A stretch of 64,000 nt of DNA. Origin: Leptospiraceae bacterium. Lineage in GTDB: Bacteria; Spirochaetota; Leptospiria; Turneriellales; Turneriellaceae. Where the stretch lies: positions 372,001 through 436,000 of the forward strand of contig JANWWS010000013.1 of NCBI GenBank assembly GCA_025055765.1, in the 5' to 3' direction. This document shows positions 1-64,000 of this stretch, in pieces; the stretch's first letter is position 1; every line of letters begins with the position of its first letter. The translations under genes and the position numbers were made by a program. The notes beneath the pieces were generated by a model that made no database searches, was not told the DNA's origin, and saw only the letters and a list, made by a program, of their open reading frames with translations.

Positions 1-1146
1 GCACGGGAGCGGGGAATTTACGAAAGCGAATGGATGTATGCCTTGGCACAGCGCATCAAAAGCTATCTTGACAAGACCCTTTTACCCAAAGGCCATAGTT
101 TTTTTAAGAGTTTACTTGCCCGATATGGTAAGGCGCCATCAAAAATAAAGCCAGTTCGTAGTTTTCTTTCACGACAACCTAGTTATTATGTTAATTACTA
201 TAAAAGACGGGAAGATCTCAACGAAGACTTTCGGCTTTTTGACTACGAAAATTGGCGAACGGGAGAAAAGAAATTAGGCACCATTAGCCGAATCAATTCT
301 TACTGCCCAGAGCTTGTTGTAACTCTCCATTTAACAGAAACAAAAGTCTCACCCAAAGGGGGATTAGCTTCTGTGATAACCCCCGGCTATACCACCTTTG
401 AGCTGGCCCGCCAATATATTATGGCCCCAGAAAACGAGCGATCCTCCTTTGCCCAGGCATTTGAGAAAACCCCTTATGCTAATTGGTTTATAAGTGAGGG
501 TGGCTACAATGCCTGGCAGTCCTTTCTTAAAGATGCTTGGATTTATTTCACAGGTTACGCGCCAGAAAAAAATGGCCTTCACCCTAAATCCTGGCGGGGG
601 TTGCGTCACAATCTGATTAGTTGGAGCTACGCGGAAGATAGCGAGGGTATAGAGAGACCCCTCTGGCAAATAGAGGGAAGATTTTGGGAAAGAGAGAGGT
701 CTCTTGCCGAAAAATGGCGCCGTGAAGGAGGAGAGGAAGGCTATGGGGGAGATAACTTTTTTGCTTCGCAGCAGCTCCTACGCTTTATACGGCTGGGGCT
801 CTTTCTTAACAAGGTCGATAGCGCCCGTTCTTTACCGGAAATTTTCCCACCTTATATTTCAACCTGGGCTGTACCCACCTTCGTAAATGCCGTTTCCGCC
901 TATTTAGAAGTAGCTCATCTTGGCAGTAAGAGAGATTTTCAGCGCATAAGCCGCCATCTAGAAATCTATGCCCAAAGTATCTCGGTAGGAATCTACTATC
1001 TTTTTTATCCTTTCCCTTTGCACCAAATAAAAATCCAGGATAGACCTCTACCCAAAGGTGTAGATTTTGACAAATACAGGGAATATCCCGGCGGAAACTA
1101 CTTTACAGCTGTTGGGCCCTGTTGGGGTATGAACCATGGCCCTTAG
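1..1146 (+). CDS. Possible N-acetylmuramoyl-L-alanine amidase-like protein, 5' end missing
   Basis: The frame is already open at base 1 and reads through the first ATG at 34 with protein-like sequence (ARERGIYESEW before Met), so the true start probably lies outside the window. About 381 residues are visible. The stretch RINSYCPELVVTLHLTE around residues 86-102 (counted from the ATG at 34) resembles the middle zinc-ligand segment of Amidase_3 enzymes, where an acidic or polar run is followed by V-S-I-H; here the His is H99. The rest is rich in aromatic residues and I recognise no second domain. The amidase call rests on one motif and is weak; an uncharacterised lineage protein is the alternative. 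The stop overlaps the next gene by 11 bases, so the two are probably co-transcribed. Confidence 0.4.
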   Translation, partial: ARERGIYESEWMYALAQRIKSYLDKTLLPKGHSFFKSLLARYGKAPSKIKPVRSFLSRQPSYYVNYYKRREDLNEDFRLFDYENWRTGEKKLGTISRINSYCPELVVTLHLTETKVSPKGGLASVITPGYTTFELARQYIMAPENERSSFAQAFEKTPYANWFISEGGYNAWQSFLKDAWIYFTGYAPEKNGLHPKSWRGLRHNLISWSYAEDSEGIERPLWQIEGRFWERERSLAEKWRREGGEEGYGGDNFFASQQLLRFIRLGLFLNKVDSARSLPEIFPPYISTWAVPTFVNAVSAYLEVAHLGSKRDFQRISRHLEIYAQSISVGIYYLFYPFPLHQIKIQDRPLPKGVDFDKYREYPGGNYFTAVGPCWGMNHGP

Positions 1147-1555
1147 TGTGGAGCAATACATGACACCAAATCCGGTAATTATTCAAGAGGACGATGACAT
1201 TGGCCGTGTAGCGGAGCTCATGAATCCCGAAAAATTCCGTCATTTACCTGTTGTAAACGCGCAGCAAGAAGTGGTTGGGATGATTTCCGATCGGGATTTG
1301 CGTAATATCCAGACCGCCCTTGATTTTGTGCAAAATGTCTTAGGAGAAGGGACAAGCAAACTTAAAGTCAAGGACATCATGCATCAGACTGTCATAAGTG
1401 TGGCCCCCCAGCAAAGTTTAAAAGAAGCAGCTCTTTTACTTGTAGAAAATAAGATAGGAGCATTGCCGGTAGTCGCAGAACGAAAACTCGTGGGAATCTT
1501 AAGCTATACAGACATTTTGCGGGCTTTTGCGGAGCATGCTCATCAACTAGGTTAA
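1136..1555 (+). CDS. CBS-domain pair protein
   Basis: A 139-residue protein made of two CBS domains (about residues 7-60 and 76-135) and nothing else. Typical CBS wording is visible: YMTPNPVIIQEDD opening the first, HLPVVNAQQEVVGMISDRDL closing it, then DIMHQTVISVAPQQSL and GALPVVAERKLVGILSYTDIL in the second. Stand-alone CBS pairs usually bind adenosine nucleotides (AMP, ATP, SAM) as energy or metabolite sensors; the ligand and partner cannot be told from sequence. The start overlaps the preceding gene by 11 bases. The stop interlocks with that of the convergent ABC gene in a TTAA at 1552-1555. Confidence 0.9.
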   Translation: MALSVEQYMTPNPVIIQEDDDIGRVAELMNPEKFRHLPVVNAQQEVVGMISDRDLRNIQTALDFVQNVLGEGTSKLKVKDIMHQTVISVAPQQSLKEAALLLVENKIGALPVVAERKLVGILSYTDILRAFAEHAHQLG

Positions 1556-2235
1556 TTCCCTTTGAGTAGTCCAGTGATCTTACCCTGTCTTAATTCGTAG
1601 ATTGTTTTCGCGTCGAAAGCAAGTTTCATATCATGGGTTACAAGTAAAATTCCCTTGCCACGCTCTTGCTCTTCAAGAAAAAGGTTTTTTACTTGAAGGA
1701 AGCTCTCCGGGTCTAGGTCGCCGGATGGTTCATCAGCTAGGATATAGCTTAAGTCGCGGATAAGGGCACGCGCAATGGCGGCTTTTTGTAGCTGCCCCCC
1801 CGAAAGCTCATGAGGAAAACGATCTAATAATGGATATAGATCAAGTCGGGAGACGAGATAATCGAGCCGGTCCTGAAAAGAGCCGCGCTTGTAAAAGCCG
1901 TGAGATGATATCCAAGAGAGCTCAAGATTTTCCCTAACTGTAAAGCGCCCCAACAGTTCTGAAAACTGAAAAATTACAGAAAAGTAGCGTGAGCGCACAA
2001 ATGCTCTGCGCGCGCGCGATATTCTGTTGATTCGGTATTTATCGACAAAGATATCCCCCTCGTGAGGGAAAACAAGGCCACATACCGCAGCAATGAGGCT
2101 GCTCTTGCCGCTACCGGAGGGACCCACAAGGGCAATATAGTCCCCCTCGTTAATATCCAAAGAAACACCCTGAAGAGCAAGCTGAACAGAAGTCCCCTGC
2201 CGATATTCTACATGAAGGTTGTTAATACGGATCAT
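1552..2235 (-). CDS. ABC transporter ATP-binding protein, LolD/MacB-type
   Basis: A complete ABC ATPase of 227 residues. Visible motifs are Walker A GPSGSGKSS (about 39-47), a Q-loop in VIFQFSE, the signature LSGGQLQKAAIARAL, Walker B YILADEPSGDLDPE and the switch His in LLVTHD. The size and the DEPSGDLD form match the LolD/MacB/FtsE group, which powers extrusion or lipoprotein release rather than solute uptake. It follows the membrane gene at 2232-2741 with an ATGA stop/start overlap, so the pair is translationally coupled and probably forms one small transporter. The substrate is unknown. Confidence 0.9.
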   Translation of the reverse strand: MIRINNLHVEYRQGTSVQLALQGVSLDINEGDYIALVGPSGSGKSSLIAAVCGLVFPHEGDIFVDKYRINRISRARRAFVRSRYFSVIFQFSELLGRFTVRENLELSWISSHGFYKRGSFQDRLDYLVSRLDLYPLLDRFPHELSGGQLQKAAIARALIRDLSYILADEPSGDLDPESFLQVKNLFLEEQERGKGILLVTHDMKLAFDAKTIYELRQGKITGLLKGN

Positions 2236-2741
2236 GCCTTATCCCTAAGCATTAAGAAGGGATCTTTTCGGGAGTGGTAGTAAAAAGCAAAACCCACGGT
2301 GAGCAAGACCAAGGGCAAACTATCCCTCAAAGATAAAAGAAAAACCTGGAGCAGCTCGGAGCCATCCATCGTCTCCCCCGTGGAGAAGGCAACCAAAATT
2401 GGGAATATTGGCAAAGAAAATAACCATCCTAATAACCATAGACTTAAGAAATGCACTATATAGGCTAAAATGTATTGCCAGCGGCGTACACCTAAAGTTT
2501 CTAAATTTCCCATTTCGTGGGCAAAACTTCTCACGGAAAAAAATTGCACGGCAACAAGCATTAATAGGTAGCTGAAAAAACTTAGTTCAAAACCAAGCCC
2601 TATCAAGGAGTTGTGGTGGTCTTTAAAATGACGGTAGTAAAGATAGATATCGTATTGGAGCAAGGCCAGTAGGTACAGGAGAAAAAACAGAGCAAAGAAA
2701 AGTTTAGCTCGAAAGAAGCTTAACCGCAGTAGGGAAAGCAC
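2232..2741 (-). CDS. Small integral membrane protein, probable ABC permease partner
   Basis: A 169-residue protein with about four hydrophobic segments (near residues 12-33, 50-70, 85-115 and 128-155). The phrase GNLETLGVRRWQYILAY resembles the MGxxGxxxxxI loop of FtsX/MacB-type permeases (cytoplasmic coupling segment after a membrane helix), and the C-terminal end DPFLMLRDKA also fits the end of an FtsX domain. It is shorter than a full FtsX permease and lacks a large periplasmic domain. It overlaps the downstream ATPase gene by four bases (ATGA). The permease role is inferred mainly from that coupling. Confidence 0.6.
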   Translation of the reverse strand: MLSLLRLSFFRAKLFFALFFLLYLLALLQYDIYLYYRHFKDHHNSLIGLGFELSFFSYLLMLVAVQFFSVRSFAHEMGNLETLGVRRWQYILAYIVHFLSLWLLGWLFSLPIFPILVAFSTGETMDGSELLQVFLLSLRDSLPLVLLTVGFAFYYHSRKDPFLMLRDKA

Positions 2742-2791
2742 GTAGCCGAGCTTATGAATTTTTGCGCCATGTAAAGCAAATCGATAGGCTG

Positions 2792-2873
2792 TGCTCGAGG
2801 GGGGACTTGAACCCCCACGCCTTGCGGCACTACCACCTCAAAGTAGCGTGTCTACCAGTTCCACCACCCGAGC
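2792..2873 (-). tRNA. tRNA-Leu (anticodon GAG)
   Basis: Reading the minus strand from 2873, the acceptor stem GCTCGGG pairs with CTCGAGC (one G-T wobble). The anticodon loop TTGAGGT lies on a CTACT/GGTAG stem and gives anticodon GAG for leucine CUC/CUU codons. A long variable arm follows (class II), then a T arm containing GGTTCAAGTC. The discriminator is A and no CCA is encoded. It stands alone, directly beside a 2.1 kb stretch of decayed DNA. Confidence 0.95.
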
Positions 2874-3473
2874 CTTGCAAGCAAAGGGCGAAGCCTTGAA
2901 TTGCCTTGTCAAGCACAAAGAGTTGCCTTGGCATTGAGCCAGAAAGTGGAGCTAAAACAACTTGCTCGAGGCACCAAAGAGAGAGCCTTGTGAGATTTAA
3001 GCCCGCTAGGGCGCTTATTTTAGAAACGCCTACGAAGTATATATCCCGGTATCCAAAATGCTTGACATACAATAGCAAAAGATGAAAGATGAAATTTGGT
3101 ACTTGTTTATGGTTTTTTATCACGGCCCTTTTACAGCTGTAGCAAGGCAAAACAGAGCCACGCCTTCATGAGGAGGTGGGATAGCAAAGCGTACCATGGG
3201 ATTGCCGAGCCCAAGCAATTTGGCAATGGCTTTCGATGGCGGACTCCTTTATGCTGACCACAATGTGGTTGGTAAACAAATTGGTTTTTTTGCCACTAGC
3301 TTGACCTATAGTTACACCTTACCAAAGCCTTTCCACTTAAAGCGGGCCCTTTAAGGCAAATCGAGATATATCGTTTTTTCGTGAATCCCTGCCGGCCAAG
3401 GGGGGTGCAGGGGCTTGGCTATGTTTTGTGGCAAAAATTCCGGCATGGTTTCCGAGGAGGCGAGAGGTAGCAC
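2874..3473. other. 600-base stretch without a convincing gene
   Basis: Both strands were read. The only items worth recording are a 52-codon frame at 3196-3354 (+) and an antisense frame that runs into the tRNA and is not protein-like. The 52-codon frame starts MGLPSPSNLAMAFDGG and has wording reminiscent of an NHL/beta-propeller strand, compare LPLGMAFDG in the 14601-16058 protein; it may be a leftover repeat. No clear terminator, mobile-element end or long repeat is visible. Against the very tight packing elsewhere, this looks like decayed sequence. Confidence 0.5.
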
Positions 3474-3638
3474 ATGGAGAGGTCAGGCAGAGAGAAGAAT
3501 TATACCTTGCTATTGTCGAGCTTTTTTGCCGCTATAGCGATGAAATTTCGGGAAAGTGTGACTTGGATGGCCATGCGCCAGCAATTTTACTTTGATCCAG
3601 TGGTTTTTCTAGAGCAACTCTTTTGGCAGTGGAGGTAA
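3474..3638 (+). CDS. Possible small protein (54 aa), unrecognised
   Basis: A short frame from ATG 3474 to TAA 3638, starting MERSGREKNYTLLL and ending QLFWQWR. It has one moderately hydrophobic stretch near residues 11-22 and an aromatic C-terminal half. No family is recognised. Its last codons contain the GGAGGT ribosome-binding site of the next gene, so the two could be read together. There is no strong ribosome-binding site for this frame itself, and it sits in a decay zone, so it may be a remnant or chance. Confidence 0.25.
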   Translation: MERSGREKNYTLLLSSFFAAIAMKFRESVTWMAMRQQFYFDPVVFLEQLFWQWR

Positions 3639-3641
3639 GCT

Positions 3642-4241
3642 ATGCCATTTCGGTTTCTTATAACGGCTATCGTAGCTGGTATACTCGTGGGCTGTAAAAG
3701 CTATTTAGCCCAAGCTGATGAAGATTTAGCCCCCGCTAATAAAGCACAGGAGAGTACCACAGCTGGCGATAGTGGAATTTCCTTGTACACAGTTGGAGGT
3801 ACTGTCTCGGACCTTGGCCCTACAGGTACCTTGGTCTTGCAAAACAACGGTGGTGACGATCTTGCACTAAACAACAATGGTAACTTTACTTTTGCGACGC
3901 CACTACCCGATGGTGCTGTGTATGATGTGACGGTGCGGACCAACCCAAGAGACCAGGTCTGCCATGTGCGTGACAACTAGGGCACGATTGCTGGTGCCAA
4001 TGTAACCAATATCGTTGTACGATGTACACCCGACACAAACTGGATACAAGATGCCTACCTCAAAGCATCTAATTACGGGTATGAATTTGGCTATTCCGTT
4101 GCTATCTCAGGCTCCCTGGTTGTTGTCGGCGCCCCATCTGAAAAGTCCAACCAAACGTACATCACCAATGACGATGGCCAGGCTTCCACCGACACTTCTG
4201 CAAGCGACGCCGGGGCAGCGTATGTCTTTAAAGCGTTTTGA
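3642..4241 (+). pseudogene. FG-GAP repeat lipoprotein interrupted by an in-frame amber stop and truncated
   Basis: The gene starts at ATG 3642 behind a strong GGAGGT. It has a lipoprotein signal (ITAIVAGILVGC, Cys18), then a domain with GTLVLQNNGGDDLALNNNG that is common in surface lipoproteins with FG-GAP_2 repeats. The frame hits TAG at 3978-3980 after 112 residues. The same frame then continues without another stop to TGA 4239-4241 and reads GTIAGANVTNIVV, then WIQDAYLKASNYG, FGYSVAISGSLVVVGAPSE and AGAAYVF, the canonical ending of that domain plus one FG-GAP_2 repeat. Intact family members usually carry several repeats, so the 3' end is also lost. The uninterrupted downstream frame suggests a recent point mutation. 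Confidence 0.85.
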
Positions 4242-5018
4242 GAAGCGGCCTTTTGCTATTTCCGATCCCTAAGCTAATTTTGCCAGATGTAAAAGGAAAA
4301 CCCTCCTGGCCAATTCGGCTCTAGGGGCCTCCCTTTATAAAATAGCGGCTAAGGAGGCAAGCCCATGCCAGTAACCCTAAGCTCGTAGCCGTGCTTAGCA
4401 CCAAAGTAATAATCGAAATACCATCCCCCATTCGCCGCTAACCCCATAAACCACAGGCAAAGCAAAACTCCAGGATATATGCCCGGGAACAAGGGGCATA
4501 CCGAAAATAATAGGTATAATGCCCATGGGATACGCCATAGCCTCCAATTAGCATATCGCCCACCTTTACTAAAGAAAGCCAAAACGAAAGCTCAGATGAT
4601 TCATAGACCCCAGAGCTTGCTACCCGCACGAAAATACAAGCCCACACGAGCCTAGGGCAATCCCACAAAGATATGGTAAGGCTTTTTCATAGCCAAAAGT
4701 CTACCTCGAGATGGGTGCCAAACCAAAGATGGCTCTCGGCAGGGCCTCCACTATCTCATCCACATCCTTAATACGGATGGCAAAAAAGGGGGCATAAAAC
4801 CACCGCCTACTTTGGGGACATATGATACCACAGCCTGGCAGCGTTACGCGGTAGGGCTGCCTAGACCCCGCCAGATTGCCCAAAAACCTCCCCAACAAAA
4901 CGCTCACAAGGTTACCATAGCCAAGTGCACTTGCTTTCCCAAACTGCGACGTAGGGAGGCAATAATCACAAATTTGAATTCTTCTCGACAAATATGGTGT
5001 TATACGAACTCTGCTCCT
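4242..5018. other. 777-base stretch without an intact gene
   Basis: This lies between the broken FG-GAP lipoprotein and the gene starting at 5019. It has no intact coding frame on either strand. Most of it (4349-4965) looks like a decayed membrane-transporter gene on the minus strand, listed separately. The plus-strand frame that runs from 4812 into the 5019 gene has composition unlike its downstream part and is not taken as coding. Confidence 0.55.
4349..4965 (-). pseudogene. Probable remnant of an MFS transporter, several frameshifts
   Basis: Reading leftwards from about 4965, one frame gives LPTSQFGKASALGYG, like the LPTxxRGKA cytoplasmic loop of MFS porters. It goes on through a hydrophobic stretch to CPQSRRW, comparable with the PESPRW motif after helix 6, followed by IKDVDEIVEALPRAIFG, comparable with the charged central loop. 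That frame stops at 4701. Further on, in another frame (4349-4582), GLAANGGWYFDYYFG and GYELRVTGMGL match the late-helix ANGGW and the ELRATGMGL motif. The intervening 4438-4668 frame is hydrophobic too. The motif order is right for one decayed transporter that has lost its first helices. This is by-eye similarity only, so confidence is moderate. Confidence 0.45.
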
Positions 5019-5693
5019 ATGGAAGATGGCCTTCCTCCTCAGGATTATGCGGAGCTCCTTAAGGAACTTCTCGTGAGCCAAAGCGATCTCTCGTATTTTC
5101 GGGAAATCCCCCTTGCTTTGCAAGAAAAGATTTATGAAGAAATAAAGGCCTATGTCCACCGCACCGAAGAGTTGCAAAAACCTGTCTATCGTGTCATGGC
5201 GGCAGCTACAAAATTTATCCCTAACTTTATTATTGCAAGACTTGCCTTGGATTTTCTCACTCCATATATTATTGCCCAGGTCACACTTCACCTCGAACCC
5301 CGAGAATCAGCCAATATTGGTAAATCTTTCCCACCTGACTATCTCGGAAAAGTAGCCCTCTATGTCGAACCCGCTTTAAGTGCCCAAATTGCGGATCTTA
5401 TGGGCCTTAACCATGTGCAAAAGATTTTTGAAGAGATGGTTAAATTCCGCTTTTTTCGCAAACTGGGGGAAATCTCAGACCATATAGCCGATCGGCTTCT
5501 TATTGACCTTGTTTTGCGAATGCCTGATAACGAAGCTCTAGCTCATATTAGCGTGCATATGCAAAATCGAGATAAAATAAGACGTACGGCAAAGGTATTG
5601 CCACCAGGGAAAAAAGGCGAGATTGGTTATCATCTACAAAAACTAACTAATGACAAGGAACTCATAGCTATTTTTCTTAACGGAAATACTTGA
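5019..5693 (+). CDS. Helical-repeat protein, possibly MgtE-N-like, function unknown
   Basis: I chose ATG 5019 (protein MEDGLPPQDYAELLKELL, 224 residues) because the sequence upstream in the same frame, back to 4812, is not protein-like. The protein is alpha-helical, with repeating units of the kind LTPYIIAQVTLHLEP, FPPDYLGKVALYVEP and ALSAQIADLMG. These resemble the superhelical N-terminal domain of MgtE magnesium channels, where short helices follow each other with L-P or L-x-P breaks. There is no membrane segment, so it is not a transporter itself. It ends seven bases before the next frame, with which it may be co-transcribed. Confidence 0.6.
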   Translation: MEDGLPPQDYAELLKELLVSQSDLSYFREIPLALQEKIYEEIKAYVHRTEELQKPVYRVMAAATKFIPNFIIARLALDFLTPYIIAQVTLHLEPRESANIGKSFPPDYLGKVALYVEPALSAQIADLMGLNHVQKIFEEMVKFRFFRKLGEISDHIADRLLIDLVLRMPDNEALAHISVHMQNRDKIRRTAKVLPPGKKGEIGYHLQKLTNDKELIAIFLNGNT

Positions 5694-5723
5694 CATATTT
5701 TGCTCTTCGTTTTAAAAAAAAAT

Positions 5724-6392
5724 ATGCATCGCAGGTTTTTGTTTTTTCTTTCTCTTTTGGCTTATTGCCATGATGAGCCCACTACAAATCCCCCCACACC
5801 CGAAAAAGCTCGGGTAATCTCCAATGAACTTCGTGTTCGACTTACACCCCATGTTCTGGGTGCTGAACTTGGCCGGCTCAAAAAAGATGAGGAGGTAAAA
5901 GTTTTGCAGATCTCTCGCCTAAAAATCCGCCTGGGGCAGGATGAAGCACACTGGTATAAAATTGAAAGCAAAAGTGGCCTTAAAGGATGGGTTTACGGTG
6001 CTTATCTTGATCTCGAAGGCAAACCTAGTTTAGCCAAAGACCAAAGCGACAAAATAAGCAAAATGCTTGTAGGTCGCTGGTATATTCAAAAAGAACATGG
6101 CGCACTTTCGGATAGGTTTTTAAGCCTTTACTTAAACAGGCAATTTGACTGTGGTATGGGACAAAAACTACTTGGCCGAGGTTACTATAGCTGGGAAAAC
6201 CTGGATACAGGCAAAGTAGAAATAAAGCTCTTTCCTGAAGAAAAATCCTCCCTTCCTCTATCTGAGCTAATAGCAGAACCAAGGGGAGAAATACTCACCT
6301 TAAAGGGAAAGTGGCAAGGGCAACAGGTGTATTTTACTTTAGCAGAAAAAAATCCAGAAAAATTAGAAGAAAGTGAAGAACCCAAACCCTAG
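5724..6392 (+). CDS. SH3-domain lipoprotein
   Basis: The protein is about 222 residues from ATG 5724 (a TTG at 5700 is also possible). It begins MHRRFLFFLSLLAYC, a short lipoprotein-type signal with Cys15. A bacterial SH3 domain follows (about residues 30-100): NELRVRLTPHVLGAELGRLKKDEEVKVL, then WYKIESKSGLKGWVYGAYL, the usual W-x-K-V...G-W-V ending. The C-terminal half (GRWYIQKEHGALSDRF onward) is not recognised. Such proteins usually sit in the periplasm and may contact peptidoglycan. The stop lies 20 bases inside the next gene. Confidence 0.75.
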   Translation: MHRRFLFFLSLLAYCHDEPTTNPPTPEKARVISNELRVRLTPHVLGAELGRLKKDEEVKVLQISRLKIRLGQDEAHWYKIESKSGLKGWVYGAYLDLEGKPSLAKDQSDKISKMLVGRWYIQKEHGALSDRFLSLYLNRQFDCGMGQKLLGRGYYSWENLDTGKVEIKLFPEEKSSLPLSELIAEPRGEILTLKGKWQGQQVYFTLAEKNPEKLEESEEPKP

Positions 6393-7074
6393 AGATTTGC
6401 GCATTGGTCAATTTTTAAGCCGCTGTGGGCTCTGCAGCCGCAGAGAAGCTGCCGATTTTCTCAGAAAACATAAGGTTATTTTTGAAGGAAAGCAAATACA
6501 AGAGCTTAACTTTCGCATTAGCGAAGATGCCACCATCCTCGTTGATGGCAAACCAACCAAAGTTATGCATCAAGAAATTGTTGTGCTCTTTAATAAGCCG
6601 CCCGGTTACATCTGTTCCCACAATGAACAAAGGGGAAAGAAATCGATGTTTCGGCTTTTGCCAAAAACATACAAATCCCTATTTTTTGCTGGCCGTTTAG
6701 ATGAAATGTCAAGAGGACTTGTGATTTTGTCGGGAGATGGTGATCTCATTTATAGCCTAAGCCATCCCTCCCATGAAATAGAAAAGGAATATATCGTAAG
6801 GCTTTCCCGCCCAATCGATGAAAGGGAAAGACAAAAACTCCTCCAAGGCATCTACTGCCAAAATGAAAAACTATTTGCCCATAGGGTAGAGACTATCCAT
6901 CCCACCTGCTATCGCATAGTGCTCACGCAAGGGAAAAACCGACAAATTCGTCGTATGTTTGCTAGGTTGGGGGTTGATATAAAGGATCTGGAGCGAACCC
7001 GCATTGGCTCTTTCGAGCTAGGGGATTTATCACAAGGCCAGTACCGCGTTATAGCTCACAAAAAGCCCGCCTAG
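6373..7074 (+). CDS. Pseudouridine synthase, RsuA/RluB/RluE/RluF family
   Basis: A 233-residue enzyme with GTG start at 6373, inside the end of the preceding gene. An N-terminal S4 RNA-binding domain (about residues 10-60, RIGQFLSRCGLCSRREAADFL) is followed by the catalytic domain with the diagnostic GRLDEMSRGLVILSGDG, whose Asp is the nucleophile, and by KNRQIRRMFARLG. The family isomerises specific uridines in rRNA. Whether this one acts on 16S (RsuA-like) or 23S rRNA (RluB/E/F-like) cannot be decided by eye, so no symbol is given. Its stop abuts that of the convergent ferredoxin gene. Confidence 0.92.
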   Translation: MKNPNPRDLRIGQFLSRCGLCSRREAADFLRKHKVIFEGKQIQELNFRISEDATILVDGKPTKVMHQEIVVLFNKPPGYICSHNEQRGKKSMFRLLPKTYKSLFFAGRLDEMSRGLVILSGDGDLIYSLSHPSHEIEKEYIVRLSRPIDERERQKLLQGIYCQNEKLFAHRVETIHPTCYRIVLTQGKNRQIRRMFARLGVDIKDLERTRIGSFELGDLSQGQYRVIAHKKPA

Positions 7075-7293
7075 TTACTCCTTCCAGTGGATGCATTCCC
7101 CAGGGCAATCATTAATAGCTTCTTGCACTTTGGGGATATCCTCATCAGGAACTATAGCATCATTTATATTCTGCCCATTATTGTGGCTTTCGGCTAAATC
7201 ATCCGCATCTAAACGAAAATACTGGGGTAGAGTATCCGCACATAAGGAGCAACTCGTGCAATCATCTTTGTTGACAGCTACTTTTTTGGGCAT
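7075..7293 (-). CDS. Ferredoxin, single [4Fe-4S] cluster
   Basis: A 72-residue acidic protein with the ligands DCTSCSLCAD near the N-terminus (Cys12, 15 and 18) and a fourth Cys in NDCPGECIHW near the C-terminus. This is the layout of small monocluster ferredoxins of the Fer4_13/Fer4_15 type. It is a soluble electron carrier; the partner is not evident. The start ATG at 7293 has GGAG a few bases upstream. It is separated from the larger gene upstream by 59 bases and lies tail to tail with the pseudouridine synthase, with no space between stops. Confidence 0.93.
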   Translation of the reverse strand: MPKKVAVNKDDCTSCSLCADTLPQYFRLDADDLAESHNNGQNINDAIVPDEDIPKVQEAINDCPGECIHWKE

Positions 7294-7352
7294 GGCATCT
7301 CCTGGCTTTTTTTAAAATATACTCAATCTAAAAAGATTGTGGCTACTTTTCG

Positions 7353-8690
7353 TTAGCCATGGCTTTGCAGACGATAGCGCCTGCGATTTTGCCAGGCGGA
7401 GAAAAGCACAAGCACGGTGAAAAAGAGAACAGGAAAGGCAAAATAATAGTGCACTTGAATAAGTCCTGCAATGAGACCAAGCACCCCACCCAGGAGCTGG
7501 ATCACCACTAGGTTACCCCCCGTATTGCTTAAGATCATTTGCTCTAACTCATCCGTATCTAACTTCATCACCTGTTTTTCAATAAGCTCACTCACCCTAA
7601 TTTTCCTGACCACCATACTGATTTTATCTTTTAAGAAAGCTCTTCCCTCCTCGGTTGTCATAAACTCCTCTATCTTCTTCTTCACAGCTTGGAGAAATTT
7701 TATGAGAAGGTCTTCTACTTTATTCCAGTTATTTTCATCTCTTAAATAATCTTGTAGCCACAATATAGAGCCCTCAAGAAGAGTAAGCCGGCTAAAGGAA
7801 CTCACCTGAGCTACCCATCTTTTAAGTCGGCGCATAATGATTTTTTGTCTCGGACTTTCTTTCATGGCTTTTCCAAATTCCTCTACTAAAATGTCTAAGG
7901 TGCCTAAAAGCTCTGCTGTTGTTTCGGGGTCCTCAATAAAGCGCTCAAGCACATTTTCAAGACTCTCTTCATCAATAGAAAATAAATTCTTGAGACCAAG
8001 ACCTATTTTGCCAATCATCTTGCGCCTGCGCAAAAACTCTTCGAGAGCATTGTTTATAGAACGAGCCATAGCTGGTATTTGCCTTAGCAACAGGTTACGA
8101 ATGAAGTTAGCTACATCTAGGCGGTTTTTCTCAATAGAGAGATAGCGCACAAGATGAGAGCGCAAAAATTCCCAACTCTTCTCTACCTTTTCGGGACTAG
8201 CTGCCCACTTTTGCAAAGATTGCTCCACGATTTCAAAACCTTTCTCTAATAAAAAGCCCCCATTTTCGCGTAGGTATGATATGATTTTTCCTGTAAGTTC
8301 TTGGCGTCTGTCGACATCCTGCAGGTAGCTATCAATCCAATTAGCAAGTCGGTTTATCCCTGTTTCCACTAAATTTTTTTCTTCGATATAGGCGAGTATG
8401 ATCTCAGGCGCTAGAAGTTGATTTTGAATACTTTGGGCGAGAGAGCGGGCAATTTTATCTTTATTGCGAGGCACAAGTCCCTGCCATCCCAAAACCCTAC
8501 CCTGTTTAGGCTGAAAAAGCATGCGGATGGCAAGGTAATTGGTAAAATAACCGACGTTTCCCGCCATGATAACTACGAAGGCTGCTTCTAAGACTACATG
8601 ATGCGGTAAAACAAGCTGGGCAAGCCAGAGAACAGCAGCAAGGCCCGCCATAATATAGCGGAAATAGCGGTCAGCAGCAAGAACATTCAT
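7353..8690 (-). CDS. DUF445 family membrane protein
   Basis: A 445-residue protein of the DUF445 family. It has two N-terminal membrane segments (about 12-28 and 34-50), then the family hallmark VGYFTNYLAIRMLFQPKQ, LGWQGLVPRNKDKIARSLAQ, a long amphipathic helical middle, and a further membrane segment near the C-terminus (LGGVLGLIAGLIQV and the following hydrophobic stretch). The family is widespread in bacteria and has no established biochemical role. The start overlaps the stop of the oxygenase gene upstream (ATGA), suggesting coupled translation. Confidence 0.9.
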   Translation of the reverse strand: MNVLAADRYFRYIMAGLAAVLWLAQLVLPHHVVLEAAFVVIMAGNVGYFTNYLAIRMLFQPKQGRVLGWQGLVPRNKDKIARSLAQSIQNQLLAPEIILAYIEEKNLVETGINRLANWIDSYLQDVDRRQELTGKIISYLRENGGFLLEKGFEIVEQSLQKWAASPEKVEKSWEFLRSHLVRYLSIEKNRLDVANFIRNLLLRQIPAMARSINNALEEFLRRRKMIGKIGLGLKNLFSIDEESLENVLERFIEDPETTAELLGTLDILVEEFGKAMKESPRQKIIMRRLKRWVAQVSSFSRLTLLEGSILWLQDYLRDENNWNKVEDLLIKFLQAVKKKIEEFMTTEEGRAFLKDKISMVVRKIRVSELIEKQVMKLDTDELEQMILSNTGGNLVVIQLLGGVLGLIAGLIQVHYYFAFPVLFFTVLVLFSAWQNRRRYRLQSHG

Positions 8691-9289
8691 TGGTTCACGA
8701 CCTTCCTAAAGGTCAAATTAATCCTACCATACGGGTAGTTTTTCATTCGCAGCACAGCGTGCAGGTATCTTTCCTGAAAGCCAGGCAACATAACTAAAAG
8801 ACTTCCGCCTTCAAGCCAAAATTTGTAGCTTTGTCTCTTACCTTGTTTGTCAGTGAGCTTTGGTTTTACATAAAAGTAGCGACCCTCTCCTAAGGAAAGA
8901 GATGCAATGAGGGGGTGTAAATTGGTCTCATCATCAGCATGCCAACTCACAGCATCATTTCCATCCCGGTAATAATTAAGGAGAACCGAATTAAAACCAA
9001 AGCCCGTGTATTCTTCTACCTTTGTTTTTAATTGCCAGAGCTCCTTAGTCCAGGGCAAAACTTCGTGCTTTACACCACTATAGACATAGTCACTTCCCTT
9101 ATCGCCATACCATGCCGAAAGCCGAGGCTGAAGAATACGACGTCCATGAATAATTAGGGTTGGTCGCTGCCAGCTCACCGTTTGGCGGAAAAGCTGAAAG
9201 AAATAGCGGTTTTCTTCTTTTGAGAGAAAATTCGGTTCATATTTCGTTAACGCAAGAGGGTTTTCCTCTGGGAAAAGCAACAAATTCAC
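8687..9289 (-). CDS. AlkB-like 2-oxoglutarate/Fe(II) oxygenase
   Basis: A 200-residue dioxygenase with GTG start at 9289. The iron ligands are HAD (H117, D119) and H177 in RYLHAVLRM; R189/R195 in GRINLTFRKV provide the 2-oxoglutarate-binding arginines. NSVLLNYYRDGNDAVSWHADDE and HPLIASLSLGEGRYF are characteristic of AlkB/ALKBH2-3-type enzymes, which reverse alkylation on nucleic-acid bases by oxidative demethylation. There is no adaptive-response regulator nearby. Its stop overlaps the DUF445 start. It is transcribed divergently from the spermidine synthase gene. Confidence 0.92.
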   Translation of the reverse strand: MNLLLFPEENPLALTKYEPNFLSKEENRYFFQLFRQTVSWQRPTLIIHGRRILQPRLSAWYGDKGSDYVYSGVKHEVLPWTKELWQLKTKVEEYTGFGFNSVLLNYYRDGNDAVSWHADDETNLHPLIASLSLGEGRYFYVKPKLTDKQGKRQSYKFWLEGGSLLVMLPGFQERYLHAVLRMKNYPYGRINLTFRKVVNQ

Positions 9290-9376
9290 AGACCCTTTTT
9301 TACAAAGACCAACTTTTAGGAAAATCTTTTTTGAAACTCCTTGACCTCCTAAGAAATAGAAAAGCCTTGCCTATTT

Positions 9377-10324
9377 ATGGAACTACGGGAAGACTTTCTC
9401 ATTGAAACACTAAACCCTGACATGGGTTATTTTTTTCGCTCACAAAAAAAACTCTATGAAACAAAAACCCAGTACCAAGATTTAGAAATCCACGAGTTAC
9501 CCCGTCATGGACGTATGTTGCGTCTAGATGGTGTTTTCCAAACATCCGAAAAAGACGAATTTTTTTACCATGAACCTCTGGCTCATGTTCCAGGAATCAC
9601 AATAGACGGGCCCGAGACTGCCCTCGTCATTGGTGGTGGAGATGGAGGGGCTGCAGAAGAAATTCTCAAATACCCTACCGTAAAAAAAGTTGTGATGGTA
9701 GAACTAGATGCTGGTGTCGTGGAGGCATGCCGCCAACATATCCCTAGTATTTCAGCAGGGGCTTTTTCCGATCCTAGGCTCTCCCTGCGCATTGAGGATG
9801 GTCTTGCTTATGTTAAAAGTTCACAAGAAAAATTCGACCACATACTGCTTGATCTTACCGACCCCTTTGGCCCCTCCATTGAGCTATACACCCGTGAATT
9901 TTACTTAGAACTTAACCGCTTACTGACAGACCGCGGTCTCTTAAGCTTACATATCGAATCACCCATCACAAGACCCGAACTTTTCTCAAAACTTTACCAT
10001 ACCCTACGCTCGGTATTTCCCATTGTGCGGCCCATGACAAATTATGTCCCACTTTATGGAACCTTGTGGGGCTTCGCCATCGCTGGCAGACAAAGTGATC
10101 CACTCTCCATTTCAAAAGAGGAAATCCAAAAAAGACTTTCCAAGTTTGGCATAAAGAATTTGCAATTCTATAACCCCGACATGCACCATGCTTTACTCAG
10201 TTTGCCTAACTATATTTTAGATCTTTTGAAAACCCCGCAAGAGCCCCTTCGTAGTGGCGAGAGCTTACCCGTACCCGCTGGCTCGAAAAGAAACCTACGC
10301 CTCGTGGAATTAAAGACCGGTTAA
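9377..10324 (+). CDS. speE: Spermidine synthase (polyamine aminopropyltransferase)
   Basis: A 315-residue member of the SpeE family. The N-terminal beta domain (LYETKTQYQDLEIHEL, LRLDGVFQTSEKDEFFYHE) is followed by the Rossmann-type domain with GGGDGGAAEEILKY binding decarboxylated SAM, VELDAGVVEACR, and LDLTDPFGPS carrying the catalytic Asp region. It transfers an aminopropyl group to a diamine, giving spermidine from putrescine; related enzymes make other polyamines and the exact product is not certain. No speD or speA lies close by. The start at 9377 is 87 bases from the divergent AlkB-like gene. Confidence 0.93.
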   Translation: MELREDFLIETLNPDMGYFFRSQKKLYETKTQYQDLEIHELPRHGRMLRLDGVFQTSEKDEFFYHEPLAHVPGITIDGPETALVIGGGDGGAAEEILKYPTVKKVVMVELDAGVVEACRQHIPSISAGAFSDPRLSLRIEDGLAYVKSSQEKFDHILLDLTDPFGPSIELYTREFYLELNRLLTDRGLLSLHIESPITRPELFSKLYHTLRSVFPIVRPMTNYVPLYGTLWGFAIAGRQSDPLSISKEEIQKRLSKFGIKNLQFYNPDMHHALLSLPNYILDLLKTPQEPLRSGESLPVPAGSKRNLRLVELKTG

Positions 10325-10354
10325 CTTCATAGAGCCCCCAACCGATAAGTGCCT

Positions 10355-11092
10355 ATGGCCAGTAAAGACATCGCAATGCAATCTCTTACTCAGCAGCTCA
10401 GACGCATGCGCTCCCGTTTCGGCGGCAAGCGAGTCATAACCGAAGATATCAATAAACTCAAGGGCCTTGCTGTTAAACCCCAAATCCCTGCCAGCGACAT
10501 CCAAAACTATTATGTGGAACCAGTCACTATAGAGTATTACATACCCAAAGAAAGCCGCTTTGCCTATGAGATAAAATACCTCTATATCCCCTTATACGAT
10601 CCAGAGCCTCGAAACTCCGTCCAAGAAGAAATTATGGGTTTTTTCCAAAAAGAAAACCGACCCATGGATACTATAGAAATTATGAACCGCTTTCCCCAAC
10701 ATCTTCCTATTTTAATGCAATACTTTAGTCCCTACATCCATCTCCATGAAGCTCTATCCTTAGAATTTCAACAGGGGTTTGGGGGGGATAAATTGGCCTT
10801 TCGAAGAGCTCTTTACTTAAGCGAGGTATTGCATAAATACGAGCCTAGCCTCCCCTCTTTAGAAATTTTAGGACCCTATACCCTGTATAACATCCAATGG
10901 TGCATTCGTTACCTAAATCAACAAAACATAGAATTTACTCTTGAAGATGCCACCACAGAATTCCTTATAACCCGCCACAGAAACATGTGTCAACTCAGAG
11001 GTGAAAAAGTTGACGAACGCTTTGAAATCCTAGCCAATATTTACTTAGAACAAGCCTTCCCATATGCAGAGGAAGATCTTGAATTAGACTAA
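10355..11092 (+). CDS. Hypothetical protein, unrecognised
   Basis: A protein of about 245 residues starting MASKDIAMQSL at ATG 10355; an in-frame GTG six bases earlier is an alternative. It is soluble and mixed alpha/beta, without signal peptide, membrane segment or motif I can name. It is rich in Tyr and charged residues and has an acidic tail (EEDLELD). It follows speE by 30 bases on the same strand and may be co-transcribed. Its stop interlocks with the convergent outer-membrane candidate in a four-base CTAA overlap at 11089-11092. Confidence 0.7.
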   Translation: MASKDIAMQSLTQQLRRMRSRFGGKRVITEDINKLKGLAVKPQIPASDIQNYYVEPVTIEYYIPKESRFAYEIKYLYIPLYDPEPRNSVQEEIMGFFQKENRPMDTIEIMNRFPQHLPILMQYFSPYIHLHEALSLEFQQGFGGDKLAFRRALYLSEVLHKYEPSLPSLEILGPYTLYNIQWCIRYLNQQNIEFTLEDATTEFLITRHRNMCQLRGEKVDERFEILANIYLEQAFPYAEEDLELD

Positions 11093-11997
11093 AACTCCAC
11101 TCTCACACCAAATCCCATTCCGACCTCGTAAATATCTCCGAGCTCTCCAATCGGCAAGAAGAAGACCAATTTTAAGGCAAAATGGTCTTCACTTAATAGG
11201 AGCTTCGTTCCCATGCTATATTGAAAGCGCGCTATTCCCGAACCTGGTGCTCGAGGGTTAAAGCCTTGGTACGAGCGGAAATCATGTGAAAAGGTAATTT
11301 CTTGAAAAAGCACAATGGGGTAATAAAGATCACTACTTATAGCTAAGCTATACTCTAAAATGTCATTAAAAAAATTACGGTAATAGAAAAAATTGCTTTC
11401 TTCGCGGGGATTAAAACCAAGCCATTTGCGCCAGGCTCGGCTTTCTAAGATGTTTAGGTCAAAACCATTGAAGATGGTTCTTTCTCGGCCACCATCATCT
11501 CGGGCACCTCTTGCTACATAAAAAAAATTAGCGTGGTAATAAAAAACCCCTACTTTTTTCATCACCAGAGGTCCTAGCCGCAACTCAGGATAGCCATAGG
11601 ATTCCATTTTATTGGTGTTTTCGTCTCGATAGTTTGGGCCTGTACCAAAGTTATATTCGACAAAAAAATTCGTTAGTAGAAAGGGCTTAAACCAATTAGT
11701 AGCCCAGTTCAAAGAAAGCCGAATATCCCCAAAACGATGAAAATGGTAATGCTGTTGCAGACTGTTTATGTAGGGGATGTGGATCTGCATTTCTAGTTTC
11801 TTGCTTAAAGCCAGAAAAATACTCTGCTCACGCAAGAAGATGCGGTTGGGTCCATCTTTATAGAACTTTTGGTATATATCAAAAGATACAAGTCCAGGTT
11901 CAAGCAAATAAACCGTACGTGTTTCGTGCAAGTAACCAGCAGCAAGATCACAAGATATAGTAACGAAGAAAAAAATTCTATACCTGAGGTAGCACAT
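11089..11997 (-). CDS. Probable outer-membrane beta-barrel protein
   Basis: I prefer the ATG at 11997 (about 302 residues), because MCYLRYRIFFFVTISCDLAAG then forms a plausible signal peptide; the same frame extends to 12057. The rest alternates hydrophobic and polar residues in short strands rich in Phe and Tyr (FKPFLLTNFFVEYNFG, GPLVMKKVGVFYYHANFFYV, FALKLVFFLPIG). It ends in VRVEF, the C-terminal Phe typical of barrel proteins recognised by BamA. Family and cargo are unknown. It overlaps the ATP-grasp gene upstream by 20 bases. Confidence 0.6.
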   Translation of the reverse strand: MCYLRYRIFFFVTISCDLAAGYLHETRTVYLLEPGLVSFDIYQKFYKDGPNRIFLREQSIFLALSKKLEMQIHIPYINSLQQHYHFHRFGDIRLSLNWATNWFKPFLLTNFFVEYNFGTGPNYRDENTNKMESYGYPELRLGPLVMKKVGVFYYHANFFYVARGARDDGGRERTIFNGFDLNILESRAWRKWLGFNPREESNFFYYRNFFNDILEYSLAISSDLYYPIVLFQEITFSHDFRSYQGFNPRAPGSGIARFQYSMGTKLLLSEDHFALKLVFFLPIGELGDIYEVGMGFGVRVEF

Positions 11998-13123
11998 CAC
12001 GAAATCCGGCCACAGCATAGCGAGCCGTGTTGTCTGCCACCTCTTTTCTTGGTTCATTTAATATCTTTGTAAAAACCGCAGCACTCTGCACTTTTTGCCA
12101 GTATTCTTGTGAGGGCGGTCTATCAAAATAACGTACGTAAATCCTACGACCCGAGCTCGGCCGAGGTAAATCAATGTCTTTACCCGTAACAAGCCTTACG
12201 AGATTTTCAAAATAATCGTAGTGCAAGCCCTCCGGAATAAGAAAGGTAGGTAAAAACTCACCTGGTATCTGGGGGCTCATTTCGATTAAGTAAAACTTTC
12301 CTTCATGAACTATCCACTCACTCACTAAAGGACTTAGGGGAATCTCCAGAATATCCACTATTTTTTGGTGAATCTTTTCTAATTTTTCTTTTTCCCCCTC
12401 ATAGCGTGAAGGAAATTCATGTAATAGATCGAGAAAGGGAGGTAAGGCCATTGCCACCTTATCCGTTATGCTTACTAGATAAAAGCGAAAGTCCCGCACA
12501 AAGCCAGTAACAATAATTTCATCTCCAGGTATTTTTTTTTCTAAAAGGAGCTCCCCTTGTTCGATACCAAGCTCTCTTAAATTACGCCGAGTAAGAAAAC
12601 TACGCGCATCGGCATAGCGATTTAGTTGGTAGATATTTTTCTTTGCATAGCCTCCACGTGTTTTGACAATTACAGGATAGCCTAATTTTTCCAAATCATC
12701 TCGGTAGATATGGTTTTCGAGACTTAGAAATCCAGGTTGGGCAAAAAACTCGTCCCTAAGTTTCTGTAGCTCACGCCTGATATAGAGCTTGTCTAGGAGT
12801 TTTTCGGCTAGCGTGCGGCTTATAAAGGGAAGGTTTAGTCTTTCGGCTAAATAGGCCCAACTTAAGATAGCTTTTCCGTAGCTTGCGCAATAGCCCCCAA
12901 CGATATTACCATCTAAGGTACCTAAGTTAATTTTAAGAAAAATACGCCGGTAGTTATGAATAGACTCCTCAATTCTAATATCACACAGGGGAAAACCGAT
13001 GGCATCAATATTGCGGTCGACACCAATAATGCGAAAACCCAGTTTTTTGGCTGCTTCAATAAGAGGCAATTGATTTTCACCCGCCCCTAAGGATATAAAA
13101 TAATCCCCCGGTTGATGCATCAT
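11978..13123 (-). CDS. ATP-grasp domain ligase, carboxylate-amine type
   Basis: A 381-residue protein. The N-terminal preATP-grasp domain (ISLGAGENQLPLIEAAKKLGFRIIGVDRN) resembles PurK/PurT/CarB-type folds. The ATP-grasp core has DKLYIRRELQKL, LGYPVIVKTRGGYAKKNIY, the lysine loop before LLLEKKIPGDEIIVTGF, and the magnesium segment FYLIEMSPQIPGEF, where the usual E-x-N is replaced by E-M-S. Family enzymes join a carboxylate to an amine or thiol through an acyl phosphate; the substrates are unknown. A GCCGATAA box lies just upstream on this strand (13128-13135), see findings. Confidence 0.85.
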   Translation of the reverse strand: MMHQPGDYFISLGAGENQLPLIEAAKKLGFRIIGVDRNIDAIGFPLCDIRIEESIHNYRRIFLKINLGTLDGNIVGGYCASYGKAILSWAYLAERLNLPFISRTLAEKLLDKLYIRRELQKLRDEFFAQPGFLSLENHIYRDDLEKLGYPVIVKTRGGYAKKNIYQLNRYADARSFLTRRNLRELGIEQGELLLEKKIPGDEIIVTGFVRDFRFYLVSITDKVAMALPPFLDLLHEFPSRYEGEKEKLEKIHQKIVDILEIPLSPLVSEWIVHEGKFYLIEMSPQIPGEFLPTFLIPEGLHYDYFENLVRLVTGKDIDLPRPSSGRRIYVRYFDRPPSQEYWQKVQSAAVFTKILNEPRKEVADNTARYAVAGFRDVLPQV

Positions 13124-13201
13124 TTTTTTATCGGCCTTTTGAAGCTATGCTCTTAAACCAGGGGAATTTAAGCTTTTTTTCAAATACTCCGACAAAAAAG
13201 C

Positions 13202-14047
13202 ATGGTCCGCGGGATATACACGGGTGCCTCTGGCATGAGTATTATGCAGGTAAAACTCGATGTAATTGCCAATAATCTGGCAAATGTCGATAAAACAGCC
13301 TTTAAACAAGATACCGTTATCTTTAAGAACTACCCAGAACTCTTGTTACACCGCACAAACGATGACGGTGTTGGTTGGACCCCCATGGGCAGCTTTGACC
13401 TTGCCCCCTTGATTGGCAAATTAGGCACAGGAGCCGAAGTAAATGAAATCTATACCCGCTTTGACCAAGGTCCCTTGAAAAAAACCGACCGTGAGAGCGA
13501 TCTTGCCTTAAATGGGGAGGGATTTTTTGTCGTAGAGACAAACCGCGGCATGCGCCTAACACGCTCAGGCAGCTTTATTTTAAATGCAGATGGCTACTTA
13601 GTAACCCCTGACGGTTTTGTGCTCATGGGGGAAAAAGGGCCCATCCAAGTAAATCAAAATAATTTTATTATTCGCTCCAATGGCGAAGTATGGATTAATG
13701 CTGCTATTGGCAATAACCCAAATGACACCTGGGGAAAAGATGTCAATCAATGGGAAAACCCCATTTTACTCGACAAGCTACAAATTAGAGTAGTAGACTA
13801 TCCTCGTCACCTCGACAAAGAAGGCAACTCCTTTTATGTCCCCACACCAGAGTCAGGAGAGCCAAGACTCCCCGATTTAGGGAAAGAGCCTGAGGTGCTG
13901 CAAGGTTACCTCGAAGCCTCAAATGTCAATTTGGTAACAGAAATGGTGAACATGATTGAAGTCCAGCGGATGTATGAAGCAAACCAAAAGGCCATAATGT
14001 CCCATGATTCTATGCTTGGAACGCTTATTAACTCCATATTGCGCTAA
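13202..14047 (+). CDS. flgF: Flagellar proximal rod protein FlgF (FlhO type)
   Basis: A 281-residue flagellar rod/hook-family protein. The N-terminus [36 protein letters not shown] is the conserved rod/hook motif with the ANNLAN heart. Then come PELLLHR and [20 protein letters not shown], as in spirochaete FlhO/FlgF, and [13 protein letters not shown]. The C-terminus [25 protein letters not shown] is the matching coiled-coil segment. It would form part of the rod of the periplasmic flagellum. FlgF rather than FlgG is inferred from length and the PELLL segment. In other spirochaetes it is usually followed by flgG; here it stands alone. Confidence 0.85.
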
Positions 14048-14094
14048 GCCACGAAAAACCTTTACAAAGAGCCTTTGCCATAAAAATCTCTCCC

Positions 14095-14604
14095 ATGCGT
14101 TATCCTGAAGTAATTAACCAGCAAGCAGCGCGACTTGTTGCCTTTTTTACTTTTACCCTAGCCCTCTTAACGGTGGTTTTTCCCCCTGACCAATACCCCC
14201 TCTCTCTCGTGCTTTTAAGCTATTTAACCCTTGGCTTTTTCTTACGCACTTTCGTAGGGCCTGCTTATGAACCCACGGCTATTCTAGCTCAGCGCATTTG
14301 GGTAAACCTCTTTCATCTTGAAGAAGTGCCCACAAATGCCATGCCCAAACGTTTTGCCCAATTCATTGGTTGCCTTTTTTGCCTTGCCGGCTGGATTTTT
14401 GTTCTTACCTCTCAAGTTGAGGCTTACCAGATTTTCTTTAGTATTCTTGCTACCTTTGCTTTTCTCGAAGCGGTCTTTAACTTTTGCGCAGGTTGTTTTG
14501 TGTTTAACCAACTTATCCGCTTTCGGCTACTACCTGAGAGAATTTGCCGAGAGTGCCAAAATATAACCGATCGACTTAAGGAAAAAGCTCAAAAAAAGAT
14601 TTAA
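14095..14604 (+). CDS. DUF4395 family membrane protein
   Basis: A 169-residue integral membrane protein with about four helices. Family hallmarks are an early VINQQAARLVAFFTF helix, LGFFLRTFVGPAYEP, and FLEAVFNFCAGCFVF with two conserved Cys (CAGC) near the end of the last helix. The C-terminal tail adds CRECQ. DUF4395 proteins often sit beside thioredoxin-fold or sulfur-carrier genes, and the cysteine pair suggests a redox or sulfur-related role, but none is established. Its stop overlaps the stop of the convergent beta-propeller gene by four bases (TTAA). Confidence 0.9.
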   Translation: MRYPEVINQQAARLVAFFTFTLALLTVVFPPDQYPLSLVLLSYLTLGFFLRTFVGPAYEPTAILAQRIWVNLFHLEEVPTNAMPKRFAQFIGCLFCLAGWIFVLTSQVEAYQIFFSILATFAFLEAVFNFCAGCFVFNQLIRFRLLPERICRECQNITDRLKEKAQKKI

Positions 14605-16058
14605 TCATCTCTTTCGGCAAGCTCTATACTTTGAAAAACTACCAGATCCTCTGCCTGCCATGGCAAAGCCTCGCCTTTTTCATTTTTTGGTATGGGGTCA
14701 ATAACTAAACTTTCCGGGTAAAAAAGCTCTATATGGGTGCGAGAAACAGGAAATTCTTTTGGCCTTTCGGGATTATAGAGTTCCGTACGAGTCACCCAAC
14801 CTACCGGGGCAACATATATTTGCAAATATAACTTTGCTTTCTTTTCATGACTATCCCAGAAAAGAGCCTTACGTGCAGGAATTCCCAAGTAACGCATCGC
14901 CAAAATTTCCTCTTCGAGAGACTTAAATCCATAATCCTTTAATTTTGGCAATATGTATATGGGATGCCTACCATCCAGTTCTTTTTTGATTTCTCTTAAA
15001 TTTTGTGCAAGGGATTTTTCTAGTTTTTTTAAAGCTTCTCGCTCCAGGTAATCGCGCACTGGCTCAGGTAATTCTCTTTCCTCAAAGTATTTTTTAATGT
15101 TAAGAGAATGGAAGAAATGGGTAAAGTCATAAAGGCTTAGCTGCGCCGTGAGGCGGTAGGGATTTTCACTGTATGCTGTTTTTGCATTTAACTGAACAAC
15201 AGCTTCCCCATTTTCAAGCCGCTGCAGCCGAAAATGATGAGGGCGGATGTCTACTCTTTGCAATCTTTGCCGTACTAACTGAGGCAAAGATACAAAACGC
15301 ATCGACAATTTAATTTCTTTTTCTTGCTGTTCTTTTGGCCATGGAAGATTTAGCTTTAGCAAAGCACGCAATTCATATTTTTTTTCTAGGGCCGCTACAT
15401 AGTTTTCTGTCTCAATATAATCAACAGACAAAGCTTCCCCTGGTCGCGACACATAAAGAGTGCCGCCTACAAAGGCAAGGCCATAAGAATCAGGCGGTAA
15501 GGGGATAAAAGACAAAATCTCCCCTGTCTCTACGGATACTTTGTAGACCCGCTGCTCTTTGTCTATGATCCATAAAAAACCCCTAGCAAATGTCATTCCT
15601 CTTGGCCGAGGCACCATAAGGGGAAAAGTTCCCAAAAAATTACGGTCTTTTAAGTGAAAGCGGTGTATTCTCCCACTATTGCGGTCGGCAATATAAGCAA
15701 GGTCCTTATCCACGGCAATGCCCACAGGATCTTGGATGGTTGGTAGCTGCACCCTTTCCACCACATCGGCATTAACGGGATTAATAAAGGCGAGGTAACC
15801 TGGATAGGCTGTGACTAAGAGAGGATACCAAAAGGCAAGATCCCGTACGGCCGTGATAGTCATGGCTTTGGGACGCACTGGCATTTTTTCATCAAAATTA
15901 TACCCCATGATGGTTTTTTGTCGGTTGTCTGCTACCCATAGTACCTTTCCATCAAATGCCATCCCAAGGGGGAGCTCGGCCGGAAAGTCAATCCTCTCTG
16001 CCCAAAGAAATCTCGCCAGTCCCCAAAATACTAACCAAACCCAGTTCCTAAAGCGCAT
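14601..16058 (-). CDS. Exported beta-propeller (NHL-like) protein with C-terminal transglutaminase-like segment
   Basis: A 485-residue protein with a signal peptide (MRFRNWVWLVFWGLARFLWA). Residues about 25-215 form repeated blades with NHL wording: LPLGMAFDGKVLWVADN, DPVGIAVDKDLAYIADR, PRGMTFARGFLWIIDK, SYGLAFVGGTLYVSRP. The middle (220-380) is unfamiliar. Near the C-terminus YLGIPARKALFWDSHEKKAKLYLQIYVAPVGWV resembles the G-I-P-A-R...H-x-W-x-E...G-W core of transglutaminase-like domains, but the His-Trp-x-Glu part is not preserved (KLYLQIYV), so it is probably not catalytic. It lies four bases after the cytochrome lipoprotein gene. Confidence 0.65.
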   Translation of the reverse strand: MRFRNWVWLVFWGLARFLWAERIDFPAELPLGMAFDGKVLWVADNRQKTIMGYNFDEKMPVRPKAMTITAVRDLAFWYPLLVTAYPGYLAFINPVNADVVERVQLPTIQDPVGIAVDKDLAYIADRNSGRIHRFHLKDRNFLGTFPLMVPRPRGMTFARGFLWIIDKEQRVYKVSVETGEILSFIPLPPDSYGLAFVGGTLYVSRPGEALSVDYIETENYVAALEKKYELRALLKLNLPWPKEQQEKEIKLSMRFVSLPQLVRQRLQRVDIRPHHFRLQRLENGEAVVQLNAKTAYSENPYRLTAQLSLYDFTHFFHSLNIKKYFEERELPEPVRDYLEREALKKLEKSLAQNLREIKKELDGRHPIYILPKLKDYGFKSLEEEILAMRYLGIPARKALFWDSHEKKAKLYLQIYVAPVGWVTRTELYNPERPKEFPVSRTHIELFYPESLVIDPIPKNEKGEALPWQAEDLVVFQSIELAERDD

Positions 16059-16061
16059 AAA

Positions 16062-16433
16062 TTAAGGAAAACCATCCTCCTGCCATTTTTTGAATTTTTC
16101 AACATCACAGGGAGAAAGAGACCCATCGGGTGGCATACGCTGGTTGTTCGTGGTAAGACGAATTAGCAGCCCTGGTCCATTGACATCATGGGCATCGCTA
16201 TAATAAAGAACGAGTGTATTTTTATTTGTTAGATTTTGAGTAGCGGGCGGCTGGGGTGTACTGCCGTGGCAATTTTGGCAGTGCTGTTGTACTAAGCCTT
16301 GGATATCACTATCCCAACTTATGGTACGGCTACGCACTTCCTGCACACATTGGGAAGAAGACTCCTCCTCCCCTGTCTTAAAACAACCCATAAGGAAAAC
16401 AAGAGAGGCCAACCATTTTGGGGGCCATTTCAT
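16062..16433 (-). CDS. Small c-type cytochrome lipoprotein
   Basis: A 123-residue protein with a lipoprotein signal (LASLVFLMGC, Cys17). One haem-binding site CQNCH (C52, C55, H56) is present, with a likely distal Met at M100 in NQRMPPDG. The order signal, CxxCH, MPP is typical of single-haem cytochrome c domains. It would be anchored to a membrane facing the periplasm and carry electrons. It is probably transcribed with the beta-propeller gene four bases downstream. The DsbD-like protein at 60413-61690 could help keep its haem cysteines reduced; this is inference. Confidence 0.85.
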   Translation of the reverse strand: MKWPPKWLASLVFLMGCFKTGEEESSSQCVQEVRSRTISWDSDIQGLVQQHCQNCHGSTPQPPATQNLTNKNTLVLYYSDAHDVNGPGLLIRLTTNNQRMPPDGSLSPCDVEKFKKWQEDGFP

Positions 16434-16480
16434 CTCTTGCAGAGGTAAAGAAAATTTCGCTTATCAGTGGCAAGCTTTTT

Positions 16481-18337
16481 TTAACCTTCACTTCTTTTTA
16501 TATGGTAGCGGCGACGAAGCTCTTCCGCCATCCTGCGAGCTCGGTCAGGCTCAAGACCTAACATTTCTGCTTTTTCAAGTAAACCTAAGGCCTTGTCAAT
16601 ATCTTTCTCCCCCTCGAGATAATGAGCATACTGAAAGTAAAGTGAACTAATGGGTAGGTTATTGCGCAAGACTAGCATTTCTGAGAGCTCTATTTTTTGC
16701 AATTCGTACTGATCTTCCAGACGGCGAAACTCGTTGTATTCCGCCTGCCTTGTCTCAGAAAGAAGAGGTTTTTTGGCTTCTTGCATGCGCCGAAAGGTAT
16801 CCTGCATGGTGCGCCTCTGTTCCTCTATTATTTTTTCAAGCTCCTCATGGGCCTGCAAAGCCTCCATAAATTGACGCGCAAGCTCTTGCCTCTCGTTGGT
16901 TTTTTCATAGGCCATGGCCAAAAGCCGGCTTACCAAAAACCTCTCCTTAAGCCAAGATGTGCGCGACGCTTTGTCCGTTGGATCAAGTGCTAAAAGCCGC
17001 CGCTGGTAGGGTAGCAACAATTCTATACCGCGGCGATAATTTCCCGTTCTTTCAATATGTAATTTGGCTAATTGAAATTTAAGCTGCTCTTCGCTTGCTT
17101 CAGTTGGGGCATTCTTTAATGCCTCCTCGTAGTAATACGCTGACTCCACCATTTGGTTAGTTTGAAAATATAAGCTACCTAACGCTACATAGATTTCAAA
17201 AAGTTGCTTATTCTCAAGCTTGAGCTCGAGAGGTGCCTCTTGCTGGGCTTTTAAAGTCTTTTCATAGGCATAGATGGCCCGCCGAACCTCTTGTGAAGTG
17301 GCATATTCTTTTCCCAAACGATAGGGTATCTGAGGATTTTTTTCATCAAGTCGAGAAGCTGCTTCTAAGAGATTGGCATAGGCTGTAAATTGACGGTTTT
17401 GGCTGTAATCATGAATGAGAGTTTGGTTAAATTCTGTCTTATAAAGAACTTTTTTATTTAAAACCTTTTGCCTTTCCTTTAAGCTATCTTCAATTTGTCG
17501 CACAAGATCCGCCATTTCTACTAAAATAGCTGAAGATTGACGATTGTATTGTTCTCTGTAGAAAGCAAATTTGCTCTTATGCTCTTCCATTTGCTTTTCC
17601 AGGGCCTCTCTCTCTTTCTCTTTTGCCGCAAGCCTTTCCTTATTTTGGCGGATTTCTTCGGCAAGTTCCCACTGCCGCTCCCCCGACATCGCTTTTCGTT
17701 GATTATCTTCAAGACTGTAGATGAAAATACGCAGGCGATTTTCATCTCGCCTGGCCTCTTCTAAAGCCTCCTTGGTTTTTTGGAAGAGCTCAGAGTCCCG
17801 AATTTCACCGCTAGCTTGCCCTAAGAGCTTAAGCCTGTCAGGATCTGTGTAAACCTGCTCGCTCATGCTTAAACTACGGTAGCGCAGCGTCATGGCATAG
17901 TGGTAGGCTGCATGGTACGGTTTCCTTTGCCGGATGTAGGCTCGGGCGAGAATAAGATGCATAAGGGCAATGTTAGGTGCTTCTTTAATGACAAAGCTCT
18001 TTTGTACCTCGCCTAAAAGGTCTCTAATAAAAAGACGCCTAATATTGACATTCCATTCCCGTACATAGAGGTTTTCATCTCCCTGCAATAGTTGGCGCTG
18101 TTCAATTTTTTTCTGGGAAGGATCGCTTAGGTAAAAACGAGACAACTCCTTAGTAAGATTGTCAACCACACCCCTCGGATCAAAATTTAAGTCTTGGCCC
18201 AAAGCTTCAATGTCCTCTATACGAAAAGGCAAATAGCGATCTATATCTTGGCTTAAGTCTTGGGCCCAACATAGAGAGGCCACCCAAATGGCTATTGGGA
18301 AAAGACGCTGCATTTTCTTTATTTTCGGCAAAATCAT
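16481..18337 (-). CDS. Exported TPR and coiled-coil protein
   Basis: A 618-residue protein. The N-terminal signal MILPKIKKMQRLFPIAIWVASLCWAQ is preceded by an ATGA overlap with the BFD-like gene, which supports the start at 18337. Residues about 180-260 are a strongly charged coiled coil (LEDNQRKAMSGERQWELAEE, NKERLAAKEKEREALEKQ). TPR-like helix pairs follow at about 320-430 (IPYRLGKEYATSQEVRRAIYAYEKTL, LGSLYFQTNQMVESAYYYEEAL). Further helices run to the end, with a last repeat KDIDKALGLLEKAEMLGLEP. It is likely a periplasmic scaffold; the partner is unknown. Confidence 0.8.
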   Translation of the reverse strand: MILPKIKKMQRLFPIAIWVASLCWAQDLSQDIDRYLPFRIEDIEALGQDLNFDPRGVVDNLTKELSRFYLSDPSQKKIEQRQLLQGDENLYVREWNVNIRRLFIRDLLGEVQKSFVIKEAPNIALMHLILARAYIRQRKPYHAAYHYAMTLRYRSLSMSEQVYTDPDRLKLLGQASGEIRDSELFQKTKEALEEARRDENRLRIFIYSLEDNQRKAMSGERQWELAEEIRQNKERLAAKEKEREALEKQMEEHKSKFAFYREQYNRQSSAILVEMADLVRQIEDSLKERQKVLNKKVLYKTEFNQTLIHDYSQNRQFTAYANLLEAASRLDEKNPQIPYRLGKEYATSQEVRRAIYAYEKTLKAQQEAPLELKLENKQLFEIYVALGSLYFQTNQMVESAYYYEEALKNAPTEASEEQLKFQLAKLHIERTGNYRRGIELLLPYQRRLLALDPTDKASRTSWLKERFLVSRLLAMAYEKTNERQELARQFMEALQAHEELEKIIEEQRRTMQDTFRRMQEAKKPLLSETRQAEYNEFRRLEDQYELQKIELSEMLVLRNNLPISSLYFQYAHYLEGEKDIDKALGLLEKAEMLGLEPDRARRMAEELRRRYHIKRSEG

Positions 18338-18585
18338 GAAAGTCCCTCAAAAAGACTATTTTTCTTCTGCTCTTCTAGATATTCATGTAAGATACGAATC
18401 ACCTCTAAAAGACAACTGCCACAGCCTGTGCCTGCCAGGGTTTTCCTTTGCAACTGCGCTAAAGTGGTCGCCCCCTCCTCCATAGCCCGACGTAAATCTG
18501 CCCGAGAAACACCTCGACAGAGGCAGACTTTGCGGGGCCGCATGAGTTCCTCAAGGGATGGTCCCATTAACATCAAGTTATCCAA
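18334..18585 (-). CDS. BFD-like [2Fe-2S]-binding protein
   Basis: An 83-residue protein with the four-cysteine pattern of BFD-like domains: VCLCRGVSRADLRRAMEEGATTL, then GTGCGSCLLEVIRIL, that is CxC followed about 32 residues later by CxxC. The family binds a [2Fe-2S] cluster. The best-known member is bacterioferritin-associated ferredoxin, which releases iron from bacterioferritin, but the same domain occurs in nitrite reductase and NifU. No bacterioferritin gene is in the window. It overlaps the TPR gene by four bases and is divergent from dapA, with 76 bases between starts. Confidence 0.88.
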   Translation of the reverse strand: MDNLMLMGPSLEELMRPRKVCLCRGVSRADLRRAMEEGATTLAQLQRKTLAGTGCGSCLLEVIRILHEYLEEQKKNSLFEGLS

Positions 18586-18661
18586 AATTAAGAGAAATGC
18601 CTAATTTGTTGTCGCTACCTAAAAAACTCGACAAAGCAGAGAAAACCCTAAAGCCGGCTCT

Positions 18662-19552
18662 GTGCTCACAGGTACCTTCACGGCCCTAATCACCCCCTTT
18701 CGCCGTGGGGGAGAGATAGACTTTGCAGCCTTAAAAAAGATCGTAGAAATACAGGTCCAAGCTGGCGTGGAAGGTTTGGTACCCTGCGGCACAACAGGAG
18801 AGAGCCCTACACTTAGCCACGAAGAGCACAGAGAAGTCATGGCTCGTGTCATTGAATACGCAAAGTCTCTGAACCCCCAAATTATCATCATTGCAGGCAC
18901 GGGTAGCAACTCAACCGAAGAAGCTATTGAGCTTACACGAGCTGCCAAACAATACGGGGCGGACTATAGCTTGCAAGTAAATCCATACTACAACAAACCC
19001 ACCCAGGAAGGGCTTTACCGTCACTTTATGGCCATCTCGGAAGCCGTAGATATACCCCTTGTGCTGTATAACATTCCAGGCCGAACAGGAGTTACTCTAA
19101 GCTTAGAGACAATTAAAAGACTTTGTCAAAATGCCCAAATTGCTGCTATTAAAGAAGCAAGTGGCGACCTAAATTTTATGACGCAAATTGTCTTGGAAGT
19201 GGGCTCCCAAGTTTCCCTCCTCTCGGGCGATGACAATTTACTCTTGCCCATTCTCTCTATTGGAGGAAGGGGGGTTATCAGTGTGCTCTCAAACCTTTTT
19301 CCGGCAGAGACCGCTGCCATTACTCGAGCATACTTAAAGGGAGATCTCGCCAAAGCTCAACAGCTATTCCTAGCACTTTTCCCTCTAGCCAAAGCTCTCT
19401 TCGTGGAAACGAACCCCATCCCCGTCAAATACGCCGCAAGTCGTTTGGGTCTATGCGAAAATGCCTTACGGCTTCCACTTGTACCTCTGAGTGAGATACA
19501 CGAAAAGACACTAGACGAAGCCCTAGAAGCAGCAAAACAAAGGTTACGATGA
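18662..19552 (+). CDS. dapA: 4-hydroxy-tetrahydrodipicolinate synthase
   Basis: A 296-residue class I aldolase with GTG start (MLTGTFTALITPF). It condenses pyruvate with aspartate semialdehyde, the first committed step to diaminopimelate and lysine. Key residues are visible: PCGTTGESPTLSHEEH pyruvate-binding motif, Tyr110 in NPYYNKPTQEG, Tyr136 in LYNIPGRTG, and the Schiff-base Lys164 in AAIKEASGD. The length is normal for the family. It is the first gene of dapA-dapB-murA, with overlapping ends at each junction, so diaminopimelate and UDP-sugar precursors for peptidoglycan are made from one transcript. Confidence 0.97.
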   Translation: MLTGTFTALITPFRRGGEIDFAALKKIVEIQVQAGVEGLVPCGTTGESPTLSHEEHREVMARVIEYAKSLNPQIIIIAGTGSNSTEEAIELTRAAKQYGADYSLQVNPYYNKPTQEGLYRHFMAISEAVDIPLVLYNIPGRTGVTLSLETIKRLCQNAQIAAIKEASGDLNFMTQIVLEVGSQVSLLSGDDNLLLPILSIGGRGVISVLSNLFPAETAAITRAYLKGDLAKAQQLFLALFPLAKALFVETNPIPVKYAASRLGLCENALRLPLVPLSEIHEKTLDEALEAAKQRLR

Positions 19553-20355
19553 TCCGCCTAGCTATACATGGTGCTCTAGGCCGGATGGGCCAAACTGTGG
19601 CCCATCTCGCTGTCAGCTCCCAAGATTTCTTGCTCACTGCGGCTCTCGAGCGAGAAGACCACCCAGAACTAGGACAAAATTACTACAGCTTAATTGGTAT
19701 GAAGCTCCCCCAAGAACTGCCCATTGAGAAAACAAGCCTCGCAGCACTAGAGAAAGCAGATGGCGTCATTGACTTCTCAAGCCCACAAGGCGCTTTACAA
19801 CTAGCCCAACTATGCGCTCACTTAGGACTTCCCCTTGTTTCAGGAACCACGGGTTTTCGCGAAGAGGAATACCAAGAATTTTTAAAAGTAAGCGAGAAAA
19901 TCCCTCTTCTTTACTCAACAAATATGTCTTTAGGGGTAAACCTACTTTTTGCTCTAACCAAAATGGCGGCACGACTTCTCAAAGATAAGAACTTCGACGC
20001 AGAGCTTATGGAAATCCATCACGGCAAGAAAAAAGATGCTCCATCTGGGACAGCCAAAACTCTGGAAGCTATCTTGAGACAGGAAATGTCTCTCCCCTCC
20101 CATCTTGTGGTCTATGGCCGTCAGGGTCTTGTTGGAGAGAGGCGTCGGGAAGAATTAGGCGTACTGTCCATCCGTGGGGGTGATGTTGTGGGGGAACATA
20201 CCGTTTATTTTTTGGGCCATGGGGAAAGACTTGAGTTGAAACATCTGGCCACCTCCCGCGAGATCTTTGCCCGGGGTGCTCTTATGGCGATAAAATATCT
20301 CCGGGGCAAAAATCCCGGTCTTTATACCATGCAGCACGTCTTGGGGATCGAGTAA
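19549..20355 (+). CDS. dapB: 4-hydroxy-tetrahydrodipicolinate reductase
   Basis: A 268-residue NAD(P)H-dependent reductase, the second step of the diaminopimelate branch. The dinucleotide loop [15 protein letters not shown] opens the protein. [13 protein letters not shown] and LVSGTTGF follow, and the substrate/catalytic motif [18 protein letters not shown] has the conserved His-His and Lys. [15 protein letters not shown] is also typical. The start overlaps the dapA stop (ATGA) and the stop overlaps the murA start by one base. Confidence 0.97.
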
Positions 20356-21668
20356 TGCAGCAATTCCTCATTGAGGGGGGATACCCCCTGAAAGGAGAAA
20401 TTACCCCTCAGGGTAATAAAAATGAGGCCCTGCCTGTGCTCTGTGCGGCCCTCATGAATCCTTCTGTTGTGGAAATCCATAACATCCCTGATATTGAAGA
20501 TATCCGCAAATTATTAAAAATCCTTGACTTCATTGGAGCTCGGATTTCTCCCCAAGACGAGAAAAAAATCGAAACCCTTTCCCTAGAGACCCCTCACATT
20601 CTCCACAATGAGCTTCCTCCCGAGCTTATCTCGGCACTTAGAGGATCGGTAACCCTCATGGGACCTCTTCTTGCCCGCACAGGAAGGGTCTATCTTCCGC
20701 GACCTGGCGGTGATAAGATTGGACGTCGAAGGATTGACACCCATCTTTTAGCCCTATCCCAGCTGGGAGCTCAGGTTCAGGTTTTTCCTCACGGCTATCT
20801 CTTAGAAGCCAAAAAACTGCGAGGTGCGGAAATTCTCCTCGACGAAGCCTCGGTAACCGGGACAGAAAACGCTATCTGTGCCGCTGCGGTTGCCGAAGGA
20901 ACTACTGTTATTGAAAATGCCGCCTCAGAACCTCATGTACAGGGTCTTTGCCGCTTTTTTCAAAAACAGGGGGTCGAAATTGAGGGTATAGGCAGTAATA
21001 TCCTTAAAATAAAGGGAGTAGAGAGCTGGGAAAATTTACGGCCTGTAAAGCATACAATTGGGCCTGATTATCTAGAAATTGGCAGTTTCATTTCCATGGC
21101 GGCTCTCACCCGCGGAGAGCTGAAGATTCGCCATGTTTGCCCACATGATTTGCGCATGATACGCCATGTATTTGCGAGGCTAGGTATCTCATGGGATTAT
21201 GAAGAAGTCTTGGGCCAAACGAACCTCGTCATAGGTCCAAAGCAAAAACTTAAGATACAAACAGATGTACATGGAGAGATCCCGAAAATCGACGATGCAC
21301 CTTGGCCCATGTTTCCGGCAGACCTGATCTCAATTGCCCTCGTCACCGCCACGCAATGTGAAGGTACGGTGCTCATACATGAAAAAATGTTTGAAAGCCG
21401 TCTTTTTTTTACAGACAAGCTTATCTCCATGGGCGCTCGCATAGTTCTGTGCGACCCCCACCGCGCCGTTGTGATTGGCCCAAGCAAACTTCAGGGTGCC
21501 GTGATGTCTTCTCCCGATATTAGAGCAGGCATGGCCATGGTCATTGCTGCTCTTTGTGCAGAAGGGAAATCTACTATTCAAAACATCATCCAAATAGACC
21601 GTGGCTATGAGAGAATTGACGAAAGACTAAAAAAGCTGGGTGCGCGTATAGAGAGGGTAGAAGATTAG
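20355..21668 (+). CDS. murA: UDP-N-acetylglucosamine 1-carboxyvinyltransferase with Asp in place of the active-site Cys
   Basis: A 437-residue MurA, which transfers enolpyruvate from PEP to UDP-GlcNAc as the first committed step of peptidoglycan synthesis. The family start [15 protein letters not shown] and the substrate loops are present. The active-site loop reads [17 protein letters not shown]: the residue equivalent to E. coli Cys115 is Asp120 (codon GAT at 20712-20714). Asp at this place keeps activity but removes the site alkylated by fosfomycin, as known from Mycobacterium, Chlamydia and Borrelia. There is no second murA copy in the window. It is the last gene of the dap-murA run, and its stop interlocks with that of the convergent foldase gene. 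Confidence 0.95.
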
Positions 21669-22717
21669 TCGATACCAAGGCGCTGTTCCCCTGCGTAACG
21701 AAAATAACCTTCGGCCTCTTCTTCGGCAACACTCTCTGCTTCGGCTCCAAAGTATTTTTTTCGTAACTCGTGCAAGATATGAGCAGGGGGATTGCCGTGA
21801 TATTGTTTTACTAAACTTTCCCGCTCGGCGAGATATTGCTTGCCAAGCCGCCACCTCTCCTCTCTTTCTTTGTCTAGCATCTCCCATCTAGCGAGGGCCT
21901 CTTTGTCAAGACCCATCTGCTGTCTAATGTGCCGCAAGGCCTCTTTTTGACTTATTGGGTCCATTTGACGTAGATCTTTTTGAACAGAAGAGAGACTTAG
22001 AAAAGAATGCAAGAGTTCTTGGCGATGGCGCTCCATATAGCGAGCTGTGTCATTACCATGTGCCTCTTTTATGGCAGAGGTGAATTGCTCTAACTTTTGT
22101 TCTAACGGCATGTGGGGATTTTCTTCAATAGTATCTAAAGCGAGTCTAATGGTCTCTGCCTTAAGTTCGGCAGCAAAAATGGCTTTGGCATTTTCTTCAC
22201 CAAAAAAAGCCGCCCGTCTTTCCATAAGTTTCTGCATCCGCTCGCGACGGCCAAGCCGTGCTAGGTCTTCCCGATTGCGTCGTAGCCACTCATTGTAGCG
22301 TAAAAGCGCCTCAAGTTGGTTAAAAAGATGAGCTGATAGGTCAGGAAATGCTGTACCACTTAGCTCATAGACACAGCTAACCCAATCTTCCCGGCCCTCT
22401 GCCTGACAATGGCGGATTAAGTCTTCCAGCATCTTAATTTGGATATATGCATTATCGATATTCTTACCCCATCGCTGGCGAATCAAGGCCACCTTTTCTT
22501 CAAAGCTTAGCTCTCGGCTAAGCCGATATCCACCCTCTACGTCTCTTTGAAGGGGTAGCGAGGCCAAAATTTCCGCATCCAAGGTGCGTAAGGGAGGAGG
22601 ATTTCTTTTTAGTCGATTGATTTGCTTTATAGCATCACTTTCTTGATTTAGATATAAAAACAATACCATAGTACCGAGAAAAAAAATGACAGCGGCGAGT
22701 ACTTTCTTGCCCTTCAT
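21665..22717 (-). CDS. Lipase-specific foldase (lipase chaperone, LifO/LipB type)
   Basis: A 350-residue protein with one N-terminal membrane anchor ([19 protein letters not shown], residues 5-23). A short variable region is followed by a long helical body with heptad-like charged stretches. [38 protein letters not shown] and [18 protein letters not shown] fit the Lif/LifO family of steric chaperones. These are anchored in the inner membrane and help one partner lipase fold in the periplasm before type II secretion. The partner is the lipase gene immediately upstream on the same strand, 64 bases away, which strongly supports the call. A hairpin lies between the two genes. Confidence 0.85.
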
Positions 22718-22740
22718 AGAAACCCCGCTTTATCTAGGGA

Positions 22741-22770
22741 GAAAACAAGAAAGAAGAGGCCGAGCCTCTT
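22741..22770 (-). terminator. Hairpin with pyrimidine-rich tail between lipase and foldase genes
   Basis: On the minus strand a perfect seven-base stem AAGAGGC/GCCTCTT with loop TCG (22754-22770) is followed by CTTTCTTGTTTTC. It resembles a weak intrinsic terminator or an mRNA-stabilising hairpin. Placed just after the lipase stop, it could give less foldase than lipase by partial termination or processing. The T tract is interrupted, so termination would be incomplete. Confidence 0.5.
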
Positions 22771-22781
22771 GGCCCGGCACT

Positions 22782-23879
22782 CTAGTCCCAATAGGCTATG
22801 TAGTCAATTAGCGCCCCGTAGAATTCCATCTCGTCGAAAGTATCAGGAGGAACGCCGATTACATCGAGATGGTCTTGGTTGATGACGCTTGCTAAGGAGG
22901 TCATCTCAGATGAGCTTGGCGCATTAAGATTTCCTAAATAGCCAAGTGAGGTATCCGTAGTGATTGAGTCAAAGCAGAGGGTGCAAACATTGTATCGGAG
23001 CCGATGACCCATTTGCTGCGAATTAATCCCCACTAGGCCATCGTCGTCTAAATCTGTGCGGTTACCATTGCCCCGTCCTGCTGCCCCATCCCCATCGCAA
23101 TCATCGACACAGTAGCCGTCCCCATCTATGTTATGGAATCCCTCAACCACTAAGTAAAGGGCAGGGTTGACTGACAGGCCATTTTGGGCCGTGATGAGGG
23201 AAGCGTAGCGTGCCGCGTAGCGGGAATCGACAGGGTTTTGCTGGTTAAAAAGTTTGGCTCCTGTTTGGATCCCATCATTGGGCCAGTCATCATAGACGAG
23301 TTGTTTGGCTGCTGCAAAGCCGTCGTTACCTGGGCGATAGACAACATTTCCAAACATCCTGGCCAAGGCATTTATGACACTCGTAACCCCAGCCCCCAAA
23401 TTAAGCACATGCTTGGCTACCGGTGAGCCTCGGTGGGGGGAAGAAATAGATATAAGTACCCTGACCACCTGGCGTCCCCGACGCTCAAACAGTATGCGTG
23501 CCGCACGGCGTATATCAAAGCCCCCCTGGGAGTGCCCTACTAGGTTAACCTGAGTGGCACCAACCGTGGCCATGTAGGACTCGATTTGGTTTGCCACATC
23601 AAGCCCCCGTACCGTGGAGGACTGGAAGGGGTAGGTTGCTGTCTGATGAGCTCTTTGACCTGTATCAATGTTGTTGTTACAGGTGACTTCAAGAAACTCA
23701 TCGCAGGGATCCCCTACAAAAACCCCGTAGTCATCACCCCAGTAGGCATAGCCCAAAATATCATCAAAACCTGCCATCCCATGAGCAAAAACTACAGGGA
23801 AGGTGGTTCTCGCCGCTCTTGCTGAAAGAGAACCAGCCAGACACACCATGACAAAAAGAGGCACGAGATTTTTCTTCAT
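22782..23879 (-). CDS. Secreted triacylglycerol lipase, Pseudomonas family I type
   Basis: A 365-residue protein with a signal peptide (MKKNLVPLFVMVCLAGSLSARA). An alpha/beta hydrolase fold with the oxyanion motif FAHGMAGFD and the nucleophile elbow GHSQGG is present. SSPHRGSPVAKHV also matches Pseudomonas/Burkholderia family I lipases, as do DDDGLVGINSQQMGH, equivalent to the NDGLVG calcium/catalytic-Asp segment, and the catalytic His in QDHLDVIG. An Asp-rich insertion (IDGDGYCVDDCDGDG, then DLDDDG) precedes the Asp segment and looks calcium-binding. The foldase gene directly downstream fits the I.1/I.2 subfamilies. It would hydrolyse long-chain lipids outside the cell. Confidence 0.9.
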   Translation of the reverse strand: MKKNLVPLFVMVCLAGSLSARAARTTFPVVFAHGMAGFDDILGYAYWGDDYGVFVGDPCDEFLEVTCNNNIDTGQRAHQTATYPFQSSTVRGLDVANQIESYMATVGATQVNLVGHSQGGFDIRRAARILFERRGRQVVRVLISISSPHRGSPVAKHVLNLGAGVTSVINALARMFGNVVYRPGNDGFAAAKQLVYDDWPNDGIQTGAKLFNQQNPVDSRYAARYASLITAQNGLSVNPALYLVVEGFHNIDGDGYCVDDCDGDGAAGRGNGNRTDLDDDGLVGINSQQMGHRLRYNVCTLCFDSITTDTSLGYLGNLNAPSSSEMTSLASVINQDHLDVIGVPPDTFDEMEFYGALIDYIAYWD

Positions 23880-24016
23880 AGGCTTACACTTGCTCCTTCA
23901 CGCTTAGTTTCGAATTGCCTCGTAGTATAATTGATCTTTGCTAAGGGTAAGGTGCCAAAAAAGTTAATTGATAAAAAAGTAACTGACGTACTTAGCGCAT
24001 CGTAGAAGGGGGGTAG

Positions 24017-25447
24017 ATGCGTTGGCTCTGGTGTGCCCTTCCTCTTACTTTATTGGCTTGTGTTCAGGACGAGGTGCTCTTACATCCTCCCGGCGGGAGA
24101 GCTTTTTGGACACTTTCCATCCGGGAGTCCTATCGAACAAAACAGGTGCTTGCTCTGTATTCTGGCCATGGCCACTACGCCGAAGCCTATGTGGCCCTAG
24201 ATGTGGAAATCTCCCCCGAGTTAATAAACTATGTCTTAGACGAATTTGACCATAAGATTGCGCCAAGACTTCATGCCCTCTTCACACAGCCTCTAGATAT
24301 CGACCAAAATGGAAAAATTGTGCTTCTCTTTTTAGATATTGATGATGGTTATACAACGGGTGGCGGGTATATTTCCGGCTACTTCGATGCCCTTAATCAA
24401 TTTGATGACCGCTCTGTTAAAGAGATCACGGGCAGGCGCTCCAATGAAATGGAAATTATTTATCTCGACACCTATCCTTCAGAGGTAGGTAGCGTAGAGT
24501 TCCTAGCCACTCTTGCTCATGAATACCAACACCTTTTACAATTTAGCCACAACTATCGCTACAATAGCGATGAAGAAAAATGGGTCGATGAGGGTCTTTC
24601 GGAAATTGCCTCAGATCTTACTGGTTACGGTCCCCAGATTATGCGTCTTGTGGGTTTTCGCCAGATTGGCAATGGTCCCTGTGGTTCCCATGGCTGTTTA
24701 ATTGGAGACTCTTTGATTAGCTGGGATGGCAACATAGCCGACTATAACCATGTCTATGTCTATTTCCGTTACCTTGCGGATGCTCTGGGAGAGGCGGCAC
24801 TACAAGCTATTTTTCGCGAAACAGAAAGCGACCTAACGGGGATGGAAAGTGCCCTTGCGAAAATTGGTTTATCTACGTCCTGCGGCGGAGTTGCTCCCGG
24901 CTATCAACTGGGCTATATGCGTTTTTTGTGTAGCTACCGATATCTCTGGGGGGCCATATTGGGTACAAGCGAGCTTAAGGGATCTACCGGTAGTATGGAT
25001 TTCCCTTCACAGTTAAGCCTACCGGGACATTTTCGCCCAGGCCATAACCCACGCCAGAGCCTCTTTCCTGGCGATACGGGGGGTATTCCCGCATATAGCG
25101 TTGGGCATAACGTGCTCTCGCTTTATCCCTACACCTTTACATACTACAGCCACAACGCTAACCACTCCCCACCAAAACTTAGCAATTTCGGATGTCCGAG
25201 CTGTGAAATCCAGAAATTTAGCTTAATCTACAACAACCAACACTTTGTTATCTTTAACCATCATCCAGAAGCAACCCCGTCTTCGACCAAATTAATTGAC
25301 CCAAGACTCGCCATAGAACCTGAAATTAGCGTAAGAGAAGAAGCCTCCTACGGCGTGAGAAAAGCGCTTGTAGATGGCTACCCACTTCATTTTTACCAAA
25401 AGGTGCCCCTTGCATTACGCCAAAAATTATGGCAACAAGACCCCTAA
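24017..25447 (+). CDS. Zinc metalloprotease lipoprotein, M30 (hyicolysin)-like
   Basis: A 476-residue protein. The lipoprotein signal LWCALPLTLLAC places the lipid Cys at residue 15. The zinc site is HEYQH (168-172) in LATLAHEYQHLLQFSH, with the third ligand probably Glu in WVDEGLSEIASDL (E192/E196). This HExxH...WxxEGxxE layout is that of M30/gluzincin-type enzymes. DIDQNGKIVLLFLDI, found ahead of the catalytic site in such proteins, is also present. It is predicted to be a surface or periplasmic protease. The start at 24017 lies behind a G-rich ribosome-binding site, and the 3' end overlaps the next gene by 19 bases. Confidence 0.82.
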   Translation: MRWLWCALPLTLLACVQDEVLLHPPGGRAFWTLSIRESYRTKQVLALYSGHGHYAEAYVALDVEISPELINYVLDEFDHKIAPRLHALFTQPLDIDQNGKIVLLFLDIDDGYTTGGGYISGYFDALNQFDDRSVKEITGRRSNEMEIIYLDTYPSEVGSVEFLATLAHEYQHLLQFSHNYRYNSDEEKWVDEGLSEIASDLTGYGPQIMRLVGFRQIGNGPCGSHGCLIGDSLISWDGNIADYNHVYVYFRYLADALGEAALQAIFRETESDLTGMESALAKIGLSTSCGGVAPGYQLGYMRFLCSYRYLWGAILGTSELKGSTGSMDFPSQLSLPGHFRPGHNPRQSLFPGDTGGIPAYSVGHNVLSLYPYTFTYYSHNANHSPPKLSNFGCPSCEIQKFSLIYNNQHFVIFNHHPEATPSSTKLIDPRLAIEPEISVREEASYGVRKALVDGYPLHFYQKVPLALRQKLWQQDP

Positions 25448-26529
25448 GTTTCTGGGCGACGATTGTCTTTGTCTTTTTTTTATCATGCAAGGGAAAGACA
25501 TCCTTTGTTTTAAAATTAGCTCTTTTGCAGGACCCACGATTTCCTCAATTATCTCACCTCGATGTCCAAGAAATTTTAGCCGCTGCTCAAGAGATGACAG
25601 CCCAGAAATTTGCCACAGAAATAGATTTTTCTTTGGCCCATGAAGGTTTTGTGGAGGATTTTTTTAAAAGTAGCTCTTTGCCAAAAAACGGGGACTTTAT
25701 TATCGATGAAGAATACCTCTTGCAGGAATTTCGTAAAAAGAAAAATAGTGCTCTCGCTTTTCTTAGAAAGAATTGGTCCCTAAAGGATCTAGGTGCTTAC
25801 TTTCCTACGGGTAGTTATGAAAGTTTTTGGCAAAACTTGTTTTTAACCTATCGCCAAAAACTGGCAACATTGCGAAACTACCGTCTAAAAAACGGGATGC
25901 TTCTTTTAAACCACAAGCCATACGAAAGTTATCGTTCTTGGAAAAAAATCATGCGCGAACAAAATCTCTACGATTTCATCTTAACAAACCATTTTATTCT
26001 CTATGACGAGGTGGCCGAACCCTATCCCCATGTTATTTTTAAGCACGCCAAGGTATCGGGATCAAGTTTTGATTCCCCCAAGCGAGAAGGTCCCTTTATG
26101 GGGAAGAGTGCTATGATGAGTGTCTTTGAACTCTACGCGGAAGAGGAGTATTTCTTGGGAGAAAGAACAAAAAAAATAAAAAATTATAGTCGTTCTTTTA
26201 GAAACAAGGCCCTGGGGGGCTATCTTTTAGCCCATGAGATAGGCCACATGCTTTTTTGGATAAGTGATGTCTATGACCATGGAAGAAACTGTCTTATGGA
26301 TACTCGTTTTGAAAATTTAGAAATCGCAGATGGCTACAGGGTGCTTTTGGAACACCCCGAACCTTGCCCCCGCTGCCTAGAGTATGTAGAAGCTCGCAAG
26401 AAAATTGCGAATCTGTATGAAAAACAAGAGATTGAAAAAATTTTAGATACCCTAAAAGACTATCCTAAACCAAATGAGCTACCTTTTGAGACCATCCGCC
26501 AGCTGTTAGGGAAAAAGTATTCTCCTTGA
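25429..26529 (+). CDS. Lipoprotein with archaemetzincin-like zinc protease motif
   Basis: A 366-residue protein with lipoprotein signal TIVFVFFLSC (Cys20). Most of the first 260 residues are unfamiliar and helical. The C-terminal part has HEIGHMLFWISD (HExxH at 269-273), then DHGRNCLMDT and, 22 residues after Met290, the pair CPRC (313-316). A zinc-binding HExxH, a following Asp or His, a C-x-M turn and a C-terminal CxxC are the elements of archaemetzincin-type metzincins, here with altered spacing and without the usual Gly. It overlaps the M30-like gene by 19 bases, so two different lipoprotein proteases are co-translated. Substrate unknown. Confidence 0.7.
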   Translation: MATRPLSFWATIVFVFFLSCKGKTSFVLKLALLQDPRFPQLSHLDVQEILAAAQEMTAQKFATEIDFSLAHEGFVEDFFKSSSLPKNGDFIIDEEYLLQEFRKKKNSALAFLRKNWSLKDLGAYFPTGSYESFWQNLFLTYRQKLATLRNYRLKNGMLLLNHKPYESYRSWKKIMREQNLYDFILTNHFILYDEVAEPYPHVIFKHAKVSGSSFDSPKREGPFMGKSAMMSVFELYAEEEYFLGERTKKIKNYSRSFRNKALGGYLLAHEIGHMLFWISDVYDHGRNCLMDTRFENLEIADGYRVLLEHPEPCPRCLEYVEARKKIANLYEKQEIEKILDTLKDYPKPNELPFETIRQLLGKKYSP

Positions 26530-26559
26530 TTTTTTAGAGAATTTTCGAAATTTTACCGT

Positions 26560-29500
26560 GTGGAAGAGAAAAGGGAAGACACACCTTCCCCACCAAAGAA
26601 GTCGCTTGGGCGTCGCCTTTTCTTGGGATTTTTGATTTCCCTTCTTCTTGTCATAGCTGGTTTATATTTTTATGTCACAAGCCCTGCGTTTCTTGAAAAG
26701 ACAATAACTAATGCCGTTGCTCAAGCCACCAACGGCCGCATTAGCTTAAAAGTCACTCAGGCTTCTTTGTTCCGAGGTTTTGTCTTCGAAGATATTGCCC
26801 TGTTCGCCACCCCTGAATTTGGGGAAAAACCCCTTTTGCGCCTAGAAAGCTTAAAGCTACTCTATAATGTCTATGGATTTTGGACGGGCGAGTTTGGTGT
26901 CCTAGAAGTGGGTATTTATCGCCCCCAAATTTATCTTAAACAGCTGAAAGACCAGTGGAATATCCAGGCTCTTTTAAAACCTTCAGAAAAAAAGGAAGAG
27001 AAAATAAGGGAAAAGGAGAAAGAAGAGGAAAAAGAGGAGGTGAGGGAAAAGATAACCCTCCCCTTTTCTGTGAGGGCCTTCTTTAAATTTGTCCTAGAAG
27101 ATTTTGCCATTGAAGTTGATGGAGAAGATAGGTCGAACACAAAGCCCCTCGCCATGGGCATAAAGAACTTCACCTTTCGCCTTTACTTTTTAACGAAAAA
27201 ATTCCATACTATTCCCGCCGAGCCAATAGAATTTAGCGACCTCATCGATAGTCTTTACGTGAATTTAAATCCGCAAGAAAGTATTGACGTCTATCTGCGA
27301 TCCCCTACAGCTCGTGGAGAATTTCCGCTTGACCTCCATTTTCTACTCGCCTACGGGGAGGAAAAAGGCAACTTTATTTCTAAAGTAAAAATAGGTCACG
27401 AGAACCTCCCATTAAAATATCAGGGCCGCCACCTTCTGCCCCTAGGTTTTCGCATACAATATGATATGTCCTATGACCCTGAAAAGGATTTCTTTAAGAT
27501 CAACCAATTTCAAATAAAGGTATTGCGCCAGCTCTGGCTCTCCCTAGAAGGGCATATTGCCCAGCTAGCCAAGCCCTCCCAAACGCAAATGGATATAAAG
27601 CTCAAAGAGTCCGACATTCGTCTAGATGAGTTCCTGACTTATTACCGGACTTTTACGAGCGATAGAAAACTTACTTTTGGCGGTAAAATTTCCCTTGCTC
27701 CTCTTACTATTACAGGAAAATTAGATGATCTCTTAGTAGCAGGAATGCTCTCCCTGAAAAAAGTTTATGCCAGGCTTCCCCAACTGCAGATACAAATACC
27801 TTTTTTCGACCTCTCTTATGAGGCAAGGGCAAATCTCATCGAAAAAAAGAAGATCCCCTTAAAGTACGCCAAAGCTGGCTACAAGGGTGAACTCAACGGG
27901 GCGCGGCTTGAAGCAAGCTTGCTTTATGAGCCACAAAACAAGGTGGATGTAGGGGTTCTGGTTAAGAATCTTAATACAGCTGTCTTCACTCAGGGAGCTC
28001 TCTCGGGAATTTTTCACTTAAATTTTAACATCCAAGGTCCCAGTGAAAATAAGCTAAGCTCTTTACTTACTCTCGAATCTCCCTCATTTTACTATATGGC
28101 GGATCGGGCCCCCTCGGGTGTAAATCGTCTCTACGCCGAAGTACAAACCAATATCAGCTCTCCCACCATGGCTTTTCAAGAAATAGATGTTAGCCTTCCT
28201 AAAATTTATCTTTCCTTGCAAAATAAAGAGAAACGGCATGCCCTTCTTTTCGAAGCTACAAGTCAGCTCCGCATAAAGCCTAGGGATATACAGCTATTTT
28301 TTAATTTGGGGGAGTTAAGACTCCACTTGCGCAATTTGCAGCCAACCTTGACCGAAAAAAACCGGGAAGCACTTGAGACGCTTACCCAAGTTATCCGGCA
28401 AAGTATCGTTTTGCGTGGCTCTACCACAGTAGGTATTAAAGGGAACCAGCAAAAAATTGAGCATGCTACCAATCTCATCCTCGAAGACTTTGGCATATCT
28501 GATATTTGGTTAAAGGCGGGAATCGGTATAAGGCCCGGACTAATCGACATCAGCACAGTTAGCCTGGAGGGGATTAGAAATACCCTAAATATGCAACTAA
28601 CAGGAACCTTAAAAGAAGGTAATGTCGAAAGCATTGACCCTAACGATCCCAACAAAATCATACAGAAAAAGGGGATGGCTCCTGATATCTCCATCTCTTT
28701 TCATATAGAAAGGCCTAAGGCAGAAAAAATCTTTCAAGAAGTAGCGCTGGCAGGTTCATTTTCGCTAAAGGCAAATCTGCGCAACAACATTGCCAAGGGT
28801 AATTTTGCCATTAAGGATTTCACGGTAAGTTCCCCTACCTTTGCTGTGAATCAGGTTAACCTTAATTTCCCCTTCGAGCATAACCTGCTTTTACTAAAAC
28901 CCTTAAATTTAATGGCCGCCAACAAAGAGAGAATCATTAAGAATTATAATTTTGCTGAAAAAGCCAATTTTACCATCCAATCTGTAGAGATACCCCACCC
29001 GACACAGCCGGGAAAAAAATTTCAACTCATTTACCCACAGGGTAGTTATCCTGGCCTTTCCGCCGTTATGCGCTATGACAACAATGTCTTTCAAATGCCC
29101 TATATGCAGATCTACATGCTCAATGGTCTCATTAGTATGCAAGATGTGGTTTTTAACTTGGGTCGTCTCAATCCCAAAGAAATGGAATACTTAGTTCAGC
29201 TTCAAATAAAAGACCTAGATTTAAAAAAGCTAATACCACCGGACAAAGCGAAGGCTATTAGCGATGGGTCCATACGCATGGACCTTCTCTTTAGCGGCTC
29301 GCGTTTAGATCAACCCATTGAAAATCTCACAGGATATGTCTCTATTTATAAAATTGGCGAGGAGTTTGGGAAGCAAGCCTTAAAGGTAGTTAAACCTGAT
29401 TCAGGTGGGGCAGTTGACTTTGTGGTCGACAATAGTATTCTTGTCCGGCGCATGGATTTAGATATTAAAGAAGGACTTGTCTATGCCCGGGTAATCTATC

Positions 29501-29643
29501 AAAAAAAGATTTTTGGGCAAATCATAAGCCCAGCAGGAGATCAAATCTTACAGGAGCGCATCCCTATTCCTGAGTTTATGCAAAGGGCTGGCCGAGAGGT
29601 TCAGGTCTACCAAAAAGAAAAAGAGAAGACCTCGGAGGCCTAA
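26560..29643 (+). CDS. AsmA/TamB-like large membrane-anchored protein
   Basis: A 1027-residue protein with GTG start. One N-terminal membrane helix (LFLGFLISLLLVIAGLYFYV, about 22-41) is followed by the AsmA-type opening FLEKTITNAVAQATNGRISLK and LFRGFVFEDIAL. There is a lysine/glutamate-rich linker (about 143-163) and then a long run of beta-strand repeats to the end (LRPL-, LDLLF- and KDLDLKKLI-like segments). AsmA-family proteins form long beta grooves across the periplasm and are implicated in lipid transport to the outer membrane. Its TAA overlaps the galT ATG by one base. The family assignment is firm at the N-terminus; the exact subfamily is not. Confidence 0.75.
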   Translation: MEEKREDTPSPPKKSLGRRLFLGFLISLLLVIAGLYFYVTSPAFLEKTITNAVAQATNGRISLKVTQASLFRGFVFEDIALFATPEFGEKPLLRLESLKLLYNVYGFWTGEFGVLEVGIYRPQIYLKQLKDQWNIQALLKPSEKKEEKIREKEKEEEKEEVREKITLPFSVRAFFKFVLEDFAIEVDGEDRSNTKPLAMGIKNFTFRLYFLTKKFHTIPAEPIEFSDLIDSLYVNLNPQESIDVYLRSPTARGEFPLDLHFLLAYGEEKGNFISKVKIGHENLPLKYQGRHLLPLGFRIQYDMSYDPEKDFFKINQFQIKVLRQLWLSLEGHIAQLAKPSQTQMDIKLKESDIRLDEFLTYYRTFTSDRKLTFGGKISLAPLTITGKLDDLLVAGMLSLKKVYARLPQLQIQIPFFDLSYEARANLIEKKKIPLKYAKAGYKGELNGARLEASLLYEPQNKVDVGVLVKNLNTAVFTQGALSGIFHLNFNIQGPSENKLSSLLTLESPSFYYMADRAPSGVNRLYAEVQTNISSPTMAFQEIDVSLPKIYLSLQNKEKRHALLFEATSQLRIKPRDIQLFFNLGELRLHLRNLQPTLTEKNREALETLTQVIRQSIVLRGSTTVGIKGNQQKIEHATNLILEDFGISDIWLKAGIGIRPGLIDISTVSLEGIRNTLNMQLTGTLKEGNVESIDPNDPNKIIQKKGMAPDISISFHIERPKAEKIFQEVALAGSFSLKANLRNNIAKGNFAIKDFTVSSPTFAVNQVNLNFPFEHNLLLLKPLNLMAANKERIIKNYNFAEKANFTIQSVEIPHPTQPGKKFQLIYPQGSYPGLSAVMRYDNNVFQMPYMQIYMLNGLISMQDVVFNLGRLNPKEMEYLVQLQIKDLDLKKLIPPDKAKAISDGSIRMDLLFSGSRLDQPIENLTGYVSIYKIGEEFGKQALKVVKPDSGGAVDFVVDNSILVRRMDLDIKEGLVYARVIYQKKIFGQIISPAGDQILQERIPIPEFMQRAGREVQVYQKEKEKTSEA

Positions 29644-30701
29644 TGTCCCAGGATCAAGAGTTCTCTCCCTCCGAAATGAGGTGGGACCCAGTCTATCGTA
29701 CCTGGTCTATCATTGCTCCCGAAAGAGGAAAAAGACCTGGTAGTTTTTTACGCAAAGAAGATTTTCCACAAAAAAAACTTTCGGATGAGGAATCTCCTTT
29801 TTCTTATTTAAACGACCATGCCACACCCCCTCCTATTTTAAAGATTTCTGATCCTGAGGGAAAATATCCCTGGAAAATTAAAGTGATTCCTAACAAATAC
29901 CCGGTTCTGAGGGTGGAGGGTATCATTGAGCGCTCGGCAGAAGGACTATATGATATAATAAGTGGTGTAGGAGCTCACGAGGTTGTCATTGAACATCCTC
30001 GAAGCGAGCCGACAAGCTATGATTTAAGTGTTAATGAAATTCTGGAAATACTTAAAGTCTATCGCGAGCGTATTTTGGATCTAAAGAAGGATATCCGCTT
30101 TCGCTATATCATGGTCTTTAAAAATGAAGGCAACCTTGCAGGTGCGACCATAGCCCACCTGCACAGTCAAATTGTAGCCTTACCGGAGCGCCCTCTACAG
30201 ATACAGACCCTCTTAAATTCCATGAGAGAACATTTTGACCGCAAGGAGCGCTGTCTTTACTGCGATATTTTAAGTGAAGAGAGAAAAATTGGCAAGCGTA
30301 TTGTATTTGAAGATGAAAACTTTGTTATTTTATGTCCTTTTGCCTCGCAGTATCCATTTGAACTCCTCATTTTGCCAATAGAGCACAACCACGCCTTTGA
30401 ATTTCAAAGTGACCGGCTTCTCTATGCCCTAGCTCTAACCTTGCACAATGCCTTAGCTAGGCTTGGTAAGTCGTTAGATAGGCCTCATTTTAATTTAGCT
30501 ATTATCACAGCACCCCCGGCGATTCCAAAGCTTACTCGTCCTCATTACTGGAGTAGTCTTAAAGAAGATTTTCATTGGCATTTGCGTATCCTCCCACGCA
30601 TTGTATTCCAAGCTGGCTTTGAATGGGGCTCAGGTATCTACCTAAACCCAGTTCCCCCCGAAGAAGCCGCAGCCCATCTCAAGGAGATCAATCCTTACTA
30701 A
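29643..30701 (+). CDS. galT: Galactose-1-phosphate uridylyltransferase
   Basis: A 352-residue HIT-superfamily enzyme that exchanges UMP between UDP-glucose and galactose-1-phosphate (Leloir pathway). The opening MRWDPVYRTWSIIAPERGKRP is diagnostic. GAHEVVIEHPRSEPT follows. The catalytic histidine motif appears as GATIAHLHSQIVALP (HLHSQ rather than the E. coli HPHGQ; the second His is the nucleophile). A cysteine pair in RCLYCDIL is a likely metal site, and a second HIT-like half contains DFHWHLRILPRI. No galE or galK is in the window, so a role in supplying nucleotide sugars for surface polysaccharide is possible. Confidence 0.93.
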   Translation: MSQDQEFSPSEMRWDPVYRTWSIIAPERGKRPGSFLRKEDFPQKKLSDEESPFSYLNDHATPPPILKISDPEGKYPWKIKVIPNKYPVLRVEGIIERSAEGLYDIISGVGAHEVVIEHPRSEPTSYDLSVNEILEILKVYRERILDLKKDIRFRYIMVFKNEGNLAGATIAHLHSQIVALPERPLQIQTLLNSMREHFDRKERCLYCDILSEERKIGKRIVFEDENFVILCPFASQYPFELLILPIEHNHAFEFQSDRLLYALALTLHNALARLGKSLDRPHFNLAIITAPPAIPKLTRPHYWSSLKEDFHWHLRILPRIVFQAGFEWGSGIYLNPVPPEEAAAHLKEINPY

Positions 30702-30702
30702 A

Positions 30703-32226
30703 ATGGGTGAATTTGTTTACCAAAGCGAAGTAAATTACGCAGAAATCGATGCCAAAGACAATCTTCGGGTCATACCTTTGCTTGAGCCCTTCAAGAAAGG
30801 TCTCATGCGCCCCCTCGAAGGGCATATCCTCAACGCAGATGGCCTACGCAAATACCTCATGAGCCCAACGATTGGCCCTGAAATCCGCTCGGAATTTCGG
30901 CTTAAATCCAAAGTTATCGAGGATGAACTCATGGCTATAGTAAGGGCCTACTCTGAACTCGAAAGAGATGTACAACCTCGTCAGCTCGAGATGACAGCGC
31001 AACGGGATTACTACAACTACTTTAACGATCATGAAATGGAACAAGGAAAACTGGAATTTATAATGTTACTGAAAACCTATGAGCACTTAAAGACTTTTAA
31101 CAACATCGTTTATAAATCCTGGAAGTTTTTACAGTCAACTTTTGAAGATATTAAGGTCACCTCTACCACAAGGAGCTTTCTCGAGCAAGTTTTAACATTT
31201 AAAATTTATCCGCGACTTGAACTTTGCGAGCTGACAGATTTGCTTTTGCGTCGGCTGGCATACATCCTGCAAATCACAACGGAGGAAGAAAAAAACGATC
31301 GTGTAGTGGCTCGTGGGAAATACACTAGTCTTTTAAAGTATTCCTTTGCCGCCATCTACCGAGATGATCTTGAGAAAATTTTAACAGAAAGTCCACCCGA
31401 AAATAAGGGGAAAAAGACTTTTACTCCACAAGAGATAGAAAGTCCTGTAACAGAAGATTCTTGCATTAAAGACCCGTTCTTTTTAGATAGTCGTGGTCAG
31501 GAATTATTTAACCAAAGCCTCTTATACACCTTGAAGATTAACCCTGACCGCCAGCGAATGGAGGAGCAAAAAATCCGCAAGGCCGTTTACATAGAGACAC
31601 ACATAGGTGCAGAAGAAACTGCAGTTCGACAAGATCTTATCCGTAAATTTATTTCGCAAGCCAAGAGCAAAAACCGACTTGAGGAATATAGAAAATTCCT
31701 CTACGAATACTTTGATTTTGTAAAAGACATGATATACCTTCAAGTTAACCAATTTTCTCCACTAGAAAAAACCCTTTTATTATACCACTTAGGGCCTGTT
31801 TATTTTTTGAAAATTGTCTTGCATTTTATGCGAGAAGGCCGCACCGGATTTATCCATCGACACCTTCGCCAAGAGCAAATGATACGCGAGCTACCTTTTG
31901 AGCACCTAAAATTTATTCTTAAAGATTGGTGGAATGAAAAAATCTATACCCAACTTAGCCGCAATGAACGCAACTCTCGAGAATATTATCAAAAGATCGT
32001 AGAAGCAGCAAAGCAAATTTGGCAGCGTGAAGCACCCAAAACTCTAGAAAAAATCACTCGCGATCCCGCCTTAAGTCGTGCCTACGAGATACATGATGTG
32101 CGCTTCTTAAAAAAATTTTTAGAGCAAGACCTTTCTATAATAGGCTACAGCCTTCTTATACGCTTCTTAGGGCCTGATTTTATTTACATGCCAGTCTTGG
32201 GCAGCAAAAAAGCATTGGGAAGTTAA
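30703..32226 (+). CDS. Large hypothetical cytosolic protein
   Basis: A 507-residue protein that I do not recognise. It starts MGEFVYQSEVNYAEID one base after the galT stop, so it is co-transcribed with it. It is predicted to be almost wholly alpha-helical, highly charged, and without a signal peptide or membrane span. Long amphipathic helices (VIEDELMAIVRAYSELERDV, VRQDLIRKFISQAK) suggest a scaffold or regulatory protein. No catalytic motif is visible. Its stop interlocks with that of the convergent lipoprotein gene (TTAA). Confidence 0.75.
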   Translation: MGEFVYQSEVNYAEIDAKDNLRVIPLLEPFKKGLMRPLEGHILNADGLRKYLMSPTIGPEIRSEFRLKSKVIEDELMAIVRAYSELERDVQPRQLEMTAQRDYYNYFNDHEMEQGKLEFIMLLKTYEHLKTFNNIVYKSWKFLQSTFEDIKVTSTTRSFLEQVLTFKIYPRLELCELTDLLLRRLAYILQITTEEEKNDRVVARGKYTSLLKYSFAAIYRDDLEKILTESPPENKGKKTFTPQEIESPVTEDSCIKDPFFLDSRGQELFNQSLLYTLKINPDRQRMEEQKIRKAVYIETHIGAEETAVRQDLIRKFISQAKSKNRLEEYRKFLYEYFDFVKDMIYLQVNQFSPLEKTLLLYHLGPVYFLKIVLHFMREGRTGFIHRHLRQEQMIRELPFEHLKFILKDWWNEKIYTQLSRNERNSREYYQKIVEAAKQIWQREAPKTLEKITRDPALSRAYEIHDVRFLKKFLEQDLSIIGYSLLIRFLGPDFIYMPVLGSKKALGS

Positions 32227-32762
32227 CGAGTGTGTTTTTTTAGGATATCAACAGCCTCATGGCGGGAGATTTTTTTTTCCAGCTTTACCCCATAGCGTAC
32301 CTTAAATTCCCTTGGGTTTATTTCTCCCTTAGGAAAAATAAACTGCCATCTAGTGATATCCTCACTGATAATCTTGTCAATTTCTACAACACCACTTGGC
32401 CGCAGCTGCCTCACCCGATAAAAATTCCCTGTATTAGGGAAAAGCTCTACTTTTAGCAAGCCCTCGGCAAAATAATCAACCATATTATAGCGACTTAATT
32501 CCTCGCTAACTTGTTTATTACCTGCTTCATCGCTTTTTAGTTGGATATTTTCCTGATAAGAAAGCTGGGTTACTATATACTGGTTGGCATCAGCATAAAT
32601 TCGAAACACTTCACCTAACTCACCAGGCTTTTCTAAAAAATGGCGAATTTCATCACTCGTAACTGGTTTTTCTGTTTCTTTTGGTCTAACCTCTTCCTGT
32701 ACATATGGCCGGCCACAAGACAAGGCTACCATCCCCCCTAACAAGATGAGCCTTTTGCTCAT
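32223..32762 (-). CDS. Hypothetical lipoprotein
   Basis: A 179-residue protein with lipoprotein signal LILLGGMVALSC (Cys16), as expected for a lipid-anchored periplasmic or surface protein. The mature part starts with a Glu/Lys-rich tether (RPYVQEEVRPKETEKP). A compact domain follows with FRIYADANQYIVTQLSYQEN and RQLRPSGVVEIDKIISEDITRWQFIF. No family is recognised. It is the last gene of the long minus-strand run, 22 bases after panE. Confidence 0.7.
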   Translation of the reverse strand: MSKRLILLGGMVALSCGRPYVQEEVRPKETEKPVTSDEIRHFLEKPGELGEVFRIYADANQYIVTQLSYQENIQLKSDEAGNKQVSEELSRYNMVDYFAEGLLKVELFPNTGNFYRVRQLRPSGVVEIDKIISEDITRWQFIFPKGEINPREFKVRYGVKLEKKISRHEAVDILKKHTR

Positions 32763-32784
32763 AACCTCAAGAAAACAAGATAGG

Positions 32785-33726
32785 TTAGCCTGTCAAATAC
32801 CTTTCCCGGTTTTTGTCTAAATATCTCAAAAGCTGCAAAAGCATTTCCATTTTAGGCACAGCCACCTTAAGTTTGCCTGCTAGTTTTACCGGTATACCCA
32901 GTATCGCCTCAAGCTCGATTTCCCGACCTTTTAGATAATCAAGGAGCATAGAAGTACGATAGGGTTTCATCTTTTTCGTCTTTTCTAACATTTCCTCAAC
33001 ATTTTTTGACGAAAGCTTTACTCCGTCACGTACAGCTACCCGCACTACCTCTTGCATAATATCTTGCACCAACTTTACTGCTTCTGGATCAGCCATGATT
33101 TCCCTTGTATCCGCCCTAAGAACTACCGAAAGACAGTTGTAGGGGATATTCCACAAGAGTTTTTCCCATCGTACTTGGCGCAAGTTCGTTTCAACTTTAA
33201 CGTCGATCCCAGCTTCTTGTAGGTAGCTCGCAATGCGCCTAGTCCTGGCAATGTATTTTTTTTCGAGGGGAGCCATCTTAATTAAACCATAATCGCTGTG
33301 CTCAATAAGGCCTGGCCTTATTCTCTCTATACAGGTAAAGGCAAGAGCTCCATGCACCGGCTTTCCAGGAAATAGCTCATGTAACGTCTCTTCTCCCAAG
33401 ATGCCATTTTGCAGAAGGACGATGTCGCTGTCATCTTTTAATACAGGTCTAAGAAGAGAAACATAGTCAATCTGGGCAAGGGCCTTAAGGGAAACCACCA
33501 CAATATCGGAGGGTGGCATAAGCTGCGTTGAATCATAAAAATTTGCTTTAACGGAAAAATCGCCGTCAATGCTTCTTATTTGTAGCTTCTTCACACCCTT
33601 AGCCTTGGCTTGGCGGGAATAAAAAGAAACAGGATATCCCGCCTGAACCAGCTTCGCCCCATAGTAAGAACCAACGGCCCCCGCGCCAATAACCGCAATG
33701 GTGGGCATCTCAAGCTTTTTCGCCAT
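32785..33726 (-). CDS. panE: 2-dehydropantoate 2-reductase (ketopantoate reductase)
   Basis: About 313 residues from ATG 33726, two bases after the preceding stop; the frame itself extends 27 bases further upstream. It contains the NADPH loop IAVIGAGAVGSYYGAKL, VVVSLKALAQIDYV with the conserved Lys, LLQNGILGEETL, and the C-terminal catalytic segment RWEKLLWNIPYNCLSVVL with the conserved Lys-Asn pair. It reduces ketopantoate to pantoate for coenzyme A synthesis. It lies directly after a CoA-binding-domain protein gene. Some members of the ApbA/PanE fold have other substrates, so the exact substrate is likely but not proven. Confidence 0.85.
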   Translation of the reverse strand: MAKKLEMPTIAVIGAGAVGSYYGAKLVQAGYPVSFYSRQAKAKGVKKLQIRSIDGDFSVKANFYDSTQLMPPSDIVVVSLKALAQIDYVSLLRPVLKDDSDIVLLQNGILGEETLHELFPGKPVHGALAFTCIERIRPGLIEHSDYGLIKMAPLEKKYIARTRRIASYLQEAGIDVKVETNLRQVRWEKLLWNIPYNCLSVVLRADTREIMADPEAVKLVQDIMQEVVRVAVRDGVKLSSKNVEEMLEKTKKMKPYRTSMLLDYLKGREIELEAILGIPVKLAGKLKVAVPKMEMLLQLLRYLDKNRERYLTG

Positions 33727-33727
33727 A

Positions 33728-34147
33728 TCAAGCAGATGCCCTTCTTTGGGCACTCATGACCATAATACAACTGCCATCGGCCAAATAATGTTTGCCTGAC
33801 TTTTCTAAGATTTCGATAATCTCAGGGCTTTCCGCTCCAGGTTGAAACCAAAAATTATCTAGATTTAGCTTGAGCCCTTCTTCTAAGGTAAGTTTCCCTA
33901 GCTTGGGAGGAAGTACAAAATTGACAATATCTACTTTTTCTGGTAGTGAGCTGAGGTTGGCATATGCAGGAATTCCATCGATGGTCTTCGCCCGTGGATT
34001 TACAGGATAAACCCTATATCCCTTACCTAAAAGATGGTGCAAAATAATATTGCCATACTTTGACTTATCATTAGTTGCTCCCACTAAAGCTATTTTGCAA
34101 TTATTTTTTCCAAGCAGCGCGCGGAAATAGTCATGTTCGCTACCCAT
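33728..34147 (-). CDS. CoA-binding domain protein (YccU-like)
   Basis: A 139-residue single Rossmann-type CoA_binding_2 domain. IALVGATNDKSKYGNIILHHLLGKGYRVYPVNPRAKTIDGIPAY, VDIVNFVLPPKL and NFWFQPGAESPEI are the family segments (normally W-x-Q-x-G-x-x-S/N). The conserved Cys near the end appears in ADGSCIMV. Proteins of this family bind CoA or its derivatives; the biological role is not settled. The ATG shares one base with the fliM stop, and panE begins immediately after. Confidence 0.92.
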   Translation of the reverse strand: MGSEHDYFRALLGKNNCKIALVGATNDKSKYGNIILHHLLGKGYRVYPVNPRAKTIDGIPAYANLSSLPEKVDIVNFVLPPKLGKLTLEEGLKLNLDNFWFQPGAESPEIIEILEKSGKHYLADGSCIMVMSAQRRASA

Positions 34148-35172
34148 TAATATTCCTCCTGGGAACGATTGGTAATTAAGAACTCATCAGGTACATCGTG
34201 TATAGGCTCCCCTATTTGTACAGCAAGGTAGGAGCCCACCCTCCCAGGACGGCATTTAAATTTTGGCCTATCTTCGATCTTAAAAATAAAATCATCCCGA
34301 ACATTTAGATTTCCCAACTTAATTACGCTCCCCACCTGAAGCTGCATTATATCCGCGAAACTTAGAGTTACCTGACCAACTTCCACAGATATTTCTACTT
34401 GAACTTGCTCTAGTCTACTGGAAATCATGCTCTTGTTAATTTCAGACTCACCCCTGCGAATGGAGGAAAACCAATATTGAGCTGATAGTTTAGCAATAAT
34501 TGGTTCAATAGTAATGTAGGGGATACAGAGATTCATCATGCCCTCATTTTCCCCTATTTTAGTTTCTAGTGTAATTAACATCACCATCTCGTTAGGTGGC
34601 ACTATTTGAGCAAACTGTGGATTTGTTTCGATGTTGCCAAGGCGTGGTCTTAAATCAATGACCTGGGCCCAAGCCTCCCTTAAGTTACTTAATATATGCA
34701 CAATGACCCCTTCAATAACGGACATTTCTATGTCCGTTAACTCCCTGTTTAGTTTAGCATGCTCGCCCGAACCGCCAAAGAGACGATCTATAATAGTGAA
34801 AGTAATACTGGGATCTATTTCAAGAATCGCAGAACCCTTAAGGGGATCCATGTTAATAATGGAAATCGTAGTGGGATTGGGTATTGATCTAATGAATTCC
34901 TCATAGGTTAGCTGATCCACCGCCGTGACATGGACACCCACCATAGCTCTTAGCTTAGCGGAAAGTGCTGTGGTCGTAAGTCGGGCAAAAGTCTCATGCA
35001 TCATCTGCACGGTTCTTATTTGATCTTTTGAAAATTTGTCAGGGCGGCGAAAGTCGTATATTTTGACCTTTTTTTGCTCGGCCGGCGAAACAAAATCTTC
35101 CGGGGATACCTCCCCGGTACTCATCGCCGCTAATAGGTTATCAATATCTTCCTGAGATAACTGCTCCGTCAT
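34147..35172 (-). CDS. fliM: Flagellar motor switch protein FliM
   Basis: A 341-residue FliM. The N-terminal MTEQLSQEDIDNLLAAM (LSQEDIDNLL at 5-14) is the motif that in FliM docks phosphorylated CheY. The middle domain carries LSAKLRAMVGVHVTAVDQLTYEEFIRSIPNPT, GSAILEIDPSITFTIIDRLFGG and NPQFAQIVPPNEMVMLITLETKIG. The C-terminal SpoA domain (about 260-330) has VEVGQVTLSFADIMQLQVGSVIKL. It forms the C-ring of the periplasmic flagellar motor and sets rotation direction. No fliN, fliL or mot genes are adjacent; it sits in a mixed operon between a hypothetical exported protein and metabolic genes. Confidence 0.97.
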   Translation of the reverse strand: MTEQLSQEDIDNLLAAMSTGEVSPEDFVSPAEQKKVKIYDFRRPDKFSKDQIRTVQMMHETFARLTTTALSAKLRAMVGVHVTAVDQLTYEEFIRSIPNPTTISIINMDPLKGSAILEIDPSITFTIIDRLFGGSGEHAKLNRELTDIEMSVIEGVIVHILSNLREAWAQVIDLRPRLGNIETNPQFAQIVPPNEMVMLITLETKIGENEGMMNLCIPYITIEPIIAKLSAQYWFSSIRRGESEINKSMISSRLEQVQVEISVEVGQVTLSFADIMQLQVGSVIKLGNLNVRDDFIFKIEDRPKFKCRPGRVGSYLAVQIGEPIHDVPDEFLITNRSQEEY

Positions 35173-35176
35173 AGTC

Positions 35177-36181
35177 TTACCTCAGAAGCTGGGTTTCAAT
35201 ACCGGTGACCTGCCAGAAGTTATCTTGCTTTGTCAAATAATAAGTATAATAAAATTCTCGACGAAAGCCCTCTATTTCTCGTTGGGCTTTAACCTTAACC
35301 TTAGCTCTTATCCCATCACTTTCCGTATCGCTAAGCACTTCAAAGCGGATGAGACGGTGGTTTTTCGAAGAGGCAAGAAAATCGCGAAAATTTTGCAAGA
35401 CCCGAGTTTTTTGTTCGGCATCTGCCTTGTAGTAAGCCTGCGCAAAATCTGGGTAATCTGCTATGAGATCTCGAAGAGAGAGGTATTTGAGATAGTTTTT
35501 CCAATCCTTATGATATTCTGCATTGAGAACCAGAAATACCACTTCTTGTGGTGTTAAGCTTAAAGGTACTTCTTCGATGCGTGGTTTTTTAGGGGTAGCC
35601 AAGGAAGGCGAAACAGGGTCAAAAAACAAAACCAACTCATTTTCGGAAAGCAGGAACACTTGCGGTGCCTGTTCTGGGTTAACGTAAAAATAAGCCTTTA
35701 AGCCTAGCTTCTTTATATCACTTGGTATATCCACGAATTCATCGAGATAGAGAACTTTTTCATAACTTTCACCGGGTTGTAGAACAAGGGCCCTTGAAAG
35801 ATGGTTTGTGGCGGTATAGCTCATAAAATAGGCATCTGGGTACTTTGGTCGTCGAGCGTAATATTCTGGGTTTTTTATGGGTAAACTTTTACCATCATCT
35901 CTTGTGGCTACAAAAGAGAAATTCTGAGCAATATTCTGGTGCAAATAAAAAGTGATAGGATAGAAGCCCTCGTTGGTAATCCGAACCGTTATGGGAATTT
36001 TCTCCCCCATAGTAAACCGACTCTTATGGCTTGCTAAGCGGAGCTTGGCGCCACGGGATGAATAGTTTTCGGTTAAGTTCCCCCTTTCGTCAATCTTGGG
36101 AAAGCCACGCTCCGATGTCACCGCGCCAAAAAGGTAACTAAAAGTAAGAAGCATGAGCGTCAGCATCCCAACAAAGCTCAT
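35177..36181 (-). CDS. Hypothetical exported protein with Ig-like and NTF2-like parts
   Basis: A 334-residue protein with a signal peptide (MSFVGMLTLMLLTFSYLFGAVTS). Residues about 45-175 read like a beta-sandwich: KLRLASHKSRFTMGEKIPITVRITNEGFYPITFYLHQ and LVLQPGESYEKVLYLDEF, similar in style to BsuPI-type intracellular inhibitor domains. The last 120 residues (EVVFLVLNAEYHKDWKNYLKY, then REFYYTYYLTKQDNFWQVTGIE) resemble an NTF2-like fold. The function is unknown. It lies four bases upstream of fliM, so a motor-related role is possible but not shown. Confidence 0.65.
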   Translation of the reverse strand: MSFVGMLTLMLLTFSYLFGAVTSERGFPKIDERGNLTENYSSRGAKLRLASHKSRFTMGEKIPITVRITNEGFYPITFYLHQNIAQNFSFVATRDDGKSLPIKNPEYYARRPKYPDAYFMSYTATNHLSRALVLQPGESYEKVLYLDEFVDIPSDIKKLGLKAYFYVNPEQAPQVFLLSENELVLFFDPVSPSLATPKKPRIEEVPLSLTPQEVVFLVLNAEYHKDWKNYLKYLSLRDLIADYPDFAQAYYKADAEQKTRVLQNFRDFLASSKNHRLIRFEVLSDTESDGIRAKVKVKAQREIEGFRREFYYTYYLTKQDNFWQVTGIETQLLR

Positions 36182-36214
36182 AGTCTTTTATCGACGCATC
36201 TGGCTCATTTTTGC

Positions 36215-37708
36215 CTAAAAATCAAAAAGATGCGTTATATGAGGTATGGGATCCCTTGGCCGGCAAAAATAATGGCATCTCACAAGCGGGGCCATTTCCT
36301 GCCGCTCATAAAGCTCGTGGATAGCCGACTGTATCTTATGTGTCTCAACAAAGGCCTGGTCAGCATCCCAGCCCTTTTTTAAAAAGAAGAAGCTGCCAGG
36401 TAGGTATTCTTGAAAAAAATCACTACGAGCCATATAGCTCTCAATAATTTTGCGCGCTTGACTACAAATTAGCTCCACCTCTGCCTTACCAAATAGAGAT
36501 TCAAGTCTCTCCAGGTTTACAATTCGGATAACAGCACCACAGTAAAATTCCTCTTTTTCCCGCAGGGCCTCTTCAAATTGGGCTAGCTTATCTCGCACCA
36601 GTTCTAACCATGATGCATTTTCATATCTTTCCCTCATCTCGAGGCTTAGAGAGATAGCAAGCCAATGCTCGAGTATACCCTGCAAGAAATAGCGGTCATC
36701 GCCTAAAAGTCGTTCCTTTACTTGCAGCAGAAAAAAGAAACCATAAAGTTCACCTTTAAAATATAATGGCAAAATTTCGGCAACCTCATGCAGAGATTGT
36801 GCGAAAAGAAAGGATTCTAACTTCCGCCACAAACTATTATGAACTCCTCTTTCCACAAGGCTCCACTTCTTAAGAGATCCCAATTCTTGAATAAGCGGAT
36901 CATCCCAATAAAGAAACTTGGCCACCATCTTGCCAAGAGAATCTGACATAACTACGGGACGAAAAAGCGATCCTTCCCTGCGATACAACAAGTAATCCAC
37001 AAGACCAAAATCCCGGGTAAGCAAAAGGTGCAACCTTTGATCTAACTCCTCCTTTGTCTGAACTTGAGAAAAAAAAGCTACGGTTTCGTTAAAGAGTGCC
37101 TGTCTTTGGGTACGCCTTTCATTTAATTCCCATTTCTCTTGTAAATTTCGGTAAATTTGGCTAAAGTAGAGATAAATGCCAGCACAGGCAGATAGTAACT
37201 CAAGAAACAATTTTTCTTCTGGAGAAATATGAGCTTTACTTAGGCGCAAAAGCAAAAACCCCTTGAGTTCTGTTAAGACCATAGCGGGGATCGCAAGATC
37301 CCGGGAAAAAGGCTCCAAAGAGAATTTTTCCTCCTCGGGTAAACTAGGCAATACTTCCCCTACCAGAAAGAGCCGAGCTTTTTGCTGTAACACCTTAGCA
37401 AACACCCTTCCGGGAAAAACAGTGTTAGGAGCTAGCTGGTAGCCATTTACATATCTTAGGTAAAAGGTATCCTTTTCTTGAGCATACATCGCAAGCGATA
37501 TAGAACCGAGATAGGCAGTGATACCTAAAAATAGAGCACGGTAGATTTTCTCATCACTGTCACAAAACGATAGCTCTCTATAGAGATCAAAGATAGCTTG
37601 ATAGGCCTCTTCTCTTGACCCGAGCGGCAAATTGCCTGGCAAGTTTGAGTTTCTCTCTATTCTGCTCTCTCCCCCCAGGCTTTGGGCCGCCTTTCTTTGC
37701 AAAGACAT
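36215..37708 (-). CDS. GAF-domain protein with a degenerate GGDEF-like C-terminus
   Basis: A 497-residue cytosolic protein. Two GAF-like regions (about 40-185 and 205-355) show LFLGITAYLGSISLAMYAQEKD and LLLTRDFGLVDYLLYRREG as sensory-domain starts. The last 125 residues look like a cyclase fold (YCGAVIRIVNLERLESLFGK), but the expected GGDEF sequence is replaced by EYLPGSFFFLKKG, so no cyclase activity is expected. It may sense a ligand and act through protein contacts. It lies two bases after the acidic repeat gene and upstream of fliM. Confidence 0.6.
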   Translation of the reverse strand: MSLQRKAAQSLGGESRIERNSNLPGNLPLGSREEAYQAIFDLYRELSFCDSDEKIYRALFLGITAYLGSISLAMYAQEKDTFYLRYVNGYQLAPNTVFPGRVFAKVLQQKARLFLVGEVLPSLPEEEKFSLEPFSRDLAIPAMVLTELKGFLLLRLSKAHISPEEKLFLELLSACAGIYLYFSQIYRNLQEKWELNERRTQRQALFNETVAFFSQVQTKEELDQRLHLLLTRDFGLVDYLLYRREGSLFRPVVMSDSLGKMVAKFLYWDDPLIQELGSLKKWSLVERGVHNSLWRKLESFLFAQSLHEVAEILPLYFKGELYGFFFLLQVKERLLGDDRYFLQGILEHWLAISLSLEMRERYENASWLELVRDKLAQFEEALREKEEFYCGAVIRIVNLERLESLFGKAEVELICSQARKIIESYMARSDFFQEYLPGSFFFLKKGWDADQAFVETHKIQSAIHELYERQEMAPLVRCHYFCRPRDPIPHITHLFDF

Positions 37709-37710
37709 TT

Positions 37711-38988
37711 TTAAAGATCAAGAGATTCCATGACTTTCTGGTAGAGTTGGTAGTATTCTGACTGGGCAAAGCGAATGATAACCTCATCAGGTAATTCACC
37801 AAGCAAATTATCTAAGTAGGCAATCATCTTGCGCAACTCTTCCCGATCGGGCATTTTACCCTCGGCCTTTTCTAATAGGCGCTCTTCTCGCCCTTCTTTG
37901 GCTTCCAGGTCCCGCTTATCGAGATTCTCTGTAATGGTAAACGGCTCCTCCCCTTTTTCCTCAACCTCTTGCTCCCTTTCTTGAGCTAACTCAGGCTCCG
38001 CATCTTCCACAATGCCACCCAGTTCTTCTTCGCTGAGAGTCACTGGTTCCTCATCTGTTGCGGCAAAGAAATCTTCTTGGCTTTCGCTCACCCCCGCCTC
38101 AGCTAGAGATGAAAAAGGTTCCGTGGGTGCTTCCTCGCCAATCTCAGCATCTTCTAAAATTCCCTCTAATTCTTCCTGGGAGAGAGTAATTTCCCCCTCT
38201 TCCTCCTGCGCCATCTCCCCCAGCTCATCTTGAACCGTCGTGGGGGGCTCTACACCTATTTCGGCGGGACTTTCCAGTTCTGGTGCACTATCTTGCAAAA
38301 TATTATCCATTTCTTCCGAGGATAAAGTAATCGGCTCCTCCGTTTCCTCTGCAAAGAAATCCCCTGAGTTGACAGGTATACCTTCACTCTCTTGTTCCTC
38401 TACGGCTACATCGCCTAAAATTCCCTCCATTTCTTCTGCGGAAAGAGTAACCGGCTCTTCACTGTCTTCAAAAAAATCCCCTGCTTGTGTTTCCGTCTCT
38501 TCTAGTTTTGGCACTTCCTGGTCCTCAGCGGGGGGTGTCTCAGGAACGGAGAGAAGATCGAGTTCTTCATCACTAAAGAGAAGGTCTTCTTCCTGCTCCC
38601 CAGTGAAAAATTCCTCCTTGCTTGGGGCACCTGCCATTGCCTCCTCGAAGGACTGCTCTATTGGTTTCTCTTCCGCTATCCCGCTTTCTTCGGGGAGTGA
38701 TTGTTCCTCGAGAGAAGGAGGGGGACCAAGGAGCTCCTCGATGTCCTCAAGTTCAGGCTCCTCCGCAGGCATCTCCTCCGATAGAAGAATTTCTTTAGCC
38801 AAGTCTTCCTGCGTATCTCCTCCTAGCTTACCCTGAGCCAGGTCCAAATCTAATTCCTCAAGAGAAGGAGGTTCTGGTAAGGAAGGGTTATCTTCGAGCA
38901 CAAGAGTATCCTCTCCCAGCGGAGCCTCTTCGGGTAAGGGGGGGATATCTCCTAGATCAAGCTCGTTGTCGGGCAAAGTATTAGCCAT
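37711..38988 (-). CDS. Acidic repeat protein with five FliM-N-like LSxEExxxIL motifs
   Basis: A 425-residue protein that is extremely rich in Glu, Asp, Pro and Ser and very likely disordered over residues 1-370. A motif recurs five times: FSDEELDLL (138), TLSAEEMEGIL (181), TLSSEEMDNIL (221), TLSQEELEGIL (268) and TLSEEELGGIV (317). Three copies are preceded by a DFF-E-EEP module. The motif is close to the FliM N-terminal LSQEDIDNLL. The C-terminal 45 residues (ELRKMIAYLDNLLGELPDE, IIRFAQSEYYQLYQKVM) form a compact helical domain that I recall from other spirochaete proteins. It lies in the same gene run as fliM. Function unknown; see findings. Confidence 0.75.
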   Translation of the reverse strand: MANTLPDNELDLGDIPPLPEEAPLGEDTLVLEDNPSLPEPPSLEELDLDLAQGKLGGDTQEDLAKEILLSEEMPAEEPELEDIEELLGPPPSLEEQSLPEESGIAEEKPIEQSFEEAMAGAPSKEEFFTGEQEEDLLFSDEELDLLSVPETPPAEDQEVPKLEETETQAGDFFEDSEEPVTLSAEEMEGILGDVAVEEQESEGIPVNSGDFFAEETEEPITLSSEEMDNILQDSAPELESPAEIGVEPPTTVQDELGEMAQEEEGEITLSQEELEGILEDAEIGEEAPTEPFSSLAEAGVSESQEDFFAATDEEPVTLSEEELGGIVEDAEPELAQEREQEVEEKGEEPFTITENLDKRDLEAKEGREERLLEKAEGKMPDREELRKMIAYLDNLLGELPDEVIIRFAQSEYYQLYQKVMESLDL

Positions 38989-39058
38989 ATTTTTCTTTTT
39001 ATTATCGGAGTCTCCTCTGCTATTATTTGAACTTTCTTTTTGGCTGACAAAAACTTTT

Positions 39059-40369
39059 TCACATAGGCCCCTTAGCTGTCATGTCATCACTTTGCCCTGT
39101 TGTTGCCAGCACTGACCGCCAAAGACTGCTTTTTTCTGTCTTTAAAGTCTTTCGGCCAGATGCTACCAATTCCATGGGTACATGGGTAAAGGTGTTATTC
39201 CAAAAGCCAACCACCATCTGTGTCTTGCCTGCCATGGCTGCATGGACAGCATGTTGAGCTAGAAATCCACAAAAAATAGCATCCTCTGGGTTAGCTGGGA
39301 CGGCCCTAATGGTATAGCTTGGATCTATGTATTTGAGCGATATTTCTATGCCCTTTTTTTGAAAATATTCATTAATTTTATTTTTTAAAAAAAGGCCAAT
39401 GTCACCCAATCTTTTATTCCCAGATTTATCTTCGCCTAAGGATTCTCCAAAAAATTTTTGACCGGCACCTTCCGCAACCACCACAAGGGCATGTCCTCTA
39501 CGCCTCAGACGGTTCTCTAAATGCTCCAAAAAGCCATTTTTGCCCTCGAGGTCAAAGTCTTTTTCGGGTATGAGCAAAAAATTCACGTGGCGAGAAGCTA
39601 GAGTCGCATTGGCAGCAATGAAGCCACTGTGGCGCCCCATGAGCTTTACAAGGCCAATACCATTGGGTGCCCCTAAGGCTTCTACATGAGCCGCGTTTAT
39701 GGCTTTTACGGCTTCGGAGACAGCGGTGGAAAAACCAAAGGTTTTCTGAATATAGGGTATATCATTGTCGATAGTCTTTGGTATACCAATAATGGCAAGT
39801 TTAAGTCCTCTTTGGAGGCATGTGCGCGATAGCTCAAGAGCCCCTCTTTGGGTACCATCCCCCCCTATGGCAAACAACAGATTTACCCCAAGTTTTTCAA
39901 GATAATCCGCCATAAGCGAGACATCTTGGGGCCCACGAGAAGAAGAGAGAAGGGAACCACCCACACCTACAATGTCTGTTACCAAAGCCGGATTTAGCTC
40001 CATGGGAGGGTAACCATTTTTTTCCACAAGACCCGCATAGCCATAGCGAAAGCCTAAGATACGACTCACCCCATAGCGGTAATGAAGTTCCATAACTAAG
40101 GCGCGGATTACATCGTTAATCCCAGGGCATAGCCCACCACAGGTGACTATCCCTGCCACGACTTCTCGGGGGTTAAAGAATATCTTTTCCCGGGGGCCAG
40201 CCTCTTCAAAGGTTATAGCTTGGCGGAAATCATAGGTTTCTAACTCGCTTTCGGAATAGACACTACGGAAAAGTACTCGGTTTTCATCGCTATTATAAAA
40301 ATTATAACCAGCAGGATTGGGGTATTTTCGCTCTCCCAATTCTTTTATTTTGGTATCGACAAGGGTCAT
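39059..40369 (-). CDS. 6-phosphofructokinase, trypanosome/plant-like group
   Basis: A 436-residue phosphofructokinase, committing fructose 6-phosphate to glycolysis. Motifs are [45 protein letters not shown] (GGDGT at 169-173), [12 protein letters not shown] (Lys198), [19 protein letters not shown] and VVVAEGAGQ. Phosphate-donor choice is read from two sites: Gly at the GGDG position fits ATP, while Lys in PKTIDND is the residue found in pyrophosphate enzymes. The same combination occurs in ATP-dependent plant and trypanosome enzymes, so ATP is more likely. The start overlaps the MaoC gene stop (ATGA). Confidence 0.92.
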
Positions 40370-41568
40370 CCCCGGCTACGTATTAGGAGCCTACGCTCAA
40401 TTTCAAATATTTTTTCCGCTATCTTTTCCTTGCCCATATCCTTTTTGTCATTTTCCTTGATAAAAAGTTCAGCACCATATTTTTCTAAGGCATCCCGAGG
40501 CCGTATGTCCTTGATTCCCACCATTTGGAATTGGATAATCCCCGCTCCCAACTCTGGTACTATTCCTTCTTTTTTCAATACCCTGTGTATTACATAAATG
40601 GTATCCCCACTTTTGGCAGGTTGGGTATGGTAACCCTCGGTGTAGCCAAGATCCCAAAGAGCATTCTCGGAGATATCTCGAGAGGCAAGGCCATGCAGCC
40701 AGGCAAAGATAAGGCCACCGTAGACTATGGGCTCCCCGCTCATGGCCCCGCTCTGGCTTTGGGTATAGAGTCGGTCAAAATGCAGGGGGTGGGTATTACC
40801 AAGACGATATGCCCAAGCAAAGTGCTCATCACTTATTGTGCGGCCATTGGGAGAAACAATGATTTCCCCCTCCTCAAAGTCTTCGTAGTATGTGTCGGGC
40901 CGAGTGAGGTGCGTTGGCCTCTGAGCCAAGGGAAAGTCGGGGATATGGATTTCCACATCAGAGGGATGCTCCACCGGTAGAGTACTCGTAACAAAGACAG
41001 GGGGGGTGTAACCCTTTGGCCTTGGCATGACCATGATTTTTCGCCGGTATTGGATCACCTTTTCGTTCCGTTGATTAAGTCCTATGGTATTCAGAGTAAC
41101 TATCCCAGGCTTGCCTTCTCCTCTTTCTCGTTTCTCCGCAATTTTGGTAACAGCCCGCAGTGTATCCCGAGCATAGACAGGCCGCAAAAAATGCACCTGG
41201 TAGTAGCCCAAGTTGGCATAGGCTTTTTCTGAATTGTTTTGGACCCCCAGAGACAAGATGATATTAAAGACGAGAAGAGGGCTTGCAGGGATGTCCTCAT
41301 AACCAAAGGCACGTGCGTATTCTCGGTTTAAGTATATCGGGTTTGCCTCAAAGAATGTCGTAGCAAAATCTTGCAAAAGCCCTTCATTTAAGGTCATCCC
41401 CCGCGGGTGTTCGTAGACATCTCCCACCTGAAAATCCTCTAGGTAGCGCCCATAAGATTTGTAGCGGATTTGTAATGGTTCACGAAGAGGTGTTTTGGGC
41501 GCAAGCTCTTCCATGTCATGCACTTTAAGGATCATGGGGACATTTTGAAGAAATCCTCTCCCCTTCAT
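40366..41568 (-). CDS. Two-domain MaoC-like hydratase, mesaconyl-CoA hydratase-like
   Basis: About 400 residues; I use ATG 41568, but internal ATGs at 41535 and 41514 are also possible. It contains two MaoC hot-dog domains. The first holds [44 protein letters not shown]; the second holds [39 protein letters not shown], each with the hydratase-2 pattern of Asp/Asn and His near N-P-I/L-H. The overall layout is that of mesaconyl-C1-CoA or beta-methylmalyl-CoA dehydratases of the ethylmalonyl-CoA and 3-hydroxypropionate routes. Other enzymes of those routes are absent here, so the substrate is not certain. It is the first gene of the minus-strand run. Confidence 0.8.
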
Positions 41569-41648
41569 AGCAAAAAGCAAGTTATTTTTAATAAAGAGTT
41601 TCCCAAAAAAATGGCACCTATTTCTTGTGGCGGATATAACTCTTTAAG

Positions 41649-42644
41649 ATGGAGAGTCGGCGAAGAGAAAACCGCGAAAGAGCACGTAAGATTAGCCGCT
41701 TTATACGGCGGGAAGAGAGGAGACTTAAGTTAAAGTATCCTTTTTTGCGCTACCAAAATGTCCTTGGTCTCTCCATTTTTTTATTTTCCGCAGGCTGGAT
41801 GCTCTTGGCAAGTTGGCTTTATTGGGTTGGGATTATACCCACCTGGTGTGTCGTGATCACGAATGCCCTGGCTGCCTCTCTCTTACATGAGCTAGAGCAT
41901 GATCTCATTCATGGACTTTATTTTAAGGGGCGCTTTCTTGAAAAACTGCTCATGTATAGTGTTTGGGTTTTGCGGGGGAATACCCCGAACCCCTTTTACC
42001 GGCGCAAGATTCACCTCCTTCATCACCGGGAAAGTGGGCAATTTTCGGATATTGAAGAGCAGATGATTGGCAATGGCATGAAGTGGGGCATAAGGCGGCT
42101 TTTAACTATGCTCGACCATAATCTAAGCTTTTTATTAAATGCTCGCCGAGTCGCTAAAAGAGCCAAAGAGCTAGATCTGAACGAAATGGCCAAAGCCTCC
42201 TTTCCGGTGATGTGGTTTTTTTATGCAGGGCTTTATGGTTTTATCAGTATTCAGCTTTTGCTGTTATTTGGGCAAGAGCAGCCCAGCTTTATGCCTTATC
42301 TTGAGTTTTTCTTTTATGTCTATGTGCTACCCAATTTTATCCGCCAGGGTTCTCTACAAATTGTCTCCTCAAATATGCATTATTTTGGGGATATCCTACC
42401 GGGCAAAGATGGGCTTTTCGAACAAACGCAGATTTTGCGACCTTTTTGGCTTTGGCCATTGCAGCTTTTTTGCTTTAACTTTGGCACAACCCACAGCCTT
42501 CATCACTTTGTGGTTCACCAACCTTTTTATCTGAGACAAATGGTGGCTATTCGCGCCATACCTTATATGATTCGCCAAGGTATACGCCATAACGACACAG
42601 CAAGCATATTGCGCGCAAACCGCTACCTTCCCGAGGTAGGTTAA
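41649..42644 (+). CDS. Membrane fatty acid desaturase-family protein
   Basis: A 331-residue integral membrane protein with the three histidine boxes of the desaturase/hydroxylase superfamily: HELEHDLIH (from His80), HLLHH (His122-126) and THSLHHFVVHQ in the C-terminal third. Two or three long hydrophobic segments separate them (VLGLSIFLFSAGWMLLASWL, VMWFFYAGLYGFISIQLLLLF). The boxes hold a di-iron centre that desaturates or hydroxylates acyl chains or related lipids. It is divergent from the MaoC gene with a short shared upstream region. The product may tune membrane lipids; the substrate is unknown. Confidence 0.85.
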   Translation: MESRRRENRERARKISRFIRREERRLKLKYPFLRYQNVLGLSIFLFSAGWMLLASWLYWVGIIPTWCVVITNALAASLLHELEHDLIHGLYFKGRFLEKLLMYSVWVLRGNTPNPFYRRKIHLLHHRESGQFSDIEEQMIGNGMKWGIRRLLTMLDHNLSFLLNARRVAKRAKELDLNEMAKASFPVMWFFYAGLYGFISIQLLLLFGQEQPSFMPYLEFFFYVYVLPNFIRQGSLQIVSSNMHYFGDILPGKDGLFEQTQILRPFWLWPLQLFCFNFGTTHSLHHFVVHQPFYLRQMVAIRAIPYMIRQGIRHNDTASILRANRYLPEVG

Positions 42645-42685
42645 AGAACTGTTTTACACCCTATAGCCGGGCCATAGCTTTTGCC

Positions 42686-43189
42686 ATGAGAAAGCTATTT
42701 TTATGGCTATTGGTGCTCTTTGGGGTGCACTGCCGTGGAGAAAGCTTTATTGACGAAGAAGCTTACTTTCCAGCTTTGGGGCAAGAAGGGGGATTTCGCT
42801 TAAAAGAGGCAAGCTACCAAGAACTCGTGGTAAACTTTTTTGCCCCCCACTGCCCTCCTTGCATAGAAGAGCTCCCCGAGCTTAGGGCATTTTTTAAGAA
42901 TGCCACACCTCATCGGGGTTTTCTCGCCATCGGCAGTACCCTGGAGGCCCTCCAGGATCCCGAGAGGGGTACACTTGCCCATATTTCTGGAGAAGTAGAG
43001 AATTTTGTCAAAGAACACAACCTGAACTACCCGGTGTACTTAGCAGACCACGAGAACTTAAAAAGCTGGAATATACGCGGATTTCCAGAAACCTTTGTCT
43101 TTATGCGGGAGAGAAATAACTATATCCTAAAAAGAAAATTTATCAGCGCCGTAAAACTTAACCAACTAGAAGATTACCTTTCACCATAG
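42686..43189 (+). CDS. Thioredoxin-like (TlpA/ResA-type) exported protein
   Basis: A 167-residue protein with a short hydrophobic leader ending LVLFGVHC (Cys16, a loose spirochaete-type lipobox). The thioredoxin fold carries the redox motif CPPC in ELVVNFFAPHCPPCIEELPELRAFF (about residues 57-60) and the cis-Pro region RGFPETFVF. It is a periplasmic thiol reductant or oxidant, plausibly for cytochrome c or other Cys proteins, and could receive electrons from the DsbD-like protein. It follows the desaturase gene by 41 bases and ends four bases before yggS. Confidence 0.85.
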   Translation: MRKLFLWLLVLFGVHCRGESFIDEEAYFPALGQEGGFRLKEASYQELVVNFFAPHCPPCIEELPELRAFFKNATPHRGFLAIGSTLEALQDPERGTLAHISGEVENFVKEHNLNYPVYLADHENLKSWNIRGFPETFVFMRERNNYILKRKFISAVKLNQLEDYLSP

Positions 43190-43193
43190 TGAT

Positions 43194-43880
43194 ATGCCTT
43201 CCCTGGAAAAAATTAGGGAAAATCTAGAAAAAGTAAGGCAGGTCATTGCGGGACGCCCTGTTACCATCGTGGCAGTCACCAAATATCACGACGCCACGAT
43301 TTACGATCTATGCCGCAAGCTAGGTCTCTACCACATTGGCGAAAATCGTGCCCAAGAGGTGCGTCAAAAAATCCAACCTGAAGGGAAAAAAGACCTTGTG
43401 GTACATTTTATTGCTCCTGTGCAGCTTAAAAATGTGAAGTATCTGCGCCAAAGGATCGATAGCTACGATGCTTTAAGTGATGAACGACTCCTTGAGCCAC
43501 TTTCGCATATACGGGAAGAGCCTTTACCAGTGCTCTTGCAAGTAAATGTAACAGGAGAAATGCAAAAATCAGGTCTTGATGCCAAAAACTACAGAGCCAT
43601 ACTGAGTCTTGCTAAAAAAATAGAGCAAAATACCGCTCTAAGGCTTGAGGGTATCATGGCTATGGGACCTACACCAACCGCTTACTTTAAGCGAGGCTTT
43701 GCTGATTATGAGGAAAGCACAAAAAAGGCTTTTAAAAAAGCCCAGGAAATTCACAAGCAGTTAGAAAACGATTTAGGTCATAAGCTTAGCCGGCTATCTC
43801 TTGGCATGAGCCATGACTATGATCTTGCCCTTGAATTTGGCTCCACGGAGGTTCGGCTTGGCAGTATACTTTGGGATTAG
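43194..43880 (+). CDS. yggS: Pyridoxal phosphate homeostasis protein (YggS/PLPHP)
   Basis: A 228-residue alanine-racemase-fold protein without racemase second domain. The PLP-binding Lys30 lies in VTIVAVTKYHDATI; GLYHIGENRAQEV, HFIAPVQLKNVKYL (HFIG-Q in most members), VLLQVNVTGEMQKSG, LEGIMAMGP and LSLGMSHDYDLALEFGSTEVRLGS complete the family pattern. It binds PLP and keeps the free cofactor and amino-acid pools in balance. In many bacteria it sits beside division genes; here it lies between a thioredoxin-like and a PAP2 gene. Confidence 0.95.
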   Translation: MPSLEKIRENLEKVRQVIAGRPVTIVAVTKYHDATIYDLCRKLGLYHIGENRAQEVRQKIQPEGKKDLVVHFIAPVQLKNVKYLRQRIDSYDALSDERLLEPLSHIREEPLPVLLQVNVTGEMQKSGLDAKNYRAILSLAKKIEQNTALRLEGIMAMGPTPTAYFKRGFADYEESTKKAFKKAQEIHKQLENDLGHKLSRLSLGMSHDYDLALEFGSTEVRLGSILWD

Positions 43881-43920
43881 AAAATACTAGCACAAAGAGA
43901 AATACTCGTAAAACCTACCT

Positions 43921-44712
43921 ATGCACCCTTTTTCAATCAAATTAGCGATAGCCTTTATTATTATTTTTTTAAATTATGTCTTTGAATACTATAAAGAAGC
44001 TTTGTTTTTTGCCATTAATTGCTTTTCGGCCAAGCCGTTTTGGGAGTATCTTATGCTTAGCCTTACCCAGCTGTGCGATGGGAACTGGGTGTTACTTTGG
44101 GGATTTTTGCTTTATGGTAAAAGACAGGGACTTATCTTACCCTTTTTGTTGAGCTTTCTTCTCGCCGGATTTCTTGTACAGCTGCTCAAGGCAATTTGGG
44201 AGAGCCCAAGACCCGCCATCCTCTTTGAGGGACAGCTCTTATTGTGCTTGCCAGGCATTAAACACATTACGAAAAGTTTCCCTTCAGGGCATGCAGCGAA
44301 CGCCTTTGTACTTGCCAGTTTTCTCGCCCAAAGATCTTCCCGTATGAGGCAATACACAGCTTATTCTCTTGCGGCTTTGATGGCACTTTCTAGGGTATAT
44401 GTTGGTGCTCACTTTCTCTCCGATATTTGGATTGGTTCCTGGATTGGCTTTTTAGCTAGCCAGGCGGTGTTTTCTCACTATCGCCATCACCTCCCCCAAG
44501 TGAATTATTACTTACGAGGTTTTCTTGTCTCTCTCCTTGGTATCTTGGCTTCTCTTTACTATCTCTTTTTGCACCACGAGGTTGTGCCCAAGGTGGGAGA
44601 CTATTTCAAATTAGCCGCGTGGTTTTTCCTGCTTTGGTTTTCTTTAAGAAGCGTTTACTATCTTTGCCAATCGCTTTTCGATTTGAAGTTAAAAAGACTC
44701 ATCCACCCGTGA
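43921..44712 (+). CDS. PAP2-family membrane phosphatase
   Basis: A 263-residue membrane protein with about six helices. The three phosphatase motifs are present: KAIWESPRP (K-x6-R-P), SFPSGHAANAF (P-S-G-H) and SRVYVGAHFLSDIWIGSWIG (S-R-x5-H-x3-D). Family members dephosphorylate lipid phosphates such as undecaprenyl pyrophosphate or phosphatidic acid; which one cannot be told here. The last four bases overlap the start of the aminopeptidase gene as GTGA, implying coupled translation. Confidence 0.9.
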   Translation: MHPFSIKLAIAFIIIFLNYVFEYYKEALFFAINCFSAKPFWEYLMLSLTQLCDGNWVLLWGFLLYGKRQGLILPFLLSFLLAGFLVQLLKAIWESPRPAILFEGQLLLCLPGIKHITKSFPSGHAANAFVLASFLAQRSSRMRQYTAYSLAALMALSRVYVGAHFLSDIWIGSWIGFLASQAVFSHYRHHLPQVNYYLRGFLVSLLGILASLYYLFLHHEVVPKVGDYFKLAAWFFLLWFSLRSVYYLCQSLFDLKLKRLIHP

Positions 44713-45788
44713 CATACCTTTTACCCTGGGTATTTGTTTACCTTATATGGTATATCATAAACCCCTTTGCCGCACGGTTTTGGCCGGCCTATTTCCTTCA
44801 CCTTGCAGAACAGCAATATAAAGTCCTTTTTTGGCGAAGGCCTCTTACAGAACTTCTGCAGGAGAACAATTTTTCTCAAGAAGAAAAAGAAAAGGCCAAG
44901 CTTATCCTCGAGATAAAGGAATTTGCCGAAAAGCTCTATGGCCTCAAAAAAACAAAAACTTTTTCCCATTATGTAGATCTCAAAAGAAAAGTACTCGGCT
45001 ACAACATTACCGCCACTCCCGAATTCTCTCTAGAACCCCTAACTTGGCAAATTCCCTTTTTTGGCAAATTCAGTTACCTAGGTTTTTTTAAGGAAGAACT
45101 TGCCCAAGAATACGCCCAATATCTGCAAAGTCGAGGACATGATGTATACCTAAGCCAAATTAGCGGCTACTCCACCTTAGGTATTTTTTCAGATCCCGTC
45201 TTTAACACCTATTTGGCCTATAGTGATAAAAACCTAACACGGCTTGTACTCCATGAGGTAGCTCACGAAAAGCTCTACTTTTTTGATGACAGCTCTTTTT
45301 CAGAAGCCTTGGCAAGCTTTATAGAAGAGGAAGCATACGAAAGATGGCGCCAGGAGAAAAATCCACGAGGCGCCCGCGTACCCCCACCAAAGCTTTGGCA
45401 AAAGGAATATGATGCATTTTTGCATCTTGTTGAAGAAACAAAGGAAAAACTGAGCATGCTTTACCAAAGAAGTCTTGCACCAGAGAAAAAGAGAGAGCAA
45501 AAAAAAGCCTTTTTTGACGATTTTAGACGGCAGCTTTCCCAGAGGTCCTGGCGTTTTTTTCGGCTTCCTTTATATCTCTCTTCTTTAGGGGAACTCAATA
45601 ACGCCACATTGGTGCAATACCGGCGATATAACCCGCGCTATGAAAGCTTCCGCAAGCTCTTAGAGGAAAACGCAAAGCAGATACCACTCTGGTTTGAAAA
45701 GCTAAGGACTCTTGTATGCCCCCAGGCTCGGCTAGCTTTCCTAGAAGAAGGGATAGGTGTAACAGAGGCAGCTAAATTGTGTAAGTGA
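44709..45788 (+). CDS. Predicted aminopeptidase, PF10023 family
   Basis: A longer frame opens at 44619, inside the PAP2 gene. I place the start at GTG 44709, because it forms a GTGA overlap with the PAP2 stop and leaves a sensible N-terminal membrane segment (VTYLLPWVFVYLIWYIIN), giving 359 residues. Family hallmarks are FSYLGFFKEELAQEYAQYL, YSTLGIFSDPVFNTYL and the zinc site LTRLVLHEVAHEKLYF (HExxH) followed by FSEALASFIEEEAYERW with the third ligand Glu. It is likely a membrane-anchored periplasmic peptidase. Its stop lies one base from the convergent fusA stop. Confidence 0.88.
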   Translation: MTYLLPWVFVYLIWYIINPFAARFWPAYFLHLAEQQYKVLFWRRPLTELLQENNFSQEEKEKAKLILEIKEFAEKLYGLKKTKTFSHYVDLKRKVLGYNITATPEFSLEPLTWQIPFFGKFSYLGFFKEELAQEYAQYLQSRGHDVYLSQISGYSTLGIFSDPVFNTYLAYSDKNLTRLVLHEVAHEKLYFFDDSSFSEALASFIEEEAYERWRQEKNPRGARVPPPKLWQKEYDAFLHLVEETKEKLSMLYQRSLAPEKKREQKKAFFDDFRRQLSQRSWRFFRLPLYLSSLGELNNATLVQYRRYNPRYESFRKLLEENAKQIPLWFEKLRTLVCPQARLAFLEEGIGVTEAAKLCK

Positions 45789-45789
45789 G

Positions 45790-47892
45790 CTAGGCGCTTT
45801 TACGAGCCATGGCTTTTTCTGATATTTCCTTTGCGATATTGGGCGGTACTTCTTCGTAATGTTCAAACTGCATGGTATAGGACGCCCTACCTTGGGTAAG
45901 AGATCTCAGATCCGTAGCATAGCCAAACATTTCCGCCATGGGAACCGAGGCCTCAATAACCCGTGCATTACCACGTTGGCTCATGGCGTTTACTTTGCCC
46001 CGGCGCCGGTTTAAATCCCCCACGACATCTCCCATGTATTCTTCAGGAGTTACTACTTCTACCTTAGCGATGGGTTCTAGTAATATAGGCTCAGCTTTGC
46101 GGCAAGCCTCTTTAAAAGCAAGGGAGGCTGCAATCTTAAAGGCTATCTCGCTTGAATCAACCTCGTGATAAGAGCCATCGTAGATGGTTACTTGTACATC
46201 CACCACGGGATAGCCGGCAAGCACACCAGTCTGCATCGCCTCTTCTACCCCTTTTTGCACTGCTGGGATATACTCCTTTGGTACCACCCCCCCCACGATT
46301 TTGTTCTCAAATTTGAAACCTTGCCCTGGTTCAAGTGGCCCGACCCGTAGCCATACATGGCCATATTGGCCACGTCCTCCTGTTTGTTTAATGTACTTCC
46401 CTTCCTGTTCGACCGTCTTACGAATGGTTTCGCGGTAAGCCACCTGGGGTTTTCCTACATTAGCTTCTACCTTAAACTCTCGCTTCATTCGGTCTACGAT
46501 AATCTCCAAGTGGAGCTCACCCATTCCTGAAATAATGGTCTGCCCCGTCTCTTCATCACTGTGCACACGGAAAGTGGGATCCTCTTCCGCAAGTTTGTTT
46601 AGGGCAATGCTCATCTTTTCTTGGTCTGCTTTCGTCTTGGGCTCCACAGCCACAGAGATGACAGGATCTGGGAAGGTCATGCGCTCTAGAACAATGGGAT
46701 TGTCTTCGGCACAGAGCGTGTCACCCGTCGTAGTGTCCTTTAAACCAACCGCGGCAGCGATATCCCCTGTTTCTACCTCATCAATTTCTTCTCTATGATT
46801 AGCATGCATCTGCAAGAGGCGACCAATGCGCTCTTTCTGGCCTTTGGTGCTGTTGAGCACATAAGAACCTTTTTTCAAACGGCCAGAGTAAACACGAAAG
46901 TAAGTGAGCTTTCCAATATAGGGATCTGACATGATCTTAAAGGCAAGAGCAGCAAAACTCTCTTTGTCATCGGCATGACGCACCAAAGTAGCTTCACTGC
47001 CCTTCTCTGAACCCATAGCATAGCCCTTAACAGGGGGGATGTCTAGGGGGCTCGGGAGGTAGTCCACCACAGCATCTAGCAAGGTCTGCACTCCTTTGTT
47101 CTTAAAGGCAGCACCACACAGAACAGGAAATAGCTTCATCTCAATTACAGCTTTGCGGATACCCTTCCTTAATTCTTCAGCTTCCAAGTCTCCCTTTTCA
47201 AGGTATTTTTCTAATAAATCTTCGTTTAGCTCAGCCACGGCTTCCACAAGTTTGGCTCGGTATTCCTTTGCCATTTCTTGAAGGTCTGATGGAATTTCCT
47301 TCCGATAAAACTTGGCGCCTAGCTCTTCACCTGTCCACACAACAGCTTGCATTTCGACGAGATCAATGACTCCTTCAAAGGTTGCTTCTACTCCTATGGG
47401 CAACTGTATAGGCACAGCATTAGCGGCCAGCCTCTCTCGCATCATCTCAACAGCTCGGAAAAAGTCTGCCCCCGTACGGTCCATCTTATTTACAAAGCAT
47501 AGGCGGGGCACATGATACTTGTCTGCCTGCCGCCATACCGTCTCTGTCTGAGGCTCCACCCCGGCCACTCCATCGTAAACAGCAATCGCTCCATCGAGTA
47601 CTCGTAAAGAGCGCTCTACTTCTACTGTAAAATCTACGTGGCCTGGAGTATCTATAATGTTAATTTGGCAATCCCGCCAAAAGCAAGTAGTGGCAGCTGA
47701 GGTAATAGTGATACCCCTTTCCCTTTCTTGCTCCATCCAGTCCATGGTAGCGGCACCTTCATGGACCTCGCCTATTTTGTGGGTCTTTCCTGTGTAGTAA
47801 AGAATCCGCTCGGTCGTTGTCGTTTTACCCGCATCGATATGGGCCATAATGCCAATATTGCGCAGCTTTCTAAGCTCTACCTTTCTTGCCAT
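45790..47892 (-). CDS. fusA: Translation elongation factor G
   Basis: A 700-residue EF-G, the GTPase that moves tRNAs and mRNA through the ribosome. GTPase motifs are [19 protein letters not shown], the switch region [30 protein letters not shown] and [10 protein letters not shown]. Domain II, III and IV segments follow in the normal order ([12 protein letters not shown] opening domain [20 protein letters not shown] near the end). The length is normal. It closes the rpsL-rpsG-fusA run, with no tuf following before the convergent gene. Confidence 0.98.
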
Positions 47893-47929
47893 AGAAATTC
47901 CTAATTACAATTAATTGCCATCCGCCATC

Positions 47930-48403
47930 TCACCATGCATAATGGGAAAAAGCTCTATTGGCCTCCGCCATACGGCGAACCTCTTCTTTTTTCTTAATGG
48001 CTCCTCCTGTGTTATTGGCAGCATCGATAATTTCAAGGGCAAGTTTTTGGGAAAAATTACGACCCTTGCGCTCGCGTGCTGCATGGATAATCCACCGAAT
48101 AGCCAGAGATTGCCTGCGCCGCGGGTAAACCTCAACAGGTACCTGATAGGTAACACCTCCCACCCTGCGGGATTTCACCTCAAGGTGCGGCTTCGCGTTT
48201 TCTATGGCCCTTTCAAAGACTTGTATGCCAGGCTCACCTGTTTTTTCTGTGACAATGTCTAGCGCGCGGTAAAAAAGTCTTTCTGCCAAGGTTTTCTTGC
48301 CCTCCCACATCATGGTATTGATAAATTTAGTTACCTCTGTTTTCTTGTAGACTCGGTCGGGAGGTACTTCGCGTATAAAAGCTTTGGTTCGCCTACGTGC
48401 CAT
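47930..48403 (-). CDS. rpsG: 30S ribosomal protein S7
   Basis: A 157-residue S7, which nucleates assembly of the 16S rRNA 3' major domain (30S head). Typical segments are [81 protein letters not shown] and [11 protein letters not shown]. It lies eight bases after rpsL and 37 before fusA. In enterobacteria S7 represses this operon; no equivalent target is obvious in the very short rpsL-rpsG gap. Confidence 0.98.
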
Positions 48404-48411
48404 ATATTCCT

Positions 48412-48786
48412 CTATGCTTTGGGTTTCTTTGTTCCGTATTTAGAGCGCCCTTTTCTTCTTTTTTCAACGCCAAGTGTATCCAGTGCTCCTCGTATAATAT
48501 GGTAACGCACACCAGGGAGATCTTTCACCCTACCCCCGCGAACCAAAACAACAGAGTGCTCCTGCAAATTATGCCCTTCTCCCGGAATATAGGCCGTTAT
48601 CTCAATTTGGTTCGTTAAGCGCACCCTTGCCACTTTACGTAGAGCAGAATTGGGCTTCTTGGGAGTTACTGTCGTGACTCTGATACAGACCCCCCTTTTT
48701 TGGGGGCAACCTTGTAGGGCGGGAGACTTTGTCTTTTTTCTTATCTTTTTTCTGCCAAGGCGAATTAACTGGTTTATCGTTGGCAT
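48412..48786 (-). CDS. rpsL: 30S ribosomal protein S12
   Basis: A 124-residue S12, a decoding-centre protein. [17 protein letters not shown] opens it; [29 protein letters not shown] and [17 protein letters not shown] are the two loops in which streptomycin-resistance changes occur. Both key lysines (in TPKKPNS and GRVKDLPG) are wild type, so the sequence predicts no S12-based streptomycin resistance. It follows rpoC by about 100 bases that contain an inverted repeat. Confidence 0.98.
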
Positions 48787-48833
48787 CTTTCCTCTTCCTT
48801 ATCTATGGGTTTCCCAAGCGGTGCGCATGACCT

Positions 48834-48851
48834 CATTTCGAAACCGAAATG
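48834..48851 (-). promoter_or_regulatory. Inverted repeat in the rpoC-rpsL gap
   Basis: A perfect seven-base stem CATTTCG/CGAAATG with loop GTTT lies midway in the 103-base gap. It has no T tract, so it is not an intrinsic terminator. It could be an RNA processing site, a protein-binding site in the rpsL leader or a DNA operator. Which of these applies is not decidable by eye. Confidence 0.4.
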
Positions 48852-48889
48852 CTCTGTCAATACATCTCAGGCTACTACAGCCAAGATTC

Positions 48890-51800
48890 TTATTCCTCTT
48901 CATCCTGGTAATCCTCTTCGTCGCTAGCCGGTATGGGTGTTAACAAGGGAGGCTCAGGCGGCTCTGCCGCTTTGTAGATCTTTTCTAACTCCTCTTCCGT
49001 ATAGTAGAGATCCCCCAAGACATGTTTGTAAGCCCTTACTCTGCGGTAATCCCGAAGCCCGGTGCCTGCAGGTATTAGATTTCCTATGATAATATTTTCT
49101 TTTAATCCTTCTAGATGATCTACCTTGCCTTTTATAGCTGCTTCTGTTAATACTCTTGTTGTCTCCTGAAAGGAAGCAGCGGAAAGAAAGCTTTCTGAGT
49201 TAAGGGAGGCTTTGGTCAACCCCAAAAGCACAGGGCGGCTCGTTGCCGGAGCTCCACCCTGTTTCATTACACGTTGATTTTCTCTCTTGAAAATAACTTT
49301 ATCGACCTGCGTCATGGGAAGGAAGTTTGTATCTCCCGCGTCTATGACCTCAACTTTACGCATCATTTGCCGGATAATAATTTCAATGTGTTTGTCATTG
49401 ATGCTCACCCCCTGCAAGCGATATACCTCTTGGATCTCCCGAATAAGATAGCGCTGCACGGCCTCTTCTCCTAAGATCCGCAAAATGTCATGGGGATCCA
49501 TAACCCCGCTAGAAAGGGGCTCTCCTCGGCTAACGCTTTCCCCATCTTGGACCAAAATCTGCTTGCTTATGGGTATCGCTACCTCCACTTCCTCCTGGCC
49601 TTCCTCCAGTGGTTGGATGTAAATAATACGCTTATCGCGTACTATTTGACCTGTGTCTCGAATAATGCCATCAATCTCGGCTAAGTGGCAGGCTTCTTTG
49701 GGATGACGTGCTTCGAAGAGCTCATCTATGCGGGGAAGCCCTCCTGTGATATCTCGGGTTTTTTCCGCTTTGGTCTCAATCTTAGCTAAAATATCCCCCT
49801 CATGCACCATAGCTCCATTTTCTACCTGCAAGATAGAATTTACGGGGAGGGTAATTTCCGCGGCAAGCTTACCTTTGTCGTAAATCATGAAACGTGGTAC
49901 AAGCTTCTCCTTACGGTAGGAAACAATCTTTTTGACAGAGATACCGGCCTTTTCTTGGTCCTGAATCTTTAGGGTTTTACCTAATTCAATATCGATATAT
50001 TCCACCTTTCCCGAGGCTGTAGCCACAATTAAGTTGTTATAGGGGTCAAACTCACATATAAGCTCCCCTCCCTTAACAAAACTCGCCTCCTCGACATACA
50101 TAATGGAGCCCGCCTCCAGGGCTAAACTATAGTCACTGGCCAAAAGGTAATAGTAATCAGCGTCTTCGTGTAGGCTTCCTGCTTGGCTGGCATAGACCGG
50201 CTGCAGCTGGCCATCCTGATCTCTGCGGCGCAAGATCTCTTCTCCCTTAATTACCTTTTCCCCTACGGGAACAGCTAATTCTGCTACATCTTTCTTATTA
50301 AAGCGTTCCAAGACCTGCGCCAAGATAATGCTACCACGTCGAGTTAATATCTTTTTCTTTTCCCGGTTAATAACAATCCGTCCCTGTATTTTGCGGATGT
50401 AGGCATCATATGGGGCTTTAAGGCGGCTCTCTGCAGATTTTGTGGTCGCCGTGCCGCCGACATGAAAGGTACGCATGGTCAGCTGTGTGCCGGGTTGACC
50501 AATTGATTGCGCGGCAATAATACCCACCGCCTCTCCCTTTTCTACGGGGGCTAGCGTCGCAAGATCCATGCCATAGCACATCCGGCAGACGCCATTCATC
50601 GACTCACATGTTAGGATAGACCTCACCTTTACTTTCTCATAGCCTAGATTTTCAATTTGCTGCGCAATTTCTTCGGTAATAAAGGTTCCTGGGATGAGAA
50701 TTACCTCATCAGTGGTAGGATCGCGAATCTCCTGCTGCAGGTAACGACCGTATATCTTTTGCTTTAATGATACTATGACTTTATCACCTTCTTTATCTGC
50801 CATCATGTCAAAGCCATCACTTGTTCCGCAATCATCTTCTCTTATGATGACATCCTGAGCTACATCTACGAGGCGGCGCGTGAGATAACCTGCATCAGCA
50901 GTTTTTAGCGCGGTATCTGCTAAACCCTTACGAGCCCCTGAGGTAGAGATAAAAAACTCAAGCACACTTAAGCCTTCCTTAAAATTTGAGCGAATGGCCA
51001 GCTCAATAATATCCCCACTTGGCTTTGACATAAGGCCCCTCATGCCTGCTAACTGCCGTATTTGCGAGCGGGAACCTCGAGCCCCGGAAATGGCCATAGC
51101 ATAGATGGGGTTAAAACCACCTTGGTCTTGACTTAATAGGGTAAAGAGATCTTCGGTAATCCGCTCATTAGCCACCGTCCAGATATCGATGACTTTTTTG
51201 TAGCGCTCTTCGTTAGTAATAATACCCTTGCGGTGCTCGTTTTCGACCCTCTCTACTTCTTTTATGGCCTTCTCAATGATTTTTGATTTTGATTCAGGGA
51301 TTTTTACATCTTCAAGGGAAATCGTTGGTGCAAAGCGCGTCGCGTATTGAAAACCTAATTTTTTTATAGCATCCAAAAACTTAACTGTAACCGCTGCTCC
51401 CTTTGCTTTATAGAGATCCGCGATTATCTCATTGATGCTCTTGCTTGTGAGGGGTCTGTTTACAAAGGGAAAATCTGGTGGTAAAAGTTGATTAAAGAGT
51501 AACCTACCTGGTGTGGTTTCTATGAGGCGGTCTTGGTGGTAATAGCGAATTTTAGCCCTTGGCTCAAGGAGTCCTCTTTCCAGGGCATAGATAACCTCAT
51601 CTATGTTGTCGTAGATTTGACCTTCGCCTAATGCCTTGTCCATCTCGGCAGTCAGGTAATAAAGCCCCAAAATCATGTCCTGGGTGGGACCAACGATGGG
51701 TTGACCATTGGCAGGGTTTAAAAGATTATGGGCAGAGAGAATAAGCATCCAAGCCTCAAGCTGCGCCCGGGGAGAAAGAGGGACGTGGATGGCCATCTGG

Positions 51801-53158
51801 TCCCCATCAAAATCGGCATTAAAAGCATGACACACTAGAGGATGTAATTGTATCGCTTTTCCTTCAATTAAGACAGGTAAAAAGGCCTGGATACCTAATC
51901 GGTGTAAGGTTGGAGCCCGATTTAATAAAACCGGGTGTTCCTTTGTGACTTCTTCTAAGCCCTGGAATACCTCTCTTTCTTCGTTTTCAATCATGCGTTT
52001 GGCTGATTTAATATTCTGGGTGTATTCATGATCTACCAGCCATTTCATTATAAAGGGTTTAAAAAGCTCAAGAGCCATCTTTTTGGGCAGACCACATTGG
52101 TAGATTTTGAGTTCGGGACCTACCACAATTACGGTACGACCTGAATAATCGACTCTCTTGCCCAAGAGATTTTGGCGAAAACGCCCCTGCTTTCCCTTAA
52201 GCATGTCAGAGAGAGATTTTAGAGGCCGGTTACCTTTTCCCTTGATAGCTTTATTGCGCCGAGAATTGTCAAAAAGCGCGTCTACCGCTTCTTGGAGCAT
52301 GCGCTTTTCATTTTGTACAATAATATCGGGTGCTTTTAAAGCAAGTAGCCTTTTGAGACGGTTGTTCCTATTTATTACCCTCCGATATAAATCATTTAAA
52401 TCTGAGGTAGCAAACCGCCCCCCTTCTAGCTGAACCATTGGTCTTAGCTCGGGTGGTAGCACGGGAATAACATCTAAGATCATCCATTCCGGTCGGTTTC
52501 CGCTATCTCGGAAAGCCTCTAAAATCTCAAGTCTCTTCAGAAGCCGGCGATCGCTTAGTTTTTTGCCATCCCCAATTTTGGCGCGCAGCTGCCTAATTTC
52601 CTCCTCTAAATTAACCATAGACAATAGCTCTTTAACCGCATCGGCGCCAATGGAGGCATAGAATTTGTCCCCGTGTATTTCTTGCAGACGAGTATAGTCA
52701 TCAGGGGATATGAGCTGCTTTGGTTCAAGCCCTGAGTCACCTGGGTCAATAATGACATACCTTTCAAAATAGAGTATGCTCTTTATGTCGTTGGAAGACA
52801 TATCGAGTACCTGCGCAATACGGCTGGGCGCTGTGCGGTAATACCAGATATGAGCTACCGGGTAAGAGAGCTCAATGTGGCCCATCCGTTCCCGGCGTAC
52901 ACGGGAATGGGTTACCTCGACATGGCACTTGTCACAAACCACTCCTTTGTAGCGGATGGATTTAAACTTACCGCAAAAGCATTCCCAATCTTTCGTTGTC
53001 CCAAAAATCTTCTCACAAAAGAGACCATCTCTTTCTGGCTTTAAGGTACGGTAATTTATTGTCTCTGGTTTCTTAACTTCACCATAAGACCACTCCCTAA
53101 TTCTTTCGGGAGAGGCAAGTTTAATGCTAATGGTGTTGAAATCATGAAAATCTCTCAT
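48890..53158 (-). CDS. rpoC: RNA polymerase beta-prime subunit
   Basis: A 1422-residue beta-prime subunit. The first zinc site is CFCGKF...GVVCDKC near residue 70; the catalytic magnesium loop [18 protein letters not shown] has the three Asp residues; the trigger-loop region ([22 protein letters not shown]) and the second zinc cysteines ([21 protein letters not shown]) are intact. The tail is acidic ([11 protein letters not shown]). The length is normal for a Gram-negative type without large extra insertions. It lies eight bases after rpoB. Confidence 0.99.
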
Positions 53159-53166
53159 GCCACCCC

Positions 53167-56100
53167 CTATTTATTTTCTACCGAATCTATTTTAATACGC
53201 CGTCTCATACGGCCCATATCATCCTCTAGTTCAGAAAGCTCCACCACCTGCCCAGTCGCATCAGTAATCGTTACATCAAGAGCCAGGGAACGCATTTCGC
53301 GCACTAGCACATTAAACGACTCGGGTATGCCTGGCTTTATAGCATGGATACCTTTTACAATGGATTCGTACACCCTTGCTCTTCCTTGCATATCATCTGA
53401 TTTTACGGTTAAGAGTTCTTGTAGGGTATGGGCTGCCCCATAGGCCTCAAGAGCCCAGACCTCCATTTCGCCAAGACGCTGGCCGCCAAATTGTGCTTTA
53501 CCACCAAGTGGTTGTTGCGTCACCAAAGAGTAGGGACCCGTGGAACGCGCATGCATCTTATCCTCTACCATATGATGTAGTTTCATCATGTAAATAGTTC
53601 CCACAAAGGCAGGCTGAATAAAATACTCTCCTGTGCGGCCATCCCGAAGCCTAATTTTCGAATTTTCGTCAATACCTGCCTCTTTGGCTAGGCGAGCAAT
53701 ATCTTCCCACTTGGCTCCATCAAATACGGGTGTCTCAAAGTGCAACCCCAAGGCCTTTCCAATATATCCAAGCTGGGTTTCAAAAACCTGACCTAGGTTC
53801 ATGCGAGATGGCACCCCTAAGGGATTGAGCACAATATCTACGGGTGTACCATCCGGCAAAAACGGCATGTCCTCCTCGGGTAGGATAACAGAAATAACAC
53901 CCTTATTGCCATGGCGGCCCGCCATTTTGTCTCCTACCTGAATTTTGCGCTTTTGAGCAACGTAGACCTTTACAGCCTCCACAATACCCGCTGGCAATTC
54001 ATCCCCGTTATCTCTGCTAAAGCGTATGACATCGACAACAATCCCCCCATAACCATTAGGCACGCGTAGGGAGTTATCTTTTACATCTTTGGCCTTTTCG
54101 CCGAAAATGCTATGTAAGAGCCGATACTCTGGGGTTAGATCGGTCTCACCTTTGGGAGTTACCATACCCACGAGGATATCACCTGCCCTTACCTCTGCTC
54201 CAATGCGGATAATACCATCCTCGTCTAGGTCTCGAAAGGCTCGTTCACTGATATTAGGGATGTCTCGGGTTATCATTTCTCGGCCAAGCTTTGTTTCTCT
54301 CGCTTGGATTTCAAACTCTTCTATGTGGATTGAGGTAAACACATCCTCTTTTACAAGCCTTTGAGATAAGATGATGGCGTCTTCAAAGTTATATCCATCA
54401 AGTGGCATAAAGGCTACGGTTATGTTCTTGCCCAAAGCCAAACGGCCATTCTTTGTCGCCATGCCATCTGCTAGGATAGTGGCCTTACGCTCCGAGTCTT
54501 GCCCCTTACGCCCACGCACAATTTCCCCTGCCAAGAGCTCCCCCCTTCGTACACGCCCTCCCGACTTTACAAAAACCTTCATACCTAACTGAAAAGTTGT
54601 AAGCCCAAAGACATATCGGGTGCCTGAATCGCCAACAAAGATGAGCTGTTCTTTATCTATTTTCTCCACTACCCCGTCTTCCGGAGCCTGGTGCACACTG
54701 ACAATGGGCACCTGATTCATAGTAGTGCTCTGGTTGGTTCTCTTAAACTTAACAAGGGGATAGCTATCTATTGTCCCATTATCTCGCCTTACTTCGATGT
54801 GATCCGCATCTACTTTAACCACAACACCATCGTGTTCCGCGATAACCAAAACCCCACTATCATATGCTATAGGATATTCCATCCCGGTGCCTACACGGGG
54901 AACTTCTGTTTCAATAAGGGGTACCGCTTGGCGCTGCATGTTGGAGCCCATAAGAGCCCGGTTGGCGTCGTCATGCTCTAAAAAGGGGATAAGACTTGTA
55001 GAGAGCGAGATAACCTGGCTTGGAGCCACATCCATGAGGTCGATTTCCTCCGGGCTTTTTAGCGGAAAATCCCCTCGGTGGCGGCAGCTTACCAGCTTAT
55101 CAAGAAAGGCCCCGTTTTCATCGAGATTGGCATTGGCTTGGGCAATCACATAATGGTCTTCTTCATTTGCAGAGAGGTACTTAATTTCGCCTGTTACCTT
55201 GCCATTTTTTACCACCCGATAAGGTGTTTCCACAAAGCCATAGGGGTTCAAGCGGGCATAGGTTGCCAGCGACGCGATTAACCCAATATTGGGACCTTCG
55301 GGGGTTTCAATGGGGCATAAGCGACCATAATGTGTGTAATGCACGTCCCGTACCTCAAAGCCCGCTCTTTCTCGGGTGAGTCCCCCTGGACCTAAAGCAT
55401 TGAGCCGTCTTTTATGAGTAATCTCAGAAAGGGGGTTTGTTTGGTCCATAAATTGCGAAAGCTGTGAGGAACCAAAAAATTCGTTTAATACGGCAGCGAT
55501 GGGTTTAATGGAAATCAAAAGCTGGGGGGTCATGACATCAACATCATTCATACTCATACGCTCTTTTACCACCCTCTCCATGCGAGCAAACCCTGTTTTT
55601 AATTGCATGGTTAAAAGCTCACCTACCGTTCTCACCCTTCGGTTACCTAAATGGTCAATATCATCAAAGTGATAACCGTCTACTTCATTAATGGCATAGA
55701 CCATATACTTTACTGTCTCAATTATATCAATGGGCCGTAGAGTCTTCTCCGTGACATCATCAGAAAAATCCTTTGGATTCAAATGGCGGAATTTCGCATT
55801 TATCTTGTAGCGTCCGACACTACCCATATTGTAGGTTTTGGGATCAAAGAAGAGTCGATTTAGTTCTGCTTTCGCTCTATCGATGTTGCGCTGGCGTTTT
55901 TCGGGATCCCCATGATCCGCTGAATACTCAAGAGGCTTTTGAATCTTTAGGAACTCTATAAGAGCCTCTTCACTGTTGGCTACCCCGTCTTTTTCTAAAC
56001 TGCGCAAAATCAGGGTGTCCTCCACCATGCCGGGGTTAATAATTAGCTCAATTTGCTCCACCTTGGCGTCGCGGATGATGTCAAGGTTATCTTCATTCAG

Positions 56101-56904
56101 TGGCCCCCCTGCCTCCAATAATATTTCTCCCGTTTCAGGGTGCAGAACATCGGCAATAACCCTGCGTCCTATGTATTTTTGCAGAGTTTTACCAGAGCTG
56201 CCTTTAATAGGCACTTTCTCAGATTGAAAGAAAAGCCGTAACACCTCTTCATTACTATTATATCCTAAGGCCTTAATTAAGAGGGTTACCGGGAATTTTT
56301 TTCTTCTATCGATCCGGGCTATAAGAAGCCCCTTGGGATCCACTTCAAACTCAAGCCAACTGCCCTTGTGGTCGGGGATGATACGGGCTGTGAATAAATT
56401 CTTGGCTTCTTCATGAAAGATAAAAACCCCAGGAGAGCGCTGCAGTTGGTTTACCACTACTCTCTCGGTTCCATTAATAATAAACGTCCCGGTAGGAGTC
56501 ATGATGGGGAGATCCCCCATATAAACCTCCTGCTCCCGCACCTCTCCGGTTTCTACGGCAATTAGCCGGATTACCGCTTTCAAGGGTACCGCGTAGGTAA
56601 GGCCGTGGATTTTGCACTCCCAAATGCTTTTTTTGGGCTCCCCCAGAGAATACTCTACAAATTCGAGGATAACATCCCCATTGCTACTCTCAATGGGGAA
56701 AGTTTCTTCAAATACAGATTGAAGCCCTATATTTTGCCTCTTATGGGGAGGCACCCCTTGCTGCAAAAACTCCTTGTAGGAATTTAACTGTACCTCAATA
56801 AGATGGGGTAATTGAGGTATGTTTTTTATTTTTCCAAAGCGAACTACCTTAAAATTTTCTTCATCTATGTTAACTCTAATGCTTTGCTTCTCCCTCATGG
56901 CCAA
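53167..56904 (-). CDS. rpoB: RNA polymerase beta subunit with Asn at the Ser531 position
   Basis: A 1245-residue beta subunit with ordinary conserved regions. The rifampicin-binding cluster I reads [19 protein letters not shown] then [21 protein letters not shown]. The residue equivalent to E. coli Ser531 is Asn502 here (codon AAT, complement of 55399-55401); the positions equivalent to Asp516 and His526 are unchanged. Asn at this place is associated with natural rifampicin resistance in Borrelia and Treponema. The gene follows rplL by about 100 bases that hold a terminator-like hairpin. Confidence 0.99.
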
Positions 56905-56925
56905 CCTTTTGTTTGAGAAATTAAA

Positions 56926-56982
56926 AAATAAAAAGCCTGCTCCTTGGGATTATCAAACTCTCCCAGTACGGAAGACAGGCTT
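56926..56982 (-). terminator. Attenuator-like terminator between rplL and rpoB
   Basis: On the minus strand the stem AAGCCTG (56976-56982) pairs with CAGGCTT (56933-56939) and is followed at once by TTTATTTTTT. The 36-base loop can hold a second small hairpin, TCTTCC/GGGAGA with loop GTACT. The place matches the partial terminator known between rplL and rpoB in E. coli, which makes ribosomal proteins more abundant than polymerase subunits. Confidence 0.7.
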
Positions 56983-57008
56983 CGTGAGATAAAACGATAC
57001 TCAAGAGA

Positions 57009-57395
57009 CTACTTGAGCACAATTTTTGCGCCAATTGCTTCTAATTCCTTTTTAATCTTCTCAGCCTCTTCTTTCGATACCCCTTCCTTGAGCACACCAT
57101 TGCCTTCCTCAACTAACTTTTTGGCATCCATAAGCGGCAAGTTCGTGATTTCTCGAACCTTTTTAATGGCATCGACCTTTTTGTCTCCCGAGAAGGATTC
57201 AAACACGACCGTAAATTCGGTCTTTTCTTCTACAGCCTCGGCAGCCGCTGCAGCCGCTGGCGCTGCTACCGCTGCTACCGCAACAGGAGCCGCCGCACTT
57301 ATGCCAAACTTCTCTTCCATTTTTTTAACAAGCTCTGCTGCCTGAACCAGGGTCAAACTGCCAATTTTTTCCAGAAGTTCATCTACCATAGCCAT
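57009..57395 (-). CDS. rplL: 50S ribosomal protein L7/L12
   Basis: A 128-residue L7/L12, the multicopy stalk protein that recruits translation factors. The N-terminal dimer domain ([29 protein letters not shown]) and an Ala/Val-rich hinge (about 34-54) lead into the C-terminal domain with [37 protein letters not shown]. The length is normal. It is followed by an attenuator-like hairpin before rpoB. Confidence 0.98.
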
Positions 57396-57443
57396 CTCCT
57401 TTGATTTCTGTTTTTCCTGCCACCAGAGGGCATCTACAAGTCC

Positions 57444-57968
57444 TTAACCGTTCTTCTCGCCCACCGCCTTAATGGCCCGGGCTAAGGAAGCTATGATATT
57501 CTGCACCACTCCTGCTATCTGCGAGGCTGGTGCGTTTATTGTTGCTGCTAACTTAGCCAATAGCTCCTCACGAGAAGGCAATCCTGCCAATGCCTCCACT
57601 CCCATAGCATCATAGTAGGTGGTTTCCATGACACCACCTACTATGCTTAGGGCATCATTTTCTTTTTTGAAATCTTTTAAGATTTTCGCCGCCTGGGGCA
57701 ATTCTCCTGCACTAAAAACCACCGCCAAGGGACCAACCAGAGTGGAATCTAGGGGACACTTGTCTAATAGACCTACTTCTTTTAAGGCAAGCCTAAAGAT
57801 GTTGTTTTTCACCACCGTATAGTAGGATCCTTGCTTTTTGAGTTTACCCCGCAGGTTCTCCATCTGGGCAACACTAAGCCCATGATAACGAGTCAGAATA
57901 AAATTAGGGCGCTCTTTTAGTATGCTTAAATACTTCTCCCTCAGCTCTACCTTTTCCTGTGCCGGCAT
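57444..57968 (-). CDS. rplJ: 50S ribosomal protein L10
   Basis: A 174-residue L10, the base of the L7/L12 stalk. The recognisable segments are FILTRYHGLSVAQMENLRGKLKKQGSYY, VVKNNIFRLALKE and the C-terminal helix binding L7/L12 (VVQNIIASLARAIKAVG). Only 13 bases separate it from rplA. The long L10-L12 autoregulatory leader found before rplJ in enterobacteria is therefore absent. Confidence 0.97.
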   Translation of the reverse strand: MPAQEKVELREKYLSILKERPNFILTRYHGLSVAQMENLRGKLKKQGSYYTVVKNNIFRLALKEVGLLDKCPLDSTLVGPLAVVFSAGELPQAAKILKDFKKENDALSIVGGVMETTYYDAMGVEALAGLPSREELLAKLAATINAPASQIAGVVQNIIASLARAIKAVGEKNG

Positions 57969-57981
57969 GCTATACCCCTGA

Positions 57982-58665
57982 TTACCTTAATTCCCTGATA
58001 TTCACCCTTACCGCAGGAGACATGGTAGCCGCAAGATACATGGCCGTTACGTACTCTCCCTTGGCATCACTGGGTTTATCCCGTAAAATAGCGGTAAAGG
58101 CAGCTTGGGCATTTTCTACTAATTGCTCGTTACTAAAACTCAATTTCCCCATCGGTATATGGATCACGCCCGTTTTATCCGCACGGTACTCGAAACGACC
58201 CGCTTTTAGCTCTTTTACAATAGAAGCAACCTCAAAGGTTACCGTACCACTTTTGGGTTTAGGCATAAGACCACGCTTTCCTAAAACGGGCCCTAGCCGC
58301 CCTACCTCTTTCATCATGTCCGGCGTTGCCACAACCGCATCAAAATCGGTCCAACCCTCTTGTACCTTGGCTATAAGATCCTCATCCCCCACAAAGTCGG
58401 CACCAGCCGCCCTTGCTTCATCGGCTTTTTCTCCTTTTGCAAACACAAGTACCTTTACTTGCCTACCTGTACCATGAGGCAATTGGAGCACTCCCCGTAC
58501 ATTTTGCAAACTCTTGTATTTAACGTTAAAATGTCCCTCCAGTGTGGGGATGAATTTGGTGTAGCTTATTTCCTTTATTAGGGCCACCGCGTCCATTAGG
58601 GAATATTCTTTTCCTTTCTCTACCTTTTGCAAGGCTTGGATGTATTTTTTTCCATGCTTTGCCAT
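57982..58665 (-). CDS. rplA: 50S ribosomal protein L1
   Basis: A 227-residue L1, the mobile L1-stalk protein involved in E-site tRNA release. Typical segments are MAKHGKKYIQALQKVEKG, LPHGTGRQVKVLVFAKGEKADEARAAGADFVG, GPVLGKRGLMPKPKSGTVT and RADKTGVIHIPMGKLSFSNEQL. It starts one base after rplK ends, as is usual. Confidence 0.98.
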   Translation of the reverse strand: MAKHGKKYIQALQKVEKGKEYSLMDAVALIKEISYTKFIPTLEGHFNVKYKSLQNVRGVLQLPHGTGRQVKVLVFAKGEKADEARAAGADFVGDEDLIAKVQEGWTDFDAVVATPDMMKEVGRLGPVLGKRGLMPKPKSGTVTFEVASIVKELKAGRFEYRADKTGVIHIPMGKLSFSNEQLVENAQAAFTAILRDKPSDAKGEYVTAMYLAATMSPAVRVNIRELR

Positions 58666-58666
58666 T

Positions 58667-59098
58667 TTACCCTTCCTGGATATTTACCCCCATCGAACGC
58701 GCGGTGCCAGCAACAATGCGCATAGCTGCTTCTAAATCTTCGGTGTTCAGGTCCGGCATTTTTTGCCGAGCAATCGCCTCAAGCTGGGCCCTTGTGAGAG
58801 TTCCTACTTTCAATTTGTGGGGGGTAGCCGAACCACTTTCTATCCCCAACGCTTTCTTAATAAGGTCGCTCACAGGGGGTACCTTAGTGATAAATGTAAA
58901 CGATTTATCCGAGTAGACCGTCACCACCACTGGGATGATACTACCCGCCATCGCCTGGGTGCGTGCGTTAAACTGTTTGCAAAACTCCATAATATTGACA
59001 CCCTGGGGACCCAAGGCTGTACCGACGGGGGGAGCTGGGGTTGCTTTACCCGCGGGTAACTGGAGCTTTATTTGCGTAACGACTTTTTTTGCACCCAT
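58667..59098 (-). CDS. rplK: 50S ribosomal protein L11
   Basis: A 143-residue L11 at the GTPase-associated centre. The N-terminal domain shows [36 protein letters not shown] with the proline-rich thiostrepton-binding face. The rRNA-binding C-terminal domain ends with [18 protein letters not shown]. It is separated from nusG by about 70 bases, in which I saw no convincing regulatory structure. Confidence 0.98.
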
Positions 59099-59169
59099 GT
59101 GGACACCTAAAAACCCATCCTAAAAGAACGGAGCACCACAAATAAGACTAGAAACATACTGTCAAGTCT

Positions 59170-59706
59170 TTAGCCCTTGCCCACCTGCAGGTAATCTAGT
59201 TCAACCGGCGTGGAGCGGCCAAATATCTCCACCCGCACTCGTATTTTTCCCTTTTCTGGATTTACTTCATCCACCACCCCCTGAAAATTAGCAAAGGGAC
59301 CATCGATAATTTTCACAGTCTCCCCCACAGAAAAAAGAATTCGGGGAGCGAGTTTTTCCTCACTAGCGGCTTCGCCCATCTCGGTAAAGAGGGAATGCAT
59401 TTCCTGTTCGGTGAGCACCTGGGGCTCTTTTCCTGCACTTACAAAACCCATAACCCCGGGGATGGAGCGCACCTTTCGCTTGAGTTCATCATCTAGGTCA
59501 AGTTCCACAAAGACATAACCAGGCATGAGCTTTTTCTTAACAATACGCTTCTTGCCTCCCCGTAGCTCTGCCATTTCTATTGTGGGGATCTTGACCTGGC
59601 CTATACGCGCCCCCTCTGGCCAGAGCTTTTTATTTTTCTCTATGAGCTTCTTTACTTTTTCCTCTTGCGCCGAGAGGGTATGCAAGACATACCATTTTAA
59701 CGCCAT
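59170..59706 (-). CDS. nusG: Transcription termination/antitermination factor NusG
   Basis: A 178-residue NusG. The NGN domain (KWYVLHTLSAQEEKVKKLIEKN, KKLMPGYVFVELDLDD, SIPGVMGFVSAG) binds the polymerase clamp. The C-terminal KOW domain (FSVGETVKIIDGPFANFQGVVDEVNPEKGKIRV) contacts Rho or ribosomal protein S10. The length and domain order are standard. The gene sits nine bases after secE. Confidence 0.98.
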   Translation of the reverse strand: MALKWYVLHTLSAQEEKVKKLIEKNKKLWPEGARIGQVKIPTIEMAELRGGKKRIVKKKLMPGYVFVELDLDDELKRKVRSIPGVMGFVSAGKEPQVLTEQEMHSLFTEMGEAASEEKLAPRILFSVGETVKIIDGPFANFQGVVDEVNPEKGKIRVRVEIFGRSTPVELDYLQVGKG

Positions 59707-59715
59707 AGATCCCCC

Positions 59716-59910
59716 CTAACCCCCCGTTAGCAAAAGCTCCATCAGCAAACTAATGATCTTGTCTACCACGTAGATAAATATAGTAAAGACGATAACCACA
59801 AAAAAGACAATGGTGGTGGAACGACTTACGTCTTCCCAATTAGGCCAACTCACTTTTCGTAGTTCTGCCCTAGATTCACGTAAAAACTGAATTACTTTTT
59901 TCATGATCAC
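59716..59910 (-). CDS. secE: Preprotein translocase subunit SecE
   Basis: A 64-residue short-form SecE with the amphipathic helix IQFLRESRAELRKVSWPNWEDVSRST, including the conserved KVSWP, and one membrane helix (TIVFFVVIVFTIFIYVVDKIISLLM). It clamps SecY in the translocon. It lies 17 bases downstream of tRNA-Trp, the conserved tRNA-Trp-secE-nusG order. Confidence 0.97.
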   Translation of the reverse strand: MIMKKVIQFLRESRAELRKVSWPNWEDVSRSTTIVFFVVIVFTIFIYVVDKIISLLMELLLTGG

Positions 59911-59927
59911 CTCACGCGCTGCCCATT

Positions 59928-59998
59928 CAGGGCAGGAAGGAATCGAACCCTCACTAGCGGTTTTGGAGACCGCTGTTCTACCATTAAACTACTGCCCT
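59928..59998 (-). tRNA. tRNA-Trp (anticodon CCA)
   Basis: On the minus strand AGGGCAG pairs with CTGCCCT. The anticodon stem GCGGT/ACCGC carries loop CTCCAAA, anticodon CCA. The T arm GAGGG-TTCGATT-CCTTC is regular. Discriminator G, no encoded CCA tail. It is the last of a four-tRNA array and precedes secE. Confidence 0.96.
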
Positions 59999-60013
59999 CT
60001 TTCGTAAGATATG

Positions 60014-60086
60014 AGCCCACAACCAGAATCGAACTGGTGACCTTTTCCTTACCATGGAAATGCTCTACCAACTGAGCTATGTGGGC
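60014..60086 (-). tRNA. tRNA-Thr (anticodon GGU)
   Basis: Minus strand, acceptor stem GCCCACA/TGTGGGC, D arm with AGCTCAGTTGGTAGAGC, anticodon stem TTTCC/GGAAA around loop ATGGTAA, giving GGU for ACC/ACU codons. The T arm CCAG-TTCGATT-CTGG is intact. No CCA is encoded. Fifteen bases separate it from tRNA-Trp. Confidence 0.96.
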
Positions 60087-60107
60087 CTCTTAGCGGGTAA
60101 CCTGTTG

Positions 60108-60194
60108 CGGAGAGGGCGGGATTCGAACCCGCGGTCCAGTTACCCGGACAACAGTTTAGCAAACTGCCGCTTTCGGCCACTCAGCCACCTCTCC
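60108..60194 (-). tRNA. tRNA-Ser (anticodon GCU)
   Basis: Minus strand, acceptor stem GGAGAGG/CCTCTCC, class II with a long variable arm (GTCCGGGTAACTGGAC). The anticodon loop TTGCTAA on stem GCAGT/ACTGT gives GCU for AGC/AGU codons. The T arm contains GGGTTCGAATCCC. No CCA is encoded. Confidence 0.96.
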
Positions 60195-60242
60195 CGGCCT
60201 TAGGCTTCTCTTTCATAGAGGAAAGGACCTGAGCTGGGCATG

Positions 60243-60329
60243 CGGAGGAGGTAGGATTCGAACCCACGGTACCCGTAAGGGTACAACGGTTTTCAAGACC
60301 GCCGCTTTCAACCACTCAGCCACTCCTCC
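60243..60329 (-). tRNA. tRNA-Ser (anticodon UGA)
   Basis: Minus strand, acceptor stem GGAGGAG/CTCCTCC, long variable arm (TACCCTTACGGGTA), anticodon loop CTTGAAA on stem GCGGT/ACCGT giving UGA for UCA-type codons. The T arm has GGGTTCGAATCC. No CCA is encoded. It is the first of the four tRNAs, about 80 bases after the DsbD-like gene. Confidence 0.96.
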
Positions 60330-60412
60330 CAGGGGCACACCCAGCCCAGTAAGCCCATGGCGTGCACCCGCACCAAAAATTGTCAAAAGTAAGGTCTGCT
60401 TTGGGCAGTCAA

Positions 60413-61690
60413 CTACTTTCCGCCAGTGTTATCAGCCGAGGCAAGGGGGAGCTTTCTCTTCTTGAGGGCATAACGCAGCTCATTTAAGGTAGACTTCTTA
60501 GAATAAAAGCCAATAAGAGTATGGTACATTCTGCCATCTTTGTCGGTTAAAATCAGTGTCGGCAAGCCTCGAATGCCATAGCTCTGGGCGAGCTCCTCCA
60601 AATATTCATCTGGTTCTGTAAAATCAAGCCGAAGAAGGACTAGACGGTGGTCCCTCACGAGTTTTTCAAACTCGCTGTCACGAAAAAGGTATTTTTCCAT
60701 TTCATGGCAGGCGGTGCACCATTCGGCCCAAAAATCAATTAAGATATCCGATTCGCTTTTCTGGGCCTCTTTTTTTGCAGTGGGCAGGTCGGCAAACCAG
60801 GTCAAACCCTCCGTCTTCTGGACAGTTTTTTCGGCGGGGGAAGCCCAGCTATCCCCCACTACCGAGGTGAGTAGAAAAAGCCCAAAGCCCGCCACAAGTA
60901 GCCAAAATGATGACATAAGCCTGATCAAGGTTTTTTTGTCCCGTAAATCTCTCTGCGGCTCAGCCAAAAGATAGGCTGTGATAAACAAAAGAATGCCCGT
61001 AATGGCTATTTTGGGATCCTTCTGGCTATCGCTAAAAAACCCCATGGCCGACTCAAGATAATGCCAGGCAGCTGCCACTAAGACACAGGCGCCTAGGTAT
61101 TTCACCATGTAAAGCCACTTACCTGGTTTAGGAAGCCTTAAAGCAAGACCGCCAACTAACAAGAAGGGAAACCCCATACCCAGAGCAAAAGCAAATGCCT
61201 GTAGCACACCTGGCACGAGGCTTTTCTGACGAGCGGAAGCATCGGCAATCTGCAAGAGGGTGCTACCATAAAAGGGGGCCGTGCAGGGTGCCGCCACAAA
61301 GCCAGAAAAGATTCCCAAAAGCAGGGGGTAAAAAGCAGAACCCCGGTGAGCAGCCCCTAGCTCGCCGGAGTACTGAGGCAGAGGCAGAGGCAACAATCCG
61401 GCAAAGCCGTAGGCGAGATAGACAAAGACCACAGCAAAGGCCAAAAGGACCCATTTGTGGGACATCCAACTGCCAAATACCTTCCCCATAGAAGCCGCCA
61501 CAAGCCCCAACGAGACATAAGTAATAGCCATACCTAAAACATAAAGTGACGAGAGAAAGAATCCCTTACCTAAACGGGCACTTCCTGCCCCAAAAAGAGC
61601 TGTGGTGATAGGTATAAGCGGATATACACAAGCCGAAAAGGCAGCCAAAAGCCCGTGGAGATAAGCTACTGCTATGAGACTAAAATCCAT
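60413..61690 (-). CDS. DsbD-like thiol:disulfide interchange protein without the N-terminal alpha domain
   Basis: A 425-residue protein. Eight or so membrane helices carry the DsbD-beta cysteines: C21 in AFSACVYPLIPITT and C136 in GFVAAPCTAPFYGS. A periplasmic thioredoxin-like gamma domain follows from about 295, with WCTAC (C325, C328) in LIDFWAEWCTACHEMEKYLF and cis-Pro in RGLPTLIL. DsbD moves electrons from cytosolic thioredoxin to periplasmic thiols. The N-terminal immunoglobulin-like alpha domain of E. coli DsbD is absent, so the electrons must leave to separate carriers, for example the CPPC protein at 42686-43189 (inference). Confidence 0.9.
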   Translation of the reverse strand: MDFSLIAVAYLHGLLAAFSACVYPLIPITTALFGAGSARLGKGFFLSSLYVLGMAITYVSLGLVAASMGKVFGSWMSHKWVLLAFAVVFVYLAYGFAGLLPLPLPQYSGELGAAHRGSAFYPLLLGIFSGFVAAPCTAPFYGSTLLQIADASARQKSLVPGVLQAFAFALGMGFPFLLVGGLALRLPKPGKWLYMVKYLGACVLVAAAWHYLESAMGFFSDSQKDPKIAITGILLFITAYLLAEPQRDLRDKKTLIRLMSSFWLLVAGFGLFLLTSVVGDSWASPAEKTVQKTEGLTWFADLPTAKKEAQKSESDILIDFWAEWCTACHEMEKYLFRDSEFEKLVRDHRLVLLRLDFTEPDEYLEELAQSYGIRGLPTLILTDKDGRMYHTLIGFYSKKSTLNELRYALKKRKLPLASADNTGGK

Positions 61691-61744
61691 ATACCCCCAC
61701 CCGTATAGAAGCTACACATGCCGACGAACCCTGGCCAAAAATAC

Positions 61745-63901
61745 TTACGGGGCAATGTCTTGGTGGACTTTGAGCAGGCGCATATAGACCCCCGGGTTAC
61801 GTTGGATAAAGTGCGTCAGATCATCCCGATTTACCGTAAAGAGCTCGCAGTCAGTTTTTGTACGAGCTAAAAAGGGAGCTGGAAAATTTCGCTGCAAAGA
61901 AAAGATATCCCCAACAAAGTCACCTCGGCCAAGCTGTTTTAGACTTTGCCCATTGCGCGCAAGTTCTACAAAACCTTCCCCAACAATATAGGCTTTCTCA
62001 CTTACCTTGCCCTCCTCTAGCAAGATGGTGTTAGCAGCATACTTTTTTGGATGTAAGATACTTTCAAGTTGGGTTTTTTGATGGGAGGTGAGAGGAGCAA
62101 AAACGGGAGAGCTTGAGAGCACATCCCATGAATTTGATTTCCTGGTCTCGGCTAAGCGACGAAGGGTTTCCTCTAAACGGGAACCATGAATAAAATGCAA
62201 GAAATCATTTTTTTGTATAATTAGCACCTCGACATCGGTTTCGGCATAGACATCGGCAGAACGAGCTTCCCCTGTAATAAGCGAAGCTTCCCCAAAATAC
62301 TCATATTTGCCATAGGTCTTCTTAAAATCGGTACCAACCCCCTCCACCCTTACCTCACCTGAGGCAATAATGTAAAATTTATCACCAGGCTCCCCTTTAC
62401 TAATAATCTTTTCGCCCTGCCGGTAGCTTTTTTCTTCCACAATACCTAGAAAATCTCTTGCTTTAGAAAGAGGAAAACCCTCAAATAAATCTACATGATT
62501 TAAAATATCTAAAATGCGGATGGCATCTTTGTAGCGGCTTTCTGTAATTTCTGGGTATACCGTATTTTCTATGCCAAACTTAGCAAGAGATATCTTGGTG
62601 TCTTTCGGAAAATCCTTGCGAGCAATATGGTAGGCGGTAATCCGTTTTTGCACATCCTCAGGCAACGAAGCGAGGTAAGAAATAGGAGTATGGAGGGGAG
62701 GGATACCTGCTTCATGGTAAATAATATTGTAATGCCAAGGAAAGTTTTTTAAAAATTCATAGCGACCCGGAGTAAGCACTCCTAAAGCAAAAAGTTTGTC
62801 AAAGGCTTCCGGATAGTTGAGATGATCGGAGGTATAAAAAAATGACTGGTTGCGATAATGCATGCGAAAACCTATAGCTGGGATTGAATGAAGGCTATAG
62901 TGAAAGTAAAACTCAGCTCCCTCAATGTAAACAGGCGTGTCGATCATGACAGGGTTGAACTGGAAAAGTTCATAAAGCTGCTTTTTCGGTAAACCAGTAA
63001 GAGCATGATATTTTCGTATAAAGGAGTCCATTACCGTGGGGGTAGTGTGGATCGTAATTTGGAATTCTTCTAAAATTTTCTGAAAGGTCCCTGCATCATG
63101 ATCGGCATGACAATGGGTGAGAATCACATGGCTTATTAACTTGGGATTGACATTGGACTCCCTCAGCCATTCCGTAGAATTAACAGGGGGATCAATCATG
63201 ATCCCACGCCGGTTCACCCATAAGATAAAGCCAGAGGTATTGTCCTCTGGATCAAACCCATGACTTGGGCCAAGGCAGGTAATCCCAAATTCCGGGGGGG
63301 AGAAAGGTTTGGCCAGGCGCTGGCCTATATCATACTTGATATGGAAATCCAGCACCCAAGGTATTTCCGCAATTTTCTCTCCCTTTTCATAAACAAAAAA
63401 ACCTACCCCCTCCCGGCGCTCAATTAAAACCTCCCCTAGGGCATAGCGGCTATTTTCGTCAAAAATACCAAACTCAACAAGGTCTTCAAGCTTGCGATCC
63501 CCACGAAAGTAGTCCATCTCGGCCTTAAGATTGGGGAAATGGGGAGATTTTTCACCCTGGGGAAATTCTACAGCCAAGTTGAGATTTTCGGGCCCAAAAA
63601 CCGATTCTTGCAGTACGATCTTCAGTCTTTCCCGTTGCTCGAGGGTTCCAATAATAAGGGTTTTCTTGCGGCATAAGAAATGATTAAAATAGATAGGGAA
63701 TTCCAATTCGGCTACAGCAATACCTTTTTCGACATTAAAAAGTTCCCCCGGCAAGACAAAGATAGTGGGAACCTTTTGTGGCAAAAGCATGGTATCCTTA
63801 ATGGTTTCCGGAGGTGCTCCAAATTGGATGTAACCAACCGAGGTTACAACCAGATAACCCCCTCGCGGCAGTTTATTGACACCACTTTTTAATTCCACCA
63901 C
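61745..63901 (-). CDS. Metallo-beta-lactamase fold fused to two cyclic-nucleotide-binding domains
   Basis: A 718-residue protein with GTG start. After an unfamiliar N-terminal part (1-200) comes an MBL-fold domain with HCHADHD (263-269) and further ligand candidates (Asp in FFYTSDHL, His in PPLHTPI), so the metal site looks functional. Two cNMP-binding domains follow. The first (about 480-580) has an intact phosphate-binding cassette FGEASLITGEARSADV with the key Arg. The second (about 605-715) has a degenerate cassette FVGDIFSLQRNFPAPFLA. There is no HTH, so it is not a CRP-type regulator. A hydrolase controlled by cyclic nucleotides is the best inference. It starts two bases after the upstream gene. 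Confidence 0.85.
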   Translation of the reverse strand: MVELKSGVNKLPRGGYLVVTSVGYIQFGAPPETIKDTMLLPQKVPTIFVLPGELFNVEKGIAVAELEFPIYFNHFLCRKKTLIIGTLEQRERLKIVLQESVFGPENLNLAVEFPQGEKSPHFPNLKAEMDYFRGDRKLEDLVEFGIFDENSRYALGEVLIERREGVGFFVYEKGEKIAEIPWVLDFHIKYDIGQRLAKPFSPPEFGITCLGPSHGFDPEDNTSGFILWVNRRGIMIDPPVNSTEWLRESNVNPKLISHVILTHCHADHDAGTFQKILEEFQITIHTTPTVMDSFIRKYHALTGLPKKQLYELFQFNPVMIDTPVYIEGAEFYFHYSLHSIPAIGFRMHYRNQSFFYTSDHLNYPEAFDKLFALGVLTPGRYEFLKNFPWHYNIIYHEAGIPPLHTPISYLASLPEDVQKRITAYHIARKDFPKDTKISLAKFGIENTVYPEITESRYKDAIRILDILNHVDLFEGFPLSKARDFLGIVEEKSYRQGEKIISKGEPGDKFYIIASGEVRVEGVGTDFKKTYGKYEYFGEASLITGEARSADVYAETDVEVLIIQKNDFLHFIHGSRLEETLRRLAETRKSNSWDVLSSSPVFAPLTSHQKTQLESILHPKKYAANTILLEEGKVSEKAYIVGEGFVELARNGQSLKQLGRGDFVGDIFSLQRNFPAPFLARTKTDCELFTVNRDDLTHFIQRNPGVYMRLLKVHQDIAP

Positions 63902-63903
63902 GG

Positions 63904-64000
63904 CTAGCTCTCCAAAAATTCCAACTTTTCCTCAGCTAAGAGACGACGGTAAAAGCAGCTCTTACGACTTTTACCAAAGGAATTTTTCGTATGGCAGACA
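63904..64000 (-). CDS. C-terminal end of an unidentified gene, cut by the window edge
   Basis: On the minus strand a frame is open from the window edge to TAG at 63904-63906 (31 residues visible, ending LLAEEKLEFLES). Its coding status is supported by position: the stop lies two bases before the GTG of the MBL/cNMP gene, whose ribosome-binding site GGAGAG is inside these last codons. Too little is present to name it. Confidence 0.5.
   Translation of the reverse strand, partial: VCHTKNSFGKSRKSCFYRRLLAEEKLEFLES

Follow-up and report, generated by a model that had tools for sequence, protein, structure and literature searches.

Spirochaetes encode an uncurated family of acidic scaffold proteins (no Pfam or NCBIfam entry matches it) in which one to about thirteen docking-type peptides are kept under selection within a drifting acidic tether capped by a small, conserved helical domain, the scaffold being encoded beside a partner gene, within a few bases of it in most loci. 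The copy described here lies in a window of 64,000 nucleotides, by which we mean the whole stretch of DNA analyzed, from a Leptospiraceae bacterium (GenBank assembly GCA_025055765.1, contig JANWWS010000013.1, positions 372,001 to 436,000); its features are collected in Table 1. We tentatively favor the reading that the scaffold is a cytoplasmic, mostly disordered motility adaptor whose peptide would be read by a flagellum-side protein, with FlhG as the best single candidate. Few phylum-specific factors are known for the placing and coordination of periplasmic flagella at the two spirochaete poles. A nearly single-copy gene pair, phylum-wide but not universal, carrying a docking-type peptide short enough for synthesis and pull-down, is a concrete and testable entry point, for which natural motif losses in non-flagellated relatives supply a comparative control.

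Table 1. Coordinates, within the window, of the scaffold gene, its repeats and the neighboring genes.
Feature	Position	Strand	Support or remark
Repeat-bearing acidic scaffold protein, 425 aa	37711..38988	-	ORF; relatives in 17/18 genomes of the order
Repeat 1, FSDEELDLLS	38548..38577	-	Residue 138; degenerate
Repeat 2, LSAEEMEGIL	38416..38445	-	Residue 182
Repeat 3, LSSEEMDNIL	38296..38325	-	Residue 222; nearest of the window repeats to FliM-N
Repeat 4, LSQEELEGIL	38155..38184	-	Residue 269; has the Q of FliM at +2
Repeat 5, LSEEELGGIV	38008..38037	-	Residue 318
Conserved C-terminal helical domain, ~48 aa (ELRKMIAYLDNLLGELPDEVIIRFAQSEYYQLYQKVMESLDL)	37714..37857	-	Alignments A1, A2, A5
Partner gene; starts with helix MSLQRKA, predicted GAF-GAF-degenerate GGDEF	36215..37708	-	AF2, Foldseek
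Conserved protein (cluster c7) between partner and fliM	35177..36181	-	Only in fliM-linked loci, n=10
fliM	34147..35172	-	PF02154 E=7.5e-82, TIGR01397
FliM N-terminal docking peptide LSQEDIDNLL	35131..35160	-	ORF translation; FliM-N profile

The original prediction, made from the DNA letters and their translations, described five repeats of the form LSxEExxxIL in the scaffold protein at 38008-38577. These coordinates proved exact and the repeats are real, the first copy being degenerate: 20,000 composition-preserving shuffles of the protein gave a mean of 0.024 matches and a maximum of 2, and none held at least five. Successive repeats start 44, 40, 47 and 49 residues apart and belong to a longer unit, DFF-x-acidic-EPITLSxEE, in a protein that is 32% D+E and of low sequence complexity outside its C-terminal domain. 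No Pfam or NCBIfam family matched the scaffold protein, and the literature searched yielded nothing on the locus or on a spirochaete motif that binds CheY.

Across the family, the consensus of the peptide reads [DE]E[PT]I[AT]L[ST]xDEL[DN][NG]I[LA], and the 78 repeats from the window's order follow D-[ED]-[EG]-P-I-[AT]-L-S-x-[DE]-E-L-[DE]-[GN]-I-[LA], frequently preceded by FF at a distance of 8-12 residues. Computed from these 78 repeats and 26 motifs of other spirochaetes, the core from -5 to +9 mostly holds 2-4 bits per position, the weakest being +2, versus 0.3-1.0 bits in the linkers; for the repeats of the window's order, linker positions are mostly at 0.5-1 bit. Repeats are thus conserved in orthologues while linkers drift, which was a check proposed in the original prediction, so that selection acts on the motif and low-complexity noise does not account for it. 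At the DNA level, the pattern for the bare 10-mer gives a genome-wide total above control, with single hits arising by chance, so that one motif alone proves nothing. Most Leptospirae relatives carry 3-13 copies, those of Leptospirales having many, whereas Spirochaetales and Treponema-type scaffolds usually have one, in the form GFFxDDDxDETIALTGDELNNILITADFTEE; in Spirochaetales, TADFTEE is conserved downstream of the motif and FF upstream. In the flagellated families L121, L135, L137 and L138, the canonical motif is missing or altered and the domain is retained. The family can be recognized by the C-terminal domain of ~48 residues, one or more copies of E[PT]I[AT]L[ST]xDELxNI and a downstream partner starting MGLxxKA; in the window copy, each of these features is present as a variant (EPVTLSAEEMEGIL; MSLQRKA as the partner start).

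Regarding the C-terminal domain, it is common to all scaffold relatives of the window's order, and its profile matches 267 of the 393 Spirochaetota genomes, with one copy in nearly all; carriers include G071 (one contig, 1,139,633 bp) and G168 (2,843,201 bp). A scan of named genomes matched only spirochaete or spirochaete-like MAGs, and no relative was found in the viral contigs scanned. The genus Leptospira proper was recognized neither among these named matches nor in the genome set analyzed. AF2 predicts three main helices (pLDDT 82.7), for which Pfam, NCBIfam and the PDB, the latter searched by sequence and by fold, returned nothing credible. FliM without a detected scaffold characterizes the Borrelia-like genomes (f38) and nearly every Brachyspira-like genome (f14); as these are flagellated, the scaffold is not essential for flagella.

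Downstream of the scaffold gene, in most loci only a few bases away and across families, lies the partner gene; the 2-bp gap of the window and an MxLxxKA start are conserved at this place. Its start, M[GS]Lxx[KR]A, was found in 39 of 52 loci versus 1 of 772 other ORFs (the element was noted in the window, 36215-37708, and in L101, L102, L104, L125 and L126), and is kept even where the rest of the partner differs, as in the Treponema type. In several Leptospirae partners, the element occurs 3-5 times (GLLQRAERLRE and similar), making it a second repeated short motif of the same gene pair. The original prediction had placed a GAF-domain protein between the scaffold and FliM; this is borne out by predicted fold, though not by Pfam, which gave no match for the window copy: the AF2 model (pLDDT 83.7) is GAF-GAF-GGDEF-like, and its Foldseek matches are GAF proteins and diguanylate cyclases. 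Since GG[DE]EF is kept in none of 33 partner homologues, diguanylate cyclase activity seems unlikely. One partner protein, at L102:7096-9336, has a scaffold-type motif of its own, EDESITLTAEELADL.

The wider neighborhood varies between lineages. In the window, FliM is encoded by the third gene downstream of the scaffold gene and begins MTEQLSQEDIDNLL, which confirms its announced position and N-terminal docking peptide. fliM adjoins the scaffold gene in 10 loci, all of the window's order, and was not seen beside it in the sampled regions of the Turneriella-like genus g6. Linkage to fliM was thus rejected as a general rule; its conservation across spirochaetes, by which the original prediction was to be judged, is limited to one order, a result that goes partly against it. 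Elsewhere, fliS precedes the scaffold gene (f19, f29 and f36), and in many Treponema-type loci the scaffold gene adjoins a DivIC-family gene. Many Treponema-type loci also have two MptE-like genes behind the scaffold gene, which we take to be, probably, flagellin glycosyltransferases. In Leptospirales, it is preceded by genes read as an ATP synthase operon.

The repeat was compared with the N-terminal peptide of FliM (FliM-N). Among 31 spirochaetes, this N-terminus is almost invariant (LSQDEIDQLL), with Q at +2, I at +5 and L at +8 in 31/31. The scaffold repeats match FliM at these positions in 1/139 (Q), 1/139 (I) and 4/139 (L) cases, and at all three in 0/139; they do not conform to LSQ[DE][DE]IDxLL, the identity of the FliM-N or EIDAL peptide. 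As the 139 repeats were gathered with a pattern permitting I at +5 and L at +8, this contrast was not made by the pattern. Among the ORFs of the window, the FliM-N profile ranks FliM first and the window repeats second and third; it singles out these repeats with p=0.0015, versus p of about 0.03-0.4 for most single-motif relatives. Judged by sequence, the repeat resembles FliM-N in pattern but appears to have a specificity of its own, and its identification with the CheY-P-binding peptide is not supported, given the Q/I/L mismatch and the weak profile scores of single-motif relatives. Like the EIDAL peptide of FliM or FliY, it would be a short acidic amphipathic helix on a flexible tether (L-S-x-[DE]-[DE]-hydrophobic-[DE]-x-hydrophobic-hydrophobic). 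Unlike it, the scaffold peptide is internal and repeated, with longer conserved flanks, no C-ring domains, and D/G/A, L and I in place of Q+2, I+5 and L+8. The EIDAL peptide of FliM is a docking site for CheY (PMC6946799), and the N-termini of FliM or FliY also bind FlhG (PMC11236974, PMC12327844, PMC12826062), so that CheY-P was never the sole candidate reader.

Co-occurrence gives a second line of evidence. FliM is present in 254 of the 267 scaffold carriers and CheA in most of them. In G362 and G371, which have neither FliM nor FlhA, and in G237, which has FlhA and no detected FliM, the domain is kept and the canonical motif is absent; G371 still has FVSPEELEGLL, and the loss there is therefore not clean. 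G362 retains CheW-type proteins without FliM, and G094 and G103, with FliM, a single CheW and no detected CheA, keep the motif. These cases lean toward a reader on the flagellum side over CheY-P, but they are few, and absence of CheA or FliM could reflect gaps in draft assemblies. As to the switching-motor mechanism originally proposed, its flagellar association is plausible (fliM in 10 loci, fliS elsewhere, FliM in nearly all carriers), whereas its CheY-P identity is not supported. Since the non-flagellated G362 and G371 keep both domain and protein, part of the scaffold function is not flagellar; in these two (L141 and L142), the scaffold is a short version with the C-terminal domain kept. 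FlhF was discarded as a co-occurrence marker, as it matches nearly all genomes through SRP GTPase homology and does not discriminate.

In the adaptor reading that we favor, the scaffold and its partner would form a complex, the C-terminal domain anchoring a disordered tether that presents the docking helices. Several peptide copies would raise the local concentration at the pole or at the switch, where the reader would be a protein on the flagellum side that recognizes the N-terminus of FliM or FliY as well, FlhG, a MinD-type ATPase, being the best single candidate. The partner, which in the window and in Leptospirae is predicted to be a GAF-GAF-degenerate GGDEF sensor-like protein, may supply condition sensing and thereby make docking condition-dependent. 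The conserved core, the scaffold-partner adjacency across families, the three flagellar contexts (fliM, fliS and MptE-like genes), FliM in 254 of 267 carriers, the absence of the canonical motif from G362, G371 and G237, the retained motif of G094 and G103 and the binding of FlhG to the N-termini of FliM or FliY count for this reading; the flagellated genomes without detected scaffold, the four flagellated families without canonical motif, the persistence of the protein in the non-flagellated G362 and G371 and the position of Leptospirales loci behind genes read as an ATP synthase operon count against it. In its full form, which we hold with more reserve, the pair would be a two-protein spirochaete motility module, made of a disordered motif scaffold and a GAF/degenerate-GGDEF partner, in which a spirochaete-specific variant of the FliM peptide, multiplied in Leptospirae, recruits the C-ring or an FlhG-type regulator to periplasmic flagella, so that motor assembly or switching answers an intracellular signal. 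If true, such a module would be previously undescribed.

The strongest alternative, which we consider rather unlikely, is that the peptide docks a partner unrelated to the readers of FliM-N, for instance a protein of the cell pole or of cell division, the GAF/GGDEF partner or, as a form of self-inhibition, the C-terminal domain of the scaffold itself, the likeness to FliM being a convergence of short amphipathic helices. Departure from FliM-N at invariant positions, survival of the domain beyond flagella in G362 and G371, the DivIC-family neighbor and the scaffold-type motif inside the L102 partner all agree with it, but the missing motif of FliM-negative relatives, together with the three flagellar gene contexts, speaks for a connection with flagella. 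Less probable again is the initial proposal of a CheY-P buffer, decoy or scaffold, in which the repeats would imitate FliM-N and so offer phosphorylated CheY several docking sites. The pattern L-S-x-[DE]-E-[LM]-[DE]-x-I-L is indeed like LSQDEIDQLL, the profile ranks the window repeats just behind FliM and most carriers have CheA; against this stand the systematic departures at Q, I and L, the conserved flanks absent from FliM (FF upstream; TADFTEE downstream in Spirochaetales), the intact motif of the CheA-negative G094 and G103, and the presence of CheW-type proteins in G362, which yet has no canonical motif. Finally, low-complexity resemblance, named at the outset as the main alternative and suggested by the acidic, low-complexity composition, is already refuted for practical purposes by the shuffles and by a core deeply conserved versus drifting linkers in diverse spirochaete families.

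Several known systems offer comparison. CheZ, whose C-terminal peptide binds CheY, is a non-motor protein with a CheY-docking peptide; the scaffold has no CheZ domain (Pfam, NCBIfam), and its peptide is multivalent and not terminal. The acidic polar landmarks HubP/FimV are, like the scaffold, large multivalent scaffolds, serving the FlhF/FlhG system; the scaffold differs by having no membrane or LysM region (Pfam) and a small C-terminal domain without PDB fold match. ChePep, which is repeat-rich, and CheO are phylum-restricted chemotaxis or motor accessory proteins, as the scaffold would be; they belong to another phylum, Campylobacterota. CheO binds CheA, CheZ, FliM and FliY (PMC11237671, PMC9665402).

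Outside the canonical peptide, some scaffolds carry further conserved segments. In families f9 and f27 (L256, L257, L259 and L262), the motif lies near the N-terminus and a second variant, EVVT[VIL][ST]GEEL, near the C-terminal domain. Several Spirochaetales scaffolds (L106, L127, L143 and other Spirochaetales-type loci) have a conserved N-terminal GVWVK stretch and, upstream of the motif, a short coiled-coil-like segment, ASELxSIKxEL.
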